From: Gemmatimonadota bacterium
Lineage (GTDB): Bacteria > Gemmatimonadota > Gemmatimonadetes > Longimicrobiales > Gaopeijiaceae
DNA: 55,163 bases
Assembly (NCBI GenBank): GCA_022826005.1
Contig: JAJDVT010000031.1
Coordinates: 1-55,163 of the forward strand
Reading direction: 5' to 3'
Under the pieces are notes generated by a model, which searched no databases, was not told where the DNA came from, and was given only the letters and a program-made list of their open reading frames with translations. Of this stretch, positions 1 through 55,163 are shown in pieces. Both the position numbers and the translations under genes were made by a program. Each line of letters begins with the position of its first letter. Position 1 is the stretch's first letter.

Positions 1-56
1 TACTTGGCCGCCGCCTTGGCCGAGCCCTTCCCGTGGGACAGGAACTTAACGAGCAT
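1..56 (-). CDS. Relaxase/mobilization nuclease, N-terminal fragment (runs off window)
   Basis: Reading leftward from ATG at 56, the first codons give MLVKFLSHGKGSAKAAAKY. This is the typical opening of MobA/VirD2-like relaxases associated with MobC, where a basic Gly-rich start precedes the catalytic Tyr and His motifs. Only about 18 codons are inside the window, so no catalytic residues can be seen. The start overlaps the 3' end of mobC by 11 nt, the usual translational coupling in mobilisation operons. In the family the relaxase nicks oriT and pilots single-stranded DNA. The identification rests on the short N-terminus plus the MobC neighbour. Confidence 0.6.
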   Translation of the reverse strand, partial: MLVKFLSHGKGSAKAAAK

Positions 57-387
57 CGCCGGTCTCCCCGCCGATGCGGGCGACACGGAGCAGAGAGCGC
101 TCGAACGACACGAGGTGCGCGATCACCGAGACGGCCTCGGCCGCCGTCCTGTGGGTGTTCGCCCAGCGTACAAGCTGGTTCAGGTTGTTACCGATGCGCG
201 CGATCTGGCGTGTGCGCTCGCGCTCGACGGCCCGCGCCGCCGCGGTCCACGTATGGGTCCGCGCCATCGCCTCGCGAAGCAACGCGGACGGCGACACGCC
301 CGCTGCGGCCGCCTTCTCCCGCCAGGCGGCGTGTTCCGCTGGCGTGACACGGGCGGCGACCATGACGGTGCGATGCCCCTCAGCCAT
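46..387 (-). CDS. mobC: MobC-like plasmid mobilization relaxosome protein
   Basis: A 113-residue basic protein. The N-terminal part (about residues 8-45, VMVAARVTPAEHAAWREKA) looks like a ribbon-helix-helix DNA-binding unit. The C-terminal part has the MobC signature RIGNNLNQLVRWAN (about residues 64-77) followed by a helical tail. MobC proteins bind near oriT and help the relaxase open the strand at nic. The gene overlaps the relaxase start and lies next to a hairpin-rich region upstream, where oriT would be expected. Length and motif fit the family. Confidence 0.8.
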   Translation of the reverse strand: MAEGHRTVMVAARVTPAEHAAWREKAAAAGVSPSALLREAMARTHTWTAAARAVERERTRQIARIGNNLNQLVRWANTHRTAAEAVSVIAHLVSFERSLLRVARIGGETGDAR

Positions 388-429
388 GAGCGCGCCGGGG
401 ACGGGGTTCGGGGGCGTCGCCCCCGCGCG

Positions 430-515
430 TCCGCTGCCCGGGCAGCGGCGCGGCAGTCCGGGGGTCTAAGGGGGCCGGAACGCCCCCTTGCCCGCCCGCC
501 GTGTTCAACACGGCG
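430..515. other. Hairpin-rich mobC leader, candidate oriT (388-759 has no gene)
   Basis: The 372-base stretch 388-759 has no convincing gene. It holds three clean inverted repeats: CCGCTGCCCGGGCAGCGG at 431-448; GGGGGC/GCCCCC around a 6-nt loop at 470-487; and CGCCGTGTT-C-AACACGGCG at 497-515, with perfect 9-nt arms. A weaker GTCTCC/GGAGAC repeat lies near 606-628. Position directly upstream of mobC and the relaxase makes this the natural place for oriT and the mobilisation promoter. The nic site cannot be assigned by eye. Terminator or autoregulatory operator roles are alternatives. Confidence 0.4.
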
Positions 516-759
516 TGTGCTGGCTTCCGGACCTTAAGGCCGTGAGCCAGCCCTGGGACAAGCGCGCCGGACGGCTTGCGGCGCTGGGAATCTCGGGTCG
601 GCGGGGTCTCCATACCGTACACGGAGACGCCCGATTCCGACCGTGTCAACCGCCCGAATCGAGGCGGTTTCCCAAGAGGTCCAGCGCCATCCCGGAGCCG
701 TATCGGGCTCCGCCAGCGGCACCTCCGACGCCTTGGGCAACGGCTGCCGGGAACCCGTC

Positions 760-987
760 TCACGCCGCGCCGTCCCGGCTCTCCTCGATCCGCTGGCGGA
801 TCCACTCGTCCACCTCGGACTCGATCCAGCCCACTGCGCGGCCACCCAGCGACACGGGCCTCGGGAAGAGCCCGTGCTCCAGCCGCACGTAGATCGTGCT
901 CCGCGACAGGCCGGTGCGCTCCAGCACCTCCGGCAGCCGCAGGAAGCGTATCCGCAACGGCGTCTCACGTTCGGTCGTGCTCGTCAT
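760..987 (-). CDS. AlpA-family excisionase-like transcriptional regulator
   Basis: A 75-residue protein with the AlpA/MerR-like winged-helix pattern: RFLRLPEVLERTGLSRSTIYVRLEHGLFPRPVSLG, then a recognition wing ending GWIESEVDEWIRQRIEESR. Such proteins in P4-like and other integrative elements act as regulators of integrase or as excisionases. ATG at 987 is chosen because it gives the full family length. The start region overlaps the end of the upstream small HTH gene by 23 nt, so the two are probably co-transcribed leftward from the promoter region at 1232-1423. Confidence 0.8.
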   Translation of the reverse strand: MTSTTERETPLRIRFLRLPEVLERTGLSRSTIYVRLEHGLFPRPVSLGGRAVGWIESEVDEWIRQRIEESRDGAA

Positions 988-1231
988 CCTTTCCTACCTC
1001 CTTCCCTGATGATGAATCCCGGGAACCGTCCGATTCGCGACTCCGGCCGTAAGCCTCCATGAACGCCAGAACCCGGTCCGCAGTCGCCAGCCTCGGCGAA
1101 CGGCCCCGGCGCATTTCGCCCAGGAAGCTCCGGTCTCCGACCGCGCGCTCTCCGAACTCCGACGGCGACATCCGCACGCGCCGAAGGAAGGCGGCCACGC
1201 GGCGCTCGAAGTGCATCGTCAGGCTCTCCAT
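965..1231 (-). CDS. Small HTH-like regulator
   Basis: An 88-residue protein if started at ATG 1231. The core MHFERRVAAFLRRVRMSPSEFG followed by RSFLGEMRRGRSPRLATADR has the look of a short helix-turn-helix fold of the kind found in integrative-element control regions. The C-terminal tail is charged and probably disordered. A longer frame opens at 1312, but its extra residues are Pro-rich and run through the operator region, so the internal ATG is preferred. It sits in one operon with the AlpA-like gene and faces the S24 repressor gene. Function is inferred only from position and composition. Confidence 0.5.
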   Translation of the reverse strand: MESLTMHFERRVAAFLRRVRMSPSEFGERAVGDRSFLGEMRRGRSPRLATADRVLAFMEAYGRSRESDGSRDSSSGKEVGKDDEHDRT

Positions 1232-1287
1232 TGCCCGTCCACCAAAACACGGTGGCGGCAATCGCCGCAAGATGGTAGGAGATAGGC

Positions 1288-1421
1288 TATTTCCCACGTC
1301 ATTGAAAGACAATGAGATACGGAACCGTACTTCTGGAGATCATCGCCAGTCGGGCTGAAAAACGCCTACGCCGTATCGGTAGCCCAGTTGCTCCGGCGGC
1401 ATGAAGTAGGTAATTTCCCAC
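1288..1421. promoter_or_regulatory. Candidate repressor operators between divergent regulators
   Basis: The divergent gap 1232-1423 has two copies of nearly the same 10-mer in direct orientation: TATTTCCCAC at 1288-1297 and AATTTCCCAC at 1412-1421. It also has a clean inverted repeat, TCATTG-AAAGA-CAATGA, at 1299-1315. One copy abuts the repressor start codon. This arrangement fits operators for the S24 repressor controlling both its own gene and the leftward regulator/mobilisation operon. No promoter consensus was assigned. Confidence 0.45.
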
Positions 1422-1423
1422 TC

Positions 1424-2137
1424 ATGGGACGACGAAGGAAAGACACCGATCAACTGGACCCGGTGCGCCGGAGGCTGCTCAGGCTGGTGACGGACAGCCG
1501 CACGAACCTGCGCACGGCCTCGCGCGCCATGGAGCGCAACCCTGCCTACCTGCACCAGTTCGTCCACCGGGGCACGCCCCGCGTGCTGGGCGAGGATGAC
1601 CGCGAGGCGCTGGCGGAGCATCTGGGGTGCAGCCCCGACCTGCTCAAGCACGACCGGGGCTTCAGCCGCAAAACGCGTCGGAAACCGCCCGTGGTCGCAC
1701 CGCACGCCGCCCCGAGGGGCTACAGCGCAGTGCCCGAGATCGATGTCCGTGCCTCAGCGGGTCCGGGAGCGTGGAACGACGAGTTCGAGCGGACCAGGGA
1801 CATGTGGCTGTTCGCCGATCCCATGATCCGCCACGAGTTCCGAGCTAAGCCCGAGGACCTGCAAATGATCGCGGTCGACGGCGACTCGATGGAGCCGCTG
1901 CTCTCAAGCGGCGACCGCATCCTGATCGACGTGAGCCGCCAAGTGCCGGTGCCGCCCGGCATCTTCGTGATCTGGGACGGCATGGGGCTCGTTGCCAAGC
2001 GGATCGAGCACGTACCCCACTCCGAGCCGCCGAGGGTGGTGCTCAAGTCACTCAACCCCGAGTACGACAGCTACGAACGTCCCGCCGAGGAGGTCCGCGT
2101 CGTCGGACGCGCCGTCTGGGTCTCAAGACGGCTGTAA
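1424..2137 (+). CDS. S24-family LexA/CI-like repressor of the element
   Basis: A 237-residue protein from ATG 1424. The N-terminal ~75 residues form a helical DNA-binding unit (TASRAMERNPAYLHQFVHRG). The C-terminal half is an S24 peptidase/LexA-like domain: candidate self-cleavage site in VRASAGPGA (about residues 108-116), nucleophile in VDGDSMEPLLSSGDRI (Ser155) and general-base Lys in GLVAKRIEHV (Lys192). In this family, contact with RecA filaments during DNA damage triggers autocleavage and derepresses the element. An upstream in-frame ATG at 1400-1402 and the annotated start at 1388 would add a short extension across the candidate operator, so 1424 is preferred. It faces the small HTH/AlpA operon. 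Confidence 0.85.
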   Translation: MGRRRKDTDQLDPVRRRLLRLVTDSRTNLRTASRAMERNPAYLHQFVHRGTPRVLGEDDREALAEHLGCSPDLLKHDRGFSRKTRRKPPVVAPHAAPRGYSAVPEIDVRASAGPGAWNDEFERTRDMWLFADPMIRHEFRAKPEDLQMIAVDGDSMEPLLSSGDRILIDVSRQVPVPPGIFVIWDGMGLVAKRIEHVPHSEPPRVVLKSLNPEYDSYERPAEEVRVVGRAVWVSRRL

Positions 2138-2396
2138 GGTACGCAGGGTGATGGCGTGAACGGCCTAAGCAGAGGGAGCGTCCGGGCCGCCGCACCTTGA
2201 GTTGTAGACGTTGAGCACGGCGCTCGCGAGCCGCGGTCGAATGGTCTTACGCTCACCCGCCGACGCACGCGGGCAAGTCGTTCGTGAACCATCGGCGCCG
2301 CGGATCGCGCGTCCCGCGGCGATCACGGAGCCAACGGTGTTAGGTTCACGACCTCCGCCGTGATGATCGAAACCCACCGGTGCCACGGAGACCCCT

Positions 2397-3881
2397 GTGT
2401 CTCAAGAACAGCGCGAACGCGCAGCCAACGACGCGGACCGCTTCGTCGACTCGGTGAAGAACGCCGGGTATTGGAGGTCGATCGATCTACGCATCTGTGC
2501 CATCCGTTGCGGTCGCAGTTGGGTGAACCTCGTCACCCGCGGTTTCCTGGACCACCGCGCCGTTGGGTCGGTTCCCGCATTTCCTCCGGTCGAGCGGTCG
2601 GACTTCCGCGCTTGGCAGGCAGTTCTACCGATCACGGACTTGCCCGTCTTGGTGCATGGGATCGTCAGCGGTAAGGCGAAACCGGGTCAGTCGTCCGTCC
2701 AATACGTCGACGAGTCGGCCCAGCCCGTCTCGGATACGAGATACGTCTTCAGCAACCTGGCCGAATCGTACCGGAGTGCCAAGTACGATCCTTGGAGTTG
2801 TCACGCCCTCTTGAGCCATGGTTCTTCGATGTGGAAAGTCGTGAGGCAGGCGATTCCAAACCCCTTGGATTTGGACAACCTGATTCGCAGTGGAGCGAAC
2901 GCCTACGATGGCCTCTCGGACTTGGTGCGGAGCTTCTGCGCACGGCCGGGGGCGCTGGAGATCCAACGCACCGCTACCATCTGCGAGTTGATCGCGCCGC
3001 TGGCCGTGCGTTTCGATCGCGGGGAAGTCGCCTCTTCGCCGGAACGCGTGAGTGTCGCTCTTCGGGCTGCGGCGAAGGTCTTTGTCGCAAAGGCCGAACT
3101 GGTCTGGACCGTGGGCTCTGCCGGTGAGCCTCCCCGTCACCGGTCGGCCAAGCTCGACCAGCGCGAATGGGCACCGGAGGGGAGTGCTCTCCGCTCGCGG
3201 ATGGAGATACCGATTCGGAAGGGTGACGCGACCGCCACCCTCTTCCTTCTCATTGGAGGCAGGTGCGTGGACTGTGTTTCCCGGCCCTTGGCCGAAGCGG
3301 GCTCCAACATCCGGGTGAGAACGCACAACGTCGTGGACCCGGACCTTCGCCGGTTCCTCGAGCGCCTGCGGCCCGAGAGTTGGAACAAGGGGAGGGAGTT
3401 CGAGGAGGCCGTGGGCCTGCTGTTCCTCTTCCTCGGATTTCAAGTTGACCCGCTCTACGCGCAGGGCGGGCTTGGGGACGCCGTCGACAGTCTGGCCCAC
3501 GATCCGGCCTCGTCCGTTATCTTGGCCATCGAATGCACGGTCGGGCCGCCGGACGCGAAGGCAAAGCTGAGCAAGCTCATCGCAAGGTCGGCGGACATGC
3601 GCAAGCAACTCCCTGACAGCGAAGTGATCCCGGTTCTCGCGACGGCCACACCGCGTGCGGCTCTGTCGAAGGCCGAGGTGGACAAGGCCGAGGGTGACGA
3701 CATTGCGCTTCTGGCCCGGGAGGACCTCGATGGGCTCTGGGCCGTGGCACAGTCTGGTGGAACGACCGCCCACGCGGTCAGCCGGCTACGGACCCAGGTC
3801 ACGGATGCAAGACTCCGACGAGCCAGGGACGGAACGGGTCGTGCGTCGAAAACCATGCTCCCGGGGTCGGCGGCGGGGTAG
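2397..3881 (+). CDS. PD-(D/E)XK nuclease-like protein, likely element cargo
   Basis: A 494-residue protein from GTG 2397, preceded by GGAG at 2387-2390. I recognise no family for the first ~325 residues. The C-terminal region (about 328-400) resembles a restriction-endonuclease fold: GREFEEAVGLLFLFLGF (helix with acidic residues), then GGLGDAVDSLA (candidate catalytic Asp), then VILAIECTVG (candidate E-x-x strand), then a Lys-rich helix. The usual ExK is ECT here, so the Lys may come from elsewhere or the site may be degenerate. It lies between the repressor and the integrase, where integrative elements carry cargo, and converges on the integrase with a 13-nt gap. A stand-alone defence function is plausible but unproven. 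Confidence 0.55.
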   Translation: MSQEQRERAANDADRFVDSVKNAGYWRSIDLRICAIRCGRSWVNLVTRGFLDHRAVGSVPAFPPVERSDFRAWQAVLPITDLPVLVHGIVSGKAKPGQSSVQYVDESAQPVSDTRYVFSNLAESYRSAKYDPWSCHALLSHGSSMWKVVRQAIPNPLDLDNLIRSGANAYDGLSDLVRSFCARPGALEIQRTATICELIAPLAVRFDRGEVASSPERVSVALRAAAKVFVAKAELVWTVGSAGEPPRHRSAKLDQREWAPEGSALRSRMEIPIRKGDATATLFLLIGGRCVDCVSRPLAEAGSNIRVRTHNVVDPDLRRFLERLRPESWNKGREFEEAVGLLFLFLGFQVDPLYAQGGLGDAVDSLAHDPASSVILAIECTVGPPDAKAKLSKLIARSADMRKQLPDSEVIPVLATATPRAALSKAEVDKAEGDDIALLAREDLDGLWAVAQSGGTTAHAVSRLRTQVTDARLRRARDGTGRASKTMLPGSAAG

Positions 3882-3894
3882 CACTGTCCAACGG

Positions 3895-5049
3895 CTACGC
3901 GACGTAGTTGTTCCACGCTTGGAGGACCTCGGCGCGCCTCTCCAGCAGGTCGGAGCGCTGATACGCTTGAACGACCTTGCTCTTCGGAACGTGGGCGAGG
4001 CAGGCCTCCGCGACCTCGGCAGGGACGCCGGACTCGGCCATCCACGACCGCGCGCTCGACCGGAACCCGTGCAGCGTCGAGTTCACACCGGCGAGCCGGA
4101 GGACGCTCGACACCGTCTTCGGCGCAAGGATCCTCCCGATCCTCGACGGAAACACCAGCGGCGACCCATCCGACAGCTTGCGCGCCCCTTCCAGCACGGC
4201 CAGCGCGCCCGTGCCGAGCGGGACGGTGAACTCGCGGCCCGCCTTCATCCTCGACGCCGGAATCGTCCACGTGGCCGCGTCCATGTCGATCTCGTCCCAG
4301 CGCGCGCCGCGCGCCTCGCCGGGACGAACCGCCGTCAGCGCGATCAGTTCGACGCACAACGCCGCCGGACTCCCGTTCCCGGCCCGGCGGATCGCCCGGA
4401 GCGCCGCCGCGATCTCGCCGTGCGGCAGCGCGCGGTGGTGCCCCCCGGCGTTGCCGTTCTGCCTCGGCAGCGCGGCGACCGCCCGGTCGACCGGATTGTC
4501 ACGACGGTAGTTCCGACCGATGGACCAGCGGAAGACGGCGGCGATCCGGTGCTTGGCCTTCCGCGCGGCCGTGGGCATGGTGCTCCAGATGGGTGAGAGG
4601 CACCCGAGCACGTCCGCGCTCGTGATGCGGTCCACCGGCTTGTCCATCAGCGGCGCAGCGTGGAGCCGGAACGTCGATTCCCACTGCTGGGGGAGAGGGC
4701 TTCCTTCCTTCCACGAGTCGCGGTGAAGCTCGATGGTCCGTTCGGCGGCCTTGGCGAACGTCGGGACGCCGCGCCCGCGCGGGTCCCGGCCTTGGCGGAC
4801 CATGCGGCTGTTGTCCAGCGCTTTCCGGCGAGCCTCGGCCAGCGTGACCTCGGGATAGGGGCCGAGCCCGATTGAGGTCAGCCGACCGTCGATCCTGACG
4901 CGCTGCCGCCATGTCTTGGTGATCCGGCCATCAACCGTCCGGTACACCCGGAGGCTCAACCCCCGTCCGCCCCGTCCGTCGCCGTACACGCCGGTTCGGC
5001 CCACTGTCCGCACGAACGCGGCGGAGAGTGTCCTGGGTCGCTTCGTCAT
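3895..5049 (-). CDS. P4/CP4-type tyrosine recombinase (integrase)
   Basis: A 384-residue protein from ATG 5049 (MTKRPRTLSAAFVRTVG); an upstream start at 5169 would add residues that do not look like family sequence. The N-terminal ~95 residues match the arm-binding DUF4102-like domain (GLSLRVYRT, SIGLGPYPEVTLAEARRKA). The catalytic domain shows Arg242 in TAVRPGEARG, His327/Arg330 in LHGFRSSARSW and nucleophile Tyr363 in VVQAYQRSD. It catalyses site-specific integration and excision of the element. The gene points into the element and its 5' side faces the junction with the LRR gene, as is usual for an integrase beside att. Confidence 0.92.
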   Translation of the reverse strand: MTKRPRTLSAAFVRTVGRTGVYGDGRGGRGLSLRVYRTVDGRITKTWRQRVRIDGRLTSIGLGPYPEVTLAEARRKALDNSRMVRQGRDPRGRGVPTFAKAAERTIELHRDSWKEGSPLPQQWESTFRLHAAPLMDKPVDRITSADVLGCLSPIWSTMPTAARKAKHRIAAVFRWSIGRNYRRDNPVDRAVAALPRQNGNAGGHHRALPHGEIAAALRAIRRAGNGSPAALCVELIALTAVRPGEARGARWDEIDMDAATWTIPASRMKAGREFTVPLGTGALAVLEGARKLSDGSPLVFPSRIGRILAPKTVSSVLRLAGVNSTLHGFRSSARSWMAESGVPAEVAEACLAHVPKSKVVQAYQRSDLLERRAEVLQAWNNYVA

Positions 5050-5228
5050 GGGCGCTCTCTCCCGTTGTGTATCACATACTAAATCACTACACAGGGAAGA
5101 ATACACCGGAATGCACTGGACTGCAAGGGACACCGCACGCTCGACGTATCCCTGTAAATGGCTGTCCAATAGCGTCTTGCAAGACTATTGGTGGATGTCT
5201 GTGGAACGTACTGGACGTATGGTAGCTA
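5050..5228. other. Integrase promoter and candidate attachment-site region
   Basis: Non-coding and AT-richer than its surroundings. It holds a long imperfect palindrome at 5166-5191 (CCAATAG-C-GTCTT-GC-AAGAC-TATTGG) and two ACTGGAC-type repeats, near 5113-5119 and 5210-5216, that could be arm-type integrase sites. The TAG at 5223-5225 stops the LRR frame exactly where LRR homology begins, so the recombination core is probably at 5220-5235. No tRNA gene is visible here, so the target appears to be protein-coding. Confidence 0.4.
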
Positions 5229-5288
5229 GTTCCGCCCGAACTTGGCAACCTGGCCAACCTGAAGACGCTCACGCTGAGGGGGACCGAA

Positions 5289-7340
5289 GTGTCCGGACCG
5301 ATCCCGCCGGAACTCGGCAAACTGAGCAACCTGGACACGCTCAATCTGGGCATAACCGACATCTCCGGGTCCATTCCCCCAGAACTGGGCAATCTGGCTT
5401 CCTTGAGGGTGTTGGATCTCGGGGCCAGCGAGTTGACCGGCCCCATTCCGCCGGAGTTGGGCCGGTTGGAAAACCTTACAAGGCTGGTGCTCCACAGCAA
5501 CAACCTCACCGGACCAGTCCCACCCGAGTTCGGCAATCTCGATCGCGCTCGTGCTGTCTACTTGTATTCCAACTCACTGCAAGGCCCTCTCCCACCGGAA
5601 CTGGGCAACCTCCAAGATCTGGATACGCTGATCATCTCTCACAACCAACTGACCGGAACACTGCCGCCTGGACTCGGGAACGCTGGGCACCTGAAAGTTA
5701 TGGACCTTTCCAGCAACGCACGACTGTCCGGTCGACTCCCGCGTGAGCTGACCCGCCTCGATCAAGTCCTGAAACTGGACCTGGGAGGTACCGGCCTTTG
5801 TGGTCCGGACGACCCCAAATTCCTAGACTGGCTGAGCACCATCGATCAACATCGGGTAGCCCTGTGCGAAGGCGCGACCGCCTACCTTACGCAGTCCGTA
5901 CAGTCGCGTCGATTCCCCGTCCCGTTGATTGCGGGCGAGGACGCGTTGCTCCGGGTCTTCATGACGGCCACGCGTGTGACCACGGCTGGCATTCCACCCG
6001 TTCGGGCGACTTTCTTCATGGGCGACCGTGAAGTGCACGCGGTGGAGATCCCCGGTCGGCCGCAAGCGATTCCCACCCACGTGGACCCGGCCACCCTGTT
6101 GCACTCGGCAAACGCACTCGTGCCGGGTAGAATCGTGCAGCCAGGTCTGGGAATGGTAATCGACGTGGATCCCCACGATGAATTGGATCCGTCGCTAGGT
6201 GTGCAGAAGAGGATTCCAGAGACCGGTAGCCTATCCCTGGACGTACGGGCCGCGCCTGAACTGGATCTCACCTTGATTCCGTATCTGTGGGCCGATGATC
6301 CGGACTCGACGATGGTGAGGTTGGTCCAGGCAATGGCAGCGGATCCGCGCAATCACGAACTGCTTCTGGACACCCGTATGTTGCTGCCCACCGGAGAGCT
6401 GAACGTCACCGCGCACCGACCGGTCGTAACATCGACTCGCAACCCCGTTGCGCTTCTCCGCGCGACCCGGGCCATTCGTTCTTTGGAGGGAGGGCAGGGC
6501 CACTACATGGGAATGCTGCCGGAGACGGGCCAGCGCATCATGGGCGTTGCGTACTCCTCCGCCACGGTGAGCTTCTCAATACCCGATTCGTATGTCATGG
6601 CCCACGAACTCGGTCACAACATGAGCCTCCGGCATGCGCCGTGCGGGAGACCTGCGGGAGTCGACGCCGGTTTCCCCCAGCCCGACGGGAGTATTGGGGA
6701 ACCGGGTTATGACTTCCGCGACGGGGGCCGCCTGGTGCCACCGGATGTCCCCGACTTGATGTCATACTGTCGCAGACCTCACTGGATGAGCGAGTACGGT
6801 TTTTCAAAGGCGCTGCGATACCGCTTGTTATCAGAGAGCCAACCCAACGCGATGGCCGCCGCAATCCCTACGAAATCGCTGCTGCTGTGGGGTGGCATCA
6901 GCGCCCAGGGCGTCCCCTACCTGGATCCGGCGTTCGTCGTCGACGCGACCCCTGTTGCGCCCGCTGCCAGCGGTGAATACCGTCTGGAAGGAACGACGGC
7001 CTCTGGTCAGTCGCTCTTCTCGCTTGACTTTGAAATGCCGGAGATGGCAGATGCAGACAGTACGCGGGCATTTGTCTTCACCGTCCCCGCGCAGCCCAGT
7101 TGGGCCGGTGAGTTAACCACGATCACCTTTTCCGGCCCCGAGGGTTCCGTGTCTCTACACGAGCGTAGTAATCGGCCAGGGGCGATTCTGCTCGATACCC
7201 GTAGGCAACAGGTCCGTGGGATTCTCCTCAACCTGCCCGGAGATCCGCGTGCCCAGGCAGATGCCGTCACTCCCTCGCTTCCTGGAATTGAGGTGCTGTT
7301 CAGCCGCGGTATCCCGGACGCGGGAGCGTGGCGACAGTAG
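5289..7340 (+). CDS. LRR-metzincin metalloprotease, 5'-truncated by element insertion
   Basis: The open frame runs from 5226; GTG 5289 is the first plausible start. Seven 24-residue plant-type LRRs of the form LTGPIPPELGNLxxLxxLxL fill residues 1-170, with a further partial repeat upstream of 5289. The C-terminal part contains a metzincin site, VMAHELGHNMSLRH (about 436-449), with three zinc-binding His and a downstream Met-turn DLMSYC. Such a protein should be secreted, but no signal peptide remains. The left part of the gene is therefore probably lost or displaced across the integrated element. The product, if made at all, would be cytoplasmic and likely non-functional. The family would otherwise be an extracellular protease with a binding LRR domain. 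Confidence 0.75.
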   Translation: MSGPIPPELGKLSNLDTLNLGITDISGSIPPELGNLASLRVLDLGASELTGPIPPELGRLENLTRLVLHSNNLTGPVPPEFGNLDRARAVYLYSNSLQGPLPPELGNLQDLDTLIISHNQLTGTLPPGLGNAGHLKVMDLSSNARLSGRLPRELTRLDQVLKLDLGGTGLCGPDDPKFLDWLSTIDQHRVALCEGATAYLTQSVQSRRFPVPLIAGEDALLRVFMTATRVTTAGIPPVRATFFMGDREVHAVEIPGRPQAIPTHVDPATLLHSANALVPGRIVQPGLGMVIDVDPHDELDPSLGVQKRIPETGSLSLDVRAAPELDLTLIPYLWADDPDSTMVRLVQAMAADPRNHELLLDTRMLLPTGELNVTAHRPVVTSTRNPVALLRATRAIRSLEGGQGHYMGMLPETGQRIMGVAYSSATVSFSIPDSYVMAHELGHNMSLRHAPCGRPAGVDAGFPQPDGSIGEPGYDFRDGGRLVPPDVPDLMSYCRRPHWMSEYGFSKALRYRLLSESQPNAMAAAIPTKSLLLWGGISAQGVPYLDPAFVVDATPVAPAASGEYRLEGTTASGQSLFSLDFEMPEMADADSTRAFVFTVPAQPSWAGELTTITFSGPEGSVSLHERSNRPGAILLDTRRQQVRGILLNLPGDPRAQADAVTPSLPGIEVLFSRGIPDAGAWRQ

Positions 7341-7386
7341 TGGCCCGCGACCATGGAAAACATGACCTGCCACACGGCTCGATGAA

Positions 7387-9297
7387 ATGACGGTGCTTCG
7401 AGAGCGCAGTGGCAGCTGGTCGATCGCTTCGTGTGCTGTTGCTGCCTCTTGTCTGATTGTCTGCAAGTCGGCACAAGTAGGCAATCCCCCACCCCAGGAA
7501 CGCCGGATCCAGCGAACCGTCGCGTTTCCCGACGCCCTCGCCAACGCCTATGCGGCCGGCACCCGCAATCCGGACGGCAGTCCCGGCCCCGACTACTGGC
7601 AGTTGCAGGTCAACTACGTCATCCACGCCACCCTCGACCCGGCCACCTCGGTTGTCACCGCCAGCGAGTCCATCGTGTTGCACAACCCCAGCGGCCACAT
7701 CCTCGACGCAGTCCGGATGCGGTTCGACCAGAACCTCTTCCGGCAGGACGCGGCGAGCCGCATGGACATCCCGAACCACACCGGCGGCATGGTCGTCACC
7801 GCGCTCTCGATCGATGGCGTGGAGATCCCGGTGCCAACCGGCCCGGAAACCAACCGGCGCTTCCCCCTCCCGGAGCCGCTCGCACCCGCCGATTCCAGCC
7901 TGATCGATGTCGAATGGTACTTCGAGGTGCCGCGCGACGACCGTTCCTCCAGCCTGCGGATGGGGCGCTGGGCCGATTCCGTCTACCAGGTGGCGCAGTG
8001 GTATCCGCGAGTGGCGGTGTACGATGACCTCATGGGGTGGGACTCGGCTGCCTATGACGGGGTCTGGGAGTTCTACAACAACTTCGGCCGCTTCGAGGTC
8101 TTCGTGGACGTGCCCGTGGAGTGGCTCGTCGGCGCTACCGGCGTCCTGCTGAGCGACCCGCGCACGGATGCATCGGAGCGGCACGTCTGGCACTTCGTGG
8201 CCGACACCGTGAGCGACTTCGCGTGGGCGGCGTCCGACCGGTACGAGTGGCAAGTCGCGTCCGCCGACATCCCCGGGCGGGGTGAGATTCCCGTGCACCT
8301 GCTCCAGACCGCCGCCAGCACGGCCAGCTACCCTTCCCTTGGGGAAGAGGTCTCACGATACCTGGAAGTCTATTCGCAACGTCTCATCCCCTATCCCTTC
8401 CCCTCGTTCACCGTGGTGGAGGGTCCGGAGCTGGGGATGGAATACCCGGGACTGATCATGTCGAACGGCGACGGTCCCCTTGCGCACGAAGTCGCGCACC
8501 AATGGTTCCCGATGACGGTCGGAAGCGACGAGACCCGGGTGACGTTTATGGACGAGGGGTTCGCCACTGCAATGCCTTCCCTGCTGTCCTCTTCCCGCGG
8601 TGACGGCGAACCAGGACCTGCCCGACTGCAGCGGCAGTACGGACCCCCGACGCGATTCGCGAGCTTTCCGGCCCTCCTGCCCGCCGACGATCCCGATTCG
8701 CAGATGACCAGCTACTGGAAGCCCCAGCACATGCTGCGGATGCTCGGCGGTGTCGTCGGGGACAGCGTGATGTGGAGCGCAATTGGCGACTACGCCGGTG
8801 CGTGGAAGTTCAAGCATCCCTCCCCCTGGGATCTCATGGCGTTCGTCGGCAACGCGGTCGAGCGGGACCTGGGGTGGTTCTGGCACTACTGGCTATTCAC
8901 GCACGCCTGGGTGGAGGGCTCGATCGTCGGTGTGGAACCGAACCCGCAGGGCGGCATCGTCACCGTGCGACAGGATGGCGACATGCCGTCGCCGATTGTG
9001 CTGGCCATCCAATGTGCGCCCGGCGGCGGCCCGGCCCGGCTATCCGGACCCGGCCACGTCCTCGACGAATCCACCGTCGTCGTGACCCGCCCCGTGGACC
9101 TGTGGTTCCCGGGCGCCCGCGAACTGACCTTCGCTCTCGATATCGGCTGCCAGATCGCCCGGGTCACCTGGGACCCCGCCCGGCGCTTCCCGGACCAGGA
9201 CGCGTGTGACAATGTGTGGCCGCGCGGGAGCAAACCCGTCTTTGTGCGGGAATGGCCGCCGGGGGCATGGGTCGACGCGGAGCTGGGCTGCGGCTGA
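7387..9297 (+). CDS. Secreted M1-family metallopeptidase
   Basis: A 636-residue protein with a hydrophobic export segment in the first 30 residues (SIASCAVAASCLIVC). The cysteines make a lipoprotein possible, but the lipobox is poor. The gluzincin site is complete: HEVAHQWF (about 367-374), then 18 residues from the second His to the Glu in MDEGFAT, as in M1 aminopeptidases. The upstream YPGLIMSNG resembles the substrate-binding GAMEN region in altered form. The N-terminal half is the beta-rich M1 saddle. It probably trims peptides in the periplasm or at the surface. It lies 46 nt after the LRR-protease remnant and converges on DUF1761. Confidence 0.85.
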   Translation: MTVLRERSGSWSIASCAVAASCLIVCKSAQVGNPPPQERRIQRTVAFPDALANAYAAGTRNPDGSPGPDYWQLQVNYVIHATLDPATSVVTASESIVLHNPSGHILDAVRMRFDQNLFRQDAASRMDIPNHTGGMVVTALSIDGVEIPVPTGPETNRRFPLPEPLAPADSSLIDVEWYFEVPRDDRSSSLRMGRWADSVYQVAQWYPRVAVYDDLMGWDSAAYDGVWEFYNNFGRFEVFVDVPVEWLVGATGVLLSDPRTDASERHVWHFVADTVSDFAWAASDRYEWQVASADIPGRGEIPVHLLQTAASTASYPSLGEEVSRYLEVYSQRLIPYPFPSFTVVEGPELGMEYPGLIMSNGDGPLAHEVAHQWFPMTVGSDETRVTFMDEGFATAMPSLLSSSRGDGEPGPARLQRQYGPPTRFASFPALLPADDPDSQMTSYWKPQHMLRMLGGVVGDSVMWSAIGDYAGAWKFKHPSPWDLMAFVGNAVERDLGWFWHYWLFTHAWVEGSIVGVEPNPQGGIVTVRQDGDMPSPIVLAIQCAPGGGPARLSGPGHVLDESTVVVTRPVDLWFPGARELTFALDIGCQIARVTWDPARRFPDQDACDNVWPRGSKPVFVREWPPGAWVDAELGCG

Positions 9298-9308
9298 GCG
9301 GGCTGCCC

Positions 9309-9743
9309 TCACCGCCACAACGCAATCACCACCGCCTGCAGAATCAGCGCCACGCCGTTGTAGGCGACGTTCAGCCACGCCAGCCCCGCCTTGCGCTTCT
9401 CGAAGGTGACCGACTGGTGCGCGGCGGGGATCACGAACGCGACCAGCGCCATCAGTCCCACATGCACGCCCACCATCACGGAGCCGCCGCCGCCCTCCAT
9501 CGAGGAAACGTCGGCAGGCGCGATCTCGGCAATCAGCTGGGCCAGGATGTACGCCGTCAGCAGCGATAGCAGGATGCTGACGCCGTACGTCCTGACGGGA
9601 TTGAAGCCCTCCTGGACCTCCTCCGCGGTCATCTCCATCATGCCCAGCCAGCGCTTGCCGAAGAGCCGTCCGTACCAGAGCGACCCGACAATCATCGGGA
9701 TGACTCCCGCGACGAGGACTGCGAACAGGTTGACATCGTGCAT
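9309..9743 (-). CDS. DUF1761-family membrane protein
   Basis: A 144-residue protein with about four transmembrane segments: residues ~5-25, ~50-75, ~90-110 and ~120-142. The start VNLFAVLVAGVIPMIVGSLWYGRLFGKRWLGM is the DUF1761 pattern of a first helix followed by a WYG...FG..W motif. Function of the family is unknown. It converges on the M1 peptidase gene with an 11-nt gap and appears to be a single gene. Confidence 0.8.
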   Translation of the reverse strand: MHDVNLFAVLVAGVIPMIVGSLWYGRLFGKRWLGMMEMTAEEVQEGFNPVRTYGVSILLSLLTAYILAQLIAEIAPADVSSMEGGGGSVMVGVHVGLMALVAFVIPAAHQSVTFEKRKAGLAWLNVAYNGVALILQAVVIALWR

Positions 9744-9785
9744 GAGGTGTGTGCTCCCGTGGGTTAGGGTGTGTGATCGCGCAAC

Positions 9786-10262
9786 CTACTGCGTTTTCAG
9801 GACGCGCGCATCGAAGCGGAAGCCGCGGATGGCCCCTGCCTCGATCCTGCCGAAGTCCGGGTGCCGCGGGTTGGCAATGTGGTTGACCTCGCCAACGACG
9901 ACGGCGCTCGGCACCCGCAGGACCGCCGACGTCCGCGCACGGAGCCACCGGTCCCCGATCTCCTGTGTGGCCGGATGCATTCGGGGCGCGGCCCACCCGG
10001 CGGGCAGGTCACATTCGCTGACGGGCGAGACCAGGGCTCGCGGGATCCGGACGCGCAGCTTGCGGCAGGTTTCGAGGACCTCTGGCGCCCTGAGGTGCAC
10101 CAGCAGCTCCATGCTCGCCAGCGCCAGGCTGCCGCCCAGGTACACCGCCCTGCGGCCGGGACTGTTCCACCGCCCCCCGTACCGCCGCGCCCCTTCGCCG
10201 GAGAGCATGTCGCCGACCGTTCCGCCGTGTTCGGGAGACGCGAGACGCCAGGCTTCGATCAT
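9786..10262 (-). CDS. RES-family toxin (NAD-depleting type)
   Basis: A 158-residue protein with the RES domain signature spread over the sequence: RYGGRWNSPGRRAVYLGGSLALASMELL, then WLRARTSAVLRVPSAVV and ending with NPRHPDF. The conserved Arg, Ser and Glu positions of the family are recognisable. RES toxins such as MbcT and Res degrade NAD+ and are neutralised by an Xre/MbcA/ParS-like antitoxin. The antitoxin gene lies just upstream, 48 nt away, in the usual antitoxin-toxin order for this class. The toxin is probably translated from the shared transcript. Confidence 0.85.
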   Translation of the reverse strand: MIEAWRLASPEHGGTVGDMLSGEGARRYGGRWNSPGRRAVYLGGSLALASMELLVHLRAPEVLETCRKLRVRIPRALVSPVSECDLPAGWAAPRMHPATQEIGDRWLRARTSAVLRVPSAVVVGEVNHIANPRHPDFGRIEAGAIRGFRFDARVLKTQ

Positions 10263-10310
10263 GTCGGCCGTCGGCAGTCCCGGGCCGCGGGAAGCATGCG
10301 CACGCGCCGG

Positions 10311-10730
10311 TTAGCTGAAGACCCCGTGGCGAAGGCGGCCGATCAGCTCCTCGACCTCCCGGCCCCCTACTTCGGTGGATGCGCGTTCGAGGGGTGACTC
10401 CCCCTCGATCAACTCGTTGGGTTCCTGCAGCCACCGGCGGGCCGCCGCTCCGTCGCCCCGCATCAGTTCATGGGCCATCGCCACCAAGCGGGCCAGGCGC
10501 ACCAGCCGGTCCGATTCCGCAGGCTTCAGGGCGTCGGCATCCCTCCGGCGGGAGAGTGTGGTGCGTGAAAGGCCGATGACCTCGGCGAGCGCGAGCCGTC
10601 CCACTCCTGCCGCCGCGGCCACTTCATCCAGCATCTTGAACGGCAAGCCCCGGCGCACCAGTTCCACAGCCCCCTCGCGGACGAGGAGGGGGGCCAGGGA
10701 ACGTCGGATGCCTGGAGGTGGGTAGTTCAT
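10311..10730 (-). CDS. Xre/MbcA/ParS-type antitoxin of the RES toxin
   Basis: A 139-residue protein. The middle has a helix-turn-helix, LALAEVIGLSRTTLSRRRDADALKPAESDRLVRLARL (about 45-83). The C-terminal region AHELMRGDGAAARRWLQEPNELIEG followed by SPLE matches the MbcA/ParS toxin-binding domain with its W-L-x-x-PN motif. It should bind the toxin active site and repress its own operon. A palindrome 19 nt upstream of the start (10749-10778) is a good operator candidate. The ATG at 10730 gives normal family length. Confidence 0.88.
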   Translation of the reverse strand: MNYPPPGIRRSLAPLLVREGAVELVRRGLPFKMLDEVAAAAGVGRLALAEVIGLSRTTLSRRRDADALKPAESDRLVRLARLVAMAHELMRGDGAAARRWLQEPNELIEGESPLERASTEVGGREVEELIGRLRHGVFS

Positions 10731-10748
10731 CGCCTCTGCCCGTATTAC

Positions 10749-10778
10749 CCAAATGGGATATTGAAAGTATCCATTTGG
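10749..10778. promoter_or_regulatory. Palindromic operator upstream of the RES/Xre operon
   Basis: CCAAATGG at 10749-10756 and CCATTTGG at 10771-10778 are perfect inverted arms, extended inward to ATA/TAT, with a short AT-rich centre. The site is 19 nt upstream of the antitoxin start codon and in a region without genes. Antitoxins of this class autoregulate through such palindromes, so binding by the HTH domain of the adjacent antitoxin is the natural reading. Confidence 0.6.
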
Positions 10779-10844
10779 TCTGCATTCGGCAAGGCGATTG
10801 AAGAATTCCGCGGAAAAAGCTGGTTTGGCCGGAAAGAACCGCTG

Positions 10845-11684
10845 CTACCCCTGGAACGAATTCGCCATCCGGTCGAGGAATGCGCGCTCGTCGCTGGTCA
10901 GCGCCTGCGCCCCCATCTTTTTCACCTTGTTCAACAGGTTCTCCAGCTCCTCCCGGTTGATCTCGTGGAGGCGCTCGCGCGGAATCGCCTCCCAGCGGCG
11001 GATCATCTCGGTGTCCTGCACGGGAGAAGCCTTCTGGCGGCGAACGGCCGGCTTGACGACCCGGCGGTGGCGCCGGCGCTCCCAGCTGCGGAGGAAGATC
11101 CAGCCGGCCACCAGTCCGCCCAGGTGGGCGAAGTGGGCGATCCCGTCCTCGGCGCCCGTGATTCCGAAGAAGAGGCTGGAGCCCACCATGAAGAGTGCGA
11201 GAATCCGCGCCTGGACGGGGAGGATGCCCCAGATGTAGATGTTCTCGCGCGGCCAGTAGCGGGCGAACCCGACGACGACGCCGAAGATCGCACCAGACGC
11301 GCCGACGACCATGGCGCCGGGGGCGAGGGCGAAGGTGAGGATCGCGCCGCCGACCGCGCATGCCAGATAGAACCAGATGAAGGTCTTGCTCCCCAGCCGC
11401 TCCTCCAGCCTCGGGCCGAAGAAGAACAGCATGAGCATGTTGAAGAAGAGGTGCATCCAGCCGCCGTGCAGAAAGGCGTAGGTGACCAGTGTCCAGGGCC
11501 GCAGCAGGATCAGCTGGGGGACGAAGCCGAAGTCGTTGAATACCGCCGGACTGACGCGCGAGAAGAGGAAGATGATGACGTTCGCGACGAGGAGCTTCTG
11601 CACCCACGGGGACATCAGCATGGCCGTGGTCTCCCCGGCGTACGGCATTCCCGCCCGGCTCTCATCTTGCTCAACATGGTCCAT
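10845..11684 (-). CDS. Rhomboid-family intramembrane serine protease
   Basis: A 279-residue membrane protein. Six transmembrane segments fill residues ~25-200. The catalytic Ser is in GASGAIFG (about residue 129) and the catalytic His in IAHFAHLGG; the first-loop motif HGGWMHLFFNM is also present. A charged soluble C-terminal tail (~205-279, ending in ERAFLDRMANSFQG) is of the type often annotated as a rhomboid-associated extension. It cleaves transmembrane substrates in the cytoplasmic membrane. The substrate cannot be inferred from neighbours. ATG 11684 gives a short polar N-terminus before helix 1. Confidence 0.92.
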   Translation of the reverse strand: MDHVEQDESRAGMPYAGETTAMLMSPWVQKLLVANVIIFLFSRVSPAVFNDFGFVPQLILLRPWTLVTYAFLHGGWMHLFFNMLMLFFFGPRLEERLGSKTFIWFYLACAVGGAILTFALAPGAMVVGASGAIFGVVVGFARYWPRENIYIWGILPVQARILALFMVGSSLFFGITGAEDGIAHFAHLGGLVAGWIFLRSWERRRHRRVVKPAVRRQKASPVQDTEMIRRWEAIPRERLHEINREELENLLNKVKKMGAQALTSDERAFLDRMANSFQG

Positions 11685-11799
11685 GGAATGTACGGGATTT
11701 CGGCGAACGCGGCGGAACCTGCGCGCCCGTTCGCACGCCGGCGGCGAGCGCGCGCCGTAGCCGGCAGGTCAGCCTGCGGCGGTTTCGCGCATCGCGGGC

Positions 11800-12732
11800 T
11801 CAGTAGCCGGATTCGCCGCGGGCCGCCATCTCGGAGGGGAGCAGCGCCGCGTGGATGAAGGAGTGGACGGGCGTGGGGACTCCGGACTCGGCGCCCATGC
11901 GCACCGCCGCGCCGTTCCAGGCGTCCAGTTCGGAGGGGATCCCGGCGGCGATGTCGCGTTGCAGCGATGAGGTGCCCTCCGGGGGGAAGGAGTCGAAGAT
12001 CTCAAGCGCGCGATCGACGGCGTCGGGGGGGAGGGTGATGCCGCGGGCGGCGGCGATGGCCGCGATCTCCTCCATGGCGCGCCGCAACAGGTCGCGGCTG
12101 GCGGGATTCGCGCGCACCGGGCCAAGGGGCATGCGGCACACGGCGCAGACGCCGCCCAGCGAGCAGACGAAGAGGAACTTGTGCCACAGCGCGGCGTCGA
12201 TGTCGGGGGGGATTTCGGCGTGCACGCCCGCTTGCGCGAGGGCCGCGACGAGCGCCTCGGCGCGGGGCGACGCGCGGCCGTCCCACTCGGCCAGCGCCAC
12301 GTACGGGTCCACCCCGATGTGCCGGATCTCGCCGGGCGCCACGACCTCGCTGATGATGCGGGTGAGGCCCTTCCCCATGCGCTCCCGTCCCACCGCGGGG
12401 AGGAGGGCCTCGTGGGCATCGACGCCGTTCAGGAGCGGCACGACGAGGGTGGCCGGGCCGAGGAGGGAGCCGATCCCGGCGCGGACGGCGGGAAGGTGCA
12501 GGAATTTCACCGCGACGATCACGGCGTCGACGGGCCCGGTCTCGGCGGGATCGGCGGTGGCGGGGGGGTGCGCGCGGAAATCGCCGCCGGGGGTGCGGAG
12601 GAGGAGGCCGTGCGAGCGGATGGCGTTGAGGTGAGCGCCACGCGCGATCAGGGTGACGTCCTGGCCGGCGCGGGCCAGGACGCCCCCGAAGTACCCGCCC
12701 ACGCCCCCGGCACCGTAGATCGCGATTCGCAT
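11800..12732 (-). CDS. panE: 2-Dehydropantoate 2-reductase (ketopantoate reductase)
   Basis: A 310-residue protein of typical PanE/ApbA length. The NADP-binding motif IYGAGGVGGYFGGVLA is at residues 5-20, with the Arg of IARG for the cofactor phosphate. The catalytic Lys appears in LWHKFLFVCSL and the Asn/Ser/Glu substrate residues in the C-terminal helical domain (GIPSELDAWNG). It reduces 2-dehydropantoate to pantoate in pantothenate and CoA synthesis. Divergent homologues act on other 2-keto acids, and no other pan gene is adjacent, so exact substrate is less sure. It is a single gene with gaps of over 100 nt on both sides. Confidence 0.8.
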   Translation of the reverse strand: MRIAIYGAGGVGGYFGGVLARAGQDVTLIARGAHLNAIRSHGLLLRTPGGDFRAHPPATADPAETGPVDAVIVAVKFLHLPAVRAGIGSLLGPATLVVPLLNGVDAHEALLPAVGRERMGKGLTRIISEVVAPGEIRHIGVDPYVALAEWDGRASPRAEALVAALAQAGVHAEIPPDIDAALWHKFLFVCSLGGVCAVCRMPLGPVRANPASRDLLRRAMEEIAAIAAARGITLPPDAVDRALEIFDSFPPEGTSSLQRDIAAGIPSELDAWNGAAVRMGAESGVPTPVHSFIHAALLPSEMAARGESGY

Positions 12733-12844
12733 GACGGCGAAGTTACCCCAACCGGGGATGGACTCAAGTCCTCAGGGTCTCCCCAGGACGCGATCCCGGA
12801 CCTCGAAGAGCCGAAGATGAGGGAATTGAAGGAGGTGCTCGAAC

Positions 12845-13411
12845 CTACGGGGCCCGCGCGGGCTCGTCCTCCGCCCCCGCCACCAGAAGGCGCGCCAGGA
12901 GCGTGAGGTTATCGTAGGCCGGGTTTGCAACCTTCCCCCGCACGATCCCGTTTCGATCCACGCCGACCGCAAATGGTGTCAGGAATACGCGCCACGACGC
13001 GGACGTGTCTCCCGTGGCATCCGCGATAACAGACACCTCCGGACCCAACTCCCCGGCGAATTCGCGCACGCGGTCGACGGGCCCGGAACAACACACGACG
13101 GTCTCCACCGTCTCCGCCTGGTCAGCCGCAAAAAGCGCGATCTGGGGGCGGCGGCGCCAGCACGGATCGCACGTGACCGCCATGAACAGGACCACCCTTG
13201 GGCGCCCCGGTTGTGTAGCTGCGAGCCGCACTTCCTCTCCCTCGAGACGGGGAACGGTGGTGCCCTCAGGAGGCCCGTGAATACGAGATCGGCCCTCGCG
13301 GGAGCCGAGCAACAACTCGGCATGTTCCCTGAGCATCACGATCATGCCTGCTCCCAGAATGAGCACCACTACCCACAGGATGCCGTAACTGGTCCAGAAC
13401 AGCCAAGTCAC
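12845..13411 (-). CDS. MauD/TlpA-like membrane-anchored thioredoxin
   Basis: A 188-residue protein from GTG 13411, overlapping the MauE-like stop by 4 nt (GTGA). An N-terminal transmembrane helix (FWTSYGILWVVVLILGAGM) is followed by a thioredoxin-like domain with CxxC in VTCDPCWRRR (Cys81/Cys84) and a likely cis-Pro region near VFLTPFAVGVD. This matches MauD-like disulfide oxidoreductases that help oxidise or isomerise disulfides in exported proteins, with MauE as membrane partner. It is the last gene of the propeller/peptide operon, whose secreted products are rich in cysteines, so these are the probable substrates. The frame is open far upstream, but the coupled GTG is clearly the start. 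Confidence 0.8.
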   Translation of the reverse strand: MTWLFWTSYGILWVVVLILGAGMIVMLREHAELLLGSREGRSRIHGPPEGTTVPRLEGEEVRLAATQPGRPRVVLFMAVTCDPCWRRRPQIALFAADQAETVETVVCCSGPVDRVREFAGELGPEVSVIADATGDTSASWRVFLTPFAVGVDRNGIVRGKVANPAYDNLTLLARLLVAGAEDEPARAP

Positions 13412-14031
13412 GTCGCACGGCCTCCGGTCTGGCCTTCCAATCGTGCAAGGGCCTCGACTTGCCCGCTGTGCGGGCGCGTCCCCGCAGCCCGCATGTCGAC
13501 CACCGCGGCGACCATGCCGTACGAGAGGAGCACCCCCATCGTGGTTGCAGCACCGAGGGTGATCGTCGCGACAGGCAATGCCCAAAGCGGCTGCACCGCC
13601 GCCGCGGATCGTGTGACGGCAAACGCGACAGCGATGAGCACTGCATTCCGGACGAAGTCCAGGGAGCCCACAGGGCCTGCGGCTCCGTGGTCTCCGAAGC
13701 AGGCACAGCCCCCCTGGTAGCCTCGCCGGCGGAGCACGAGGAGGGCGGTCGTGGCGGCGCACAGAAACCCCACCGTGCCCCAAGCCGCCAGTTCCATCAG
13801 GAAGCCCGTGACCAGCAGGGCGGCCAGCAACACCTCGAAACCCACGATGGCAGTTGCAAGCAACACGATCACTGCCGTCGGCGGCCGAGGCAAAAGGAAG
13901 CGAAGGATCCCGCGAAATCCGCCCCAGTCGCGGAGCTTGGCCCACCCCGCGAAGCCGAGCACGGCGGCGAGGAGCGCCCGGCCCAAGTCCGCGATGTGGC
14001 CCGTCTCGGCAACCAGAGGCTGCGGAATCAT
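13408..14031 (-). CDS. MauE/DoxX-like redox membrane protein
   Basis: A 207-residue protein with four to five transmembrane segments. The start MIPQPLVAETGHIADLGRAL leads into a first helix ending GFAGWAKLRDW, as in MauE/DoxX. The loop CACFGD (about residues 125-130) is the Cys-x-Cys-Phe-Gly motif of MauE redox proteins. MauE works with MauD in exporting and disulfide-bonding the small subunit of methylamine dehydrogenase; homologues serve other systems. It begins 4 nt after the propeller gene upstream and is coupled to the MauD-like gene downstream. ATG 14031 is chosen over an upstream start that overlaps the propeller. Confidence 0.8.
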   Translation of the reverse strand: MIPQPLVAETGHIADLGRALLAAVLGFAGWAKLRDWGGFRGILRFLLPRPPTAVIVLLATAIVGFEVLLAALLVTGFLMELAAWGTVGFLCAATTALLVLRRRGYQGGCACFGDHGAAGPVGSLDFVRNAVLIAVAFAVTRSAAAVQPLWALPVATITLGAATTMGVLLSYGMVAAVVDMRAAGTRPHSGQVEALARLEGQTGGRAT

Positions 14032-14035
14032 GCGT

Positions 14036-15235
14036 TTAGGGTTTGCTGGATGGGTCCGGGGCGGGCTGGGGCAGGAATCTGAGTCGCACCACCTGCTCCA
14101 CATCAAATTCCACTTTTCGCACGCCGACCGCCACGTCGCCGCTCAATCCGCCAAGCCAGATCGCGATCCCTCTCGGCCACTCGGCCTCATGGAGAAAAGC
14201 GCCATCTGCATCGTACACGTGCGCCTGACGCATGGTGTCGGCTTCCGCCGGCCAGAAGCAGACCCACAGCCGACCGTCGTCGTCGTACCACATGCGGTCA
14301 ATCACCGGCTTCCTCTCCGGAATCCGGTACTCCGTGTACTCCAGCAGCTCCAGTGGTCCCCCGGACCGAAGCACGTCTCGCATATTCGCCAGCTCCTCGT
14401 ACCCTTCCCGCATCTCCCCCTCGGTGACAAGAGGCCCCAGCCGATCGCTTTGTACCCTGGCCTTTTGCGTGCCATCCGGTCCGTGAACGCGAATGTCGTA
14501 GACCGGAGAAAAGACCTGAGCGAACCCGCCGTCCGGCGCATGGGCCACGAGGACTCTGGCCGCGAACGGTGGAGGAAAGGCGCCCGGATTGGTCCCCAGA
14601 GTCGGCGACCGTATTACCATGACGGGCCATTCCCATACGCCGAAATCCGGAGCTGAATGCACGTTCGGCACCCTGCCCCATACCTCCCCGCTCTCCGTCA
14701 CCTGAACGTGCTCGTCCTTGGCTCCCCGATTACTTGGCCCCCTGCGCGGGACCGTAATTCCCGTCGGCCCGGCGAACATCGGGTTGCCGCAAAGCGCCCT
14801 TGTACCGGGGTCGCGGACAACGAAGGATTCCACGTAGCCCACACTTCCGGGACCGACCCTGAAGATCTCGAAGGAAAACGCCTGATTCACCCAGAGTCGG
14901 CCGTCCGGATCGAACGCGAGGCCGCAAAGAAGCGATGACCTGAACTCGCCGGGGCCCTCGCCTCGTCCTCCAATGCTGACAACGTGTTTTCCGCGGTGAT
15001 CGAATACGCGAACCGTGCGGGATCCGGAGTCGGCCACGTATAAGAGTCCCGTCGCGTCCCGTGCAAGCGCATCCACCTTGTCGAACAGGTATGCCGGGTC
15101 CCCGTCCAGGACGGCCCCGATGGCCAACTCAACCTCCCCCCGCAAGAGGGCCTCCTGGGCAACCCCCTCGCCGGGGGCGCGGCTGTGCCTGCGACCGCCG
15201 CCAACGATCCCGAACTCATCTTCGAGAGACGTCAC
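14036..15235 (-). CDS. Six-bladed beta-propeller protein A (no signal peptide)
   Basis: A 399-residue protein from GTG 15235, with AGGGAGA about 8 nt upstream. NHL/6-bladed repeats are visible: GLLYVADSGSRTVRVFD, VVSIGGRGEGPGEF, GRLWVNQAF and later blade strands including GRLWVCFWPAEAD. The RGEGPGEF motif is shared with the other propellers in the window. Unlike them, it has no N-terminal export signal; the first ~25 residues are polar. It may be cytoplasmic or N-terminally shortened. It is followed at 4 nt by the MauE-like gene and preceded by the Tat-type Cys-rich peptide gene. Ligand and role are unknown. Confidence 0.75.
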   Translation of the reverse strand: MTSLEDEFGIVGGGRRHSRAPGEGVAQEALLRGEVELAIGAVLDGDPAYLFDKVDALARDATGLLYVADSGSRTVRVFDHRGKHVVSIGGRGEGPGEFRSSLLCGLAFDPDGRLWVNQAFSFEIFRVGPGSVGYVESFVVRDPGTRALCGNPMFAGPTGITVPRRGPSNRGAKDEHVQVTESGEVWGRVPNVHSAPDFGVWEWPVMVIRSPTLGTNPGAFPPPFAARVLVAHAPDGGFAQVFSPVYDIRVHGPDGTQKARVQSDRLGPLVTEGEMREGYEELANMRDVLRSGGPLELLEYTEYRIPERKPVIDRMWYDDDGRLWVCFWPAEADTMRQAHVYDADGAFLHEAEWPRGIAIWLGGLSGDVAVGVRKVEFDVEQVVRLRFLPQPAPDPSSKP

Positions 15236-15270
15236 TTTCGATCTCCCTGGGTCAGACCGTCATCATCATG

Positions 15271-15678
15271 TCACACTACTCTGTCGCACCCTGGGTAACC
15301 GAACGTATAGCACGTACAATACTCCCATTCTGCGCCCGGACAATAGCAGTCACATACGTGCGCGAAGACCTCCCGCTCATCATCCATTGGTTGACACCAG
15401 CAGTTGGCTCCTGCGGGTTCACCTGGGAACCAGGGGTTAAACAAGACACAGGGTCCTTGACTCGGCTCGCAACCTCCGCTGCATTGTCCGCCCTCGTCGC
15501 ATTCGCAGGCGCCGCTCGGCATGACGCGCGCGGACGCGGGCCGTGCGACACCACCGAAGGCGACAAGCGCCAAAGCGCGGGTGAAGGCGCGCCGGCTGAG
15601 AGCGAGGGCGCGGGGACGTTTCGGATCGTGAACTTTTTCGGTCACCCGAATCAAGCAGCGATATAGACTCGAAAGCAT
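15271..15678 (-). CDS. Tat-type secreted cysteine-rich small protein A
   Basis: A 135-residue protein from ATG 15678, with an excellent AGGAGG ribosome site 5-6 nt upstream. The N-terminus carries a twin-arginine-like signal (LSRRAFTRALALVAFGGVARPASA, Arg29-Arg30, shown here in two parts: LSRRAFTRALA and LVAFGGVARPASA). The predicted mature part is about 85 residues with 13 cysteines in clusters: CEC, CSGGC, CWC, CDCYC and CTC. This points to an exported, heavily disulfide-bonded or metal-binding small protein. It lies in one operon with MauE- and MauD-like redox proteins and beta-propellers. I do not recognise the family. A methylamine-dehydrogenase small subunit was considered and rejected. 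Confidence 0.7.
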   Translation of the reverse strand: MLSSLYRCLIRVTEKVHDPKRPRALALSRRAFTRALALVAFGGVARPASARVMPSGACECDEGGQCSGGCEPSQGPCVLFNPWFPGEPAGANCWCQPMDDEREVFAHVCDCYCPGAEWEYCTCYTFGYPGCDRVV

Positions 15679-15719
15679 CGTGGCCTCCTGTTGATTTCAA
15701 GATTCGACGCAGCGCAACG

Positions 15720-16331
15720 TCATTCGAACGGTGCGAGATTCCAGTATTGAACCACGACGCCCACCAGGAACGACGTGACGAGCCGACCGCACAGGTCGGG
15801 TACGGGCCTCGACCAGCCCAACCAGGCCAGGCAGTCGTGTGTTTGTGGCAGTCGCCGCGACAGACATCTGCCAACCACAATCAGCGGAACGGCGCGAGCC
15901 AGACCGAAGGCTCCGAAGAGACCGGCCGCCAGAAGGGGCATCTCCGCAGTGGCGACGAGCAACGCCAGGAGGTACACGGTTCCTGTCGTGATCGGCGTCG
16001 CAAACCCCGTTCCCAACGCGGCCCCGAACAGCAGTGAATAACCCGACCTCCCGAACCGGCTCCAACCTCGCGGAACCATCCAGCGACCGGAAGGCGGTCG
16101 AAGCGAGGTGAACAGAATCGGCCTCAGGAGTAGCGCGGCGGCGGCAACGAGGGCCGCTCCGTGAAGCGCGCCTGCCGGCAGGAGTCCACCCAGCGACTGC
16201 AGCGCGACCCCGACAAGGGCACCCGCGGCGACGGCACCGAGCGCGAAGGTGCCCGGACCGGCAAGGAACTGTCGCAACCATGGTTTAGCGTCGTCACCCA
16301 CCGGGGACGTGATCACGTGGATCGAGTTCAT
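15720..16331 (-). CDS. Polytopic membrane protein, weakly CcdA/DsbD-like
   Basis: A 203-residue protein with about five or six transmembrane helices. Two similar segments, GAVAAGALVGVALQSLGG and FGAALGTGFATPITTGTVYL, recall the internal duplication of CcdA/DsbD-type electron carriers, but the canonical membrane cysteines are absent. Three cysteines lie instead in the C-terminal half (VVGRCLSRR, THDCLAW, PDLCGR). It starts 3 nt after the stop of the small membrane gene upstream. Position among redox and Cys-rich genes suggests a role in thiol transfer or in export of the peptides. The CcdA comparison is tentative. Confidence 0.5.
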   Translation of the reverse strand: MNSIHVITSPVGDDAKPWLRQFLAGPGTFALGAVAAGALVGVALQSLGGLLPAGALHGAALVAAAALLLRPILFTSLRPPSGRWMVPRGWSRFGRSGYSLLFGAALGTGFATPITTGTVYLLALLVATAEMPLLAAGLFGAFGLARAVPLIVVGRCLSRRLPQTHDCLAWLGWSRPVPDLCGRLVTSFLVGVVVQYWNLAPFE

Positions 16332-16334
16332 ACC

Positions 16335-16556
16335 TCACGGCGAATACGTTGCAAGCCATCCGGAAAGGGCGGCCAGCAGGAATGAAGTCCACAGCAGCGC
16401 AGCAGGTCCGGCCAAAGCCCAGCCGGCCGCTACGGCGACCAACGGAAGCAGGTACAACCTGACGCCCTTCGCGACCCCGGAGAGCCGGTGGTCATACAGC
16501 CCGTCCGGAGGAACCGCCGGGCCATGCGGTGCCTGGTCACGGACGGCGGATGACAT
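16335..16556 (-). CDS. Small two-helix membrane protein
   Basis: A 73-residue protein from ATG 16556. A polar N-terminus (MSSAVRDQAPHG) is followed by two hydrophobic segments, LYLLPLVAVAAGWALA and ALLWTSFLLAALSGWLA. It overlaps the 3' end of propeller B by 20 nt and its stop is 3 nt from the next start (TGAGGTATG), so it fits translational coupling in the operon. The same ATG context recurs at the end of propeller C (18319) but there leads into peptide B. No family is recognised. It may be a subunit or accessory of the adjacent polytopic membrane protein. Confidence 0.55.
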   Translation of the reverse strand: MSSAVRDQAPHGPAVPPDGLYDHRLSGVAKGVRLYLLPLVAVAAGWALAGPAALLWTSFLLAALSGWLATYSP

Positions 16557-17748
16557 ATCGAACCAGGTACGAGATGCCGAGCTCGTCACGCTCGACCAAC
16601 CACAGCGATTCCGCATCCACCCACGCCATCCCGCCTTGCGGCGGATCGACACGCGCGATGGCACGACCGGATTCGTCCAGAACTTCCCACTCGAACGAAT
16701 CGACGCCCGTGCGGAGGCGCAGCCAGGTCGAGCCGTCCGGCCCGGCACGTACACCGCCGACAGGAGGGAAGAACTCCAACGCGCCATAGGCTCTCTCCAA
16801 CTGCGGCCGAATGCGGCTTTCGGGAAACCTGGATTCCGCGACGATGTCGCGGACGTCGCCCTCCACGTGCCGTGACCGCCACGCCGCGGGCACGCGGATC
16901 GGATCGTACGAGACATCGCGCGCCCACGCGGTGTCCGCCCGCGCGTCGAACCGGATCACGCGAAACGTGTGGGGTTCGGCGCTCGTCGCGCCGGTCCGGT
17001 GCACCACGACGAATCCCGACCCGTCCGGCGCGACCGAAAGCAGCGAGCGGTACGACACGGGAATGGTCGAAGCCACCGTCCAGCCGCTCCCGCGGAGTCG
17101 CACGACTTTGTGGCGCCCGACGATCATGGCCACCGTGTCCCGCAGCAGCCCATCGGGACCGAATCGGAACACAGCCCCCGGCTGCCCGGCCTCCTCGTCC
17201 GCTGAAACCAGGGCGTACCTGACGAGTCTGGAGCCATCCGGCAGAATCCCCCGCACGCTCAGCAAGCTGCTTGCCGGCATAGTCGGGTGGCCCTTGATCC
17301 GCGCTGACGACACGAAGCGGCCCTCGGCGTCAAAGTATTGTTGGCGCTGCAACTCGGGATCGTCGACCCACACCCGGCCCTCGTGCACGCCCATACTGCT
17401 CACCCTCCAGAACTCCCCCGGTCCTTCTCCCCTGCGGCCGATGAACCCGAGGAAATCCCCGGTGAGGGAGAAGACCCGGAGGCGGTGCTCCAACGGTTGC
17501 GCCACGAGCAACCGGTCACCCTGGACAATCACGCGTCCCACCCGAGTGAGCCCCGTCTCCGGGTCGAACGCATCGCCAATCGTGACGGTGCGCTCCAACG
17601 TCCATCGCTCCAACTGGGCTGAGGCCGGGAGGGGCGAGGCGGCGCAGAAGCAGGCCAGCGCGGCACCCATCAAGGCCACCGACGACCCCCCTGCCGTATG
17701 CTGGAATCTCGCAGACCGGTCTCCGGCGGCTATCTCAGATCGTGACAT
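16537..17748 (-). CDS. Secreted six-bladed beta-propeller protein B
   Basis: A 403-residue protein from ATG 17748. A signal peptide ends near ALACFCAASPLPASA; mature sequence begins QLERWTLERTVTIG. Blade motifs include VGRVIVQGDRLLVAQ, FIGRRGEGPGEFWR and GPDGSTWLRLRTG, and the C-terminus ends YLVRYVIRRP. It is a close paralogue of propeller C over its whole length. The start lies 14 nt inside the 3' end of the peptide B gene, so the two are coupled. Known propellers of this class bind ligands or partner proteins at the surface; no enzyme motif is visible. Confidence 0.8.
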   Translation of the reverse strand: MSRSEIAAGDRSARFQHTAGGSSVALMGAALACFCAASPLPASAQLERWTLERTVTIGDAFDPETGLTRVGRVIVQGDRLLVAQPLEHRLRVFSLTGDFLGFIGRRGEGPGEFWRVSSMGVHEGRVWVDDPELQRQQYFDAEGRFVSSARIKGHPTMPASSLLSVRGILPDGSRLVRYALVSADEEAGQPGAVFRFGPDGLLRDTVAMIVGRHKVVRLRGSGWTVASTIPVSYRSLLSVAPDGSGFVVVHRTGATSAEPHTFRVIRFDARADTAWARDVSYDPIRVPAAWRSRHVEGDVRDIVAESRFPESRIRPQLERAYGALEFFPPVGGVRAGPDGSTWLRLRTGVDSFEWEVLDESGRAIARVDPPQGGMAWVDAESLWLVERDELGISYLVRYVIRRP

Positions 17749-18226
17749 GCCGGAGGCCCGAACGCAGTTCAGCGATTCTCGCCGGGGAGTAGCGTTGTCG
17801 AACGATCCCGCCGGTGCATCCGTGCCGGGCCACCTCCGGCAGGACGTTGGTGGCGGGCGCCGCCTCCTGCATCCGCCGGTGGAACTCCGCCGAGTAGACG
17901 CGGCCGGCCGGATCGAGAACGATGAGGCAATTCGAGCTACCGTCCGGGCGGTTGCTGTGGCTGCATTGCCGCCCTCCCCTCGACAGCTCGCATGCTTCGA
18001 ATGCCGTTTTCTCCGTCGCTCTGCAAGCAAAGTAATGCTCCTCCGGCGGAGGGTCTTCGTCCTCCTCCGGTGGAGGGTCTTCGTCCTCCTCCGGTGGTTC
18101 CCACAGCTCGCACCTATAGCAGTAATCCTGGGCCGTGGCGCGCGCCGGCACGCCCAGGCATGCGAACGCGAGCAGGATCGCGAGGGGGGGGAACAGGTAG
18201 TTGAAGTAATTGCATGGCTTGTTCAT
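17735..18226 (-). CDS. Secreted cysteine-containing small protein B
   Basis: A 163-residue protein from ATG 18226 with GGGAGG about 9 nt upstream. A signal peptide ends near ACLGVPARATA. The mature part starts with a CxxC (CYRC), has an acidic Pro-rich double repeat DEDPPPEE, then four more cysteines. The tail GCTGGIVRQRYSPARIAEL is almost the same as that of protein C. Seven cysteines remain after the signal. No known family recognised. It is translationally coupled to propeller B by a 14-nt overlap and is likely its partner or a substrate of the MauE/MauD-like pair. Confidence 0.7.
   Translation of the reverse strand: MNKPCNYFNYLFPPLAILLAFACLGVPARATAQDYCYRCELWEPPEEDEDPPPEEDEDPPPEEHYFACRATEKTAFEACELSRGGRQCSHSNRPDGSSNCLIVLDPAGRVYSAEFHRRMQEAAPATNVLPEVARHGCTGGIVRQRYSPARIAELRSGLRHVTI
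18038..18097. repeat. 24-bp tandem repeat inside peptide B
   Basis: Two full and one half copy of a 24-bp unit starting CTCCTCCGG lie at 18038-18061, 18062-18085 and 18086-18097, with one base difference. On the coding strand they give DEDPPPEE twice. The repeat is in frame and so changes protein length without breaking it; copy number may vary between strains. Confidence 0.85.
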
Positions 18227-18299
18227 CGGAAAGTCCTCCCTTGGATGAATGGAAATGAATGGAGTTTCGTCGGGCCGAGTCGGGGCCTGCGACAACTGC

Positions 18300-19481
18300 T
18301 CACGGGCGGCGAATGACATATCGAACCAGGTACGGGACATCGAGTTCGTCCTCTTCCACGAACCACAGCGAGTCGGTGCCCGCCCACACCATCCTGCCTC
18401 GCGGAGAAGGCTCGACGCGCGCAAGGGAACGGCCGAACGCGTCCAGCACCTCCCACTCGGAGGTATCCGTGCCCGTGCGGACGAGCAGCCAGGTACTGCC
18501 ATCCGCGCCGGCCCGCACGTCCCCCACGGGAGGAAAGAACTCCAGATTCCGATAGGCGCCCTCAAGCACGCGGAGAAGTGGCGCGCTCAAGTCGCTGCGC
18601 TCCTCAAGGTGCCCAGACCGCCACTCCGAAGAGACCGGGATCGGATCGTACGGGATGTCGCGCACCCACGCGGTGTCCGCCCTGGCGTCGAACCGAATCA
18701 CACGAAAGGCGTGGGGCTCGGCGCTCAAGGCGGCCTCCCGGTGCACGATGACGAATCCCGACCCGTCCGCACTCGGGGCAAACAGCGATCGGTAGGACTC
18801 GGGCAGCCAGGTAAAGCGGACTCCCCCCTGGCTTGTCCGCCCGAGCCTAAGCGCGTCCGGCCGGCCCACGAGGACGGCCACGGTGTCCTGGAGCAACCCC
18901 TGCGCATCGAACCGAATCACATGTTCCGGTCGGTCGGGAGAGGCCGCGAGCTCGGCGACATCCCGTGGGATCGTGACGAGCATGGATCCATCCGCGAGCA
19001 TCGTGCGCACGCGTACCGAACCCATGGGAAGCGTGGGATGGCCCCGGATCCGTATCGAGGAAGCGTAGCGGCCTCCCGGGTCGAAGTACTGCACGCGTCC
19101 CCTGAGGCGGTCGGAGACCCAGACCAGCCCATCGCGGACGCCTATCCCGTTCACCTCCCTGAACTCCCCCGGCCCCTCGCCCCGGCCGCCGAGGAAGTTC
19201 TGGAAGTCGCCCGCGACGGAAAAGATCCGGAGGCGGCGCTCGCGGTGTTGCATCACGAACAGGCGCTCGCCTACAACGATCACATCGCGCACCCAGGTCA
19301 ATCCCAGTTCCGGGTCGTCGTGATGGCCGATCGTGATGGTGCGCTCCAAGGTCCACCGCTCACCCTGAGCGGAGCCGGAGCACGGTGAAGCCGCCAAAAG
19401 GCACGAGCAGCCGAGTGCCGCCACCGCCATGGTGGCCAACCGAGGACCCCCTCCGGGGACCTTTGCGTTAGATCGTGACAC
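18300..19481 (-). CDS. Secreted six-bladed beta-propeller protein C
   Basis: A 393-residue protein from GTG 19481, chosen because it aligns with the ATG of propeller B (MSRS- versus VSRSN-) and gives the same 14-nt overlap with its peptide gene. A signal peptide ends near CLLAASPCSGSA; mature start is QGERWTLERTITIG. Motifs include FLGGRGEGPGEFRE and GADGSTWLLVRTG; the end YLVRYVIRRP is identical to propeller B. Residue-level likeness to B is high throughout, so this is a tandem duplication. It is part of the minus-strand operon. Confidence 0.8.
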   Translation of the reverse strand: MSRSNAKVPGGGPRLATMAVAALGCSCLLAASPCSGSAQGERWTLERTITIGHHDDPELGLTWVRDVIVVGERLFVMQHRERRLRIFSVAGDFQNFLGGRGEGPGEFREVNGIGVRDGLVWVSDRLRGRVQYFDPGGRYASSIRIRGHPTLPMGSVRVRTMLADGSMLVTIPRDVAELAASPDRPEHVIRFDAQGLLQDTVAVLVGRPDALRLGRTSQGGVRFTWLPESYRSLFAPSADGSGFVIVHREAALSAEPHAFRVIRFDARADTAWVRDIPYDPIPVSSEWRSGHLEERSDLSAPLLRVLEGAYRNLEFFPPVGDVRAGADGSTWLLVRTGTDTSEWEVLDAFGRSLARVEPSPRGRMVWAGTDSLWFVEEDELDVPYLVRYVIRRP

Positions 19482-19935
19482 GTCGGAGTCCAGCACGTAT
19501 TTCGGTGATGCGCGCCGGCGAGTAACGCCGTTGGACGATGGCACCGGTGCATGCTTGCCGCGCGACTGCCCGGGACTTTTCGGCGGCGGGCACGACGAGC
19601 TGCTGCCACCAGGGGATCTCCACCCCGCCAACCGCGCCCGTCGCTACCCCTGAAGCCCAATGCAGAGCCTCATGCATCGCCCTGCCGTCGAAACCAGGAT
19701 CGGCGACGCAATCCGTCTCATCGCTGCTCAGCTCGCAGTCCTCGTTCGGTTTCACGACCTTGCACGTATCGTAGCCATCACCTTCCAGTTTTGGCACGCA
19801 CTCCGGCGGGCTGTTGTCCTCCTTCACGCACTCGGTGCACCCCTCTTGGGCGGCGACGCCTTCCGGCATCCCGGACACACCGAGTGCGAACAGCGCCGCG
19901 AGGACCGGGAGCAGGGAGCTTGTTGCATTACGCAT
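19468..19935 (-). CDS. Secreted cysteine-containing small protein C
   Basis: A 155-residue protein from ATG 19935. A signal peptide (LLPVLAALFALGVSGMPEG) ends near VAA before QEGC. The mature protein opens with CxxC (CTEC), has an acidic middle with four more cysteines and a C-terminal tail ACTGAIVQRRYSPARITEI very like that of protein B. Both have seven cysteines after the signal. Its start overlaps the end of propeller-like gene D by 8 nt, and its end overlaps the start of propeller C by 14 nt. No family recognised. The conserved tail is probably a recognition or docking element. Confidence 0.7.
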   Translation of the reverse strand: MRNATSSLLPVLAALFALGVSGMPEGVAAQEGCTECVKEDNSPPECVPKLEGDGYDTCKVVKPNEDCELSSDETDCVADPGFDGRAMHEALHWASGVATGAVGGVEIPWWQQLVVPAAEKSRAVARQACTGAIVQRRYSPARITEIRAGLRRVTI

Positions 19936-21073
19936 CGGAGATTCTCCTTTCGGGAAGTGACCCATCGCCTGCGGGGGCGCGGAGTCGCCACCGCCAGGAA
20001 TACAACACGATTTCGCTCGCTTCGAACGTCCGCAGCGCCGCAAGAATCCGGGCGTGGGAGGCCACGGCGACAAGACCGAAGGGGGCCTGCAAGACTCGAC
20101 TGGACGCGACATCACCCTGATCATCGTACGTAACCACAAGGCGATCATCGCTCGTGACGTCCGCGATGACCTGGATCACGCCGGGTGCGACGGAGAGCGC
20201 ACTCAAGCCCATCCATCTTGGAGGGGGGTCTCGTTCGGCGGTTCCATTCGACGGGGGACGGTTCGGCTGCATCCCCGCAACAACATCTCCGTCAACGCCG
20301 ATCCTCCACACCAGGAAAGGTGAGTCGCGAAGCGCGACCAGCGCGTCGGTGCCGGCGGTCGCCAGGAACGCCCGATCGGGCGAAGCGGCGAGCGGCATCA
20401 CATGCTTGGGGCTCGACACTCCGTCGCCGGGCAGGAAATGTAGAGCTGCGTTTTCACCCGTTCCCTCGGCCAGCAACCACCAGCCACCGTCCCCCAAGGC
20501 AGCCGAACGGATGCCGGAAACCGGGATGACCCTTGGCGTACGATGTTTCCAACTCCCCCACTCGACCGCCGACACCCTTCCTCCAGCGTGTATGATGCCG
20601 AGCGTGGAGTCGTCGAGAAACGCGACGCCCGCGATCTCCTCGGGTGGCAGGTGCTCACGGGGTACCGACTGGGCATCCCCAACACCGCGTTCGAAGTACA
20701 GGAAGCGCCTTGGCCGGGACCCCCAGACGACCACGCGGGCACCGCTCGGGGAAAGCGCTGCTCCCTCGACGGTCATACCGGGCGGAAGCGTATAGGTGGC
20801 TATTTCCGTAAGTTCAAGTGCGCTATCAGATTCCGTGCGAAGCGAGGGGCGTATCGGATCGCGTGGGGCTGCCGATAGTCCCGGCGTCAGAGCCTCGGGA
20901 GGAGGCACCAGCACACCAGCCTGTTGGTGGCCAGCCACTCCGGCCATCCCGATTCCAAGCCAGACCCACAACGTTCTGGTCAAGGCTTCTCCGATCACGA
21001 GACTCCCCTTGGTCGAGTCGGAGTCGAGGTGAGTTCCCAGCGACTCATCATCATATGGCCGCGAGACCGGCAA
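19928..21073 (-). CDS. Propeller-like secreted protein D, first gene of the operon
   Basis: A 381-residue protein. The first ~50 residues are polar and then hydrophobic (TRTLWVWLGIGMAGVAG), fitting an export signal, possibly with a later GTG start near residue 26. Repeating WD/NHL-like strands follow (GAALSPSGARVVVWGSRPR, GVAFLDDSTLGIIHAGG, AALGDGGWWLLAEG), suggesting a beta-propeller, but the GEGPGEF motif is absent. The stop overlaps the start of protein C by 8 nt. It is the first gene after the divergent region shared with the ECF sigma factor (21074-21272). No specific family recognised. Confidence 0.6.
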   Translation of the reverse strand: MPVSRPYDDESLGTHLDSDSTKGSLVIGEALTRTLWVWLGIGMAGVAGHQQAGVLVPPPEALTPGLSAAPRDPIRPSLRTESDSALELTEIATYTLPPGMTVEGAALSPSGARVVVWGSRPRRFLYFERGVGDAQSVPREHLPPEEIAGVAFLDDSTLGIIHAGGRVSAVEWGSWKHRTPRVIPVSGIRSAALGDGGWWLLAEGTGENAALHFLPGDGVSSPKHVMPLAASPDRAFLATAGTDALVALRDSPFLVWRIGVDGDVVAGMQPNRPPSNGTAERDPPPRWMGLSALSVAPGVIQVIADVTSDDRLVVTYDDQGDVASSRVLQAPFGLVAVASHARILAALRTFEASEIVLYSWRWRLRAPAGDGSLPERRISDA

Positions 21074-21272
21074 ACCTTACAACGGGCCTTCACCTGCCAA
21101 GTCCGCGCCCCCGCAGCACCTCCTCCATCACGGCCGTCGCCTCGACCGGCTGACCCCCGGTCACGGTGGTCACTCGTTCCAAGTTTTGCACGCTTTCGGT
21201 CCCGGAACTGTCTGTGTCTGCAGAAAAGGCGATCCATGCCCGTCCACGACTTCCAGGGCTCGGGAGGCAGAA

Positions 21273-21803
21273 ATGGCAGACACACGCGACTCCGAAAGGC
21301 CCGGCGGCGGCAACCGCCAAGCCGACGAAGCTCTTGTAACTCGATGGCTGGCCGAGCACTGGGATGCAATGGTGGAGTTGGCCAGACAGCGGGCAGCAGG
21401 GTGCGCCACGACCCCCGAGGACATCGCGCAGGACGCCCTCCTGGCCGCGTACGAGCGCCGCGCCCGGCTTGTGGACCCTGGCGGAGAGCGCGCCTGGCTA
21501 CAGGCCTTCGTCAGGAACAAGGCGCGCGAAGCCGTCAGACGGAGAATGCGCCGCGGCAGCAAGCTGCCGCTGGAGTACGCCGACCTGGAAACGGATGGGC
21601 ATCCCTTGGCTTGCAACGACAGGCGGAGGGAGCAGGTCATGGACGCTGCTCCGGGTTTGCCGGGGAAGCAGATGGAAATCGTGGAGCTCATCCTTGATGG
21701 TTGCAGCGACGACGAGATCGCGGTCTCCACGGGCCTGAAGAAGGGAACCGTGTGGGTCTACAAGCACAGAGCCATAGGGAAGCTGAAGGAGCTCATCCAC
21801 TGA
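21273..21803 (+). CDS. ECF-type RNA polymerase sigma factor
   Basis: A 176-residue protein from ATG 21273, with GGGAGG at 21262-21267. Region 2 shows TPEDIAQDALLAAYERRARL and DPGGERAWLQAFVRNKAREAVRR. Region 4 shows the HTH CSDDEIAVSTGLKKGTVWVY followed by KHRAIGKLKEL. Length and domain order fit a minimal ECF sigma. No anti-sigma gene is adjacent. It is divergent from the propeller/peptide operon across a 199-nt gap, so it is the most likely regulator of that operon, although no -35/-10 pair could be assigned by eye. Confidence 0.82.
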   Translation: MADTRDSERPGGGNRQADEALVTRWLAEHWDAMVELARQRAAGCATTPEDIAQDALLAAYERRARLVDPGGERAWLQAFVRNKAREAVRRRMRRGSKLPLEYADLETDGHPLACNDRRREQVMDAAPGLPGKQMEIVELILDGCSDDEIAVSTGLKKGTVWVYKHRAIGKLKELIH

Positions 21804-21901
21804 TGATGCCGCCGCTGGGATACTCGATCCGACACGGACCACTGCAGCCACCGGGATCCTCAGCCGGGAGCAGCCGGTGTCCCCATTCGATCTCACATGG
21901 T

Positions 21902-23560
21902 TCATCCCGCGAACTCCCGTCTCTCCATCCGCAAACGGATGCCGCTCCGCACGACAGCCGGTGCCGCCACCGCGGCAAGGAGCAGCAATCCGATGAAGGT
22001 GACCGTGACCGCGGTGGCGGAATAGACCACACCGAAGAACAAGGGGAGGAAGAAGCCGATGACCGCGAAGACCAACAACCCACCGAGCGTATGAGCCATG
22101 GTGCCGCCTTTCGCCGGCGGACGCGAAAACGGGAGGTGCGGGCCGATCAGTTGCCGCGCCTGGACGGCCAGGTGAGCCAGCAGCGCAAGCACCAGCGCGT
22201 GCGCCGCCGCATGCCAGGGGCTTCCAAGGGACCAGACCAGGATTCCCCCGATCACGAGGGCGGTGGGAGCAACCAGGAACACCGTGACGCAGAGACCGGC
22301 GTTCACTACCAGCCCGGCACGGTCGGCGGGCAGCGTGAAGAAAACCCATGAGGCCCGCCAGGATTTGGTCATTGACAGCAGTTCAACGACCACGAGCGGA
22401 AAGCCGATCGCGACGAAGTTCATCACGACCAATCCGTACGATACCTCCCCGAGTTCCACGAAGGGATCGGGTAACGGGCCCTGGCGCATCGCAATGAAAG
22501 AGTACGCCAGGACCGCTGCGACCAGGCCCATCACCGCCATTCGGAAGGTCATGTCGTCACGGAACTGGGCGCGTGCAAGCGTGGCGATGACCCCGATGCC
22601 GGCCGGCAGGCGCAATCGGCGCGTACGCGGGTGGCCGGTCGTCGCGTGCCGGGGGCGCCGGAAACGTCGGCGTCGCTCGGAGCTCGTCGTGATCGCACCC
22701 AGCCGTTCCGCGTAGGAAACGGACAGCTTCCCCGCCCCGAGGAAGAAGAGGACGCCGACCGACCCGACGCCCGCGACGGCCGCCACGGCGTACCCCGCGC
22801 CCCAATCGCCCGCAAAGAGGGGGAGGAGGGAGGCGAACCACGCCGGGGGCGCAAGAAGAACCCACGCCGGAGTCGAGACTGCGCCGTCTCCCGACATCAT
22901 TCCCTCCAGCGCCGGACCAAACAGATTGTCGATGTAGACGGGGGACAGCATCACCGCGAACACCACGATCATCTGAACCGAGGAGAGCACCCGCACCAGG
23001 CGGCGCGGGTGCACGAAACTCAGCAGCCACGCATAGGTGCAGAGGATCGCCAGCGTCGTGGCCGTCGTGATTCCAACAAGAGCCAGGAGGCCGCCAACAG
23101 CCACCAGCGGGCCGTAGGCCGCGAGCAGCAGAATCACCGACGGTCCCCCGAGCAGTGCTCCGATGATCAGCGTGAAGATGAGCACGTTCGTGAGCTTGAC
23201 CAGGAAATAGGTGCCAGACGAGACCGGCTGATGCGCGAGGACATCGTAATCGTCCGGTGAGATCACCACCGTCTGGAAGTCGATCAACACCACCATCGCC
23301 AGCAGCACACCCACCTGGGTGACCGCGATCGTTCCCGGCAGCATCAACCCCGGGAGGAATACTTTCACCGACACGGCGACCAGGGTCACAACGCCCCCGA
23401 AAACGGCGTAGAGGAAGAACGAGCGCCAGATGCTCAGGTCGGCGCGGCCCATCGACAGCCCCGTCGCCGCCCGGAAGTCGTTCTTGAGCATCACGCGAGT
23501 GAGAACGCGCCACTGGACGTAGTCGGCGCCGAAGGCCTCCACCACGTGCCTGACGATCAA
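21902..23560 (-). CDS. ABC-2-like membrane permease without ATPase partner
   Basis: A 552-residue protein with about 12 transmembrane segments. The motif VVISPDDYDVLAHQPVSSGTYFLVKLTNVLI resembles the cytoplasmic loop of ABC-2-type exporter permeases (shown in two parts: VVISPDDYDVLAHQPVSSG and TYFLVKLTNVLI). A second similar half ends with a short charged tail. No ATP-binding gene lies next to it, so it may pair with one elsewhere. The TTG start overlaps the kynureninase stop by 4 nt (TTGA), which places it in the tryptophan-catabolism operon. Transport of tryptophan or intermediates is possible but unsupported by any substrate motif. Confidence 0.6.
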   Translation of the reverse strand: MIVRHVVEAFGADYVQWRVLTRVMLKNDFRAATGLSMGRADLSIWRSFFLYAVFGGVVTLVAVSVKVFLPGLMLPGTIAVTQVGVLLAMVVLIDFQTVVISPDDYDVLAHQPVSSGTYFLVKLTNVLIFTLIIGALLGGPSVILLLAAYGPLVAVGGLLALVGITTATTLAILCTYAWLLSFVHPRRLVRVLSSVQMIVVFAVMLSPVYIDNLFGPALEGMMSGDGAVSTPAWVLLAPPAWFASLLPLFAGDWGAGYAVAAVAGVGSVGVLFFLGAGKLSVSYAERLGAITTSSERRRRFRRPRHATTGHPRTRRLRLPAGIGVIATLARAQFRDDMTFRMAVMGLVAAVLAYSFIAMRQGPLPDPFVELGEVSYGLVVMNFVAIGFPLVVVELLSMTKSWRASWVFFTLPADRAGLVVNAGLCVTVFLVAPTALVIGGILVWSLGSPWHAAAHALVLALLAHLAVQARQLIGPHLPFSRPPAKGGTMAHTLGGLLVFAVIGFFLPLFFGVVYSATAVTVTFIGLLLLAAVAAPAVVRSGIRLRMERREFAG

Positions 23561-24954
23561 CTGCCGGCACCTCCACCACGCCCCAGCCCCCCCACCACCT
23601 CCCCCAGCACGGCCACCGCCTCATCCAGCTGCTCCCCGGTCACGTACGGTGCCGGGCCCAGGCGCAGCACGCGGCCGCGATAGTCCGCGTAGACGCCACG
23701 CCCGCGCAGCTTGCAGCAAATCTCCCCGGCGACGGGCGTTTCCATGGTCAGGAAGCCACCGCGCCGCGACAGCCGCACGGCCGGGTCCCGGCTCAGAACC
23801 CCAGGATCGAGGTCCAGCGCGTCCACCCCCGCCGCCAGCCGCCGGATCTGCGCGAGGCTCGCATCCCGAAGCCGGTCCACCGTCAGCCCCTGCTCCCGGA
23901 AGAACCGGAAGACCGCCGCGGCGCGGTAGTGGCTCACCGGGTCGTACGTGGAGCCGGCGAAGCGGACATCGCCCTCGTCGTATATCACTCGCCGCCGCGC
24001 ACCGCCACCTCCAGCGGCACCCACATCACCACCGGCGCCTCCGGATCCCCCCCCACCGCCCTCGCCCCCACCGCCCTCGCCCCCGCCACCCGCCCCCGCC
24101 AGCGTCCCGAACTCCGCGAACCACCCCGTCACCACCGGCCGCAGCCGACAGTCATGTGGAATCCTCAGAAAGCAGTTCCCCTCCCCGAGCTGGCAGTACT
24201 TGTACCCACCCCCCACCACGAACGCGCTCTCCAGCCCCATCCCGACCACCGAAAACGGCACCGCGTTCAGCGAATGGTAGGCATCCACGAGCAACTCCGC
24301 CCCGACCCGGGCACACGTCGCGGCCACCTCGCCGAGTCCCTCCACGATCCTCGCGTCGCGAAACAGTACGGACGACACCAGCACCGCGGCGGTCCGGTAG
24401 TCCAGCTCGCGGATCAGTCGTTCGGCCAAGGAATCGCCCCCCGCGCGCGCCGACCGCGCGCCGCTGACCACTCCATCGCCATCCAGATGCACTTTGTTCG
24501 CTCCCCGAACAAAGTCCACCCCCACCCTCACCACCTCGATCCCCTCCTCCTCCAGCCGGTCGAGCTGCCGCCGGATCGTGTGGAACTCGCCGTCCGTCGT
24601 CACCAGCCTCGGCCGCTCCCCCAGCGGCAGCGCCGACAGGAACCGGACCAGCAGCTCGTGCGTGTTCTGCCCCAGCGCGATGTGCCCGTCCGCGTCGTCC
24701 AGCAGCCGCCGGTACCCGGCCCGCACCTCTTCGGCCACCTCGAAGGCCGGGCCCCACTTGTCGTCGACCATCTCCGCGGCGTCCAGCCACGCCTGCTGCT
24801 GCGCCTCGAAAGCCACATCCGGCCACGCCTGGTGGGAGTGTCCGGTGAGCAGCACCCGCTCCGACACCCGAAAGCGCGAGTAGTGGCGCGCGAGCTCCTC
24901 GGGCGCAATGCCGCCGCTATTGAACGAGGACGACCCCGCACCGCGCCCGGTCAA
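23557..24954 (-). CDS. kynU: Kynureninase-type PLP enzyme with Gly-rich insertion
   Basis: A 465-residue aspartate-aminotransferase-fold protein. The PLP Lys is Lys252 in GGGYKYCQLGEGN, preceded by the pocket motif VDAYHSLNAVPF. GHSHQAWPDVAFEAQQQAW is the typical kynureninase opening. A Gly/Glu-rich low-complexity stretch of about 35 residues (residues ~285-320) is inserted between WFAEFG and VIYDEG. Kynureninase hydrolyses kynurenine to anthranilate and alanine. The neighbour tryptophan dioxygenase supports this over a generic class V aminotransferase. TTG 24954 is the assigned start; a later one cannot be ruled out. Confidence 0.8.
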   Translation of the reverse strand: MTGRGAGSSSFNSGGIAPEELARHYSRFRVSERVLLTGHSHQAWPDVAFEAQQQAWLDAAEMVDDKWGPAFEVAEEVRAGYRRLLDDADGHIALGQNTHELLVRFLSALPLGERPRLVTTDGEFHTIRRQLDRLEEEGIEVVRVGVDFVRGANKVHLDGDGVVSGARSARAGGDSLAERLIRELDYRTAAVLVSSVLFRDARIVEGLGEVAATCARVGAELLVDAYHSLNAVPFSVVGMGLESAFVVGGGYKYCQLGEGNCFLRIPHDCRLRPVVTGWFAEFGTLAGAGGGGEGGGGEGGGGGSGGAGGDVGAAGGGGARRRVIYDEGDVRFAGSTYDPVSHYRAAAVFRFFREQGLTVDRLRDASLAQIRRLAAGVDALDLDPGVLSRDPAVRLSRRGGFLTMETPVAGEICCKLRGRGVYADYRGRVLRLGPAPYVTGEQLDEAVAVLGEVVGGLGRGGGAGS

Positions 24955-24988
24955 GGCCGCTGCCTCCGGCTTCGCGCGCCACCCCCCC

Positions 24989-25780
24989 TCACAGCGCCGA
25001 CCTGATCTCCCACAGATCCGGAAACGCGGGATGCATCGTCGTCACCAGGTAGGCCACACCCGCGCTGTCGCCGGTGCCCGGCTTGTTGCCGATCGTGCGC
25101 TCGACCATCTTGATGTGCCGGTAGCGCCACTCCTGGAACCCCTCGTCCAGGTCCACCAGCCGCTCGCAGAGGTTCACCGCCTCCGGGTCCGAACGGTACA
25201 GGCCGATCAGGACCTTCTGCACCTCGGGGTCGGGCTCCACCGGTCTGCTGACATCCCGGTCGAGCACCCGCTGCGGAATCGCGTACCCCCTGCCGGCCAG
25301 GAATCGCAGGAAGGCGTCCCAGAGCGACGGCTCGTTCAGTCTCCGTTTCAGCCGCCGGTGCTCGTCGGGGTCCGGAAACGTCTTCAGGTACTTGGCCCGC
25401 TTCATTCCCATCGCGAACTCCAGCTCCCTGAACTGCGCGGACTGGAACCCGCTGGCGGTTTCGAGCCGGTCGCGGAAGGACTCGAATTCGATGGGCGTCA
25501 TCGTCTCCAGGATGTCGAGCTGGCCCACCAGCACCTTCATGATCGAGCGCACGCGCTTGAGGGTCGCGGCGGCCCGGGCGCCTTCGCCGCTGATGAAGAG
25601 ACCCCGCGCATGGTCGATTTCGTGCAGCGACGCCTTGAACCACAGCTCGTGGACCTGGTGGACGATGATGAAGAGCATCTCGTCGTGTTCCGGCGGGTCG
25701 GAGAGCGGCCTCTGCAGCGACAGCAGCTCCGGGAGCATTGCGAAGTACTGGTAGTTCATCGGCGCTTTTTCGTCATTCAT
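24989..25780 (-). CDS. kynA: Tryptophan 2,3-dioxygenase
   Basis: A 263-residue protein. The N-terminal motif HQVHELWFKASLHEID is the family signature, and the proximal heme His is His222 in EWRYRHIKMVERTIG, followed by the substrate-binding loop GTGDSAG. Length matches bacterial TDOs of about 260-280 residues. It opens the indole ring of L-tryptophan to N-formylkynurenine, the first step of the kynurenine pathway. It lies between the aminobenzoyl-CoA oxygenase gene and kynureninase, with gaps of 19 and 34 nt, in the same transcript. Confidence 0.95.
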   Translation of the reverse strand: MNDEKAPMNYQYFAMLPELLSLQRPLSDPPEHDEMLFIIVHQVHELWFKASLHEIDHARGLFISGEGARAAATLKRVRSIMKVLVGQLDILETMTPIEFESFRDRLETASGFQSAQFRELEFAMGMKRAKYLKTFPDPDEHRRLKRRLNEPSLWDAFLRFLAGRGYAIPQRVLDRDVSRPVEPDPEVQKVLIGLYRSDPEAVNLCERLVDLDEGFQEWRYRHIKMVERTIGNKPGTGDSAGVAYLVTTMHPAFPDLWEIRSAL

Positions 25781-25799
25781 CGCCCGTCGTCATCTCCCG

Positions 25800-28424
25800 T
25801 CATTCGTCTCCTGCATTCGGTCCATATGCGCCCGCGGCGGCCCCGAACCGCGGCGTGTAGCGGTCGAGCGTCTCGTACTGGGGAGGCCATGGCAGTGGAT
25901 ACCCCAGCGCGTATGCGGCGTGCCGTGTCCAGTATGGATCCCAGAGGTGGGCACGCGCCATGAGGCACATGTCCGCGCGCCCCGCCGCGATGATCCCGTT
26001 TACGTCCTCGAACGATGAGATGTTGCCCACGGCCATCGTGGCGATCCCGACTTCGTGGCGGATCCGGTCGGCGAAGGGCGTCTGGAACTGGCGACCGTAG
26101 CGGGGACGCTGGTAGGGGACGGTCTGCCCGCTCGAAACGTCCACGATGTCGCACCCGTGCGACTTCAGCGCCCGCGCGATCTCGACGGCGTCTTCGGGTT
26201 CGTTCCCGCCGGGCCACCAGTCCACCGCCGACAGCCGCACCGAGAGCGGTTTTTCGTCCGGCCACAGCGTCCGCACCGCGTCCACGACACGCAACGGAAA
26301 ACGCAGCCGGTTCCCGAGGCTCCCGCCGTACCGGTCCGTGCGCATGTTGGTCAGCGGAGACAGGAAGCTGGCCAGCAGGTAGCCGTGCGCCATGTGGATC
26401 TCGACCATGTCGAAGCCGGCCTCGATGGCCATCGCCGTGGAGCGCTCGAAGTCGCGCACGAGGGCGTCCATGCCCGCCTCGTCCAGCTCCGCCGGGACCG
26501 GGCTGTGGTCGAAGAACCCGATGGGCGAAGCCGACACGATGGGCCAGCCTCCGTCTTCCAGAGGCTCGTTGGGGCCCTCCCAGTCGAGCCGGGTGGCCCC
26601 CTTGCGGCCGGCGTGGCCGAGCTGGATGCCGACTTTCGCGCTTGTGAAACGCTTCACAAAGTCGGTCAGGCGGCGCCAGGCGGCGACGTGTTCCGCCATG
26701 TACAGGCCCGCGCATCCGTGTGAGATGCGCCCGTCGCGCCCGATCGCGGTCATCTCAGCCATGATGAGCCCCGCGCCACCCACCGCGCGCGAACCCAGGT
26801 TGACCAGGTGCCAGTCGTCGACCGTGCCGTCAGCCGCCGAGTACTGGCACATGGCGGAAACGCCCACCCGATTGCGGAGCACCAGATCGCGCAGTCGGAA
26901 GGGCGTGAAGAGGGGGGGCGGGGGCGGATAGGGGGCGCCGAAGGGCGTATCGGATCCCGTGCGGCTGCCGGATCCCGGGCGGCTGCCGGACCCCGGGCGG
27001 CTGTCGGACCCCGGGCGGCTGCCCGGTTCGGTTGCCCCCTTCGTCGCGGCCCGGTCAGCCGTTTCGTCCCGCCGAATCCCCAGCGCAGCCTCATTCCTGG
27101 CTATCGTGACGCCCGACTGCTCTTCGGCCTTGCGCGCCACCCACCCGTCGATCCGGTCAACGAACTCCGGATCCCGTTCGCGCAGGTTCTCGTGCGAGAT
27201 GCGCAGGCTGCGAGTCAGCAGCGAGAATGCGAACTGGGTGGGCTCGAGGCGGAAGTAGCGCTCGGTGTCCTCGAACCACTGGAGGCTGGCCTGGGCGGCC
27301 CGCTGCAGAGACTCGACCGGGCGGCGGCGCTCGTCTTCGTAGGCGGTGAGGGCGGCGGCGAGATCCCGGCGGTCCACACCCGCCACCCTTCCCGGCCCAT
27401 CCAGCCCTTCCATCGCCCGCGCCAGCGCAATCGCATCCAGCATCGCCAGGCGCGTCCCCGAGCCCACCGAGAAGTGTGCAGTGTGGGCCGCATCCCCGAG
27501 CAGCACGACATTCCCCGCCGACCAGCACCGATTGACGATCGTCGGGAACTGGCGCCACACCGAGCGGTTGCGGATCAGCGGGTGGCCGTCCAGTTCGTCG
27601 GCGAAGAGGCGCGAGAGGAAGCAGACCGTCTCCTCCTCGCTGGCCGCGTCCATCCCGGCGCGGCGCCAGGTCCGCTCGGTGGCCTCGACGATGAAGGTGG
27701 ACTTGCCGCTCGCGTCGTACTGGTAGGCGTGCACGCGCCACAGGCCGTGCTCGTCCTCGCGGAAGTGGAAGGTGAAGGCGGGAAAGGGCCGCGTCGTGCC
27801 CAGCCAGACGAAGCGGTTGGGGCGAAGGTCGACTTCCGGCTCGAAGGCTTCCGCGAAGCAGTCCCGCACCGTGCTGTTGATGCCGTCCGCGCCGATGACG
27901 AGGTCGGCGTCGAAGTGGGCGGGCAGGTCGGTGTCGAAGTGGGCCTTGGGGTCGTTGGCAGGCTGGGTCGTCAGGCCCGTGCCGAGGTGGGCTTGCAGGT
28001 CGCGGTCGAAGCCGGCTTCCGGGTCGGCGGGCCGGTTGGTGAGCGCCCTGGCCGAGGCCGACGCCACATCCGCCTCGAAGTGCAGGCCGACCCCGACCTC
28101 TCGGCAACGCCGGTGCAGCAACATCAGCAGCGCGCGCCGCGACAGCCCTGCGAAGCCATGTCCGGTCGACCGCAGCAGCTCGCCCTGGTAGTGGATGTGG
28201 ATGTCGTCCCAGTGGTAGAAACGCTCCTCGATGGCTTGGAGCGTGGGCGCATCCGCCTCGCGCACTTCGTCCAGGGTGGCGTCCGAGAAGACGACGCCGA
28301 AGCCGAAGGTGTCGTCCGGGCGGTTGCGCTCGAAGACTTCGACGGTTCGCGACGGGTCGGACTTCTTCAGGAGCAGCGCGGCGAAGAGGCCGCCGGGCCC
28401 CCCGCCGATCACGTTGATCCTCAC
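25800..28424 (-). CDS. 2-Aminobenzoyl-CoA monooxygenase/reductase-type fusion
   Basis: An 874-residue protein from GTG 28424, overlapping the acyl-CoA dehydrogenase stop by 4 nt (GTGA). The N-terminal half is a class A flavin monooxygenase: INVIGGGPGGLFAALLLKK, VIGADGINSTVRD and GDAAHTAHFSVGSG. The C-terminal half is an old-yellow-enzyme domain (LRNRVGVSAMCQYSAADG, GIQLGHAGRKG, HGYLLASFLSP). This fusion occurs in 2-aminobenzoyl-CoA monooxygenase/reductase and in salicylyl-CoA 5-hydroxylases. Kynurenine-pathway neighbours favour the aminobenzoyl-CoA role, oxidising and then reducing the ring. It carries a ~40-residue insert before DADLVIGADG and an SRPGSG-type linker between domains. Confidence 0.85.
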   Translation of the reverse strand: MRINVIGGGPGGLFAALLLKKSDPSRTVEVFERNRPDDTFGFGVVFSDATLDEVREADAPTLQAIEERFYHWDDIHIHYQGELLRSTGHGFAGLSRRALLMLLHRRCREVGVGLHFEADVASASARALTNRPADPEAGFDRDLQAHLGTGLTTQPANDPKAHFDTDLPAHFDADLVIGADGINSTVRDCFAEAFEPEVDLRPNRFVWLGTTRPFPAFTFHFREDEHGLWRVHAYQYDASGKSTFIVEATERTWRRAGMDAASEEETVCFLSRLFADELDGHPLIRNRSVWRQFPTIVNRCWSAGNVVLLGDAAHTAHFSVGSGTRLAMLDAIALARAMEGLDGPGRVAGVDRRDLAAALTAYEDERRRPVESLQRAAQASLQWFEDTERYFRLEPTQFAFSLLTRSLRISHENLRERDPEFVDRIDGWVARKAEEQSGVTIARNEAALGIRRDETADRAATKGATEPGSRPGSDSRPGSGSRPGSGSRTGSDTPFGAPYPPPPPLFTPFRLRDLVLRNRVGVSAMCQYSAADGTVDDWHLVNLGSRAVGGAGLIMAEMTAIGRDGRISHGCAGLYMAEHVAAWRRLTDFVKRFTSAKVGIQLGHAGRKGATRLDWEGPNEPLEDGGWPIVSASPIGFFDHSPVPAELDEAGMDALVRDFERSTAMAIEAGFDMVEIHMAHGYLLASFLSPLTNMRTDRYGGSLGNRLRFPLRVVDAVRTLWPDEKPLSVRLSAVDWWPGGNEPEDAVEIARALKSHGCDIVDVSSGQTVPYQRPRYGRQFQTPFADRIRHEVGIATMAVGNISSFEDVNGIIAAGRADMCLMARAHLWDPYWTRHAAYALGYPLPWPPQYETLDRYTPRFGAAAGAYGPNAGDE
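26959..27030. repeat. Four 18-bp tandem repeats encoding the inter-domain linker
   Basis: Four near-identical 18-bp units of the form GGGCGGCTGCCGGACCCC run from 26959 to 27030. On the minus strand they encode SRPGSx-type hexapeptides in the linker between the monooxygenase and old-yellow-enzyme halves of the fusion enzyme. In-frame copy-number change would alter linker length. Confidence 0.85.
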
Positions 28425-29629
28425 TGCCCCGAATCCCGCACCAGCCCCCCGCCGATGATAAGGTGCTGGATCTCGGTCGTTCCCTCGTAGATCCGCAGCG
28501 CCCGCACGGCCCGGTACAGGCGGTCCACGGGATGGTCCGCCACCACCCCCCGTCCCCCCAGAACCTGCACGGCACGGTCCACGATCCGCTGGGCCGCCTC
28601 CGTCGCGAACGACTTCGCCATCGCGGCCTCCATCGTGATCCGCTCCGCCCCCCGGTCCTTCTCCCACCCGGCCCGGTACGCCAGCAGCCGCCCCGCCGTC
28701 AGCTCCGTCGCCGACACGGCCAGCTTCTCCTGGACCAGCTGGAACGACGACAGCGTCCGCCCGAACTGCTCCCGCCGACGCGCGTGCCGCACCGCCTCCC
28801 AGAGTGCCCGCCCCGCCATCCCGCACGCCCCGGCTGCCACCGTCGGGCGAAGCCGGTCGAGCGTCGCCATTCCGGTCTTGAAGCCCGCGCCCTCGTCGCC
28901 CAGCATCGCGTCCGCTTTCACCCGGCAACCCTCGAACCGCAGCTCGCCCAGCGGGTGCGGCGCGCTCATCACCTGCGCGCCGGCGAACTCGAACCCGTCC
29001 GCATCGGCGGGCACCACGAAGCAGGAGATCCCCCGCGTCCCCGCCTCCGGATCCGTCGCCGCGAAGACCACATGGAAGTCCGCAACGCCCGCATTCGAGA
29101 TGAAGCTCTTCGCGCCGTCGAGCACGTACCCGTCCCCGTCCCGCACCGCCCGGGTCGTCATCGAGGCCACGTCCGACCCCGCCTCCCGCTCCGTCATGGC
29201 GAATGCGCCCATCGCCTCGCCGGCCACCGCGCGCGCCGCCCACCCCCCGGGATCCCGCCCCGCGACCAGCGCCGGTGTCGCGCTCAATCCCTGCAGCGCG
29301 AAGACGGCGTCCGCCAGCGGCGACCACCAAGCCAGCACCTCGCGCGCCACCAGGCAGCCGCGTACATCCCCGTCCCGAATCGGCTCGAAGAGGCCGGCGC
29401 TGCCCATCAGCCCCAGCAGCTCGCGCGCCCGGACCCGCGCCGCCGCGTCGCTATCCGGGTCGCGCCTGCCCCGGGAGTCGGACCCGCCCGCGGCCCGGCC
29501 ATCTCCGGCATCCCCCCCATCCCCGATCTCCTCCCGGCAGAACGCCACCACCCGTTCCCGGAACTCCCGGTGCCGCGGCTCGATGAAGGTCGCGACCGGG
29601 TCCAGCGACAGCCCCTCGCGGCTAATCAA
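28421..29629 (-). CDS. Acyl-CoA dehydrogenase
   Basis: About 402 residues from a TTG at 29629; no ATG is available upstream in frame, and the start overlaps the end of the enoyl-CoA hydratase gene by 8 nt. Family motifs include AMTEREAGSDVASMTT, the FAD-binding ISNAGVADFHVVFA, RREQFGRTLSSFQLVQEKLA and the catalytic Glu in LRIYEGTTEIQHL. It oxidises an acyl-CoA at C2-C3 and passes electrons to ETF. In this operon the substrate is expected to be a ring-reduced or ring-opened CoA ester from 2-aminobenzoyl-CoA. A Gly/Asp/Arg-rich insert lies near residues 20-55. Confidence 0.88.
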   Translation of the reverse strand: MISREGLSLDPVATFIEPRHREFRERVVAFCREEIGDGGDAGDGRAAGGSDSRGRRDPDSDAAARVRARELLGLMGSAGLFEPIRDGDVRGCLVAREVLAWWSPLADAVFALQGLSATPALVAGRDPGGWAARAVAGEAMGAFAMTEREAGSDVASMTTRAVRDGDGYVLDGAKSFISNAGVADFHVVFAATDPEAGTRGISCFVVPADADGFEFAGAQVMSAPHPLGELRFEGCRVKADAMLGDEGAGFKTGMATLDRLRPTVAAGACGMAGRALWEAVRHARRREQFGRTLSSFQLVQEKLAVSATELTAGRLLAYRAGWEKDRGAERITMEAAMAKSFATEAAQRIVDRAVQVLGGRGVVADHPVDRLYRAVRALRIYEGTTEIQHLIIGGGLVRDSGQ

Positions 29630-30443
29630 AGCGCGGCTTCCGCTTCTCGACGAAGGCGTCGTAGGCCTCGCGGAAGTTCGGGTTGAGCATGCAGGCCGCC
29701 TGCGCGCGCGCCTCCGCTTCCAGCGCCTCCTCCAGCCCCATGTGTGCCTCGCTGTTGAGCGCGTCCTTGGTGACCTGGAGCGCGAAAGACGGCCCCCGTG
29801 CCAGCTTCTCGGCGAATGCGGTCGCTTGGGAGAGCGCCTCGCCGTCCGGCACCAGCCGGTTGTAGAGCCCGATCCGGTGGGCCTCCGCCGCGTCGATGAA
29901 CGCGCCGGACATGAGGAGTTCGGTTGCGCGGCCCAGCCCGACGATCCGCGGCAGGAGCCAGGCCGCGCCCATGTCGGCACCGGACAGTCCGACGCGCGTG
30001 AAGAGGTACGCGATCCGCGCCGACTTCGCCGCGATCCGAACGTCGCACGCCGTCGCGATGACCGCCCCTGCGCCCGCCACCGTCCCGTTCAGCGCCGCCA
30101 CGACCGGCTGCCGGCATTGCCGGATCGCCGCGATCAGGTCGCAGGTCATGCGCGTGAACTCCAGCAGCCCCTCGAAATCGCGTTCGAAGAGCGCACCGAT
30201 GATGTCCTCGACATCGCCGCCGGTGCAGAACCCGCGGCCGGCCCCGGTGATCACGATCGCGCGCACCCCGGGCTCCGTGTCGAGCGCCCGGAAGGTGTTC
30301 CGGAGCTCGTCGTAGACTTCGAAGGTGAGCGCGTTGAGCCGTTCCGGGCGGTTGAGGGTGATCCGCGCGACTGCGGTATCCGGGTCCGCGTCGAGGAGGA
30401 AGGAGCGGGGGGGTTCGAGGTCGGGGGATTTCAGGGCGGTCAT
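29622..30443 (-). CDS. Enoyl-CoA hydratase/isomerase family protein
   Basis: A 273-residue protein from ATG 30443, coupled to the RidA stop by ATGA overlap. The crotonase fold is clear: ITLNRPERLNALTFEVYDEL, oxyanion-hole GAGRGFCTGGDV and ALNGTVAGAGAVIATACDVR. The first catalytic Glu position (VAGAGAVIA) is not Glu here, so it may be a hydrolase or isomerase of the crotonase superfamily rather than a simple hydratase. In this operon it could act on the dearomatised ring CoA ester, including hydrolytic ring opening. Upstream in-frame codons run through other genes and are not used. Confidence 0.85.
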   Translation of the reverse strand: MTALKSPDLEPPRSFLLDADPDTAVARITLNRPERLNALTFEVYDELRNTFRALDTEPGVRAIVITGAGRGFCTGGDVEDIIGALFERDFEGLLEFTRMTCDLIAAIRQCRQPVVAALNGTVAGAGAVIATACDVRIAAKSARIAYLFTRVGLSGADMGAAWLLPRIVGLGRATELLMSGAFIDAAEAHRIGLYNRLVPDGEALSQATAFAEKLARGPSFALQVTKDALNSEAHMGLEEALEAEARAQAACMLNPNFREAYDAFVEKRKPRFD

Positions 30444-30889
30444 GGCTTCTCCGTCCGCGTGAGATCGCGCGTGGCGTGTGGCGGGCGCAGGTGCGCCTGC
30501 GGGATGACCGCCGTCGCCTCGACCTCCACCACCGCACGCGGATCGACCAGTTCGGTCACGGCCACGAGCGACATGGCCGGGAAGTGCTTCCCGAACACCG
30601 CCCTGTACGCGGCCCCAATCTCGGCCAGCGATCCCCGGTAGGCCACCATGTCGGTCACGTAGACGGTAAGTCGGCCCACATCGGCGGCCGTCCCCCCCGC
30701 CCCCTCCACCACCCGCTTCACGTTGGCGAGCGCGGCTCCGAACTGCGCGGCGAGATCCGCCCCCGGCCCTTCCCCCACCCCGATCTGCCCCGCCACGAAC
30801 AGCACGCGGCCACCCTCCGGCGCGAGCATCCCGTTGTTCCACCCGCGGGGGCACCCCATCGCCTCCGGGTTGATGATCTCGTACGTCAC
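30440..30889 (-). CDS. RidA-family enamine/imine deaminase-like protein
   Basis: A 149-residue protein from GTG 30889, overlapping the SDR stop by 4 nt. RidA pattern: VLFVAGQIGV, GRLTVYVTDMVAYRGSLAEI and the end VEVEATAV with the conserved Glu. The usual substrate-binding Arg in PARSCVEV is Met here (PAMSLVAV). RidA proteins hydrolyse enamines and imines. The dearomatised product of 2-aminobenzoyl-CoA is itself an enamine, so removal of ammonia from it is a coherent role, and a CoA thioester would not need a carboxylate-binding Arg. That last point is inference. Confidence 0.8.
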   Translation of the reverse strand: MTYEIINPEAMGCPRGWNNGMLAPEGGRVLFVAGQIGVGEGPGADLAAQFGAALANVKRVVEGAGGTAADVGRLTVYVTDMVAYRGSLAEIGAAYRAVFGKHFPAMSLVAVTELVDPRAVVEVEATAVIPQAHLRPPHATRDLTRTEKP

Positions 30890-31764
30890 CCCGCCGCCCT
30901 CCCCCCGCCGCGCACCACCAGTTCACTGCCCTGCAGCGCCGCCGCCTCCTCCGCCATGAAGGTCATCACGGCGTGCGCCACCTCGCGCGGCGTGATGAGC
31001 CGTCCGCCCGGCTGCATCTCCTCCAGGCCCGACCGGACCGCGTCGGCGTCCCGGCCCGTCTTCGCCGCGATCCGCTCGATGTTCTCGTCCGTCATGGGCG
31101 TGTCCACGTAGCTCGGGCAGACCGAGTTGACCGTCACTCCCGTCCCGCCCAGCTCCTCGGCGAGGCACCTCGTCATTCCGATCAGCGCGTGCTTGGAGGC
31201 GGCGTAGGCGGTGATGTAGCGGGCACCCACGAGGCTCGCGACCGACGCCACGTTCACGATCCGTCCCCAGCCGCGCTCCAGCATCCCCGGGAGGAACGCC
31301 TGCGTGACGAGCAGCGTCCCGGTGGCGTTCACCCGGTGGACCTCCTCCCACTGCTCCGGCGTCACCTTGAGGAAGGGTGCCGAGCGGGCCACCCCGGCGT
31401 TGTTGACGAGGATGTCCACGCTGCCCAGGAGCTCTTCGGCCTGGGCAGCCATCGCCGCGACGGAATCGGGCTCGGTCACGTCGCAGGTGACTGCGAACGC
31501 CGTGCGGCCGCGCGCCCGCAAACCGTCGGCCACCGCGTCGATTTCGGGCGCGCTCCGCGCCGTCACGACGACCGGCACCCCCGATGCCGCCAGTTCTTCA
31601 GCCACCGCCGCGCCGATTCCGCGGCCTCCGCCGGTGACGACGGCACCCTTGCCGGCATGTGTCACGGTCAAGCTGCGCCTGAGCTGTTCGACCTCCTCCG
31701 TTTTCAGCTTCCTGGCCAGCTCGTCGAAGGCCTCGAACTGCGCCCGCTTCCCGGCGTCGCTCAT
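30886..31764 (-). CDS. Short-chain dehydrogenase/reductase
   Basis: A 292-residue SDR with a 40-residue charged N-terminal extension (MSDAGKRAQFEAFDELARKL). The Rossmann motif is TGGGRGIG (about 45-52), with NNAG at 115-118. The catalytic Ser lies in NVASVASLVG and Tyr/Lys in YAASK. It oxidises or reduces a hydroxyacyl/ketone intermediate with NAD(P). ATG 31764 overlaps the creatininase-family stop (ATGA). In an anthraniloyl-CoA pathway it would act as the 3-hydroxyacyl-CoA-dehydrogenase-like step on the ring-derived CoA ester. Confidence 0.9.
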   Translation of the reverse strand: MSDAGKRAQFEAFDELARKLKTEEVEQLRRSLTVTHAGKGAVVTGGGRGIGAAVAEELAASGVPVVVTARSAPEIDAVADGLRARGRTAFAVTCDVTEPDSVAAMAAQAEELLGSVDILVNNAGVARSAPFLKVTPEQWEEVHRVNATGTLLVTQAFLPGMLERGWGRIVNVASVASLVGARYITAYAASKHALIGMTRCLAEELGGTGVTVNSVCPSYVDTPMTDENIERIAAKTGRDADAVRSGLEEMQPGGRLITPREVAHAVMTFMAEEAAALQGSELVVRGGGRAAG

Positions 31765-32549
31765 CGCCCACCTCCGGGCCCCAGCCGCTCCGCCACCGCC
31801 TCCACCACGATCGCGGCCAGCGCCGCCACCGTCTCTTCGCCTTCCCGCGCGGTCGCGGCGGCGGGATCGCCGCAGTACGCGTCGCTCACCCCCGCATCCT
31901 CGAAGGTGGCCGCGCCGCGGCGGATCGCGCGGGAGAGCGACGCCGGGTTCGCCGCGAGCTCCCGCCGCGCGTCGTCCCGCACCAGTTCGGGGGCGGCGGC
32001 CATCACTACGGAGGTCTCGTAGCGGCCCGCGTGGCAGGCGCCGCTACGGAATTCGTCGGTCAGGCGGGACGCCCAGCGCCGCTCGCTCAGGTCGGGGTGG
32101 ATGACGGGCATGGGGGTGCCGCGCCCCACCACCTCCGCGATCGCCCCCAGATGCGCCGGGTCCAGGTGCGCGTTGACCACGACCAGTGCGCCCACACCCT
32201 GACGCTCGAGCGACGCCACCACGTCCGCCAGCAGCGCGGTGACCGTCGCCGGGCGGAGCGAGATCGTCCCCGGGAAGCCTGCCGCGAAGGGAGCGGCGGT
32301 GTAGGCGAGGGACGGCAGCAGCATGGGGTGGAGGCCAAGGCGCCGGAGGCCGGGCAGCGCGGCCTTCGCGGCCGCAGCCGCGATGATCACGTCGGTGACC
32401 AGGGGGAGATGGGGGCCGTGCGCCTCGATCGCGCCGAGGGGCAGGATCGCGACGAGGCGGGAGCCGTGTGGGGGGGTGGGGCGGGGGGGCCCAAGCCCGA
32501 GCTCCGAAAGCTCGGTCCACGTCGCGTTGCCCCACAGGTGGTTGTTCAT
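31761..32549 (-). CDS. Creatininase-family amidohydrolase, candidate N-formylkynurenine formamidase
   Basis: A 262-residue protein. Metal-site motifs of the creatininase/ArfB fold are present: PLGAIEAHGPHLPLVTD (Glu, His, Asp), NAHLDPAH in place of the common NGHGGN, and HAGRYETS. The first gene of the operon. Members of this family cleave amide and formamide bonds; ArfB is a deformylase. The cluster makes N-formylkynurenine by KynA and needs kynurenine for KynU, but no KynB-type formamidase is visible. This gene is therefore the best candidate for that step. An alternative is hydrolysis in the ring-cleavage branch. Confidence 0.8.
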   Translation of the reverse strand: MNNHLWGNATWTELSELGLGPPRPTPPHGSRLVAILPLGAIEAHGPHLPLVTDVIIAAAAAKAALPGLRRLGLHPMLLPSLAYTAAPFAAGFPGTISLRPATVTALLADVVASLERQGVGALVVVNAHLDPAHLGAIAEVVGRGTPMPVIHPDLSERRWASRLTDEFRSGACHAGRYETSVVMAAAPELVRDDARRELAANPASLSRAIRRGAATFEDAGVSDAYCGDPAAATAREGEETVAALAAIVVEAVAERLGPGGGR

Positions 32550-32622
32550 CGACCGCGCCTCCGTCGCTCCGTTTGCCGTCCCGGCAGAGCCCGAGGCCGG
32601 CGCGCCCGCCTGCCGGTTCGGG

Positions 32623-32904
32623 CTAGCCCCTGCCCTCCACGCAGCGCTTGCTGTCGAGCCTCAGCTGCTCGTGCGTTCCGTATGCGCCGTGATTCTTCGG
32701 GCCCTTGTGCCAGTGGTCGGCCTCTTCGATCACGCTCCGCAGCACGCGCGAACCGGTGACGTCAATCGACCAACGGCCCGTGGATACATTAAGAATACCG
32801 TGTCCGGCCCTGAGCAGCTCGACTCTGGTTGGGATACGACCGATGAAGTACGTTGCCCCTATCACGTCATCTTCCAGGTCATCGCTATCCGTCAACTCAT
32901 CCAT
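32623..32904 (-). CDS. Hypothetical small protein
   Basis: A 93-residue frame between the two divergent catabolic operons. It has an acidic start (MDELTDSDDLEDDVIG), then a plausible folded region TYFIGRIPTRVELLRAGHGI and a His-rich tail. No family recognised. Composition looks protein-like rather than random, with few rare residues, but there is no strong ribosome site or homologue to support it. If real it would share the leftward transcript. The TGA lies 73 nt before the creatininase-family start. Confidence 0.35.
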   Translation of the reverse strand: MDELTDSDDLEDDVIGATYFIGRIPTRVELLRAGHGILNVSTGRWSIDVTGSRVLRSVIEEADHWHKGPKNHGAYGTHEQLRLDSKRCVEGRG

Positions 32905-33243
32905 CCAATACCAGTCGTCCTCCGATGACCCATCTCATGTCCCCATTCTCAGGCGGTCCTGCCCTGCAGTCGTGGCGTGGGTCGTGACCGCTTCGGCGAA
33001 CCATATCCACGCCGGCGGACCTTCGCAAGCGCACGTGTTGGTCGCAGGTGCTGATCGCCCGGCGCGCGATGCCCTCGCCGGAGAGCCCTTGCAGCCCGGC
33101 GGTCCACGCCCCCCTTCCCGGCCGCCCGCAACGGATCGCGGCGATTTGCCATTGACCGCTCGTCCAATGTTCCCGAAGATGGACCATCCCGAAGACCTCC
33201 GGGCCTCCCGCCCGGCCCGGTCCAGCCCACCCGACCGTCGCCC
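32905..33243. other. Divergent promoter region of the catabolic operons
   Basis: A 339-base stretch with no convincing gene. It separates the leftward tryptophan/aminobenzoyl-CoA operon from the rightward ligase operon, so it should hold their promoters. I see no clear -35/-10 pair, strong palindrome or riboswitch fold. Frames on both strands here have poor composition and are treated as noise. Confidence 0.3.
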
Positions 33244-34797
33244 ATGCCCTTCCATCCCCCCGACCCCTTCAACATCGCGGACTACTTCCTTGACGACCGC
33301 GTAAGGGAGGGGCTCGGCGACCGCCCCGCGCTTCGCACGGCAGACGGCATCGTCACCTACGCCGCGCTCCAGGCGCGCGCCAACCGGTTCGCCAACGCGC
33401 TCGAGGAGATGGGGGTGCAGCCGGAACAGCGCGTCCTGGTCGCGCTCCCCGATGTGCCCGACTTCGCGGCTGCCCTCTTCGGCACCCTCAAGCGCGGTGC
33501 GGTAGGGGTGATGGTCAACTGCTACCTCGCCGACGATCGCATCCGCGACCTGTATGACTACACGCGCGCTGCGGCGGCCGTCGTTCACGCGGAGCACGCC
33601 GGCGCGTTCAGCCACGCCCTCCGCGGCGCGCAACACTCCCCGCGCCTTCTCCTCCTCGGAACGCCCGAGGGCGACGCCAGTATTGACAACTCCTCTTTAC
33701 ATTATGTCAACTTTACTTCACATTCCGACGACCCCGCGATCTGGCTCTTCTCCGGCGGCACCACCGGCCGGCCCAAGGGTGTCGTGCAGAGCCACGCCTC
33801 CTTTGCCAACCAGAACGAGTGCTACGCGAAGGAAATCCTCGGCTACACAGCCGACGACATCACCATCTCCGTCCCAAAGCTGTATTTTGGTTACGCAACG
33901 GGGTCGAACCTCTTCTTCCCCCTCGCGGCGGGCGCCTCGGCGGTGCTCTTCCCCGAGCGCTGCACGGCCGGCGAGCTCTTCCGCCAGATCGCCCGGCACC
34001 ACCCCACGATCCTCGTCAACGTGCCCACAATGGTAAATCACATGCTCGCGCATCCCGGCGCGGCCGAACAGGAGCTGAGCTGCCTCCGCCTCGCCACCTC
34101 GGCCGGCGAGGCGCTGCCGCCGTCCCTGCACCGCCGCTGGGACGACACCTTCGGCGTCGAACTGCTCGACGGCCTCGGCACGGCCGAGATGTGGCACATC
34201 TTCATCTCGAACCGGCCCGGCGACGTGCGTCCCGGCACCCTCGGCACCACGGTACCCGGCTTCGATGTCCGTCTCTGCGACGAGGACGGCCGCGAAGTCC
34301 CGCCCGGGGAGGTGGGCCGCATGCGGGTCCGGGGCGGCTCACGCGCGCACGGCTACTGGCAGCACCCGCGCGAGACGCGGCGCGCCTTCGCCCATGACTG
34401 GTACGTCTCCGGCGACATGATGACCCGCGCCGAGGACGGGTTTTTCACCTACCAGGGCCGCGCCGACGACCTCATCAAGGTCTCGGGGAAGTGGTTCTCG
34501 CCGAGCGAAGCGGAGGAGTGCCTGCTCCAGCACCCCGGCGTCCGGGAGGCGGCCGTAGTGGGAGTCCCCGACGAAGACGGGCTCGTCGTCCCGGAGGCTT
34601 TCGTCGTGCCGGCGGCCGGCTCGGAGCCCGGGGCCACCCCCGCCACCCTGCGCGACCACGCCAGCGCCCACCTCGAATCCTACAAGATCCCGCGCCGCAT
34701 CCACCTCCTCGACGACCTCCCCCGCACCCACCTCGGCAAGGTGGACCGCGGCGCTTTGAAGAGGGGCGGCCCGGCCCTTCGCGGTACCCGCCCATGA
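33244..34797 (+). CDS. Benzoate-CoA ligase family, probable 2-aminobenzoate-CoA ligase
   Basis: A 517-residue adenylate-forming enzyme. Motifs: SGGTTGRPKGVVQSH (A3 loop, about 171-185), PKLYFGYATGSNLFFPL typical of benzoate-CoA ligases, LDGLGTAEMWHIF, GDMMTRAEDGFFTYQGRADD and the catalytic Lys in THLGKVDR. It activates an aryl carboxylate with ATP and CoA. Kynureninase and the aminobenzoyl-CoA oxygenase across the divergent promoter make anthranilate the likely substrate. It is coupled to the FMN reductase by ATGA overlap. A short AT-rich patch lies near 33681-33720. Confidence 0.88.
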   Translation: MPFHPPDPFNIADYFLDDRVREGLGDRPALRTADGIVTYAALQARANRFANALEEMGVQPEQRVLVALPDVPDFAAALFGTLKRGAVGVMVNCYLADDRIRDLYDYTRAAAAVVHAEHAGAFSHALRGAQHSPRLLLLGTPEGDASIDNSSLHYVNFTSHSDDPAIWLFSGGTTGRPKGVVQSHASFANQNECYAKEILGYTADDITISVPKLYFGYATGSNLFFPLAAGASAVLFPERCTAGELFRQIARHHPTILVNVPTMVNHMLAHPGAAEQELSCLRLATSAGEALPPSLHRRWDDTFGVELLDGLGTAEMWHIFISNRPGDVRPGTLGTTVPGFDVRLCDEDGREVPPGEVGRMRVRGGSRAHGYWQHPRETRRAFAHDWYVSGDMMTRAEDGFFTYQGRADDLIKVSGKWFSPSEAEECLLQHPGVREAAVVGVPDEDGLVVPEAFVVPAAGSEPGATPATLRDHASAHLESYKIPRRIHLLDDLPRTHLGKVDRGALKRGGPALRGTRP

Positions 34798-35366
34798 ACG
34801 ACCCCCTGCGCATCCCCGTCCTCCTCGGCTCCGTTCGCCGCGGGCGTCAGTCCATCAGGGTGGCCCGCTTCGCGAGCAGCCGCCTGGCGCGCGCGGGCGC
34901 CGACGCGCCACTTCTCGACCTGGCGGACTTCGACCTCCCCATCATGGAGGAACGCCTCCACAAGCGGGAAGATCCTCCCCCCGGCCTGGAGCCCTTCTCC
35001 GCGGCGATCCGGGAAGCCGACGCGGTAGTGGTCGTCAGCCCCGAGTATAACGGCTCCATGCCCGGCGTCCTGAAGAACGCCCTCGACTACATTTACGGCG
35101 AGTGGTTCCGCAAGCCGGTCGGAATCGTCACCGTGTCGGCCGGCGGGTTCGGCGGCGTTCAACTTCACAATCACCTTCAGCTCCTCTTCCTGCGGCTGAA
35201 GGCGCTTCCGGTGGCGGGGATGGCGGTGTCGCGGGTTTCGCAGGGCTTCAGCGAGGACGGCGAACCGATGGAAGGCCACTACGAGAAGGCGTTTGCGGGG
35301 TTCGTCGAGACCCTGGAGTGGTACACGCGGGCGATCGGCGCGGCGCAGGCCGCCGAGGCCGGCTGA
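34794..35366 (+). CDS. NADPH-dependent FMN reductase
   Basis: A 190-residue flavodoxin-fold protein from ATG 34794, overlapping the ligase stop. FMN motif LLGSVRRGRQSIRVA at the N-terminus and SPEYNGSMPGVLKNALDY (about residues 80-97) are characteristic. It reduces free FMN or quinones with NADPH. Coupling to the ligase suggests it supports the CoA-dependent aromatic pathway, for example by keeping flavin reduced, although the fused monooxygenase has its own reductase-like domain. metG follows after 2 nt. Confidence 0.88.
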   Translation: MNDPLRIPVLLGSVRRGRQSIRVARFASSRLARAGADAPLLDLADFDLPIMEERLHKREDPPPGLEPFSAAIREADAVVVVSPEYNGSMPGVLKNALDYIYGEWFRKPVGIVTVSAGGFGGVQLHNHLQLLFLRLKALPVAGMAVSRVSQGFSEDGEPMEGHYEKAFAGFVETLEWYTRAIGAAQAAEAG

Positions 35367-35368
35367 CC

Positions 35369-36913
35369 ATGTCCTCCTTCTACCTCACCACGCCGATCTA
35401 CTACGCCTCGGGCGAGCCCCACATCGGCCACGCCTACACGACCATTCTGGCCGACGTGCTTGCCAGGTACAGGCGCCGCGCGGGCGACGACGTGCTCTTC
35501 CTCACGGGCACCGACGAGCACGGTCAGAAGATCCAGGAGGCGGCAGCCGCCCAGGGGCTGACCCCATTGGAGCTCTGCGACCGCATGGCGGGACGCTTCG
35601 AGGACGTGTGGGAGACGCTGGCCATCTCGCACGACCGCTTCATTCGCACCACCGAGGCGGAGCACATCGCCGTCGTGGCCGCGCTGCTGGAGCGTCTGTG
35701 GGACAACGGCTTCATCTACGAATCCGAGTACACCGGGTGGTACTCGGTCGGGCAGGAGCGCTACTTCACCGAGAAGGAGATCGGGCCCGAGCGGGTCGAT
35801 CCCATCGCCGGCGAGCCCGTCCAGCGGATCCGCGAGAAGAACTACTTCTTCCGCATGAGCCACTTCCAGGACAGGCTGATCCGGCATATCGAGGAGAACC
35901 CCGATTGGATCGTGCCGCGGACGCGCCGCAACGAGGTGCTGGGGTTCCTCGGCAGGCCGTTGGAGGACCTGTCGATCTCGCGGCCCCGGTCGCGCATCCA
36001 CTGGGGGATCCCGCTGCCCTGGGACGCCGGCCACGTGACCTACGTCTGGGTGGACGCCCTGATCAACTACGTGACCGCGTCGGGCGCCATCGACCCGGAT
36101 GCCGCCCCGGATGAGCGCGGCTTCGGCGGACCCCCCCGCCCGTCGCGCTGGCCCGCCGACCTCCACCTGATGGGCAAGGACATCATCACCACGCACGCAG
36201 TCTACTGGCCCACCCTGCTGATGGGCGCCGACCTGCCCCTGCCCCGCAAGATCCTCGCGCACGGATGGTGGGTCGTGGGCGAGACCAAGATGTCGAAGTC
36301 GATCGGCAACGTGGTCGATCCGCTCGCCCTGAGGAGGCTCTTCGGGACCGACGCGGTCCGCTGGTACCTCATGCGCGAGATGCCAACCGGCCAGGACGCT
36401 TCCTACACCCCCGAACGCTTCCTCGCCCGCTACGACGAGCTGCGGAACATCTTCGGCAACCTCGCCCACCGCACGCTGTCGATGGTGAAGCGCTACCGGG
36501 CGGCGACCGTTCCCGACGGACCTGCGGACGGCTTGGCCCGGGAGACCGCCGACGCCATCGCAGCCTACCGGCGTGGCCTGGACGGCTACCGTCTGCACGA
36601 GGGTTTCGCCGCCGCCATGAAGCTGGCCAGGACGGCCAACGGCTTCGTGGAGGCGCAGGAGCCCTGGGCGCAGGCCCGCCGGCCCGATGGCGCCGCTGAA
36701 CTCGACCGCACCCTGGCCACGCTGGCGCGCACGCTGGGGGTGCTCGCCTGCCTTTTCGAGCCGGTCATGCCGGCAAGGGCCCGCCAGCTTGCGCGCCGCC
36801 TCGGCCTCGGCGGGGTGCCGCGATTCGGGGACCTGGAGTCGCTGGAGGTCGGCGGGCTCGAGGTTGCGGTGGACGCCCCCCTCTTCCCCCCCGCCGACTT
36901 CCCGCCAGCTTGA
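35369..36913 (+). CDS. metG: Methionyl-tRNA synthetase
   Basis: A 514-residue class I synthetase from ATG 35369, two bases after the FMN reductase stop. HIGH motif in PHIGHAYTTILAD (about residues 17-29), the catalytic-domain TGTDEHGQKIQ, WVDALINYV and KMSKS in TKMSKSIGNVVD (about 306-317). The C-terminal anticodon-binding domain is helical. The length is that of the short bacterial type without the C-terminal tRNA-binding domain. It charges tRNA-Met. A longer frame open from 35102 overlaps the FMN reductase and is not used. Confidence 0.96.
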   Translation: MSSFYLTTPIYYASGEPHIGHAYTTILADVLARYRRRAGDDVLFLTGTDEHGQKIQEAAAAQGLTPLELCDRMAGRFEDVWETLAISHDRFIRTTEAEHIAVVAALLERLWDNGFIYESEYTGWYSVGQERYFTEKEIGPERVDPIAGEPVQRIREKNYFFRMSHFQDRLIRHIEENPDWIVPRTRRNEVLGFLGRPLEDLSISRPRSRIHWGIPLPWDAGHVTYVWVDALINYVTASGAIDPDAAPDERGFGGPPRPSRWPADLHLMGKDIITTHAVYWPTLLMGADLPLPRKILAHGWWVVGETKMSKSIGNVVDPLALRRLFGTDAVRWYLMREMPTGQDASYTPERFLARYDELRNIFGNLAHRTLSMVKRYRAATVPDGPADGLARETADAIAAYRRGLDGYRLHEGFAAAMKLARTANGFVEAQEPWAQARRPDGAAELDRTLATLARTLGVLACLFEPVMPARARQLARRLGLGGVPRFGDLESLEVGGLEVAVDAPLFPPADFPPA

Positions 36914-36948
36914 CCCGCAAACGCACTTGCGATTAACCTTGGCGTCCA

Positions 36949-37893
36949 ATGAAGAGTCGGCCGGCGCAAGGAAATCGGTGGACCCTCGTTCTCGTGCGGG
37001 GGGGAACCGCACGCGTGCGGCAGTATTCGCTGCCAAGGGTGTGGGTGAAGCGTCTGGCGGTTGCCGGTTGCGTATTCGGCGTTTTTCTCGCAGCGGCCCT
37101 GGCCATGCTGATCGCTGATACCGGTGCCCGGGCGCGCGCCGCGTCGCTCGAGAGGGAGAACAGGCTACTCAAGGCCGAAATGGACCGCATCGAGACCCAG
37201 GTCGCCGGTCTCGACCGCGAGATGGCCACCCTTGCCGAGCGGGACGAGAGGGTGCGGGCACTGGCCGGGCTGATGGGCATCGACCAGGAGGTCCTCGAGG
37301 TGGGTATCGGCGGCCCCGGCCTGGAGACCCCCGAAGAGGGCACGCTGGGGCGCATGGATCCGGAGGTGTCGGAGGCGGCGTACGCGATCCGGTATGATGT
37401 GGCGTACCTTCTTCGCCGGGCGGAGTTGCTGGGCAGCAGCTTCACCGAGGTGGAAGCCAGCCTGACGGACCAGCATGAACTGCTGGAAGCGACGCCGTCG
37501 ATCGCACCTGTGATGGGCCGCGTGTCGAGCCACTACAGCTTCAACCGGGAAAACCCGGTGACCGGAGTAAACAGCCCGCATCTGGCCATCGACATCGTTG
37601 CACGGTTGGGTACGCCCTTCGTCGCCACGGCCTCGGGCCGGATCTCCTTCGCAGGACGGAAGGAAGGGTACGGCAACATGGTCGAAATCGATCACGGGTT
37701 CGGTCTGCGAACCCGTTACGGCCATGCTTCAAAGCTGCACGTGCGTGCCGGACAGCGTGTCCAGCGCGGCGAGGTCATCGGCGAGGTCGGCAGTTCGGGC
37801 TCGAGCACGGGGTCCCACGTGCACTACGAGGTGCACCGGAACGGCAGGCCCGTGAATCCTTCGAACTACATTCTCTGGCCGCCAGCGCGGTAA
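36949..37893 (+). CDS. M23-family (LytM) cell-wall metallopeptidase
   Basis: A 314-residue protein with a single N-terminal membrane anchor (LAVAGCVFGVFLAAALAML), then a coiled-coil (LERENRLLKAEMDRIETQVAGL) and a C-terminal M23 domain. Zinc residues are in SPHLAIDIVA (His, Asp) and HVHYEVHRNG (His-x-His). SSHYSFNRENPVTG is the altered family opening. It likely cuts peptidoglycan cross-bridges or activates amidases in the periplasm. It is 35 nt downstream of metG; a REP-like palindrome follows at 37936. Confidence 0.92.
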   Translation: MKSRPAQGNRWTLVLVRGGTARVRQYSLPRVWVKRLAVAGCVFGVFLAAALAMLIADTGARARAASLERENRLLKAEMDRIETQVAGLDREMATLAERDERVRALAGLMGIDQEVLEVGIGGPGLETPEEGTLGRMDPEVSEAAYAIRYDVAYLLRRAELLGSSFTEVEASLTDQHELLEATPSIAPVMGRVSSHYSFNRENPVTGVNSPHLAIDIVARLGTPFVATASGRISFAGRKEGYGNMVEIDHGFGLRTRYGHASKLHVRAGQRVQRGEVIGEVGSSGSSTGSHVHYEVHRNGRPVNPSNYILWPPAR

Positions 37894-37935
37894 TCGGCCG
37901 TGCCCCGCGGCGGCTCGGGAGCCGGGCACCCCTCC

Positions 37936-38000
37936 AGCAGTCCGTGGATAAAGCCCCGCGAGCACGCTCGAATGCCGGGGGGATTTTGTCCACGGGCTGC
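37936..38000. repeat. REP/REPIN-like palindrome (short copy)
   Basis: A 65-bp imperfect palindrome whose left arm CAGTCCGTGGATAAAGCCCC pairs with the right arm GGGGGGATTTTGTCCACGG (arms given separately). Both arms match the ends of the larger element at 50693-50943. It lies after the M23 peptidase stop and could also act as an RNA hairpin terminator. The next gene's only in-frame ATG lies inside it. Confidence 0.75.
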
Positions 38001-39225
38001 CAGGCCCGGGGTTCAGTCGGAGACCGGCCGTGACTTGCCGCTGGTCGCCTCGCTTCTGTGCATCGCCGGGCTGATCGGCGCAGCGGGCCCCGGCCTTCGC
38101 CAGACCGGCGCCCAGGCCCCTCCCGGCGATCCAATGGTTCCCGACTCGGTGCTCGGAATCCCCGCCGGTCCCACGCTGATCCTCGAACGGACCGAGGGTA
38201 TTCCCGTGGTGGGAATCCGTGTTTCGGCGCCGCTGGATCCGGCTTGGCCGGGTGCCGCCAGAATCCTCGTGGAACAGGCGCTGAATCGCGCCCGGGATCG
38301 AGCCGAAGTGATCGGTGCGGAGTTGTGGGGAGGCGTACAGGATGGGCGGATCGCCTTCCATGCGATAGCGGATGCGCGGTACGCCGACGAACTCGCCTGG
38401 GTCGTCAGGATGCTGACCGCGGAACCCGAGGCGACAGGGGCCGGACGACCTATCGCGAGAGAGAATGCACGCCTGGACCAGCTGGCCGAGACCCCCCGCG
38501 GCCGCTTGATCCTGGAGGTGGAAGCGAAGATCCTGGGGAGCGGCGGCGGCGGCGCGCTACCCGTCCCCGCCGTGGGCGACGTGCAGGACATGTGGTTGAG
38601 GTCCTTCGCCCGGGACCGCCTGCGCATCCTCGTTCTCGGAGACCTTCCGCTGTACTGGGTCTTCGCGAATCTGTCCCGTATCGGCGCGAGCGCCGAAGCC
38701 CAGGCTGGCGCTCCGATCCTGCCGCCGCCGCGGACGCTCTCCTTCCCCGAGTCGCCGCTGTATTCGTGGACCGCGGCCGCGTTCACCCTTGGACCGTCCC
38801 ACGACCCCGCGGTGCTCGCCGCCGTGGCCGCTCTGAGGTTGGGACTCCAGCAAAGCGACATCGCCGATGCCGCAGTGCACCTCCTGGAGGGTCCGGACGA
38901 TCGCTCCGGCTGGCTCGGAATCACCGCGCAGGCGACCCGCGGTCGAGACGCGGACGCAGCCTTGGCTTCGGCTCTGGCGCTCGTGAGCGAAGAAGGGCTG
39001 GACGCCTGGTGGATGCGGGGGGTCGCGGCGGCCCGGAGCGACCTCGTCGCCGCCGCGTCGACGCCCGGAGGATGGCTGGCGCTGTCCGACCGCTATCATT
39101 CGGCTGACGGCAGCACCAATGCGAGAACGGCGCTCGAGCGTTTCAATACGCTGCGCAGGGAGGATCTGGCAGCCGTTCTGGAGCAGTTTCAAGCCACCCT
39201 CTTCAGGCCCCGGATCGACAGGTGA
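37972..39225 (+). CDS. Secreted M16-like protein without zinc motif (first of pair)
   Basis: About 417 residues from ATG 37972, the only in-frame ATG; TTG 38035 is an alternative that avoids the repeat. A signal segment follows (LPLVASLLCIAGLIGAAG). The sequence VVGIRVSAPLDPAWPGAARIL followed by repeated alpha/beta stretches resembles an M16 peptidase half, but HxxEH is missing, so it is probably non-catalytic. M16 inactive partners often pair with another copy; here the next gene is similar and coupled by GTGA overlap. Family assignment is by pattern only. Confidence 0.5.
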   Translation: MPGGFCPRAARPGVQSETGRDLPLVASLLCIAGLIGAAGPGLRQTGAQAPPGDPMVPDSVLGIPAGPTLILERTEGIPVVGIRVSAPLDPAWPGAARILVEQALNRARDRAEVIGAELWGGVQDGRIAFHAIADARYADELAWVVRMLTAEPEATGAGRPIARENARLDQLAETPRGRLILEVEAKILGSGGGGALPVPAVGDVQDMWLRSFARDRLRILVLGDLPLYWVFANLSRIGASAEAQAGAPILPPPRTLSFPESPLYSWTAAAFTLGPSHDPAVLAAVAALRLGLQQSDIADAAVHLLEGPDDRSGWLGITAQATRGRDADAALASALALVSEEGLDAWWMRGVAAARSDLVAAASTPGGWLALSDRYHSADGSTNARTALERFNTLRREDLAAVLEQFQATLFRPRIDR

Positions 39226-40421
39226 GCCGGAGGCCGGGGTCCGTCGCCGCAATCGCGGTCACGGCCATCGCCTCCGCCATTGCATCGCTTCAGGGCCAGG
39301 AAGCCGCGGCCGATCCGGTCCGCCCGGCCAACTCGCCACTGGTAATCACCCGCGCCTGGCTGCCGGTAGCCTCCGTGACGATGGCGTTTCCGGCTTCGGC
39401 GAGAACCTACCGGGAAGACCTCGTGGCCCGCGCAAGCGACCGAGCTCTCCTAGCGGCCATCCGCGAGACCACCGCTGACCAGGCCGCGGTGATCAACCAC
39501 TACCGCGACGCAACTGGACGCTACTTCGTGGCAGCCGTCGCTCCGGAAGCCGCGGAGTCCGTGCTCCGCACGATGGAGCGCGCCGCGAGAACGCCTCTGC
39601 CCGCCCGGCTCGTGGAAGGCGCGGTGGCCGGAATGCGCGCCGACTTCGCCTTCCGCGGGGATCTGCCCCGGTCCCGGTTCGACCGGGTGCTCGACTCGCG
39701 CCTCCGGAGTGAGTCGGCTGCGCCGGATGGCGCTGACACGGCGGCGACAACCGGATTCGACGGACTCGCCGACGAAGTCGCCGCCACGGCCCCCGCGGCT
39801 CGGTGGGGCCCACCGGTATGGGTGTTGGTGGATGATGAGGGGGCGACCTCCGCTCCTGCTCCTCCACCGCCCCCGCTGCCCGTTGCAGGCAGCGCGGCCA
39901 CCGCGCCATCGGCGCCCATGAGCGACCAGGTTCCAGGCGATGCCGTCACCCGCTGGGTCGGCTCGGCCTACCGGTTTCCGGCGGAGACGACGCTTGTCGA
40001 AGCCTGCTTCCTGCGAATGGTCCTGGAGGAATCGCTCGAGAGCCGCCGAGATCCCGACCTCTTCGAGTTCGATACCGAAATCGACGCGTTCGGACGCCTG
40101 GTTGTTCGCCTTTCCACCAGCGCCAACGCTTCCGTGAGCTGGGAGGCCCGGCTTGACGAAGCGATCGTGCAACTGGGTTCCGAAGAGGGCCGCTTTCGCC
40201 TCGGCCAGCTGCTGACGTCGGCACTCAGCCGCTGGAGCCGGGAACTCGCGCCGGCGACGGGTGCCGGCCGCGCCGCGGCGGAGGCGTTGCTCCGCGGAGC
40301 GACCGACCCGCAGGCCGCGGCCTTTGCAAACAGCACCGCAACCGCCCCCTCCGCAGAGCGGCTTCGGGAGGTCGCAAGCGGGGTGACCCTGGTCCTCCGT
40401 GTGGTATACGGCAGCAGTTGA
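39222..40421 (+). CDS. Secreted M16-like protein without zinc motif (second of pair)
   Basis: A 399-residue protein from GTG 39222, overlapping the previous stop. A signal peptide (VAAIAVTAIASAIASLQG) leads to a mature protein with a disordered Pro/Ala-rich centre (APAPPPPPLPVAG). The folded parts look like the two lobes of an M16 module, with TRAWLPVASVTMAFPASART near the start, but there is no HxxEH. The pair may form an inactive M16-type chamber or a binding protein. Confidence in the family is low; secretion and coupling are clear. Confidence 0.5.
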   Translation: MSRRPGSVAAIAVTAIASAIASLQGQEAAADPVRPANSPLVITRAWLPVASVTMAFPASARTYREDLVARASDRALLAAIRETTADQAAVINHYRDATGRYFVAAVAPEAAESVLRTMERAARTPLPARLVEGAVAGMRADFAFRGDLPRSRFDRVLDSRLRSESAAPDGADTAATTGFDGLADEVAATAPAARWGPPVWVLVDDEGATSAPAPPPPPLPVAGSAATAPSAPMSDQVPGDAVTRWVGSAYRFPAETTLVEACFLRMVLEESLESRRDPDLFEFDTEIDAFGRLVVRLSTSANASVSWEARLDEAIVQLGSEEGRFRLGQLLTSALSRWSRELAPATGAGRAAAEALLRGATDPQAAAFANSTATAPSAERLREVASGVTLVLRVVYGSS

Positions 40422-40544
40422 ATGCCCCGGCCGCCCCCCCGGAATCTGGTGCGCCTTGATGCCGCGGGGGTAGGTTCTTACCTTGGGCGGCACATTCTCA
40501 ATTCGCCCATTCGACTTGTCAGGCAAGCTTCAGGGAGTGAAACA

Positions 40545-41318
40545 ATGACGCGACGCATCTTCGGTCCAGGACTCGCAGCGGGCATCGGCGTGGTAGCCCT
40601 GACGGCGTGCGGGCCGGTGGACGTGACCATCATCGCCGCGCTCGGTGACGGCCCGGACCCGAACGCCGGCCCGCTCGGCTCGCTGGAAGTCCAGCTGCTC
40701 CCCTACGATCGCGACGATATCTTCGATTCGCTGGCGGCGGCGGCCCCACGCCCCGAGCCGGAGATCCCGGCCGACCTCATTGCCGCGCAGACGGAGATCG
40801 CACAGGCGAGAGAGTCGTGGCGAGCGTCGGACGACCGCTGGGGCGTCCTGCGCGATACCGTGGAGAAGCTCTACGACGAACTGCAGGAACTGGATCGCGG
40901 CATGAGGACCTACCAGGAGATCTACGATTCGTGGGAGGACCTGAGCGACGATTTGGCACGTGTGGATCGGGATCGCGAGGGCCTCTTCGAGACCTTCACG
41001 GGTCTCCAGGAAGCGACGATCGGCCAAATGGACGCCATCAGGATCATGCGCGCCGACTGGGCCGACGAGGCGTTCGCCGATGTCGGCGAGGTGATAGCGG
41101 CCCGGATGGAGATGGCGGGACTGGACGTGGCAGTCGACACCACCGATGCCGGTGGCAGGGTCATTGTCAGACTCGCGCCGGGAGACTACTGGGTACACGC
41201 CCGCTACGAGCTGGTCAGTGAGGAGCTCTATTGGAACCTGCCGATCACGGTGGTCCGGGGCGAGCCGCTGGAGGTGCGGCTGACCCGCGCAAACGCCGAG
41301 GTCCGGCCGGTATTCTAG
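40545..41318 (+). CDS. Lipoprotein with coiled-coil, unknown function
   Basis: A 257-residue protein from ATG 40545, with GGGAG about 9 nt upstream. A lipobox VALTAC places the lipidated Cys at residue 22. Residues ~65-130 form a helical coiled-coil (AAQTEIAQARESWRASDDRW); the C-terminal ~80 residues form a beta-rich domain with GDYWVHARYELVSEELYW. No family recognised. A longer frame open from 40422 is not used because it lacks the signal at its start. It is not coupled to neighbours. Confidence 0.75.
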   Translation: MTRRIFGPGLAAGIGVVALTACGPVDVTIIAALGDGPDPNAGPLGSLEVQLLPYDRDDIFDSLAAAAPRPEPEIPADLIAAQTEIAQARESWRASDDRWGVLRDTVEKLYDELQELDRGMRTYQEIYDSWEDLSDDLARVDRDREGLFETFTGLQEATIGQMDAIRIMRADWADEAFADVGEVIAARMEMAGLDVAVDTTDAGGRVIVRLAPGDYWVHARYELVSEELYWNLPITVVRGEPLEVRLTRANAEVRPVF

Positions 41319-41394
41319 CGCCGTTGGCGCCCGTGGGCCGCCACCGCGGGGCGCGCCTCCGTGCTGAAGACGCTCGTGGCAGGCGCAACCGACG

Positions 41395-43629
41395 ATGAAT
41401 CCGCGCCTCCGGATCGACGAAGATGGCGTGGGGCGGCTCACATTTCGTGATCCGGAGCGGCGGCAGAACATCCTCACGCAGGAGGTGATGGAGGTTCTCG
41501 CTGCTGTCGTCGAGGAAGCGGAGGACACTGCGCGCAGAGGCGTGTTGCGCGCACTGATCGTGGAATCCGCGCAGCCGGGTTCGTTCATCGCCGGGGCGGA
41601 CGTCAACGCGATCGCGGCGATCGAGGACCGGCGTGCCGCCATAGAGGCGTCGAGGGCGGGGCAAGCGCTCTTTGGACGGATTGCCGCGCTTCCCGTCCGC
41701 ACCATCGCGGCCGTGCGGGGGATCTGCCTGGGCGGCGGGACGGAACTCGCGCTGGCATGCGACTACCGCGTGGCCGACGACGACGACCGCACGCGCATCG
41801 GCCTCCCGGAGGTGCTGCTCGGCATCTTGCCGGGGTGGGGCGGAACCACCCGCCTGCCCGGCCTGGTGGGGCTGTCGGCCGCGCTGGATCTCATGCTCTC
41901 AGGGAGGTCGGCGCGCGTCTCGAAGGCGCTCCGCATCGGTCTGGTGGACCAGGTGCTGCCGAGGCAGCAGTTCGAGGAGCGGTGTCTGGGGCTGGCGCGG
42001 GGGCTGGCCGGGGGGGAAGCTGGTGAGCTCGGCGCAGATCGGCGTGGGCCGGCAGGGGGAGCCGGAAAGCCGCTGGAAAGTGGTAGGCCGCGCCCCGGGC
42101 CGCGCGGCCGCCGCACCCTGGCCAGCCGGTTCCTGGACGGCACGCCGCCCGGCCGGGCCCTCGTCTTCCGGGCCGCGACGCGCCAGGTGGCGAGGCGCAC
42201 CGGCGGGCACTATCCCGCGCCGCTCAGGATCCTCGAAGTCGTGCGGAGGGGGAGGGGGCGCCCGGTGGCCGAGCGACTCGAACTGGAGGCCCGAGCGGTG
42301 GGCGAACTGGCGGTTTCGCCCGAGTGCAAGAACCTGCTCTTTGTCTTTCAGCTGCGCGAGGCCGCGCGCAAGGGGCCGTGGGCGGGCGTCGGCCGTGCGG
42401 CCGGGGTGGAGCGCCTTGCCGTGATCGGCGCCGGACCGATGGGGGGCGGGATCGCCCAGGTTGCCGCCTACCGGGACATCCGGGTGCGCATGAAGGACAT
42501 CCGGCACGAGGCGGTCGCCGGGGGGTTGGCGTTCGCGCGGTCGCTCTTCGATGGCGCGGTGCGCCGCCGGTCGTTGCGCCGGCGCGAGGCGGAGCGCCGC
42601 ATGGCGCTGATCACGGGCGGCATCGACTACGCGGGCGTGGGGCGCGCCGATGTGGTCGTCGAGGCCGTGGTCGAGAGGATGGCGGTGAAGGAGGCCGTGC
42701 TGCGCGAGGTGGAGGCCGTGGTGGGGGAGGGGGCGGTGATCGCATCCAACACCTCGTCGCTCTCCATCGACCGGATGGCCGCGGTGCTGGACCGTCCCGA
42801 GCGATTCGCCGGAATGCACTTCTTCAATCCGGTGCACCGCATGCCGCTGGTGGAGGTCGTGCGGGGCGCGAAGACCGGGGACGACGCGGTGGAGACCCTC
42901 TCCGCCCTGGCCGTTCGCCTGGGAAAGGTGCCGGTTGTTACCGCCGACGCCCCCGGTTTCCTGGTCAACCGCGTCCTCGGACCCTGCCTGAACGAGGCCG
43001 GCCACCTGCTCGACGAGGGATGGGACGCCCGCGCGGTCGACCGGGCATGGAAGCGCTTCGGGATGCCCATGGGACCGTACCGCCTGATGGACGAGATCGG
43101 GATCGATGTAATGGGCCACGCCGGCAGCACGATGGCCGAGGCCTTCGGCGAACGGATGGCCCCCGCGGCGGCGCTGGTGGCGCTCGCCGGGTCGGGACGG
43201 CTAGGGCGGAAGGGCGGCCGGGGATTCTACCTGTACGAGAAGGGGCGGGAGAAGGCCTTCGACACCTCGGTCTACTCCGACATGAAGCTCTCCTCGGTGC
43301 GTGCGAAGGCGAAGCCGGACCAGATCCGCGACAGGCTGGTGCTGGTGATGATCAACGAGGCTGCGCGCGTGCTGGAGGAGGGGGTTGTGGCGTCGGCGGC
43401 GGATGTCGATCTGGGAATGGTCATGGGGACGGGTTTCGCGCCTTTCCGCGGCGGCCTGCTCAAGTACGCGGACGACCGGGGCGTGGCGGAAGTGGCGGGT
43501 GCGATGGAGGCGCTTCGCAGGACCTGCGGCAGCCGCTACGAACCGGCTTCTCTGATGGCCGAGCTGGCGCGCACGGGGGGGAGCTTTCACGGGGCCTTTC
43601 CGGCTGGATGCGGGCGTGACGCGGAGTAG
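41395..43629 (+). CDS. fadJ: FadJ-type enoyl-CoA hydratase/3-hydroxyacyl-CoA dehydrogenase
   Basis: A 744-residue bifunctional protein. The N-terminal crotonase domain has FIAGADVNAIA and GGGTELALACDYRVA, with PEVLLGILPGWGGTTRLPG. The dehydrogenase half starts at IGAGPMGGGIAQVA (about 344) and contains SNTSSLSIDRMA, GMHFFNPVHRMPLVE and a second C-terminal domain. It carries out hydration and oxidation steps of fatty-acid beta-oxidation. It could also serve the ring-opened product of the aromatic pathway, but it is not in that operon. The stop overlaps the next gene by 14 nt. Confidence 0.92.
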   Translation: MNPRLRIDEDGVGRLTFRDPERRQNILTQEVMEVLAAVVEEAEDTARRGVLRALIVESAQPGSFIAGADVNAIAAIEDRRAAIEASRAGQALFGRIAALPVRTIAAVRGICLGGGTELALACDYRVADDDDRTRIGLPEVLLGILPGWGGTTRLPGLVGLSAALDLMLSGRSARVSKALRIGLVDQVLPRQQFEERCLGLARGLAGGEAGELGADRRGPAGGAGKPLESGRPRPGPRGRRTLASRFLDGTPPGRALVFRAATRQVARRTGGHYPAPLRILEVVRRGRGRPVAERLELEARAVGELAVSPECKNLLFVFQLREAARKGPWAGVGRAAGVERLAVIGAGPMGGGIAQVAAYRDIRVRMKDIRHEAVAGGLAFARSLFDGAVRRRSLRRREAERRMALITGGIDYAGVGRADVVVEAVVERMAVKEAVLREVEAVVGEGAVIASNTSSLSIDRMAAVLDRPERFAGMHFFNPVHRMPLVEVVRGAKTGDDAVETLSALAVRLGKVPVVTADAPGFLVNRVLGPCLNEAGHLLDEGWDARAVDRAWKRFGMPMGPYRLMDEIGIDVMGHAGSTMAEAFGERMAPAAALVALAGSGRLGRKGGRGFYLYEKGREKAFDTSVYSDMKLSSVRAKAKPDQIRDRLVLVMINEAARVLEEGVVASAADVDLGMVMGTGFAPFRGGLLKYADDRGVAEVAGAMEALRRTCGSRYEPASLMAELARTGGSFHGAFPAGCGRDAE

Positions 43630-45223
43630 CAGCGGGGCCGGCTCCGGCGGGGCGCCCGGCGGGAGGATGGACCGCGGCGACCCGGCCGGCCTGCCGCCAC
43701 GCACCGGCCTTGTGGCGGGTGTGGTCCTCGCGGCGGGCGGCTCCACCCGGATGGGGACCCCCAAGGCGCTCCTGGACGCGGAGGGCACCACCTTCGTCGC
43801 CCGGCTGGCCGGCACGCTCCGGCGGGGAGGCTGCGACCCGGTGGTGGTGGTAGCGGCTGACGGCGCCGGCCCGGTCGGAGCCGAAGCCAGGCGTTGCGGA
43901 GCCCGGCTGGTCGTCAACCCGGGTGGCGAAGGTGGCCAGATCGGGTCGCTCCGCGCGGCGCTGGCCGACCTCCGCGCGCTCGACGGCCCCCCTGCCGCCG
44001 TGATCTTCACCCCCGTGGACAACCCGGCGGTGTCCGCCGAGACGGTTCGCACCCTGATCGAGGCGTGGGAACGCTCCGAGGCTGCCATCGTGGCGCCCAA
44101 TTACCAGGGCAAGCGCGGCCACCCGGTGCTCGCCGACATGTCCATCGTCGCCGAGTTCCTGGACGACGGGCTCGCGGAAGGCGCACGCACCGTCGTCCGG
44201 CGCGTCCCCGCACGGGTGCTTGAGGTCCCGGTCCCGGATCCCGCCACCCTCGACGACATCGACACGGCCCGCGCCTACCGCGACCGTTTCCCGGAGGCGA
44301 ACCTCTCCGCCGCGCAGGTAGCCGCCCGGGTGCTGGAAGCGCTCGAACAGGGCGAACGCATCTACACGGCGGTCGTCACCGACGCCCCCGACGCATCGCT
44401 GATCGGGCGTCGCTGCTGGCTCTGCGGCACCCGCAGCCGCGGCACCCTCGGCAGCCGTCCCCTCGACGAGGCGGTGGCCGCGGCGGTTCCGTCCCTCTTC
44501 CCCCCCAGGGAGTCCCGCGGCGCGCTCAGCCGGGACTTCGAGTTCCGGGAAGGCGATCGTGTGCGGACAGCCCGCGTCTACCTCGAGCTGCACGGACCAC
44601 CGCCGCGCATGGTGATCGTCGGGGCCGGGCACATCGCCATTCCCCTCGCCCGCATGGGTGCAATCCTGGGCATGAGGATCGAGGTCCTCGACGACCGCCC
44701 CGATTTCGCCGCGCCAGAGCGCTTCCCGGACGCCCGCGCGGTTCGCGTCATCGACTACCGCGACCCCTTCGCGGACACCCCGCTCGGCCCGTCCGACCAC
44801 GTCATCCTCGTCACTCGCGGCCACAGCTTCGACTACGAGTGCCTGGTGCGCCTGCTGCGGATGTCCGAGCCCCCGGCCTACATCGGCATGATCGGCAGCC
44901 GGCGGCGGGTGCGCGCCACCCACGAACAGCTCGCCCGGGAAGGCTTCACCACCGAGGAGATGAAGCGGGTGCGGGCGCCGGTCGGACTGGACCTGGGCGG
45001 CCAGTCACCCGCCGAAATCGCGGTCGCGGTCGTGGCCGAGGTCATCCTCTTTCACGCGGGCGGCACCGGCGTTCCTCTGGTGGAAAAGGAACGGGTCGTT
45101 GAACGTTTCTTCGGAGGGGCGCGTGCCCGGAAGGAGGCGGCCGAGTCCGCACCGGTGGCAACCGAGCCCGAAACGGAGCCAGCCGGGCCCGCAGCGCCCA
45201 CGCAGCCCAGGCCGGAGGACTGA
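43616..45223 (+). CDS. MobA-like nucleotidyltransferase fused to XdhC
   Basis: A 535-residue protein from GTG 43616, or ATG 43667. Residues ~30-215 are a MobA/MocA-like transferase: VVLAAGGSTRMGTPKALLD, NPGGEGGQIGSLRAAL and GKRGHPVLADMS. Residues ~225-310 look like an XdhC/CoxI-type domain, and ~325-480 are the XdhC Rossmann domain: VIVGAGHIAIPLARMG, DDRPDFAAPERFP and GMIGSRRRVRATHEQL. The protein probably makes and delivers molybdenum cytosine dinucleotide cofactor to a hydroxylase. No such enzyme is in the window. The C-terminal tail is Pro/Glu-rich. Confidence 0.88.
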   Translation: MTRSSSGAGSGGAPGGRMDRGDPAGLPPRTGLVAGVVLAAGGSTRMGTPKALLDAEGTTFVARLAGTLRRGGCDPVVVVAADGAGPVGAEARRCGARLVVNPGGEGGQIGSLRAALADLRALDGPPAAVIFTPVDNPAVSAETVRTLIEAWERSEAAIVAPNYQGKRGHPVLADMSIVAEFLDDGLAEGARTVVRRVPARVLEVPVPDPATLDDIDTARAYRDRFPEANLSAAQVAARVLEALEQGERIYTAVVTDAPDASLIGRRCWLCGTRSRGTLGSRPLDEAVAAAVPSLFPPRESRGALSRDFEFREGDRVRTARVYLELHGPPPRMVIVGAGHIAIPLARMGAILGMRIEVLDDRPDFAAPERFPDARAVRVIDYRDPFADTPLGPSDHVILVTRGHSFDYECLVRLLRMSEPPAYIGMIGSRRRVRATHEQLAREGFTTEEMKRVRAPVGLDLGGQSPAEIAVAVVAEVILFHAGGTGVPLVEKERVVERFFGGARARKEAAESAPVATEPETEPAGPAAPTQPRPED

Positions 45224-45225
45224 CA

Positions 45226-45549
45226 TTGGACGAGAAGGAACTGATGGCTTGCCTGGCACGCCTCGAGGAGCCCGCCGTACTCGCGACCATCGTGTCCGCC
45301 AGAGGGTCGACCCCGCGGAAGACGGGCGCCCGCATGCTCATCGGCAGGGACGGCGTGATTGCCGGGACGGTCGGCGGCGGGTGCGGGGAGGGGGAGGTCA
45401 TCGAGGCGGCTCAGGACCTGTTCGAAGGCGCCCCCCCGACCACCGTGCGCGTCGACCTCACCGACGACTTCACCACCTGGAGCCCGGCGGTCTGCGGGGG
45501 AATCATGAACGTATTCATCGAGAGGGCGAATCCCGAACGGTTCGGGTAG
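45226..45549 (+). CDS. XdhC/CoxI N-terminal domain protein
   Basis: A 107-residue protein from TTG 45226, two bases after the MobA-XdhC stop. TIVSARGSTPRKTGARMLI, VGGGCGEGEVIEAA and AVCGGIMNVFIE are the XdhC N-terminal motifs, including the cysteines thought to aid sulfuration of the cofactor. It is a single domain, so together with the fusion protein it supplies a full XdhC set split over two genes. The stop is followed by a 122-nt gap to the propeller gene on the other strand. Confidence 0.85.
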   Translation: MDEKELMACLARLEEPAVLATIVSARGSTPRKTGARMLIGRDGVIAGTVGGGCGEGEVIEAAQDLFEGAPPTTVRVDLTDDFTTWSPAVCGGIMNVFIERANPERFG

Positions 45550-45671
45550 GGCAAAGTGAACAAGTTGTCCCGTTTACATGCCATAATGGCAGGAGGTCGC
45601 CGGATAGGATTGAACGGTCAGAAAGAGGTAATCTCTCCTCGAACCCCAACGGGCAACCTTCATGATCTGCC

Positions 45672-46877
45672 TCACGAATCCTCCAAGCCCTCCACACGGT
45701 ATTTCACGACGTACCTCACTCCGAACTCGTCGGTCCAGGAGCCGAGGATATTCCGGCCCCGCACGCTCAGCGGCCGGAAGTTCACCGGGATCTCGATCCG
45801 ACCCACAAAACGACCTTCGGGCGAGACCAGGTCATACGGCCTCGGATCACCGCTGGGCCGTGTCTCACTGAGGTCTCGGCGGGATATGAGGAGGTGCCCG
45901 TCCGGGGCCACGAGGATGTGGCCGATCACCGGAACGCGCTCGTGGGCGTGGGCGATGGTCGCTGGCACGATCTCCTCAACGTATCTCTGCCGTTCGCATC
46001 GCCGCCGCCACATGGCATTGCGCTGGCAGTTCGCGACCATTTCACGCCGAAGCTCTTCGAGCATGGCGTCGGTGACCGGAACGGGCTCCACTTCCATCCT
46101 CACGACGCGGCTCAGTGCGCCGTCCGCGCCGTAGACCGACACCTCGTGGTCCAGGCCAAGCGGGAGGTAGACGTCACCCTTCCGGTCGACCCCGTGCCCG
46201 ATAATCCGGTAAAAGGCGCGACTGACACGCTGTCCCGATGCCAGTTGCACCCCATCGGGCTGCTCCAGGTAGGTGGCGATCGGCTCGCCCAGGGCACCGG
46301 TGCCGGGATTCAGGTAGCGAACCTCGGCCGGCAGTCGTGGCGGCGGCGTTGGGTCCAGTCGAATCCACCTCGGATGGGCTTCAACCACCCAGCCCAGGTC
46401 CGTGGAATTGATCATGAACGCGCGATACCCGGAGGTCCGTCCGCCCGTCCACACGGAGCTGAGCAGGCGCCCGCCGAGATCGAAGAACTGCACGCGCTCG
46501 CCACTCGTGACCGCCACGGTATCTCGCGCCAGCGCCATGCCCAGCGTCAACTCGAATTCGCCGGGACCCTCGCCACGCCGGCCCCAGGAGCGGAGAAACT
46601 CTCCGGCGGGAGAGAAGACTTTCACCTTGTCGGCGTCCAGGACGTAGATATCGCCGCCGGGTCCGATCTCGATACCCTTTATCACATAGAGAAGATCCGC
46701 TTCATTACCGCCCGTCAAGCGCCCGATCCGCAACTCCTCCACAAGCGACAGCCGCTTCTCGGGACTGACCGGTTCCACGATCCTGTTCGGAGCGAACTCG
46801 TCCCCGGCGCTGTCGGAGGTGCCGGCACCGGTGCACGCGGCACCGAGCAGCACTGCGATCAACACACTCTTCTTCAT
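45672..46877 (-). CDS. Six-bladed beta-propeller lipoprotein E
   Basis: A 401-residue protein from ATG 46877 (MKKSVLIAVLLGAAC), with a probable lipidated Cys15. Blades are clear: GIEIGPGGDIYVLDADKVKVF, SWGRRGEGPGEFEL, GERVQFFDLGG and HILVAPDGHLLISRR. It shares the GEGPGEF motif with the others but is not in the redox/peptide operon. No catalytic motif is seen. A longer frame open from 46997 adds residues across the promoter region and is not used. It diverges from the DUF402 gene. Confidence 0.82.
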   Translation of the reverse strand: MKKSVLIAVLLGAACTGAGTSDSAGDEFAPNRIVEPVSPEKRLSLVEELRIGRLTGGNEADLLYVIKGIEIGPGGDIYVLDADKVKVFSPAGEFLRSWGRRGEGPGEFELTLGMALARDTVAVTSGERVQFFDLGGRLLSSVWTGGRTSGYRAFMINSTDLGWVVEAHPRWIRLDPTPPPRLPAEVRYLNPGTGALGEPIATYLEQPDGVQLASGQRVSRAFYRIIGHGVDRKGDVYLPLGLDHEVSVYGADGALSRVVRMEVEPVPVTDAMLEELRREMVANCQRNAMWRRRCERQRYVEEIVPATIAHAHERVPVIGHILVAPDGHLLISRRDLSETRPSGDPRPYDLVSPEGRFVGRIEIPVNFRPLSVRGRNILGSWTDEFGVRYVVKYRVEGLEDS

Positions 46878-46938
46878 CGGCGGCACGACGTTCGCAGGGA
46901 CATGGCTGAGAGGTCCGGCTTTCCGGGAACTGCGGCGA

Positions 46939-46953
46939 GTGTAAACATTACAC
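46939..46953. promoter_or_regulatory. Perfect palindrome between divergent genes
   Basis: GTGTAA-ACA-TTACAC is a perfect 6-nt-arm palindrome. It lies in the 79-nt gap between the propeller E start (46877) and the DUF402 start (46957), only 3 nt before the latter. It could be an operator, or the transcription/translation start region of a leaderless DUF402 mRNA. No regulator is identified. Confidence 0.4.
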
Positions 46954-46956
46954 TTG

Positions 46957-47595
46957 ATGCAATCTCCAGCGATTCCCCCGCCCCCAGTCGGCACCACCGT
47001 CGAGATCCGCTACCGGCGTCTGGGGCGTCCCACGGAGGTCTACCACCAGCAGGTCCTGGAGAACAGTCCGCGCGGGATCGTCACCTTCCAGTCCCACACG
47101 CCCATCGGCCCGCCCCTCAAGGTGGCCGGCAGGACCATCCTGGAGCCCGGCTCCCCCGCCATCTGGTTCACCTTCCGGCGCGCCTGGCACGACATCGGCC
47201 TCTTCCACCTCGCCGACGGCACGTTCACCGGGCTGTACGCAAACGTCCTCACCCCTGTCGAGTTCGTGAGCCGGCACGGGTGGACAACCACCGATCTCTG
47301 CCTCGACATCTGGGTGCCGCGACAGGGGGCCGCCTGCCAACTGGACGAGGCGGAGCTGGCGGAGGCGGAGGCGGCGGGACTGGTCACTGGGGAGCTGGCG
47401 GAGCGGGCCCGGCAGGAGGTGGCTACTCTCATGGAGGGGCTCGCCACGGGAAGTTGGCCGCCGCGGCTGGTGCGCGAGTGGTCGCTTGCGAGGGCGACGG
47501 GTTTGGCCGCCGGGGGCCCCGCCGGGAACCCTACCCCGAACCCATCCCGCGAATCCGCCTCACCTCCGGAATCGTCGCCGCAAACACGACCGTGA
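46957..47595 (+). CDS. DUF402-family protein
   Basis: A 212-residue protein from ATG 46957. The DUF402 pattern is visible: IRYRRLGRPTEVYHQQVLE, LEPGSPAIWFTFRRAWHDIGLF and WTTTDLCLDIWVPRQG. The family is related to nucleotide phosphatases; in this protein function is not assigned. The C-terminal ~40 residues are Pro/Ser-rich. The gene overlaps the convergent VKOR gene by 65 nt, so its tail is encoded opposite the VKOR C-terminus. Confidence 0.75.
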   Translation: MQSPAIPPPPVGTTVEIRYRRLGRPTEVYHQQVLENSPRGIVTFQSHTPIGPPLKVAGRTILEPGSPAIWFTFRRAWHDIGLFHLADGTFTGLYANVLTPVEFVSRHGWTTTDLCLDIWVPRQGAACQLDEAELAEAEAAGLVTGELAERARQEVATLMEGLATGSWPPRLVREWSLARATGLAAGGPAGNPTPNPSRESASPPESSPQTRP

Positions 47596-48001
47596 TGAGG
47601 ATGGCCGATGCCACGCAGTAGCGGCACCACGCCTTGATCACGGCCGCCTCGAGGTAGGTGAGGTAACCGCTGTAGAGGACACCGGCGAGCGCGCCGCCGA
47701 AGAGGAGCAGGGCGATGAGCCGCGAGCGTGCCATCGATTCCTGCAGGCCCATGAGGGAGAGGACGAAGAGGGCGAGGTAGCCCGCGAGGCCGATCGCCGA
47801 CACCGGGATGGGACCCACCCAGGCGTGACTGGAGGACTGGACGATTCCGCAGTCACCGGTGCCGCAGAGGAGAGGCGGCGTCCATCCCAGGTTGTGGGCC
47901 ACGAGATAGAAGGCGAGGAACACCCCCGCGAGCGACAACAGGGCGACCGCCATGCGGTTCTTCGGAACAGCCGGTGATCCGCCGGCCGCGGAGTCCGTCA
48001 A
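47531..48001 (-). CDS. Vitamin K epoxide reductase (VKOR)-family protein
   Basis: A 156-residue protein with four transmembrane segments, from TTG 48001 coupled to the DsbA stop (TTGA). The loop cysteines are Cys46 and Cys51 (LLCGTGDCGIV) and the active CxxC is Cys126/Cys129 in AWCRYCVASA. Bacterial VKORs re-oxidise a DsbA-like partner and pass electrons to quinone. The partner DsbA is the gene before it, so the two form a periplasmic disulfide-forming pair. Confidence 0.9.
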   Translation of the reverse strand: MTDSAAGGSPAVPKNRMAVALLSLAGVFLAFYLVAHNLGWTPPLLCGTGDCGIVQSSSHAWVGPIPVSAIGLAGYLALFVLSLMGLQESMARSRLIALLLFGGALAGVLYSGYLTYLEAAVIKAWCRYCVASAILITVVFAATIPEVRRIRGMGSG

Positions 48002-48669
48002 TTACCCGAACCCACGGCTTCCAGGACCCGCTGCACGTCGGCGTAGTTGTACCCACCGGTAAAGTTGAGCATCTGGCCGTCGTGCACGAAGATGCTTGGA
48101 GTCCCGGTCACGCCGATCCTCTCGCCCAGCGACCGGTTGGCGGTCACCACGTCGGCATACTTGTTGCCGTTCAGACACCGGCGAAACGCTCGGCCATCCA
48201 GCCCCAGACCATCGGCCAGATCCCTGAAGTGGCCCACCGCGCTTTCCATGGCGCCCCAATCCATCTGTGTCCGGAAGACCTCGTCGTGATACTCGAAGTA
48301 CTGGTCCTGTTCGCCCGCGCACCGGGCCGCGCGCGCCGCAAGGAAGGAGTGGGGAAAGAGGCCGGTGGGAAAATCGTGAAAGACCAGCTTGGCCTGTCCC
48401 GTCTCGATGTAATCCGTGTCGAGAAGGGGCTTGACGCTCAGTGCGAAGATCGCGCAGTGGTTGCACTGGTAGTCTGCAAACTCCATGATGGTGATCGGCG
48501 CGTCCTCATTGCCGTAGACGACGCCCTGCGCAAGATCCACCAGCTCCTGGTCGGTGATCTCACCGAGGTCGACCGGTTCCATCACGGGCGTTCCACCCTG
48601 CAGGGCCCACCACACCACCGCGACTCCGGCGACGGCCACCACTCCGAGGACGACATAGAAGTTCTTCAT
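47998..48669 (-). CDS. DsbA-family thiol oxidoreductase
   Basis: A 223-residue protein with an N-terminal membrane anchor (VVLGVVAVAGVAVVWWAL). The thioredoxin-like domain carries CxxC in YQCNHCAIFAL (Cys69/Cys72) and cis-Pro in GVTGTPSIFVHDG. It forms disulfides in exported proteins and would be re-oxidised by the coupled VKOR. The Cys-rich secreted proteins encoded at 15271-19935 are plausible clients, though they lie about 28 kb away. Confidence 0.9.
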   Translation of the reverse strand: MKNFYVVLGVVAVAGVAVVWWALQGGTPVMEPVDLGEITDQELVDLAQGVVYGNEDAPITIMEFADYQCNHCAIFALSVKPLLDTDYIETGQAKLVFHDFPTGLFPHSFLAARAARCAGEQDQYFEYHDEVFRTQMDWGAMESAVGHFRDLADGLGLDGRAFRRCLNGNKYADVVTANRSLGERIGVTGTPSIFVHDGQMLNFTGGYNYADVQRVLEAVGSGN

Positions 48670-48808
48670 GCTGAAATCTCCACTTGCTGGCTTGACCGGG
48701 ACTCGCCGACGACCCGCGGCCGGGTCTCATCCGGTCCGGGGCGGCTGTCCCGCGCAATGAAAAAGGTCCAGATCGACCTTGGGAAGATGGGCCGCAGCGG
48801 GGCCGGGA

Positions 48809-49498
48809 TCAAGGAAGCCCCGCCGAGACGATCGCCTCCCGCGCGGCCTCCACGTCGGCAAAGCCGGCCAGGACCCGGTCCGCGTCCGCCGCCTCCAGCT
48901 GCGCGATGGAATACCGGCCCGTGGCCACCGCCACCGTCGCCGCGCCCACCGCCCGGCCGCACGCGACATCGAGCGGCGTGTCCCCCACGACCACCGTCTC
49001 GGTGCCGTGGAACGGCCGGCCCCAGTGCGCGGCGGCGCGCCGGAGCGCAATCGAGGGCAACTCGTTGCGGTCCTCGTGGTCCGAGCCGAACGCGCCGACG
49101 GGGAAGTGGTCCCACAGCCCCGCCGAGCGGAGCTTGAGCCGAGCGCCGCCCTCCAGGTTGCCCGTGACGAGACCGATAAAGACATCGCCGCGCCCGGCAA
49201 GCTCCCCGATCAGGGCGTGCGCGCCCGGCAGCGCGGTCACCGGATGCGCGGCGATCCGGGCCTCCAGCTCGGTGACGTAGCAGCGGCAGAAGCGTGGCAG
49301 GCCGGCCTCGATGTCGCGGAGCGGGAGGCCGGCTTCGGTGAGGAGTTCCCGGGTGATGAGGGGGTCGGTCTTGCCGGAGAAGTCGTGGTCGAACACGGGC
49401 CCCGCCGCGCCGAAGGTGCGCTCCAGCGCGTGGGCGAAGGCCGCCCGCGCGGGGCCTCCCCGGGTGAGGGTGCCGTCGATGTCGAAGAGGAGGAGCAT
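48809..49498 (-). CDS. HAD-superfamily hydrolase (phosphatase)
   Basis: A 229-residue protein. The nucleophile motif is LLLFDIDGTLTRGG (Asp at residues 6 and 8), motif II is GLVTGN and motif IV is VVVGDTPLDVACGRA. The helical cap lies between residues ~15 and ~85. It resembles phosphoglycolate-phosphatase-like HADs, but the substrate is not determinable. Single gene with gaps of more than 100 nt on both sides. Confidence 0.88.
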   Translation of the reverse strand: MLLLFDIDGTLTRGGPARAAFAHALERTFGAAGPVFDHDFSGKTDPLITRELLTEAGLPLRDIEAGLPRFCRCYVTELEARIAAHPVTALPGAHALIGELAGRGDVFIGLVTGNLEGGARLKLRSAGLWDHFPVGAFGSDHEDRNELPSIALRRAAAHWGRPFHGTETVVVGDTPLDVACGRAVGAATVAVATGRYSIAQLEAADADRVLAGFADVEAAREAIVSAGLP

Positions 49499-49618
49499 GC
49501 GCGTGGGTTCGCCGGGCGGCCGGGGTCGCCGGGGGATCAGGTCGCCGGGCGCCAGGCCGCCGGGGCCGGGCCGGAATGCCGGGACGGCCGTGGTGCGCTC
49601 GGGGAGTCGGCACCCATG

Positions 49619-50680
49619 CTACGCCGCCGGGGCCGGGCCGATGATGTCGCCCAGCAGCGACGTGTCCAGGTTGCCGCCCGAGAGGACCGCGCAGACCTTG
49701 CGGGGAAAGGGCCCGGCTGCCGGGTCCGGGGCGCCGCCTGGCCCGGCCGCGGCGATGCGCCCCGAAATGAGCGCCGCCACGGTGGCCGCGCCGGAGTACT
49801 CCACCACGAGCTTGCGGCGCAGCATCAGGTGACGGGCGGCGCGGAGGATGTCCTCGTCCTCGACCAGCACCACGTCATCGAGGAACGCGGCCGCGTGCGC
49901 GTAGGTCAGGTCCCCCGCCCTGGTGGGCGCCAGGCCGTCCGCTATGGTGTCGATCCGCTCCAGGGTCTGCGGCGTACCGGCGTCGAGGGCCCGTCGCATC
50001 GTCGGCGCCCCCGCCGGTTCCACCCCGATGATCGTCGCATCCGGCCTGAGGCGCCGCAGCGCGGCCGCGCACCCCGCAACCTGCCCGCCACCGCCGATCG
50101 GTACCAGCAGCGTGTCGACCCCGGGCCAGTCCTCCACCACCTCCCGCGCCACCGTTCCCGCACCCGCGATGATCCATGGATGGTCGAAGGGCGGCACCAT
50201 CACGAAGCCTTCCCTCCCGGCAATCTCCTCGGCCCTCACCCGGCGGTGCTGCGACGTGGTCCCCGCGAACTCGACCCTCGCGCCCAGCCGGCGGGCGCCG
50301 TCGCTCTTCACCCGCGGCGCGGTGGTAGGCATCACGACGACCGCCCGCACGCCCTTGAGCCCGGCCGCGAAGGCCATCGCCTGCGCATGGTTACCCGACG
50401 AATACGTGATCACGCCCCGCTCAAGTTCTTCCGGCCCCAGCCGCGCAAGGAAATTGCAGGCGCCCCGGGCCTTGAACGAGCCTGTCTTCTGCAGCGACTC
50501 GCACTTGAGCCGCACTTCGCAGCCGAGCGACTCCGAAAGGTCCGCGTCCGGGATCAGCGGCGTGCGCACAATCGTCCCCCGGATCCGTTCCGCCGCCGCC
50601 TCGATGTCGGTGAGAGAAACCAGCCTCGCCTCGCCCGCCCGGCGCCTCGCCGTCCCGCGTGCGACGCCGGGATTATCCAC
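49619..50680 (-). CDS. Threonine/serine ammonia-lyase-type PLP enzyme
   Basis: A 353-residue fold-type II PLP enzyme. The PLP Lys is Lys70 in QKTGSFKARGA; SSGNHAQAMAFAA and the phosphate loop IGGGGQVAG are present. The C-terminal regulatory ACT domain of biosynthetic IlvA is absent, so this is the short catabolic/TdcB-like type. It deaminates threonine to 2-oxobutyrate, and possibly serine. The assigned GTG start at 50680 and the first ~20 residues lie in REP-like repeat sequence; the true start may be later, but no clear alternative codon is in frame. Confidence 0.85.
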   Translation of the reverse strand: MDNPGVARGTARRRAGEARLVSLTDIEAAAERIRGTIVRTPLIPDADLSESLGCEVRLKCESLQKTGSFKARGACNFLARLGPEELERGVITYSSGNHAQAMAFAAGLKGVRAVVVMPTTAPRVKSDGARRLGARVEFAGTTSQHRRVRAEEIAGREGFVMVPPFDHPWIIAGAGTVAREVVEDWPGVDTLLVPIGGGGQVAGCAAALRRLRPDATIIGVEPAGAPTMRRALDAGTPQTLERIDTIADGLAPTRAGDLTYAHAAAFLDDVVLVEDEDILRAARHLMLRRKLVVEYSGAATVAALISGRIAAAGPGGAPDPAAGPFPRKVCAVLSGGNLDTSLLGDIIGPAPAA

Positions 50681-50687
50681 GGCCTGC
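50628..50687. repeat. Diverged copy of the repeat's right end
   Basis: About 60 bp that match 50882-50942 with roughly nine differences, ending in ATTATCCACGGCCTGC. Together with the adjacent 50693-50718 arm it can form a further hairpin. It overlaps the start of the threonine ammonia-lyase gene. Confidence 0.7.
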
Positions 50688-50692
50688 CGGGC

Positions 50693-50943
50693 TAGCAGTC
50701 CGTGGAATAAGTCCCCGCTGCATTCGGACGGCGATGCATCCGGGCTGGAACGCGGCGCTCAACCGTCCACGCTGTAATGAGAACATTACCAAACGGAATG
50801 TGTTCTTTACATTCCTGGCTCCAAAAGCGCCGCTCTGCGTTGCTCCTTGTGCAAATAGCTCTGCTATTCGCCCTTCGTCGCGCCTTGCCAGCCCGGCGCC
50901 TCGCCGCCCTCGGTGCGACGCGGGGACTATCCACGGACTGCTA
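50693..50943. repeat. REPIN/MITE-like element with terminal inverted repeats
   Basis: A 251-bp non-coding element. The left end TAGCAGTCCGTGGA...AGTCCCCGC and the right end GCGGGGACTATCCACGGACTGCTA (in two pieces: GCGGGGACTAT, CCACGGACTGCTA) are terminal inverted repeats of about 24 bp. The interior has AATAGC/GCTATT and GAACA/TGTTC stems. No transposase is encoded. The right end contains the gyrA stop codon (TAG, 50941-50943 on the minus strand). A short copy lies at 37936-38000. Confidence 0.75.
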
Positions 50944-53481
50944 CTCGTCCCCATCTTCGTCGTCCCCGTTGTCACCCACCACCAGGGCCACGTCGACCAC
51001 CTGGTCCCCCTCGTCCAGGTTCACCAGGCGCACTCCCTGCGTGGCACGGCCGATCACCCTCACCTCGTCCGCCCGCTGGCGGTTCACCACCCCGTTGCGG
51101 GTGATCACCATGAACTGGTCGACATCCCGCACCGCCTTCATCGCCACGACCACGTCCTTCTTGCGCGACAGCTTCAGGTTGATCACGCCCTGCCCGCCCC
51201 GTTGCTGGAAGCGGTAGTCCTCGATCTCGCTACGCTTGCCCATCCCGCGCTCGGTCGCGACCAGCAGCGTCTCCTCGTCGCTGCGCACCACAACCATCCC
51301 GACGACCTCGTCCTGCGGAGCCAGGCGAATCCCCATCACGCCCTCCGTCCGCCGACCCATCGGCCGCACGTCCGCCTCGTTGAAGCGGATGGCCTTGCCG
51401 AGCCGCGTCGCCAGGACCACTTCGTTCGTCCCGTCGGTGATCCTCACGTCGATCAGTTCATCGCCCTCGCGGAAGTTGATGGCGTAGATCCCGGCGGCGC
51501 GCACGTTGCCGTAGGCCGAAAGCGGGGTCTTCTTCACGACTCCGTTGCGGGTGCAGAAAAGGAGGAACCGGTCGCGGGAGAACTCACGCACCGGCAGCAC
51601 CGACGCCACCTTTTCGCCCGTGGCCAGCTCCAGGAAGTTGACGATCGGCTTGCCCTTCGCGTAGCGGCTGCCGGCGGGGATGCCCCACACCTTCACCCAG
51701 TGGCAGCGCCCGCGGTCGGTAAACGCCATAAGGTAGTCGTGGGTGGACGCAACAAAGAGGTTCTCGACCCAGTCCTCCGCCTTGGTATCCATGCCGGCGA
51801 TCCCGCGCCCACCGCGCCTCTGCGCCCGGTAGGTATCGATAGGGATGCGCTTCACGTACCCCTGCCGGGACATCGTGAGCACCACCTCCTCGTCGGCGAT
51901 CAGGTCCTCCACGTCGAAGGAGGAGATCGCGCCGATGATCTGCGAGCGGCGGTCGTCCCCGTAGCGGGCGGACATCTCCCGCAGCTCGTCCTTGATGATC
52001 CCCATCCGCACGGCCCGGTCCCCCAGGATGTGCACCAGCTCGGCGATTCGGGACTGCACCTGCGCGAGTTCGGCGTCCAGCTTCTCCTTCTCGAGTCCCG
52101 TCAGGCGGGCCAGCCGCATGTCCAGGATGGCGCGGGCCTGTCTCTCCGAGAGCCCAGGCTCGGCGGGCGCATCGTCCGCTCCTGCCCCCTTGTCAACGGT
52201 GGCGGCGGACTCCGTCATCCACTCGCGGGAGGCCGCCCGGAGGTTGACGGCCGCCTCCGCCGCGTCACGCGAGGCGCGGATGATCCGGACCACCTCGTCG
52301 ATGTTGTCGACGGCGATCCTCAAGCCCTCCAGCACGTGCTCCCGCTCCCGAGCCGCGTTGAGGTCGAACTCGCTGCGCCGGACCACCACGGCGTGCCGGT
52401 GATCGATGAAGTGGCCGAGCATCTCGCGCAGCGGCATGACCTTGGGCACGCCGTCCACCAGCGCGAGGAAGATCGCGCCGAAGGTGGACTGCATCTGCGT
52501 ATGCTTGTAGAGGCGGTTGAGGACGACCTGCGGGACCGCGTCGCGCTTCAGCTCCACGACGACGCGCAGTCCGTCCCGGTCCGACTCGTCGCGCAGGTCG
52601 CGGATCATGGTGATCTTCTTCTCGCGCACCAGCGCCGCGATCTGCTCGATCAGCCGTGCCTTGTTCACCATGAACGGGATTTCCGTGACGATGATTCTGC
52701 GCGCCCCGTCGTCGTCCTCCTCGATGTCGGCGCGCGCCCGGATCACGATGCGTCCGCGCCCGGTCCGGTAGGCGTGCCGAATCCCTTCGCGGCCGCAGAT
52801 GTAGCCGCCCGTCGGGAAGTCCGGCCCGGTAACTATCTCCTCCAGCGCGTCGTCGGAGAGTTCCGGGTTGTCGATCAGCGCGAGCAGGCCTCCAACCACC
52901 TCGCGCAGGTTGTGCGGGGGGATGTTGGTCGCCATCCCGACCGCGATCCCGGACGAGCCGTTGACGAGCAGGTTGGGCGCCTTGGACGGCAGGACCGAAG
53001 GCTCCTTCAGCCGGCCGTCGAAGTTGTCGTCGTAGCGGACCGTTTCCTTGTCGATGTCGGCCAGCAGCTCGATCGAGAACCGCTGCAGACGGGCTTCGGT
53101 GTAGCGGTAGGCCGCGGCCGAGTCGCCGTCGATCGACCCGAAGTTCCCCTGTCCGTCGACCAGCGGATAGCGCAGCGAGAAGTCCTGCACCATCCGCACC
53201 AGGGCGTCGTAGACCGCCGAGTCCCCGTGCGGGTGATACTTCCCCAGCACCTCGCCGACGACCGTCGCGCACTTCTTGTAGGCCCGCCCGGGCGACAGCC
53301 CCAGCTCGGACATGGCGTAGAGGATGCGCCGGTGGACCGGCTTCAGCCCGTCGCGCACGTCGGGGAGCGCGCGCTGCACGTTGACGCTCATCGAATAGTC
53401 GATGAACGACTCGCGCATCTCCTGTTCGAGGATTCGTTCGAGGACTCTTTCGCCGGTGCTTTTCTGGTCGTCTTCGGCCAT
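50941..53481 (-). CDS. gyrA: DNA gyrase subunit A
   Basis: An 846-residue protein. The catalytic Tyr127 is in [12 protein letters not shown]. The quinolone-determining region [13 protein letters not shown] has Ser88 and Asp92 where E. coli has Ser83 and Asp87, so the wild-type sensitive residues are present. The GyrA box appears as [10 protein letters not shown] in the C-terminal beta-pinwheel, and an acidic tail (GDDEDGDE) ends the protein. A short Ala/Asp insert lies near [15 protein letters not shown]. No gyrB is adjacent. The stop codon is inside a REP-like repeat. Confidence 0.98.
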
Positions 53482-53606
53482 GCGGTGGGGCGGTGGGAAA
53501 GAGCGGGGGGCCGGGGGGCCGCAGGGGGTCCGAGCGGGATGGAAACGGGGCTCGGGGAGCCTTTAATCATAGCGGATTTCGGGGGGTGATTCAAGGGGTG
53601 GAGGGC

Positions 53607-53629
53607 GGTGGGAGCGGGCACCTCCCACC
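53607..53629 (-). terminator. Hairpin downstream of propeller F
   Basis: GGTGGGAG at 53607-53614 and CTCCCACC at 53622-53629 form a perfect 8-bp GC-rich stem around a 7-nt loop, about 45 nt past the propeller F stop on the minus strand. No clear U-run follows, so it may be a weak terminator or an mRNA-end stabiliser. Confidence 0.5.
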
Positions 53630-53672
53630 CCCTCCCCTCGTCGTCACCGGCCGGCGACCGGCGGGTCCGGTG

Positions 53673-54905
53673 TCAGAACGGACATTCCTCCGCCGTAACG
53701 GCCGTACCGTCCTCGCTCCGTAGACGGAAACGATGCACAAAGTCGAGGTCCAGTTCGTTGGAGGAGATGCCGTGCAGCTCGCCGCCCGGGCCGACCTCCA
53801 CCCTCCTCAGGCCGACCGGAGCGGACACCGTGGCGCGGTACCTGCCACAGTTGTCCAGGACATCCCAGGTCGATCCTGCTTCCGTCTCGGGCTCCTCCCG
53901 CTGAACCCACAGCCATCCCTCGGGCGACGACGCGAGGGCGGCAAGGATCGGGACGAACTCGTCCTCTGCCGCCGGCGGAGGCGGGACATCGCCCACCCGC
54001 AATGTGAGAATCGTATCCCCGGTGAAGGTGAGCCTGTCGAAGCGATACCTCGATCGGTGCGCCAGCCACAACGTTCCGCCGCTCTCCACCGCCCACACAA
54101 GTCGTGGATCCTCGGGCCGTACCCATCGCGCCGAAATCGTGCTGCCCTCGCGATTGGCAACTGTCTCAGGGGGGGCGGTCTCCACCATTCTCCTTGACTC
54201 GATCATCAGCGTGTCTCCGGGTAGCATCTCGTGGTCCTCGGACACCCGCGACCGAACCACATGGACAACCGTGGCGTCCCCCTCATCCGGGTCACCCAAG
54301 AACCCTACGTCCACGACGGAAAACACCGAGCCGTCCGTGCCGGCGGCGATCACGCGCCGGGATATCGGAACCTCGCCAGGCATCCACCCGCGGCCGGGGC
54401 GTTTCCATACGCGCCGGCTCAACTCGTTCCCGAGCGTGTCGACAACCATCAACTGGTAGCCATTGCCGATCCACAGCTGGCCGGGCGCTCGCCACGTGAT
54501 TCGATTGGTGCTGCCGTACCTGAACTCCCCCGGTCCTTCGCCTTCACGAGCCATGGTCCTCAGGTAGGCGCCGTCCCGGCCAAAGCCCCGGACCTCCTCT
54601 GAACCGACATCCAGTACGTAGATGCTCCCCCCTGGGTCCACCGCGATGTCGTGGATGTCACCGAACCCCTCCGGCCCGTCGCCCATGACGTTCCCCAGTC
54701 CGAGTTCCTCGACCAGGCGCCACGCCCCGGCGTCTGTGTCCCGCCGAGGAAACTCGGTTGTCACCACGGGACGGCCTGCAACCGTGTCGACCACGACCTC
54801 CTGTGGAGCGGGACCGGACAAGCCATCAACCGCATGGATGGACGGAGGCGCCAGCGCGAACAGAGTTGCCAATCCGAGGGTGCCGACCGCAGACAACCAA
54901 CTCAT
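53673..54905 (-). CDS. Secreted six-bladed beta-propeller protein F
   Basis: A 410-residue protein. A signal peptide (LSAVGTLGLATLFALAPPS) is followed by propeller blades: DIAVDPGGSIYVLDVGSEEVR, REGEGPGEFRYG, GQLWIGNGYQLMVVD and LDLDFVHRFRLRSEDG. It has the same GEGPGEF motif as the others. It lies 191 nt upstream of gyrA on the same strand with a hairpin between. An IS3-family element begins 28 nt upstream of its start codon. Confidence 0.82.
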   Translation of the reverse strand: MSWLSAVGTLGLATLFALAPPSIHAVDGLSGPAPQEVVVDTVAGRPVVTTEFPRRDTDAGAWRLVEELGLGNVMGDGPEGFGDIHDIAVDPGGSIYVLDVGSEEVRGFGRDGAYLRTMAREGEGPGEFRYGSTNRITWRAPGQLWIGNGYQLMVVDTLGNELSRRVWKRPGRGWMPGEVPISRRVIAAGTDGSVFSVVDVGFLGDPDEGDATVVHVVRSRVSEDHEMLPGDTLMIESRRMVETAPPETVANREGSTISARWVRPEDPRLVWAVESGGTLWLAHRSRYRFDRLTFTGDTILTLRVGDVPPPPAAEDEFVPILAALASSPEGWLWVQREEPETEAGSTWDVLDNCGRYRATVSAPVGLRRVEVGPGGELHGISSNELDLDFVHRFRLRSEDGTAVTAEECPF

Positions 54906-54932
54906 GCCTGCGCCCCTGGAGTTGCCCCGCTA

Positions 54933-55163
54933 TGACGGACACTTTTCCATTGGTGCCAACCAAGGAGGTGAGCCATGGCGGGAAGCGGGAAGGGGCGGTA
55001 TCCGCCCGAGTACAAGGATCGGATGGTCGAGCTGGTGAGGGCCGGGCGTAGTCCGGGGTCACTGGCGCAAGAGTTCGAGCCTTCGGAACAGACGATCCGG
55101 AACTGGGTGAAGCAGGCGGATCTGGACGAAGGACTGCGGAGCGACGGTCTGACGACGGAAGCG
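54933..55163 (+). mobile_element. IS3-family element, left end (runs off window)
   Basis: A probable terminal repeat starting TGACGGACACTTTTCC at 54933 is followed 42 nt later by a transposase OrfA start. The element continues beyond the window, so the other end and target duplication cannot be checked. Insertion lies just upstream of propeller F. Confidence 0.6.
54975..55163 (+). CDS. IS3-family transposase OrfA, partial
   Basis: From ATG 54975, with GGAGG at 54964-54968, 63 codons are open to the window end. RYPPEYKDRMVELVRAGRSP followed by SEQTIRNWVKQADLDEG is the HTH of IS3 OrfA proteins. The catalytic OrfB would lie downstream. Confidence 0.85.
   Translation, partial: MAGSGKGRYPPEYKDRMVELVRAGRSPGSLAQEFEPSEQTIRNWVKQADLDEGLRSDGLTTEA

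Follow-up and report, generated by a model that had tools for sequence, protein, structure and literature searches.

The methylamine dehydrogenase clusters of Paracoccus and Methylobacterium carry their genes in the order mauFBEDACJG. Among these products MauF has long been unexplained; MauE has been discussed, as speculation, in connection with the disulfides of the dehydrogenase light chain (PMC7794033). The locus described here contains homologues of MauF, MauE and MauD, with the CxC of MauE and the CxxC of MauD retained, and as in the methylamine dehydrogenase cluster a Tat-exported multi-cysteine protein is encoded beside a propeller. The two systems differ in most other respects. The present MauF has a predicted selenocysteine in place of cysteine; the multi-cysteine protein (the putative client) and the propeller show no sequence relationship to MauA or MauB, neither of which is encoded in the module; amicyanin and MauJ are missing, and no MauG was seen in the neighbourhoods read; and the gene order is F-client-propeller-E-D rather than F-B-E-D-A. 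A second comparison lies within the same phylum, where two genomes (G209 and G236) have mauBEDA operons for the tryptophan tryptophylquinone (TTQ) enzyme. Here too MauE and MauD adjoin a Tat-exported, cysteine-rich light chain and a propeller, but these are true MauA and MauB, MauF and selenocysteine are lacking, and the genomes are not those that carry the selenocysteine-type MauF (Sec-MauF).

Three further systems invite comparison. Thiol transporters of the DsbD/CcdA type share an SPC-type motif within a membrane helix, and one Sec-MauF is weakly similar to PF13386 (E 0.12). Unlike CcdA, Sec-MauF has a single Sec/Cys position and lacks the partner cysteine, and no Pfam or NCBIfam model assigns it membership. 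TsoB (a rhodanese/DsbD fusion, NF045694) likewise places selenocysteine in a DsbD-kind protein; it is, however, a fusion with two such residues, and NCBIfam gives no TsoB match here. Finally, in the NVEALA modules of Bacteroidota small exported peptides adjoin six-bladed propellers of the BF3164 type (PF17170), as they do at this locus. The first-pass annotation had compared the locus with these modules and suggested that it could be an independent version. Kinship is not supported, in that the peptides match neither NVEALA nor any other family in Pfam or NCBIfam, and only PF17170 is shared; a literature search for NVEALA found no paper.

Operon layout and the two modules

The window, i.e. the whole stretch of 55,163 nucleotides that was analysed, belongs to a sponge-type bacterium of the Gemmatimonadota, and contains a compact run of minus-strand genes from 20998 to 12845. 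Eleven genes with mostly overlapping junctions had been annotated. The compactness stands, but the number is ten once two small membrane open reading frames are merged, and with the start codons chosen in this analysis five of the nine junctions overlap. Three propellers carry the GEGPGEF motif and match PF17170, and the cysteine counts given for the three exported small proteins (7, 7 and 13) are correct for the mature parts; with leaders included, the second and third have 9 and 14.

The cluster comprises two modules, each of which is found without the other elsewhere. Module A is Sec-exported and consists of propL and the pairs cysA/prop3 and cysB/prop2. Module B, which is Tat-exported, consists of the Sec-MauF gene, cys13, prop1, mauE and mauD. 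The conserved core is the sequence mauF(Sec), 12-Cys Tat protein and propeller, together with MauE and MauD. The first-pass annotation had named a lack of shared gene order as grounds for its refutation, but the arrangement does reappear in further Gemmatimonadota genomes: mauF-cys13-prop1 is linked with mauE/mauD in the window and in G022, G009, G103 and G306. Genome contigs were scanned with MauD as the query. A tblastn search of plasmids with Sec-MauF gave no match, nor did a search of viral contigs for which the cysA peptide was the sole query.

MauE (13408..14031, minus strand) is a membrane protein with a CxC motif. It matches PF07291 (E 9e-17; 62 bits against a gathering score of 27) and, in profile comparison at 98.1% (E 9e-14), the MauE proteins encoded with methylamine dehydrogenase, with the CxC conserved. 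MauD (12845..13411, minus strand) is a membrane-anchored, thioredoxin-like protein with a CDPC motif, matching PF08534 (E 1e-8) and the MauD profile (98.6%, E 5e-16); the CxxC is present in all ten copies. Its match to TIGR02661 (E 2e-6, 27.3 bits) lies under the equivalog cut-off of 188.6, and by sequence the protein is MauD-like, not an equivalog. Both assignments agree with the first-pass annotation.

Every cysteine-rich protein directly adjoins a propeller, and the redox genes travel with a cysteine-rich protein. One genome has five copies of module B, with peptide and propeller genes expanded in pairs. Such paired expansion would suit secreted bioactive peptides, similar to RiPPs or bacteriocins, that are matured by MauD and MauE and have propellers as binding or immunity partners; candidate RiPP clusters of Streptomyces do contain MauE/MauD homologues (PMC7794033). 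This explanation is nevertheless very unlikely. The cluster encodes no transporter, protease or modifying enzyme, the core of cys13 is conserved instead of hypervariable, and Tat export with a propeller partner would be unusual for a peptide toxin.

An in-frame TGA at the invariant cysteine of MauF

The two small membrane proteins of the first-pass annotation prove to be one MauF-homologous frame interrupted by a stop codon. The reading frames 16335-16556 and 15720-16331 are in the same frame with a single TGA between them (16335..16337, minus strand), and together form one gene (15720..16556, minus strand) for a polytopic membrane protein of 278 residues with a predicted selenocysteine, U74. 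Its membrane region aligns with the MauF profile over 181 columns (hhalign, 98.6%, E 1.2e-15); shuffled and reversed controls reach at most 0.3%. MauF has one redox residue, its only invariant cysteine, and the TGA falls exactly there, SP-TGA-G corresponding to SP-C-G. The UGA aligns with the invariant cysteine of three MauF proteins, all distant homologues. The sequence around the predicted selenocysteine reads ATYSP-U-GMNSIHVITSPVGDD. All eleven copies of the gene, from six genomes in two families, have TGA at this position, and none has TAA or TAG; a bacterial selenoprotein is required to conserve its UGA in no fewer than two distinct sequences. A weak match without TGA, in G377, was rejected as a MauF: it is a distant DsbD-like protein adjoining genes of the heavy-metal type. 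The AlphaFold model of Sec-MauF, made with two sequences, was unusable (pLDDT 40).

Could the TGA be a real stop within a truly split MauF, whose second half arises through re-initiation or coupled translation before the halves reassemble? TGA is the commonest stop codon in these loci (71 of 116), and in the copy from the window an ATG stands two codons downstream of it. Against this, conserved N, I, P and G residues directly follow the TGA with no usable start codon ahead of them, and the first start codons are scattered between codons +2 and +24 with none in common; in G306 the only one is a TTG, which at +24 comes after invariant residues. Moreover, the break would have to coincide in every copy with the invariant cysteine of MauF. 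The silent sites and the selenocysteine machinery described below also speak against a split protein, which is scarcely probable.

Bacterial SECIS elements (bSECIS) were sought as hairpins with a loop of 3-9 nt, a stem of at least 4 bp, a G at loop position 1 or 2, a distance of 16-37 nt from the UGA and a minimum free energy of -7.5 or below. The window has a putative element within these limits, CGUCCCC-GGU-GGG(U)GACG (16292..16309, minus strand; -7.7 kcal/mol), whose apical loop, GGU, lies 32 nt behind the UGA. This spacing and the G[G/U] loop agree with the model quoted in PMC13188914. The loop is G[G/U]N in all eleven copies, and across nine copies 94.9% of the hairpin pairs are kept, compared with 27-67% when the hairpin is slid. 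Covariation is slight (one compensatory pair), three of eight tested copies miss the strict energy limit of -7.5, and Rfam gave no match to a SECIS model within the operon. Taken alone the hairpin is weak evidence, since a hairpin that satisfies these limits also accompanies 23 of the 71 ordinary TGA stops of the loci. Silent sites add to it: over codons +1 to +16 after the TGA, synonymous identity is seen in 164 of 237 pairs where 105 are expected, and in the remainder of the gene it is close to expectation, so that the freeze is limited to those 16 codons, which span the hairpin. Within them CCG (+11) and GGT (+13) are identical in 8/8 copies, even though GGT is the rarest glycine codon.

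The genes selA, selB and tRNA-Sec, which serve as the criterion for a bacterial selenoprotein, are found in the carriers. A tRNA-Sec with a UCA anticodon is present in G000, G022, G009 and G103; SelB scores above cut-off in these four and in G306, and SelA occurs in these five and in G353. The machinery was detected in all carriers in which it was sought. In G031 and G071 SelA is absent, and no SelB exceeds the cut-off. Inspection of the ends of cys13, mauE, mauD and prop1 for other recoded stops revealed none with conserved read-on.

Taken together, selenocysteine insertion is strongly supported by these sequence comparisons, and Sec-MauF is a predicted new selenoprotein family. It appears in neither a 2026 inventory nor NCBIfam nor Pfam, and a literature search found no paper joining MauF and selenoproteins. 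The phylum yielded no cysteine version of this subfamily, whose cysteine homologues are the distant MauF proteins of methylotrophs. The bacterial selenoproteome would thereby gain a polytopic membrane protein, from an uncultured marine-symbiont lineage. Such genes hide as two short 'hypothetical membrane proteins'.

Replacement of the only conserved cysteine by selenocysteine is among the best signs that a residue does redox chemistry. The predicted selenocysteine accordingly marks the residue through which MauF probably works, and it gives a direct hint from sequence that MauF is a redox catalyst, which probably shares one disulfide pathway with MauE and MauD. The first-pass annotation had missed that the redox part of the operon is a MauF-MauE-MauD trio, and with it the predicted selenocysteine.

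The multi-cysteine protein, its propeller and a proposed relay

Cys13 (15271..15678, minus strand) has a Tat leader with SRRAF, and CxC...CWC...CDCxC...CxC motifs in an 11-member family. Eleven cysteines and one tryptophan are invariant, two further cysteines nearly so. The RR-x-F is invariant in all 11 proteins and, as expected of a Tat substrate, the twin arginine precedes a hydrophobic stretch. Pfam gave no match, and a PDB search only chance matches to small cysteine-rich proteins. Its partner prop1 (14036..15235, minus strand; PF17170) is an NHL-type propeller with six blades and has no signal peptide. The structure model is of moderate quality (pLDDT 66, pTM 0.67), and its best PDB matches are six-bladed NHL domains (Z 18). 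None of ten unfused prop1 copies has a hydrophobic leader, in contrast to 12 prop2/3 copies with one. An in-frame fusion in G007 provides prop1 with the Tat leader of cys13, and in G011 the first MauF helix is fused to it instead. Probably, then, prop1 is co-exported with cys13 by Tat.

Given the shared accessory trio and a small multi-disulfide protein beside a propeller, the module might be read as a divergent methylamine or aromatic amine dehydrogenase, in which cys13 is the light chain, its quinone derived from tryptophan, and prop1 is the heavy chain. The cys13 leader is indeed of the MauA-style Tat type. However, the profile match (56%) is confined to this leader, mature cys13 matches neither MauA nor any Pfam family, and its one invariant tryptophan falls short of the two that TTQ needs; cys13 was therefore rejected as a methylamine dehydrogenase light chain. 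The propellers were likewise rejected as MauB, the seven-bladed heavy chain of TTQ enzymes: prop1 and the others lack a MauB profile match, methylamine dehydrogenase heavy chains are absent among the fold matches listed, and the best folds for prop1, at its moderate model quality, are the NHL domains. In the neighbourhoods read, no MauG, the dihaem enzyme of TTQ synthesis, was seen beside any copy of the module. An amine dehydrogenase is therefore highly improbable.

The preferred reading, in which considerable confidence seems warranted, is that the core serves the maturation and export of a new client as a module of the MauF-E-D type, its MauF carrying the predicted selenocysteine. MauF would contribute this residue in place of the single conserved cysteine, and MauE (CxC) and MauD (a periplasm-facing thioredoxin fold with CxxC) would complete a thiol/selenol-disulfide relay with it. 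The client would be Tat-exported cys13, whose conserved cysteines could form about six disulfides. Prop1 would most likely fold in the cytoplasm and leave with cys13 through Tat, and the outcome may be a periplasmic complex of propeller and disulfide protein. Since the trio would serve an unrelated multi-disulfide client without adjoining MauA, MauB or MauG, MauF-E-D appears separable from TTQ synthesis. It is possible, if rather unlikely, that the selenium-dependent relay assembles a periplasmic complex of a new kind, redox or quinoprotein-like, in which the 12-Cys protein, post-translationally cross-linked at its invariant CWC motif, is carried by the Tat-co-exported six-bladed propeller. 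If true, this would add a third design of propeller plus cross-linked small subunit to those of the TTQ and CTQ amine dehydrogenases.

Module A and the neighbouring sigma factor

The ECF-type sigma factor (21273-21803, plus strand; PF04542, PF08281) does lie opposite the operon, as had been annotated; it does not adjoin the module in G022, G103, G009 or G306, and is incidental to it. The first gene of module A, propL (19928..20998, minus strand), had been described as a propeller-like protein. Neither a Pfam match nor profile similarity to the other propellers bears this out, and its fold is unproven. It has homologues in relatives, which precede cysA-type genes in G022, G103, G106 and G306.

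The two pairs that follow on the minus strand each combine a Sec-exported peptide with a Sec-exported propeller. CysA (19468..19935), with seven mature cysteines and homologues in relatives, is partnered by prop3 (18300..19481); cysB (17735..18226), 39% identical to cysA, is partnered by prop2 (16537..17748). Both propellers match PF17170 and have signal peptides, and both peptides carry the C-terminal motif CTGAIVQRRYSPARITEIRAGLRRVTI. In this species module A is placed in front of module B, and may share the same relay.

Two modules in one gene run

Transcribed from the minus strand of the window, the gene run starts with propL (20998-19928), which is followed by two pairs of a cysteine-rich protein and a propeller, namely cysA (19935-19468) with prop3 (19481-18300) and cysB (18226-17735) with prop2 (17748-16537). 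Downstream lie a short membrane ORF (16556-16335), a second membrane ORF (16331-15720), the cysteine-rich cys13 (15678-15271), prop1 (15235-14036), mauE (14031-13408) and mauD (13411-12845). The propellers and the MauE-like and MauD-like proteins of the first-pass annotation were confirmed by Pfam: prop1, prop2 and prop3 belong to the six-bladed propeller family PF17170, MauE matches PF07291 (E 9e-17) and MauD the redoxin family PF08534 (E 1e-8). Pfam and NCBIfam gave no match for the three cysteine-rich proteins or for either membrane ORF on its own, and Pfam gave none for propL. The cysA and cysB proteins differ over the rest of their length, but their C-terminal ends (C-TG-IV-QRYSPARI-E-R-GLR-VTI; 19468-19560 and 17735-17830, minus strand) are strongly conserved; this end may be the propeller-binding part.

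Relatives were sought in 118 genomes, and profile searches covered 298 and 395 genomes of the phylum (genomes, contigs and loci are numbered with G, C and L, respectively). The named relatives comprise Gemmatimonadota MAGs and Candidatus Palauibacter poriticola. The recurrence of gene order, put forward earlier as a check, was found, and in the window operon two modules are fused. Module A comprises propL and a cysteine peptide and a propeller exported by the general secretion route, to which the window adds a second peptide/propeller pair; module B comprises the membrane ORFs, cys13, prop1, mauE and mauD. The two are joined in the window, G022, G103:C25 and G306:C85; module A occurs without B in G106, and B without A in G009 and on several contigs of G103, which holds five copies of the membrane gene. 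The ECF-type sigma gene (21273-21803, plus strand), previously linked to the operon, lies on the opposite strand; it is absent next to the module in the other carriers and is therefore part of neither module.

A decayed copy of the operon in G008:C157 (L034, 8400-12300) has the same flanks as the window, a rhomboid gene on one side and the sigma gene with its upstream neighbour on the other. Tiny CC-rich exported proteins with 8 cysteines, of 59 and 70 residues, occur near the module in G022 (L033:3232-3411) and G021 (L036:7449-7661).

A MauF protein with a predicted selenocysteine

The two membrane ORFs, originally taken for two small proteins, lie in one frame and are separated solely by a TGA (16335-16337, minus strand). 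In profile comparison with MauF from genuine mau operons (Paracoccus denitrificans, Methylobacterium and Indioceanicola), the second half alone scores 96.6% probability, and the read-through protein 98.6% (E 1.2e-15, 181 columns); reversed profiles, column-shuffled profiles and unrelated membrane families gave at most 0.3%. Full-length searches against NCBIfam and Pfam models found no match. The TGA aligns with the cysteine of STWSPCGYSS, the only one invariant across the three MauF proteins.

A TGA occupies this position in every copy: the window, G022, G009, G103 (five), G306 (two) and G353. Around it, eight copies are intact; those on G306:C19 and G103:C39 have damage elsewhere, and the contig of G353 breaks off shortly behind the TGA. 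In G103:C39 (L129, 8996-10675), a deletion fuses the membrane part to prop1, with the TGA retained. Conservation of the TGA alone is weak evidence, because 71 of the 116 stops in these loci are TGA.

Four facts point to readthrough. Firstly, conservation continues past the TGA: N+3, I+5, P+11 and G+13 are invariant in the eight aligned copies, and start codons behind the TGA are not conserved, the first in a G306 copy lying 24 codons downstream. Secondly, synonymous positions are frozen over the 16 codons that follow the TGA: of 237 same-residue codon pairs there, 164 are identical, where codon usage predicts 105. Elsewhere the gene stays close to the prediction (689 identical pairs of 1786, 672 predicted). 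Proline CCG at +11 and glycine GGT at +13, the latter the rarest glycine codon, are identical in all eight copies. Thirdly, the frozen stretch folds as a hairpin with a bulged U. Its apical loop, G[G/U]N in all 11 copies, starts 32 nt behind the UGA; the published bacterial SECIS model places the loop 16-37 nt from the UGA, with a G within the first two positions (PMC13188914). The pairing is intact in 94.9% of cells and falls to 27-67% if the hairpin is slid; one pair is compensatory. The hairpin criteria are lax by themselves: at these loci, ordinary TGA stops pass them in 23 of 71 cases, and three of eight copies tested miss the energy limit. Fourthly, the selenocysteine machinery is present: tRNA-Sec with anticodon UCA in the window's genome (G000), G022, G009 and G103, SelB above cut-off in these and G306, and SelA in these five and G353. 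In G031 and G071, relatives without the module, neither SelA nor SelB over the cut-off was found.

A test for new selenoproteins asks for cysteine homologues, a SECIS-like hairpin and conservation of the TGA across two or more sequences (PMC1088965); the combined evidence includes all three. The membrane gene is thus predicted from sequence to encode a selenocysteine-containing MauF, a family absent from the 2026 inventory of 119 prokaryotic selenoprotein families (PMC13188914).

The client, its partner and the proposed relay

The cys13 family consists of Tat substrates, with an N-terminal stretch, RRxF, a hydrophobic run and a mature part bearing CxC, CWC, CDCxC and CxC. Among its 11 members, 11 cysteines and one tryptophan are invariant, and two further cysteines nearly so. 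Resemblance to MauA, the light chain of methylamine dehydrogenase, is confined to the leader; the mature parts gave no alignment, and cys13 was rejected as a MauA. TTQ requires two tryptophans, and the cys13 family has a single invariant one. Members from genomes of the other bacterial family (L035, L041, L059) end in a glycine run and RHPGEL or RHPGGL (GGGGRHPGEL), which the window copy lacks.

In the carriers, prop1 adjoins cys13, except on the cut G353 contig and on G306:C19, where mauE and mauD intervene. Its structural model (pLDDT 66, pTM 0.67) best matches six-bladed NHL domains (Z 18). None of the ten unfused prop1 copies has a hydrophobic leader; all twelve prop2/prop3-type copies do. 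Separate deletions fuse an intact prop1 to the cys13 Tat leader, in frame (G007), and to the first MauF helix (G011), so that it gains a signal for export or for the membrane. Read most simply, prop1 would act outside the cytoplasm and normally be exported via Tat as a passenger of cys13.

P. denitrificans needs MauE and MauD to metabolise methylamine (van der Palen 1997, as cited in PMC7794033), and a role of MauE in forming light-chain disulfides is proposed in the same source. The CxC of MauE and the CxxC of MauD are conserved here. The predicted exchange of selenocysteine for MauF's sole conserved cysteine marks a putative redox-active residue, which would place MauF in the same pathway. 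Selenocysteine-containing MauF may relay electrons through the membrane, delivering them to MauE and MauD or taking them from these two proteins, which would set or shuffle the cys13 disulfides after export, before or during prop1 binding, and the module A peptides, encoded in the same operon, may also use the relay. The first-pass annotation had described a real module, and its guess of redox folding of peptides beside propellers was right in outline; it missed the most unusual part, the predicted selenocysteine MauF.

Comparison with TTQ operons

Genuine TTQ operons with mauE, mauD and mauA occur elsewhere in the phylum, in G209 and G236, so these and module B are distinct systems. Of these apparent amine dehydrogenase operons, that of G209 (L065:6537-9327) contains mauB, mauE, mauD and mauA; that of G236 (L066:2896-4218), located on a short contig, contains mauD and mauA. 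Unlike module B, both are without MauF. On a Thermomicrobium roseum plasmid (NC_011961.1, L077), a MauA-like 'methylamine dehydrogenase light chain' with a twin-arginine leader (4869-5321) lies among hypothetical proteins of propeller-like appearance, without an annotated MauB; this locus is possibly another variant of the small-protein and propeller theme.
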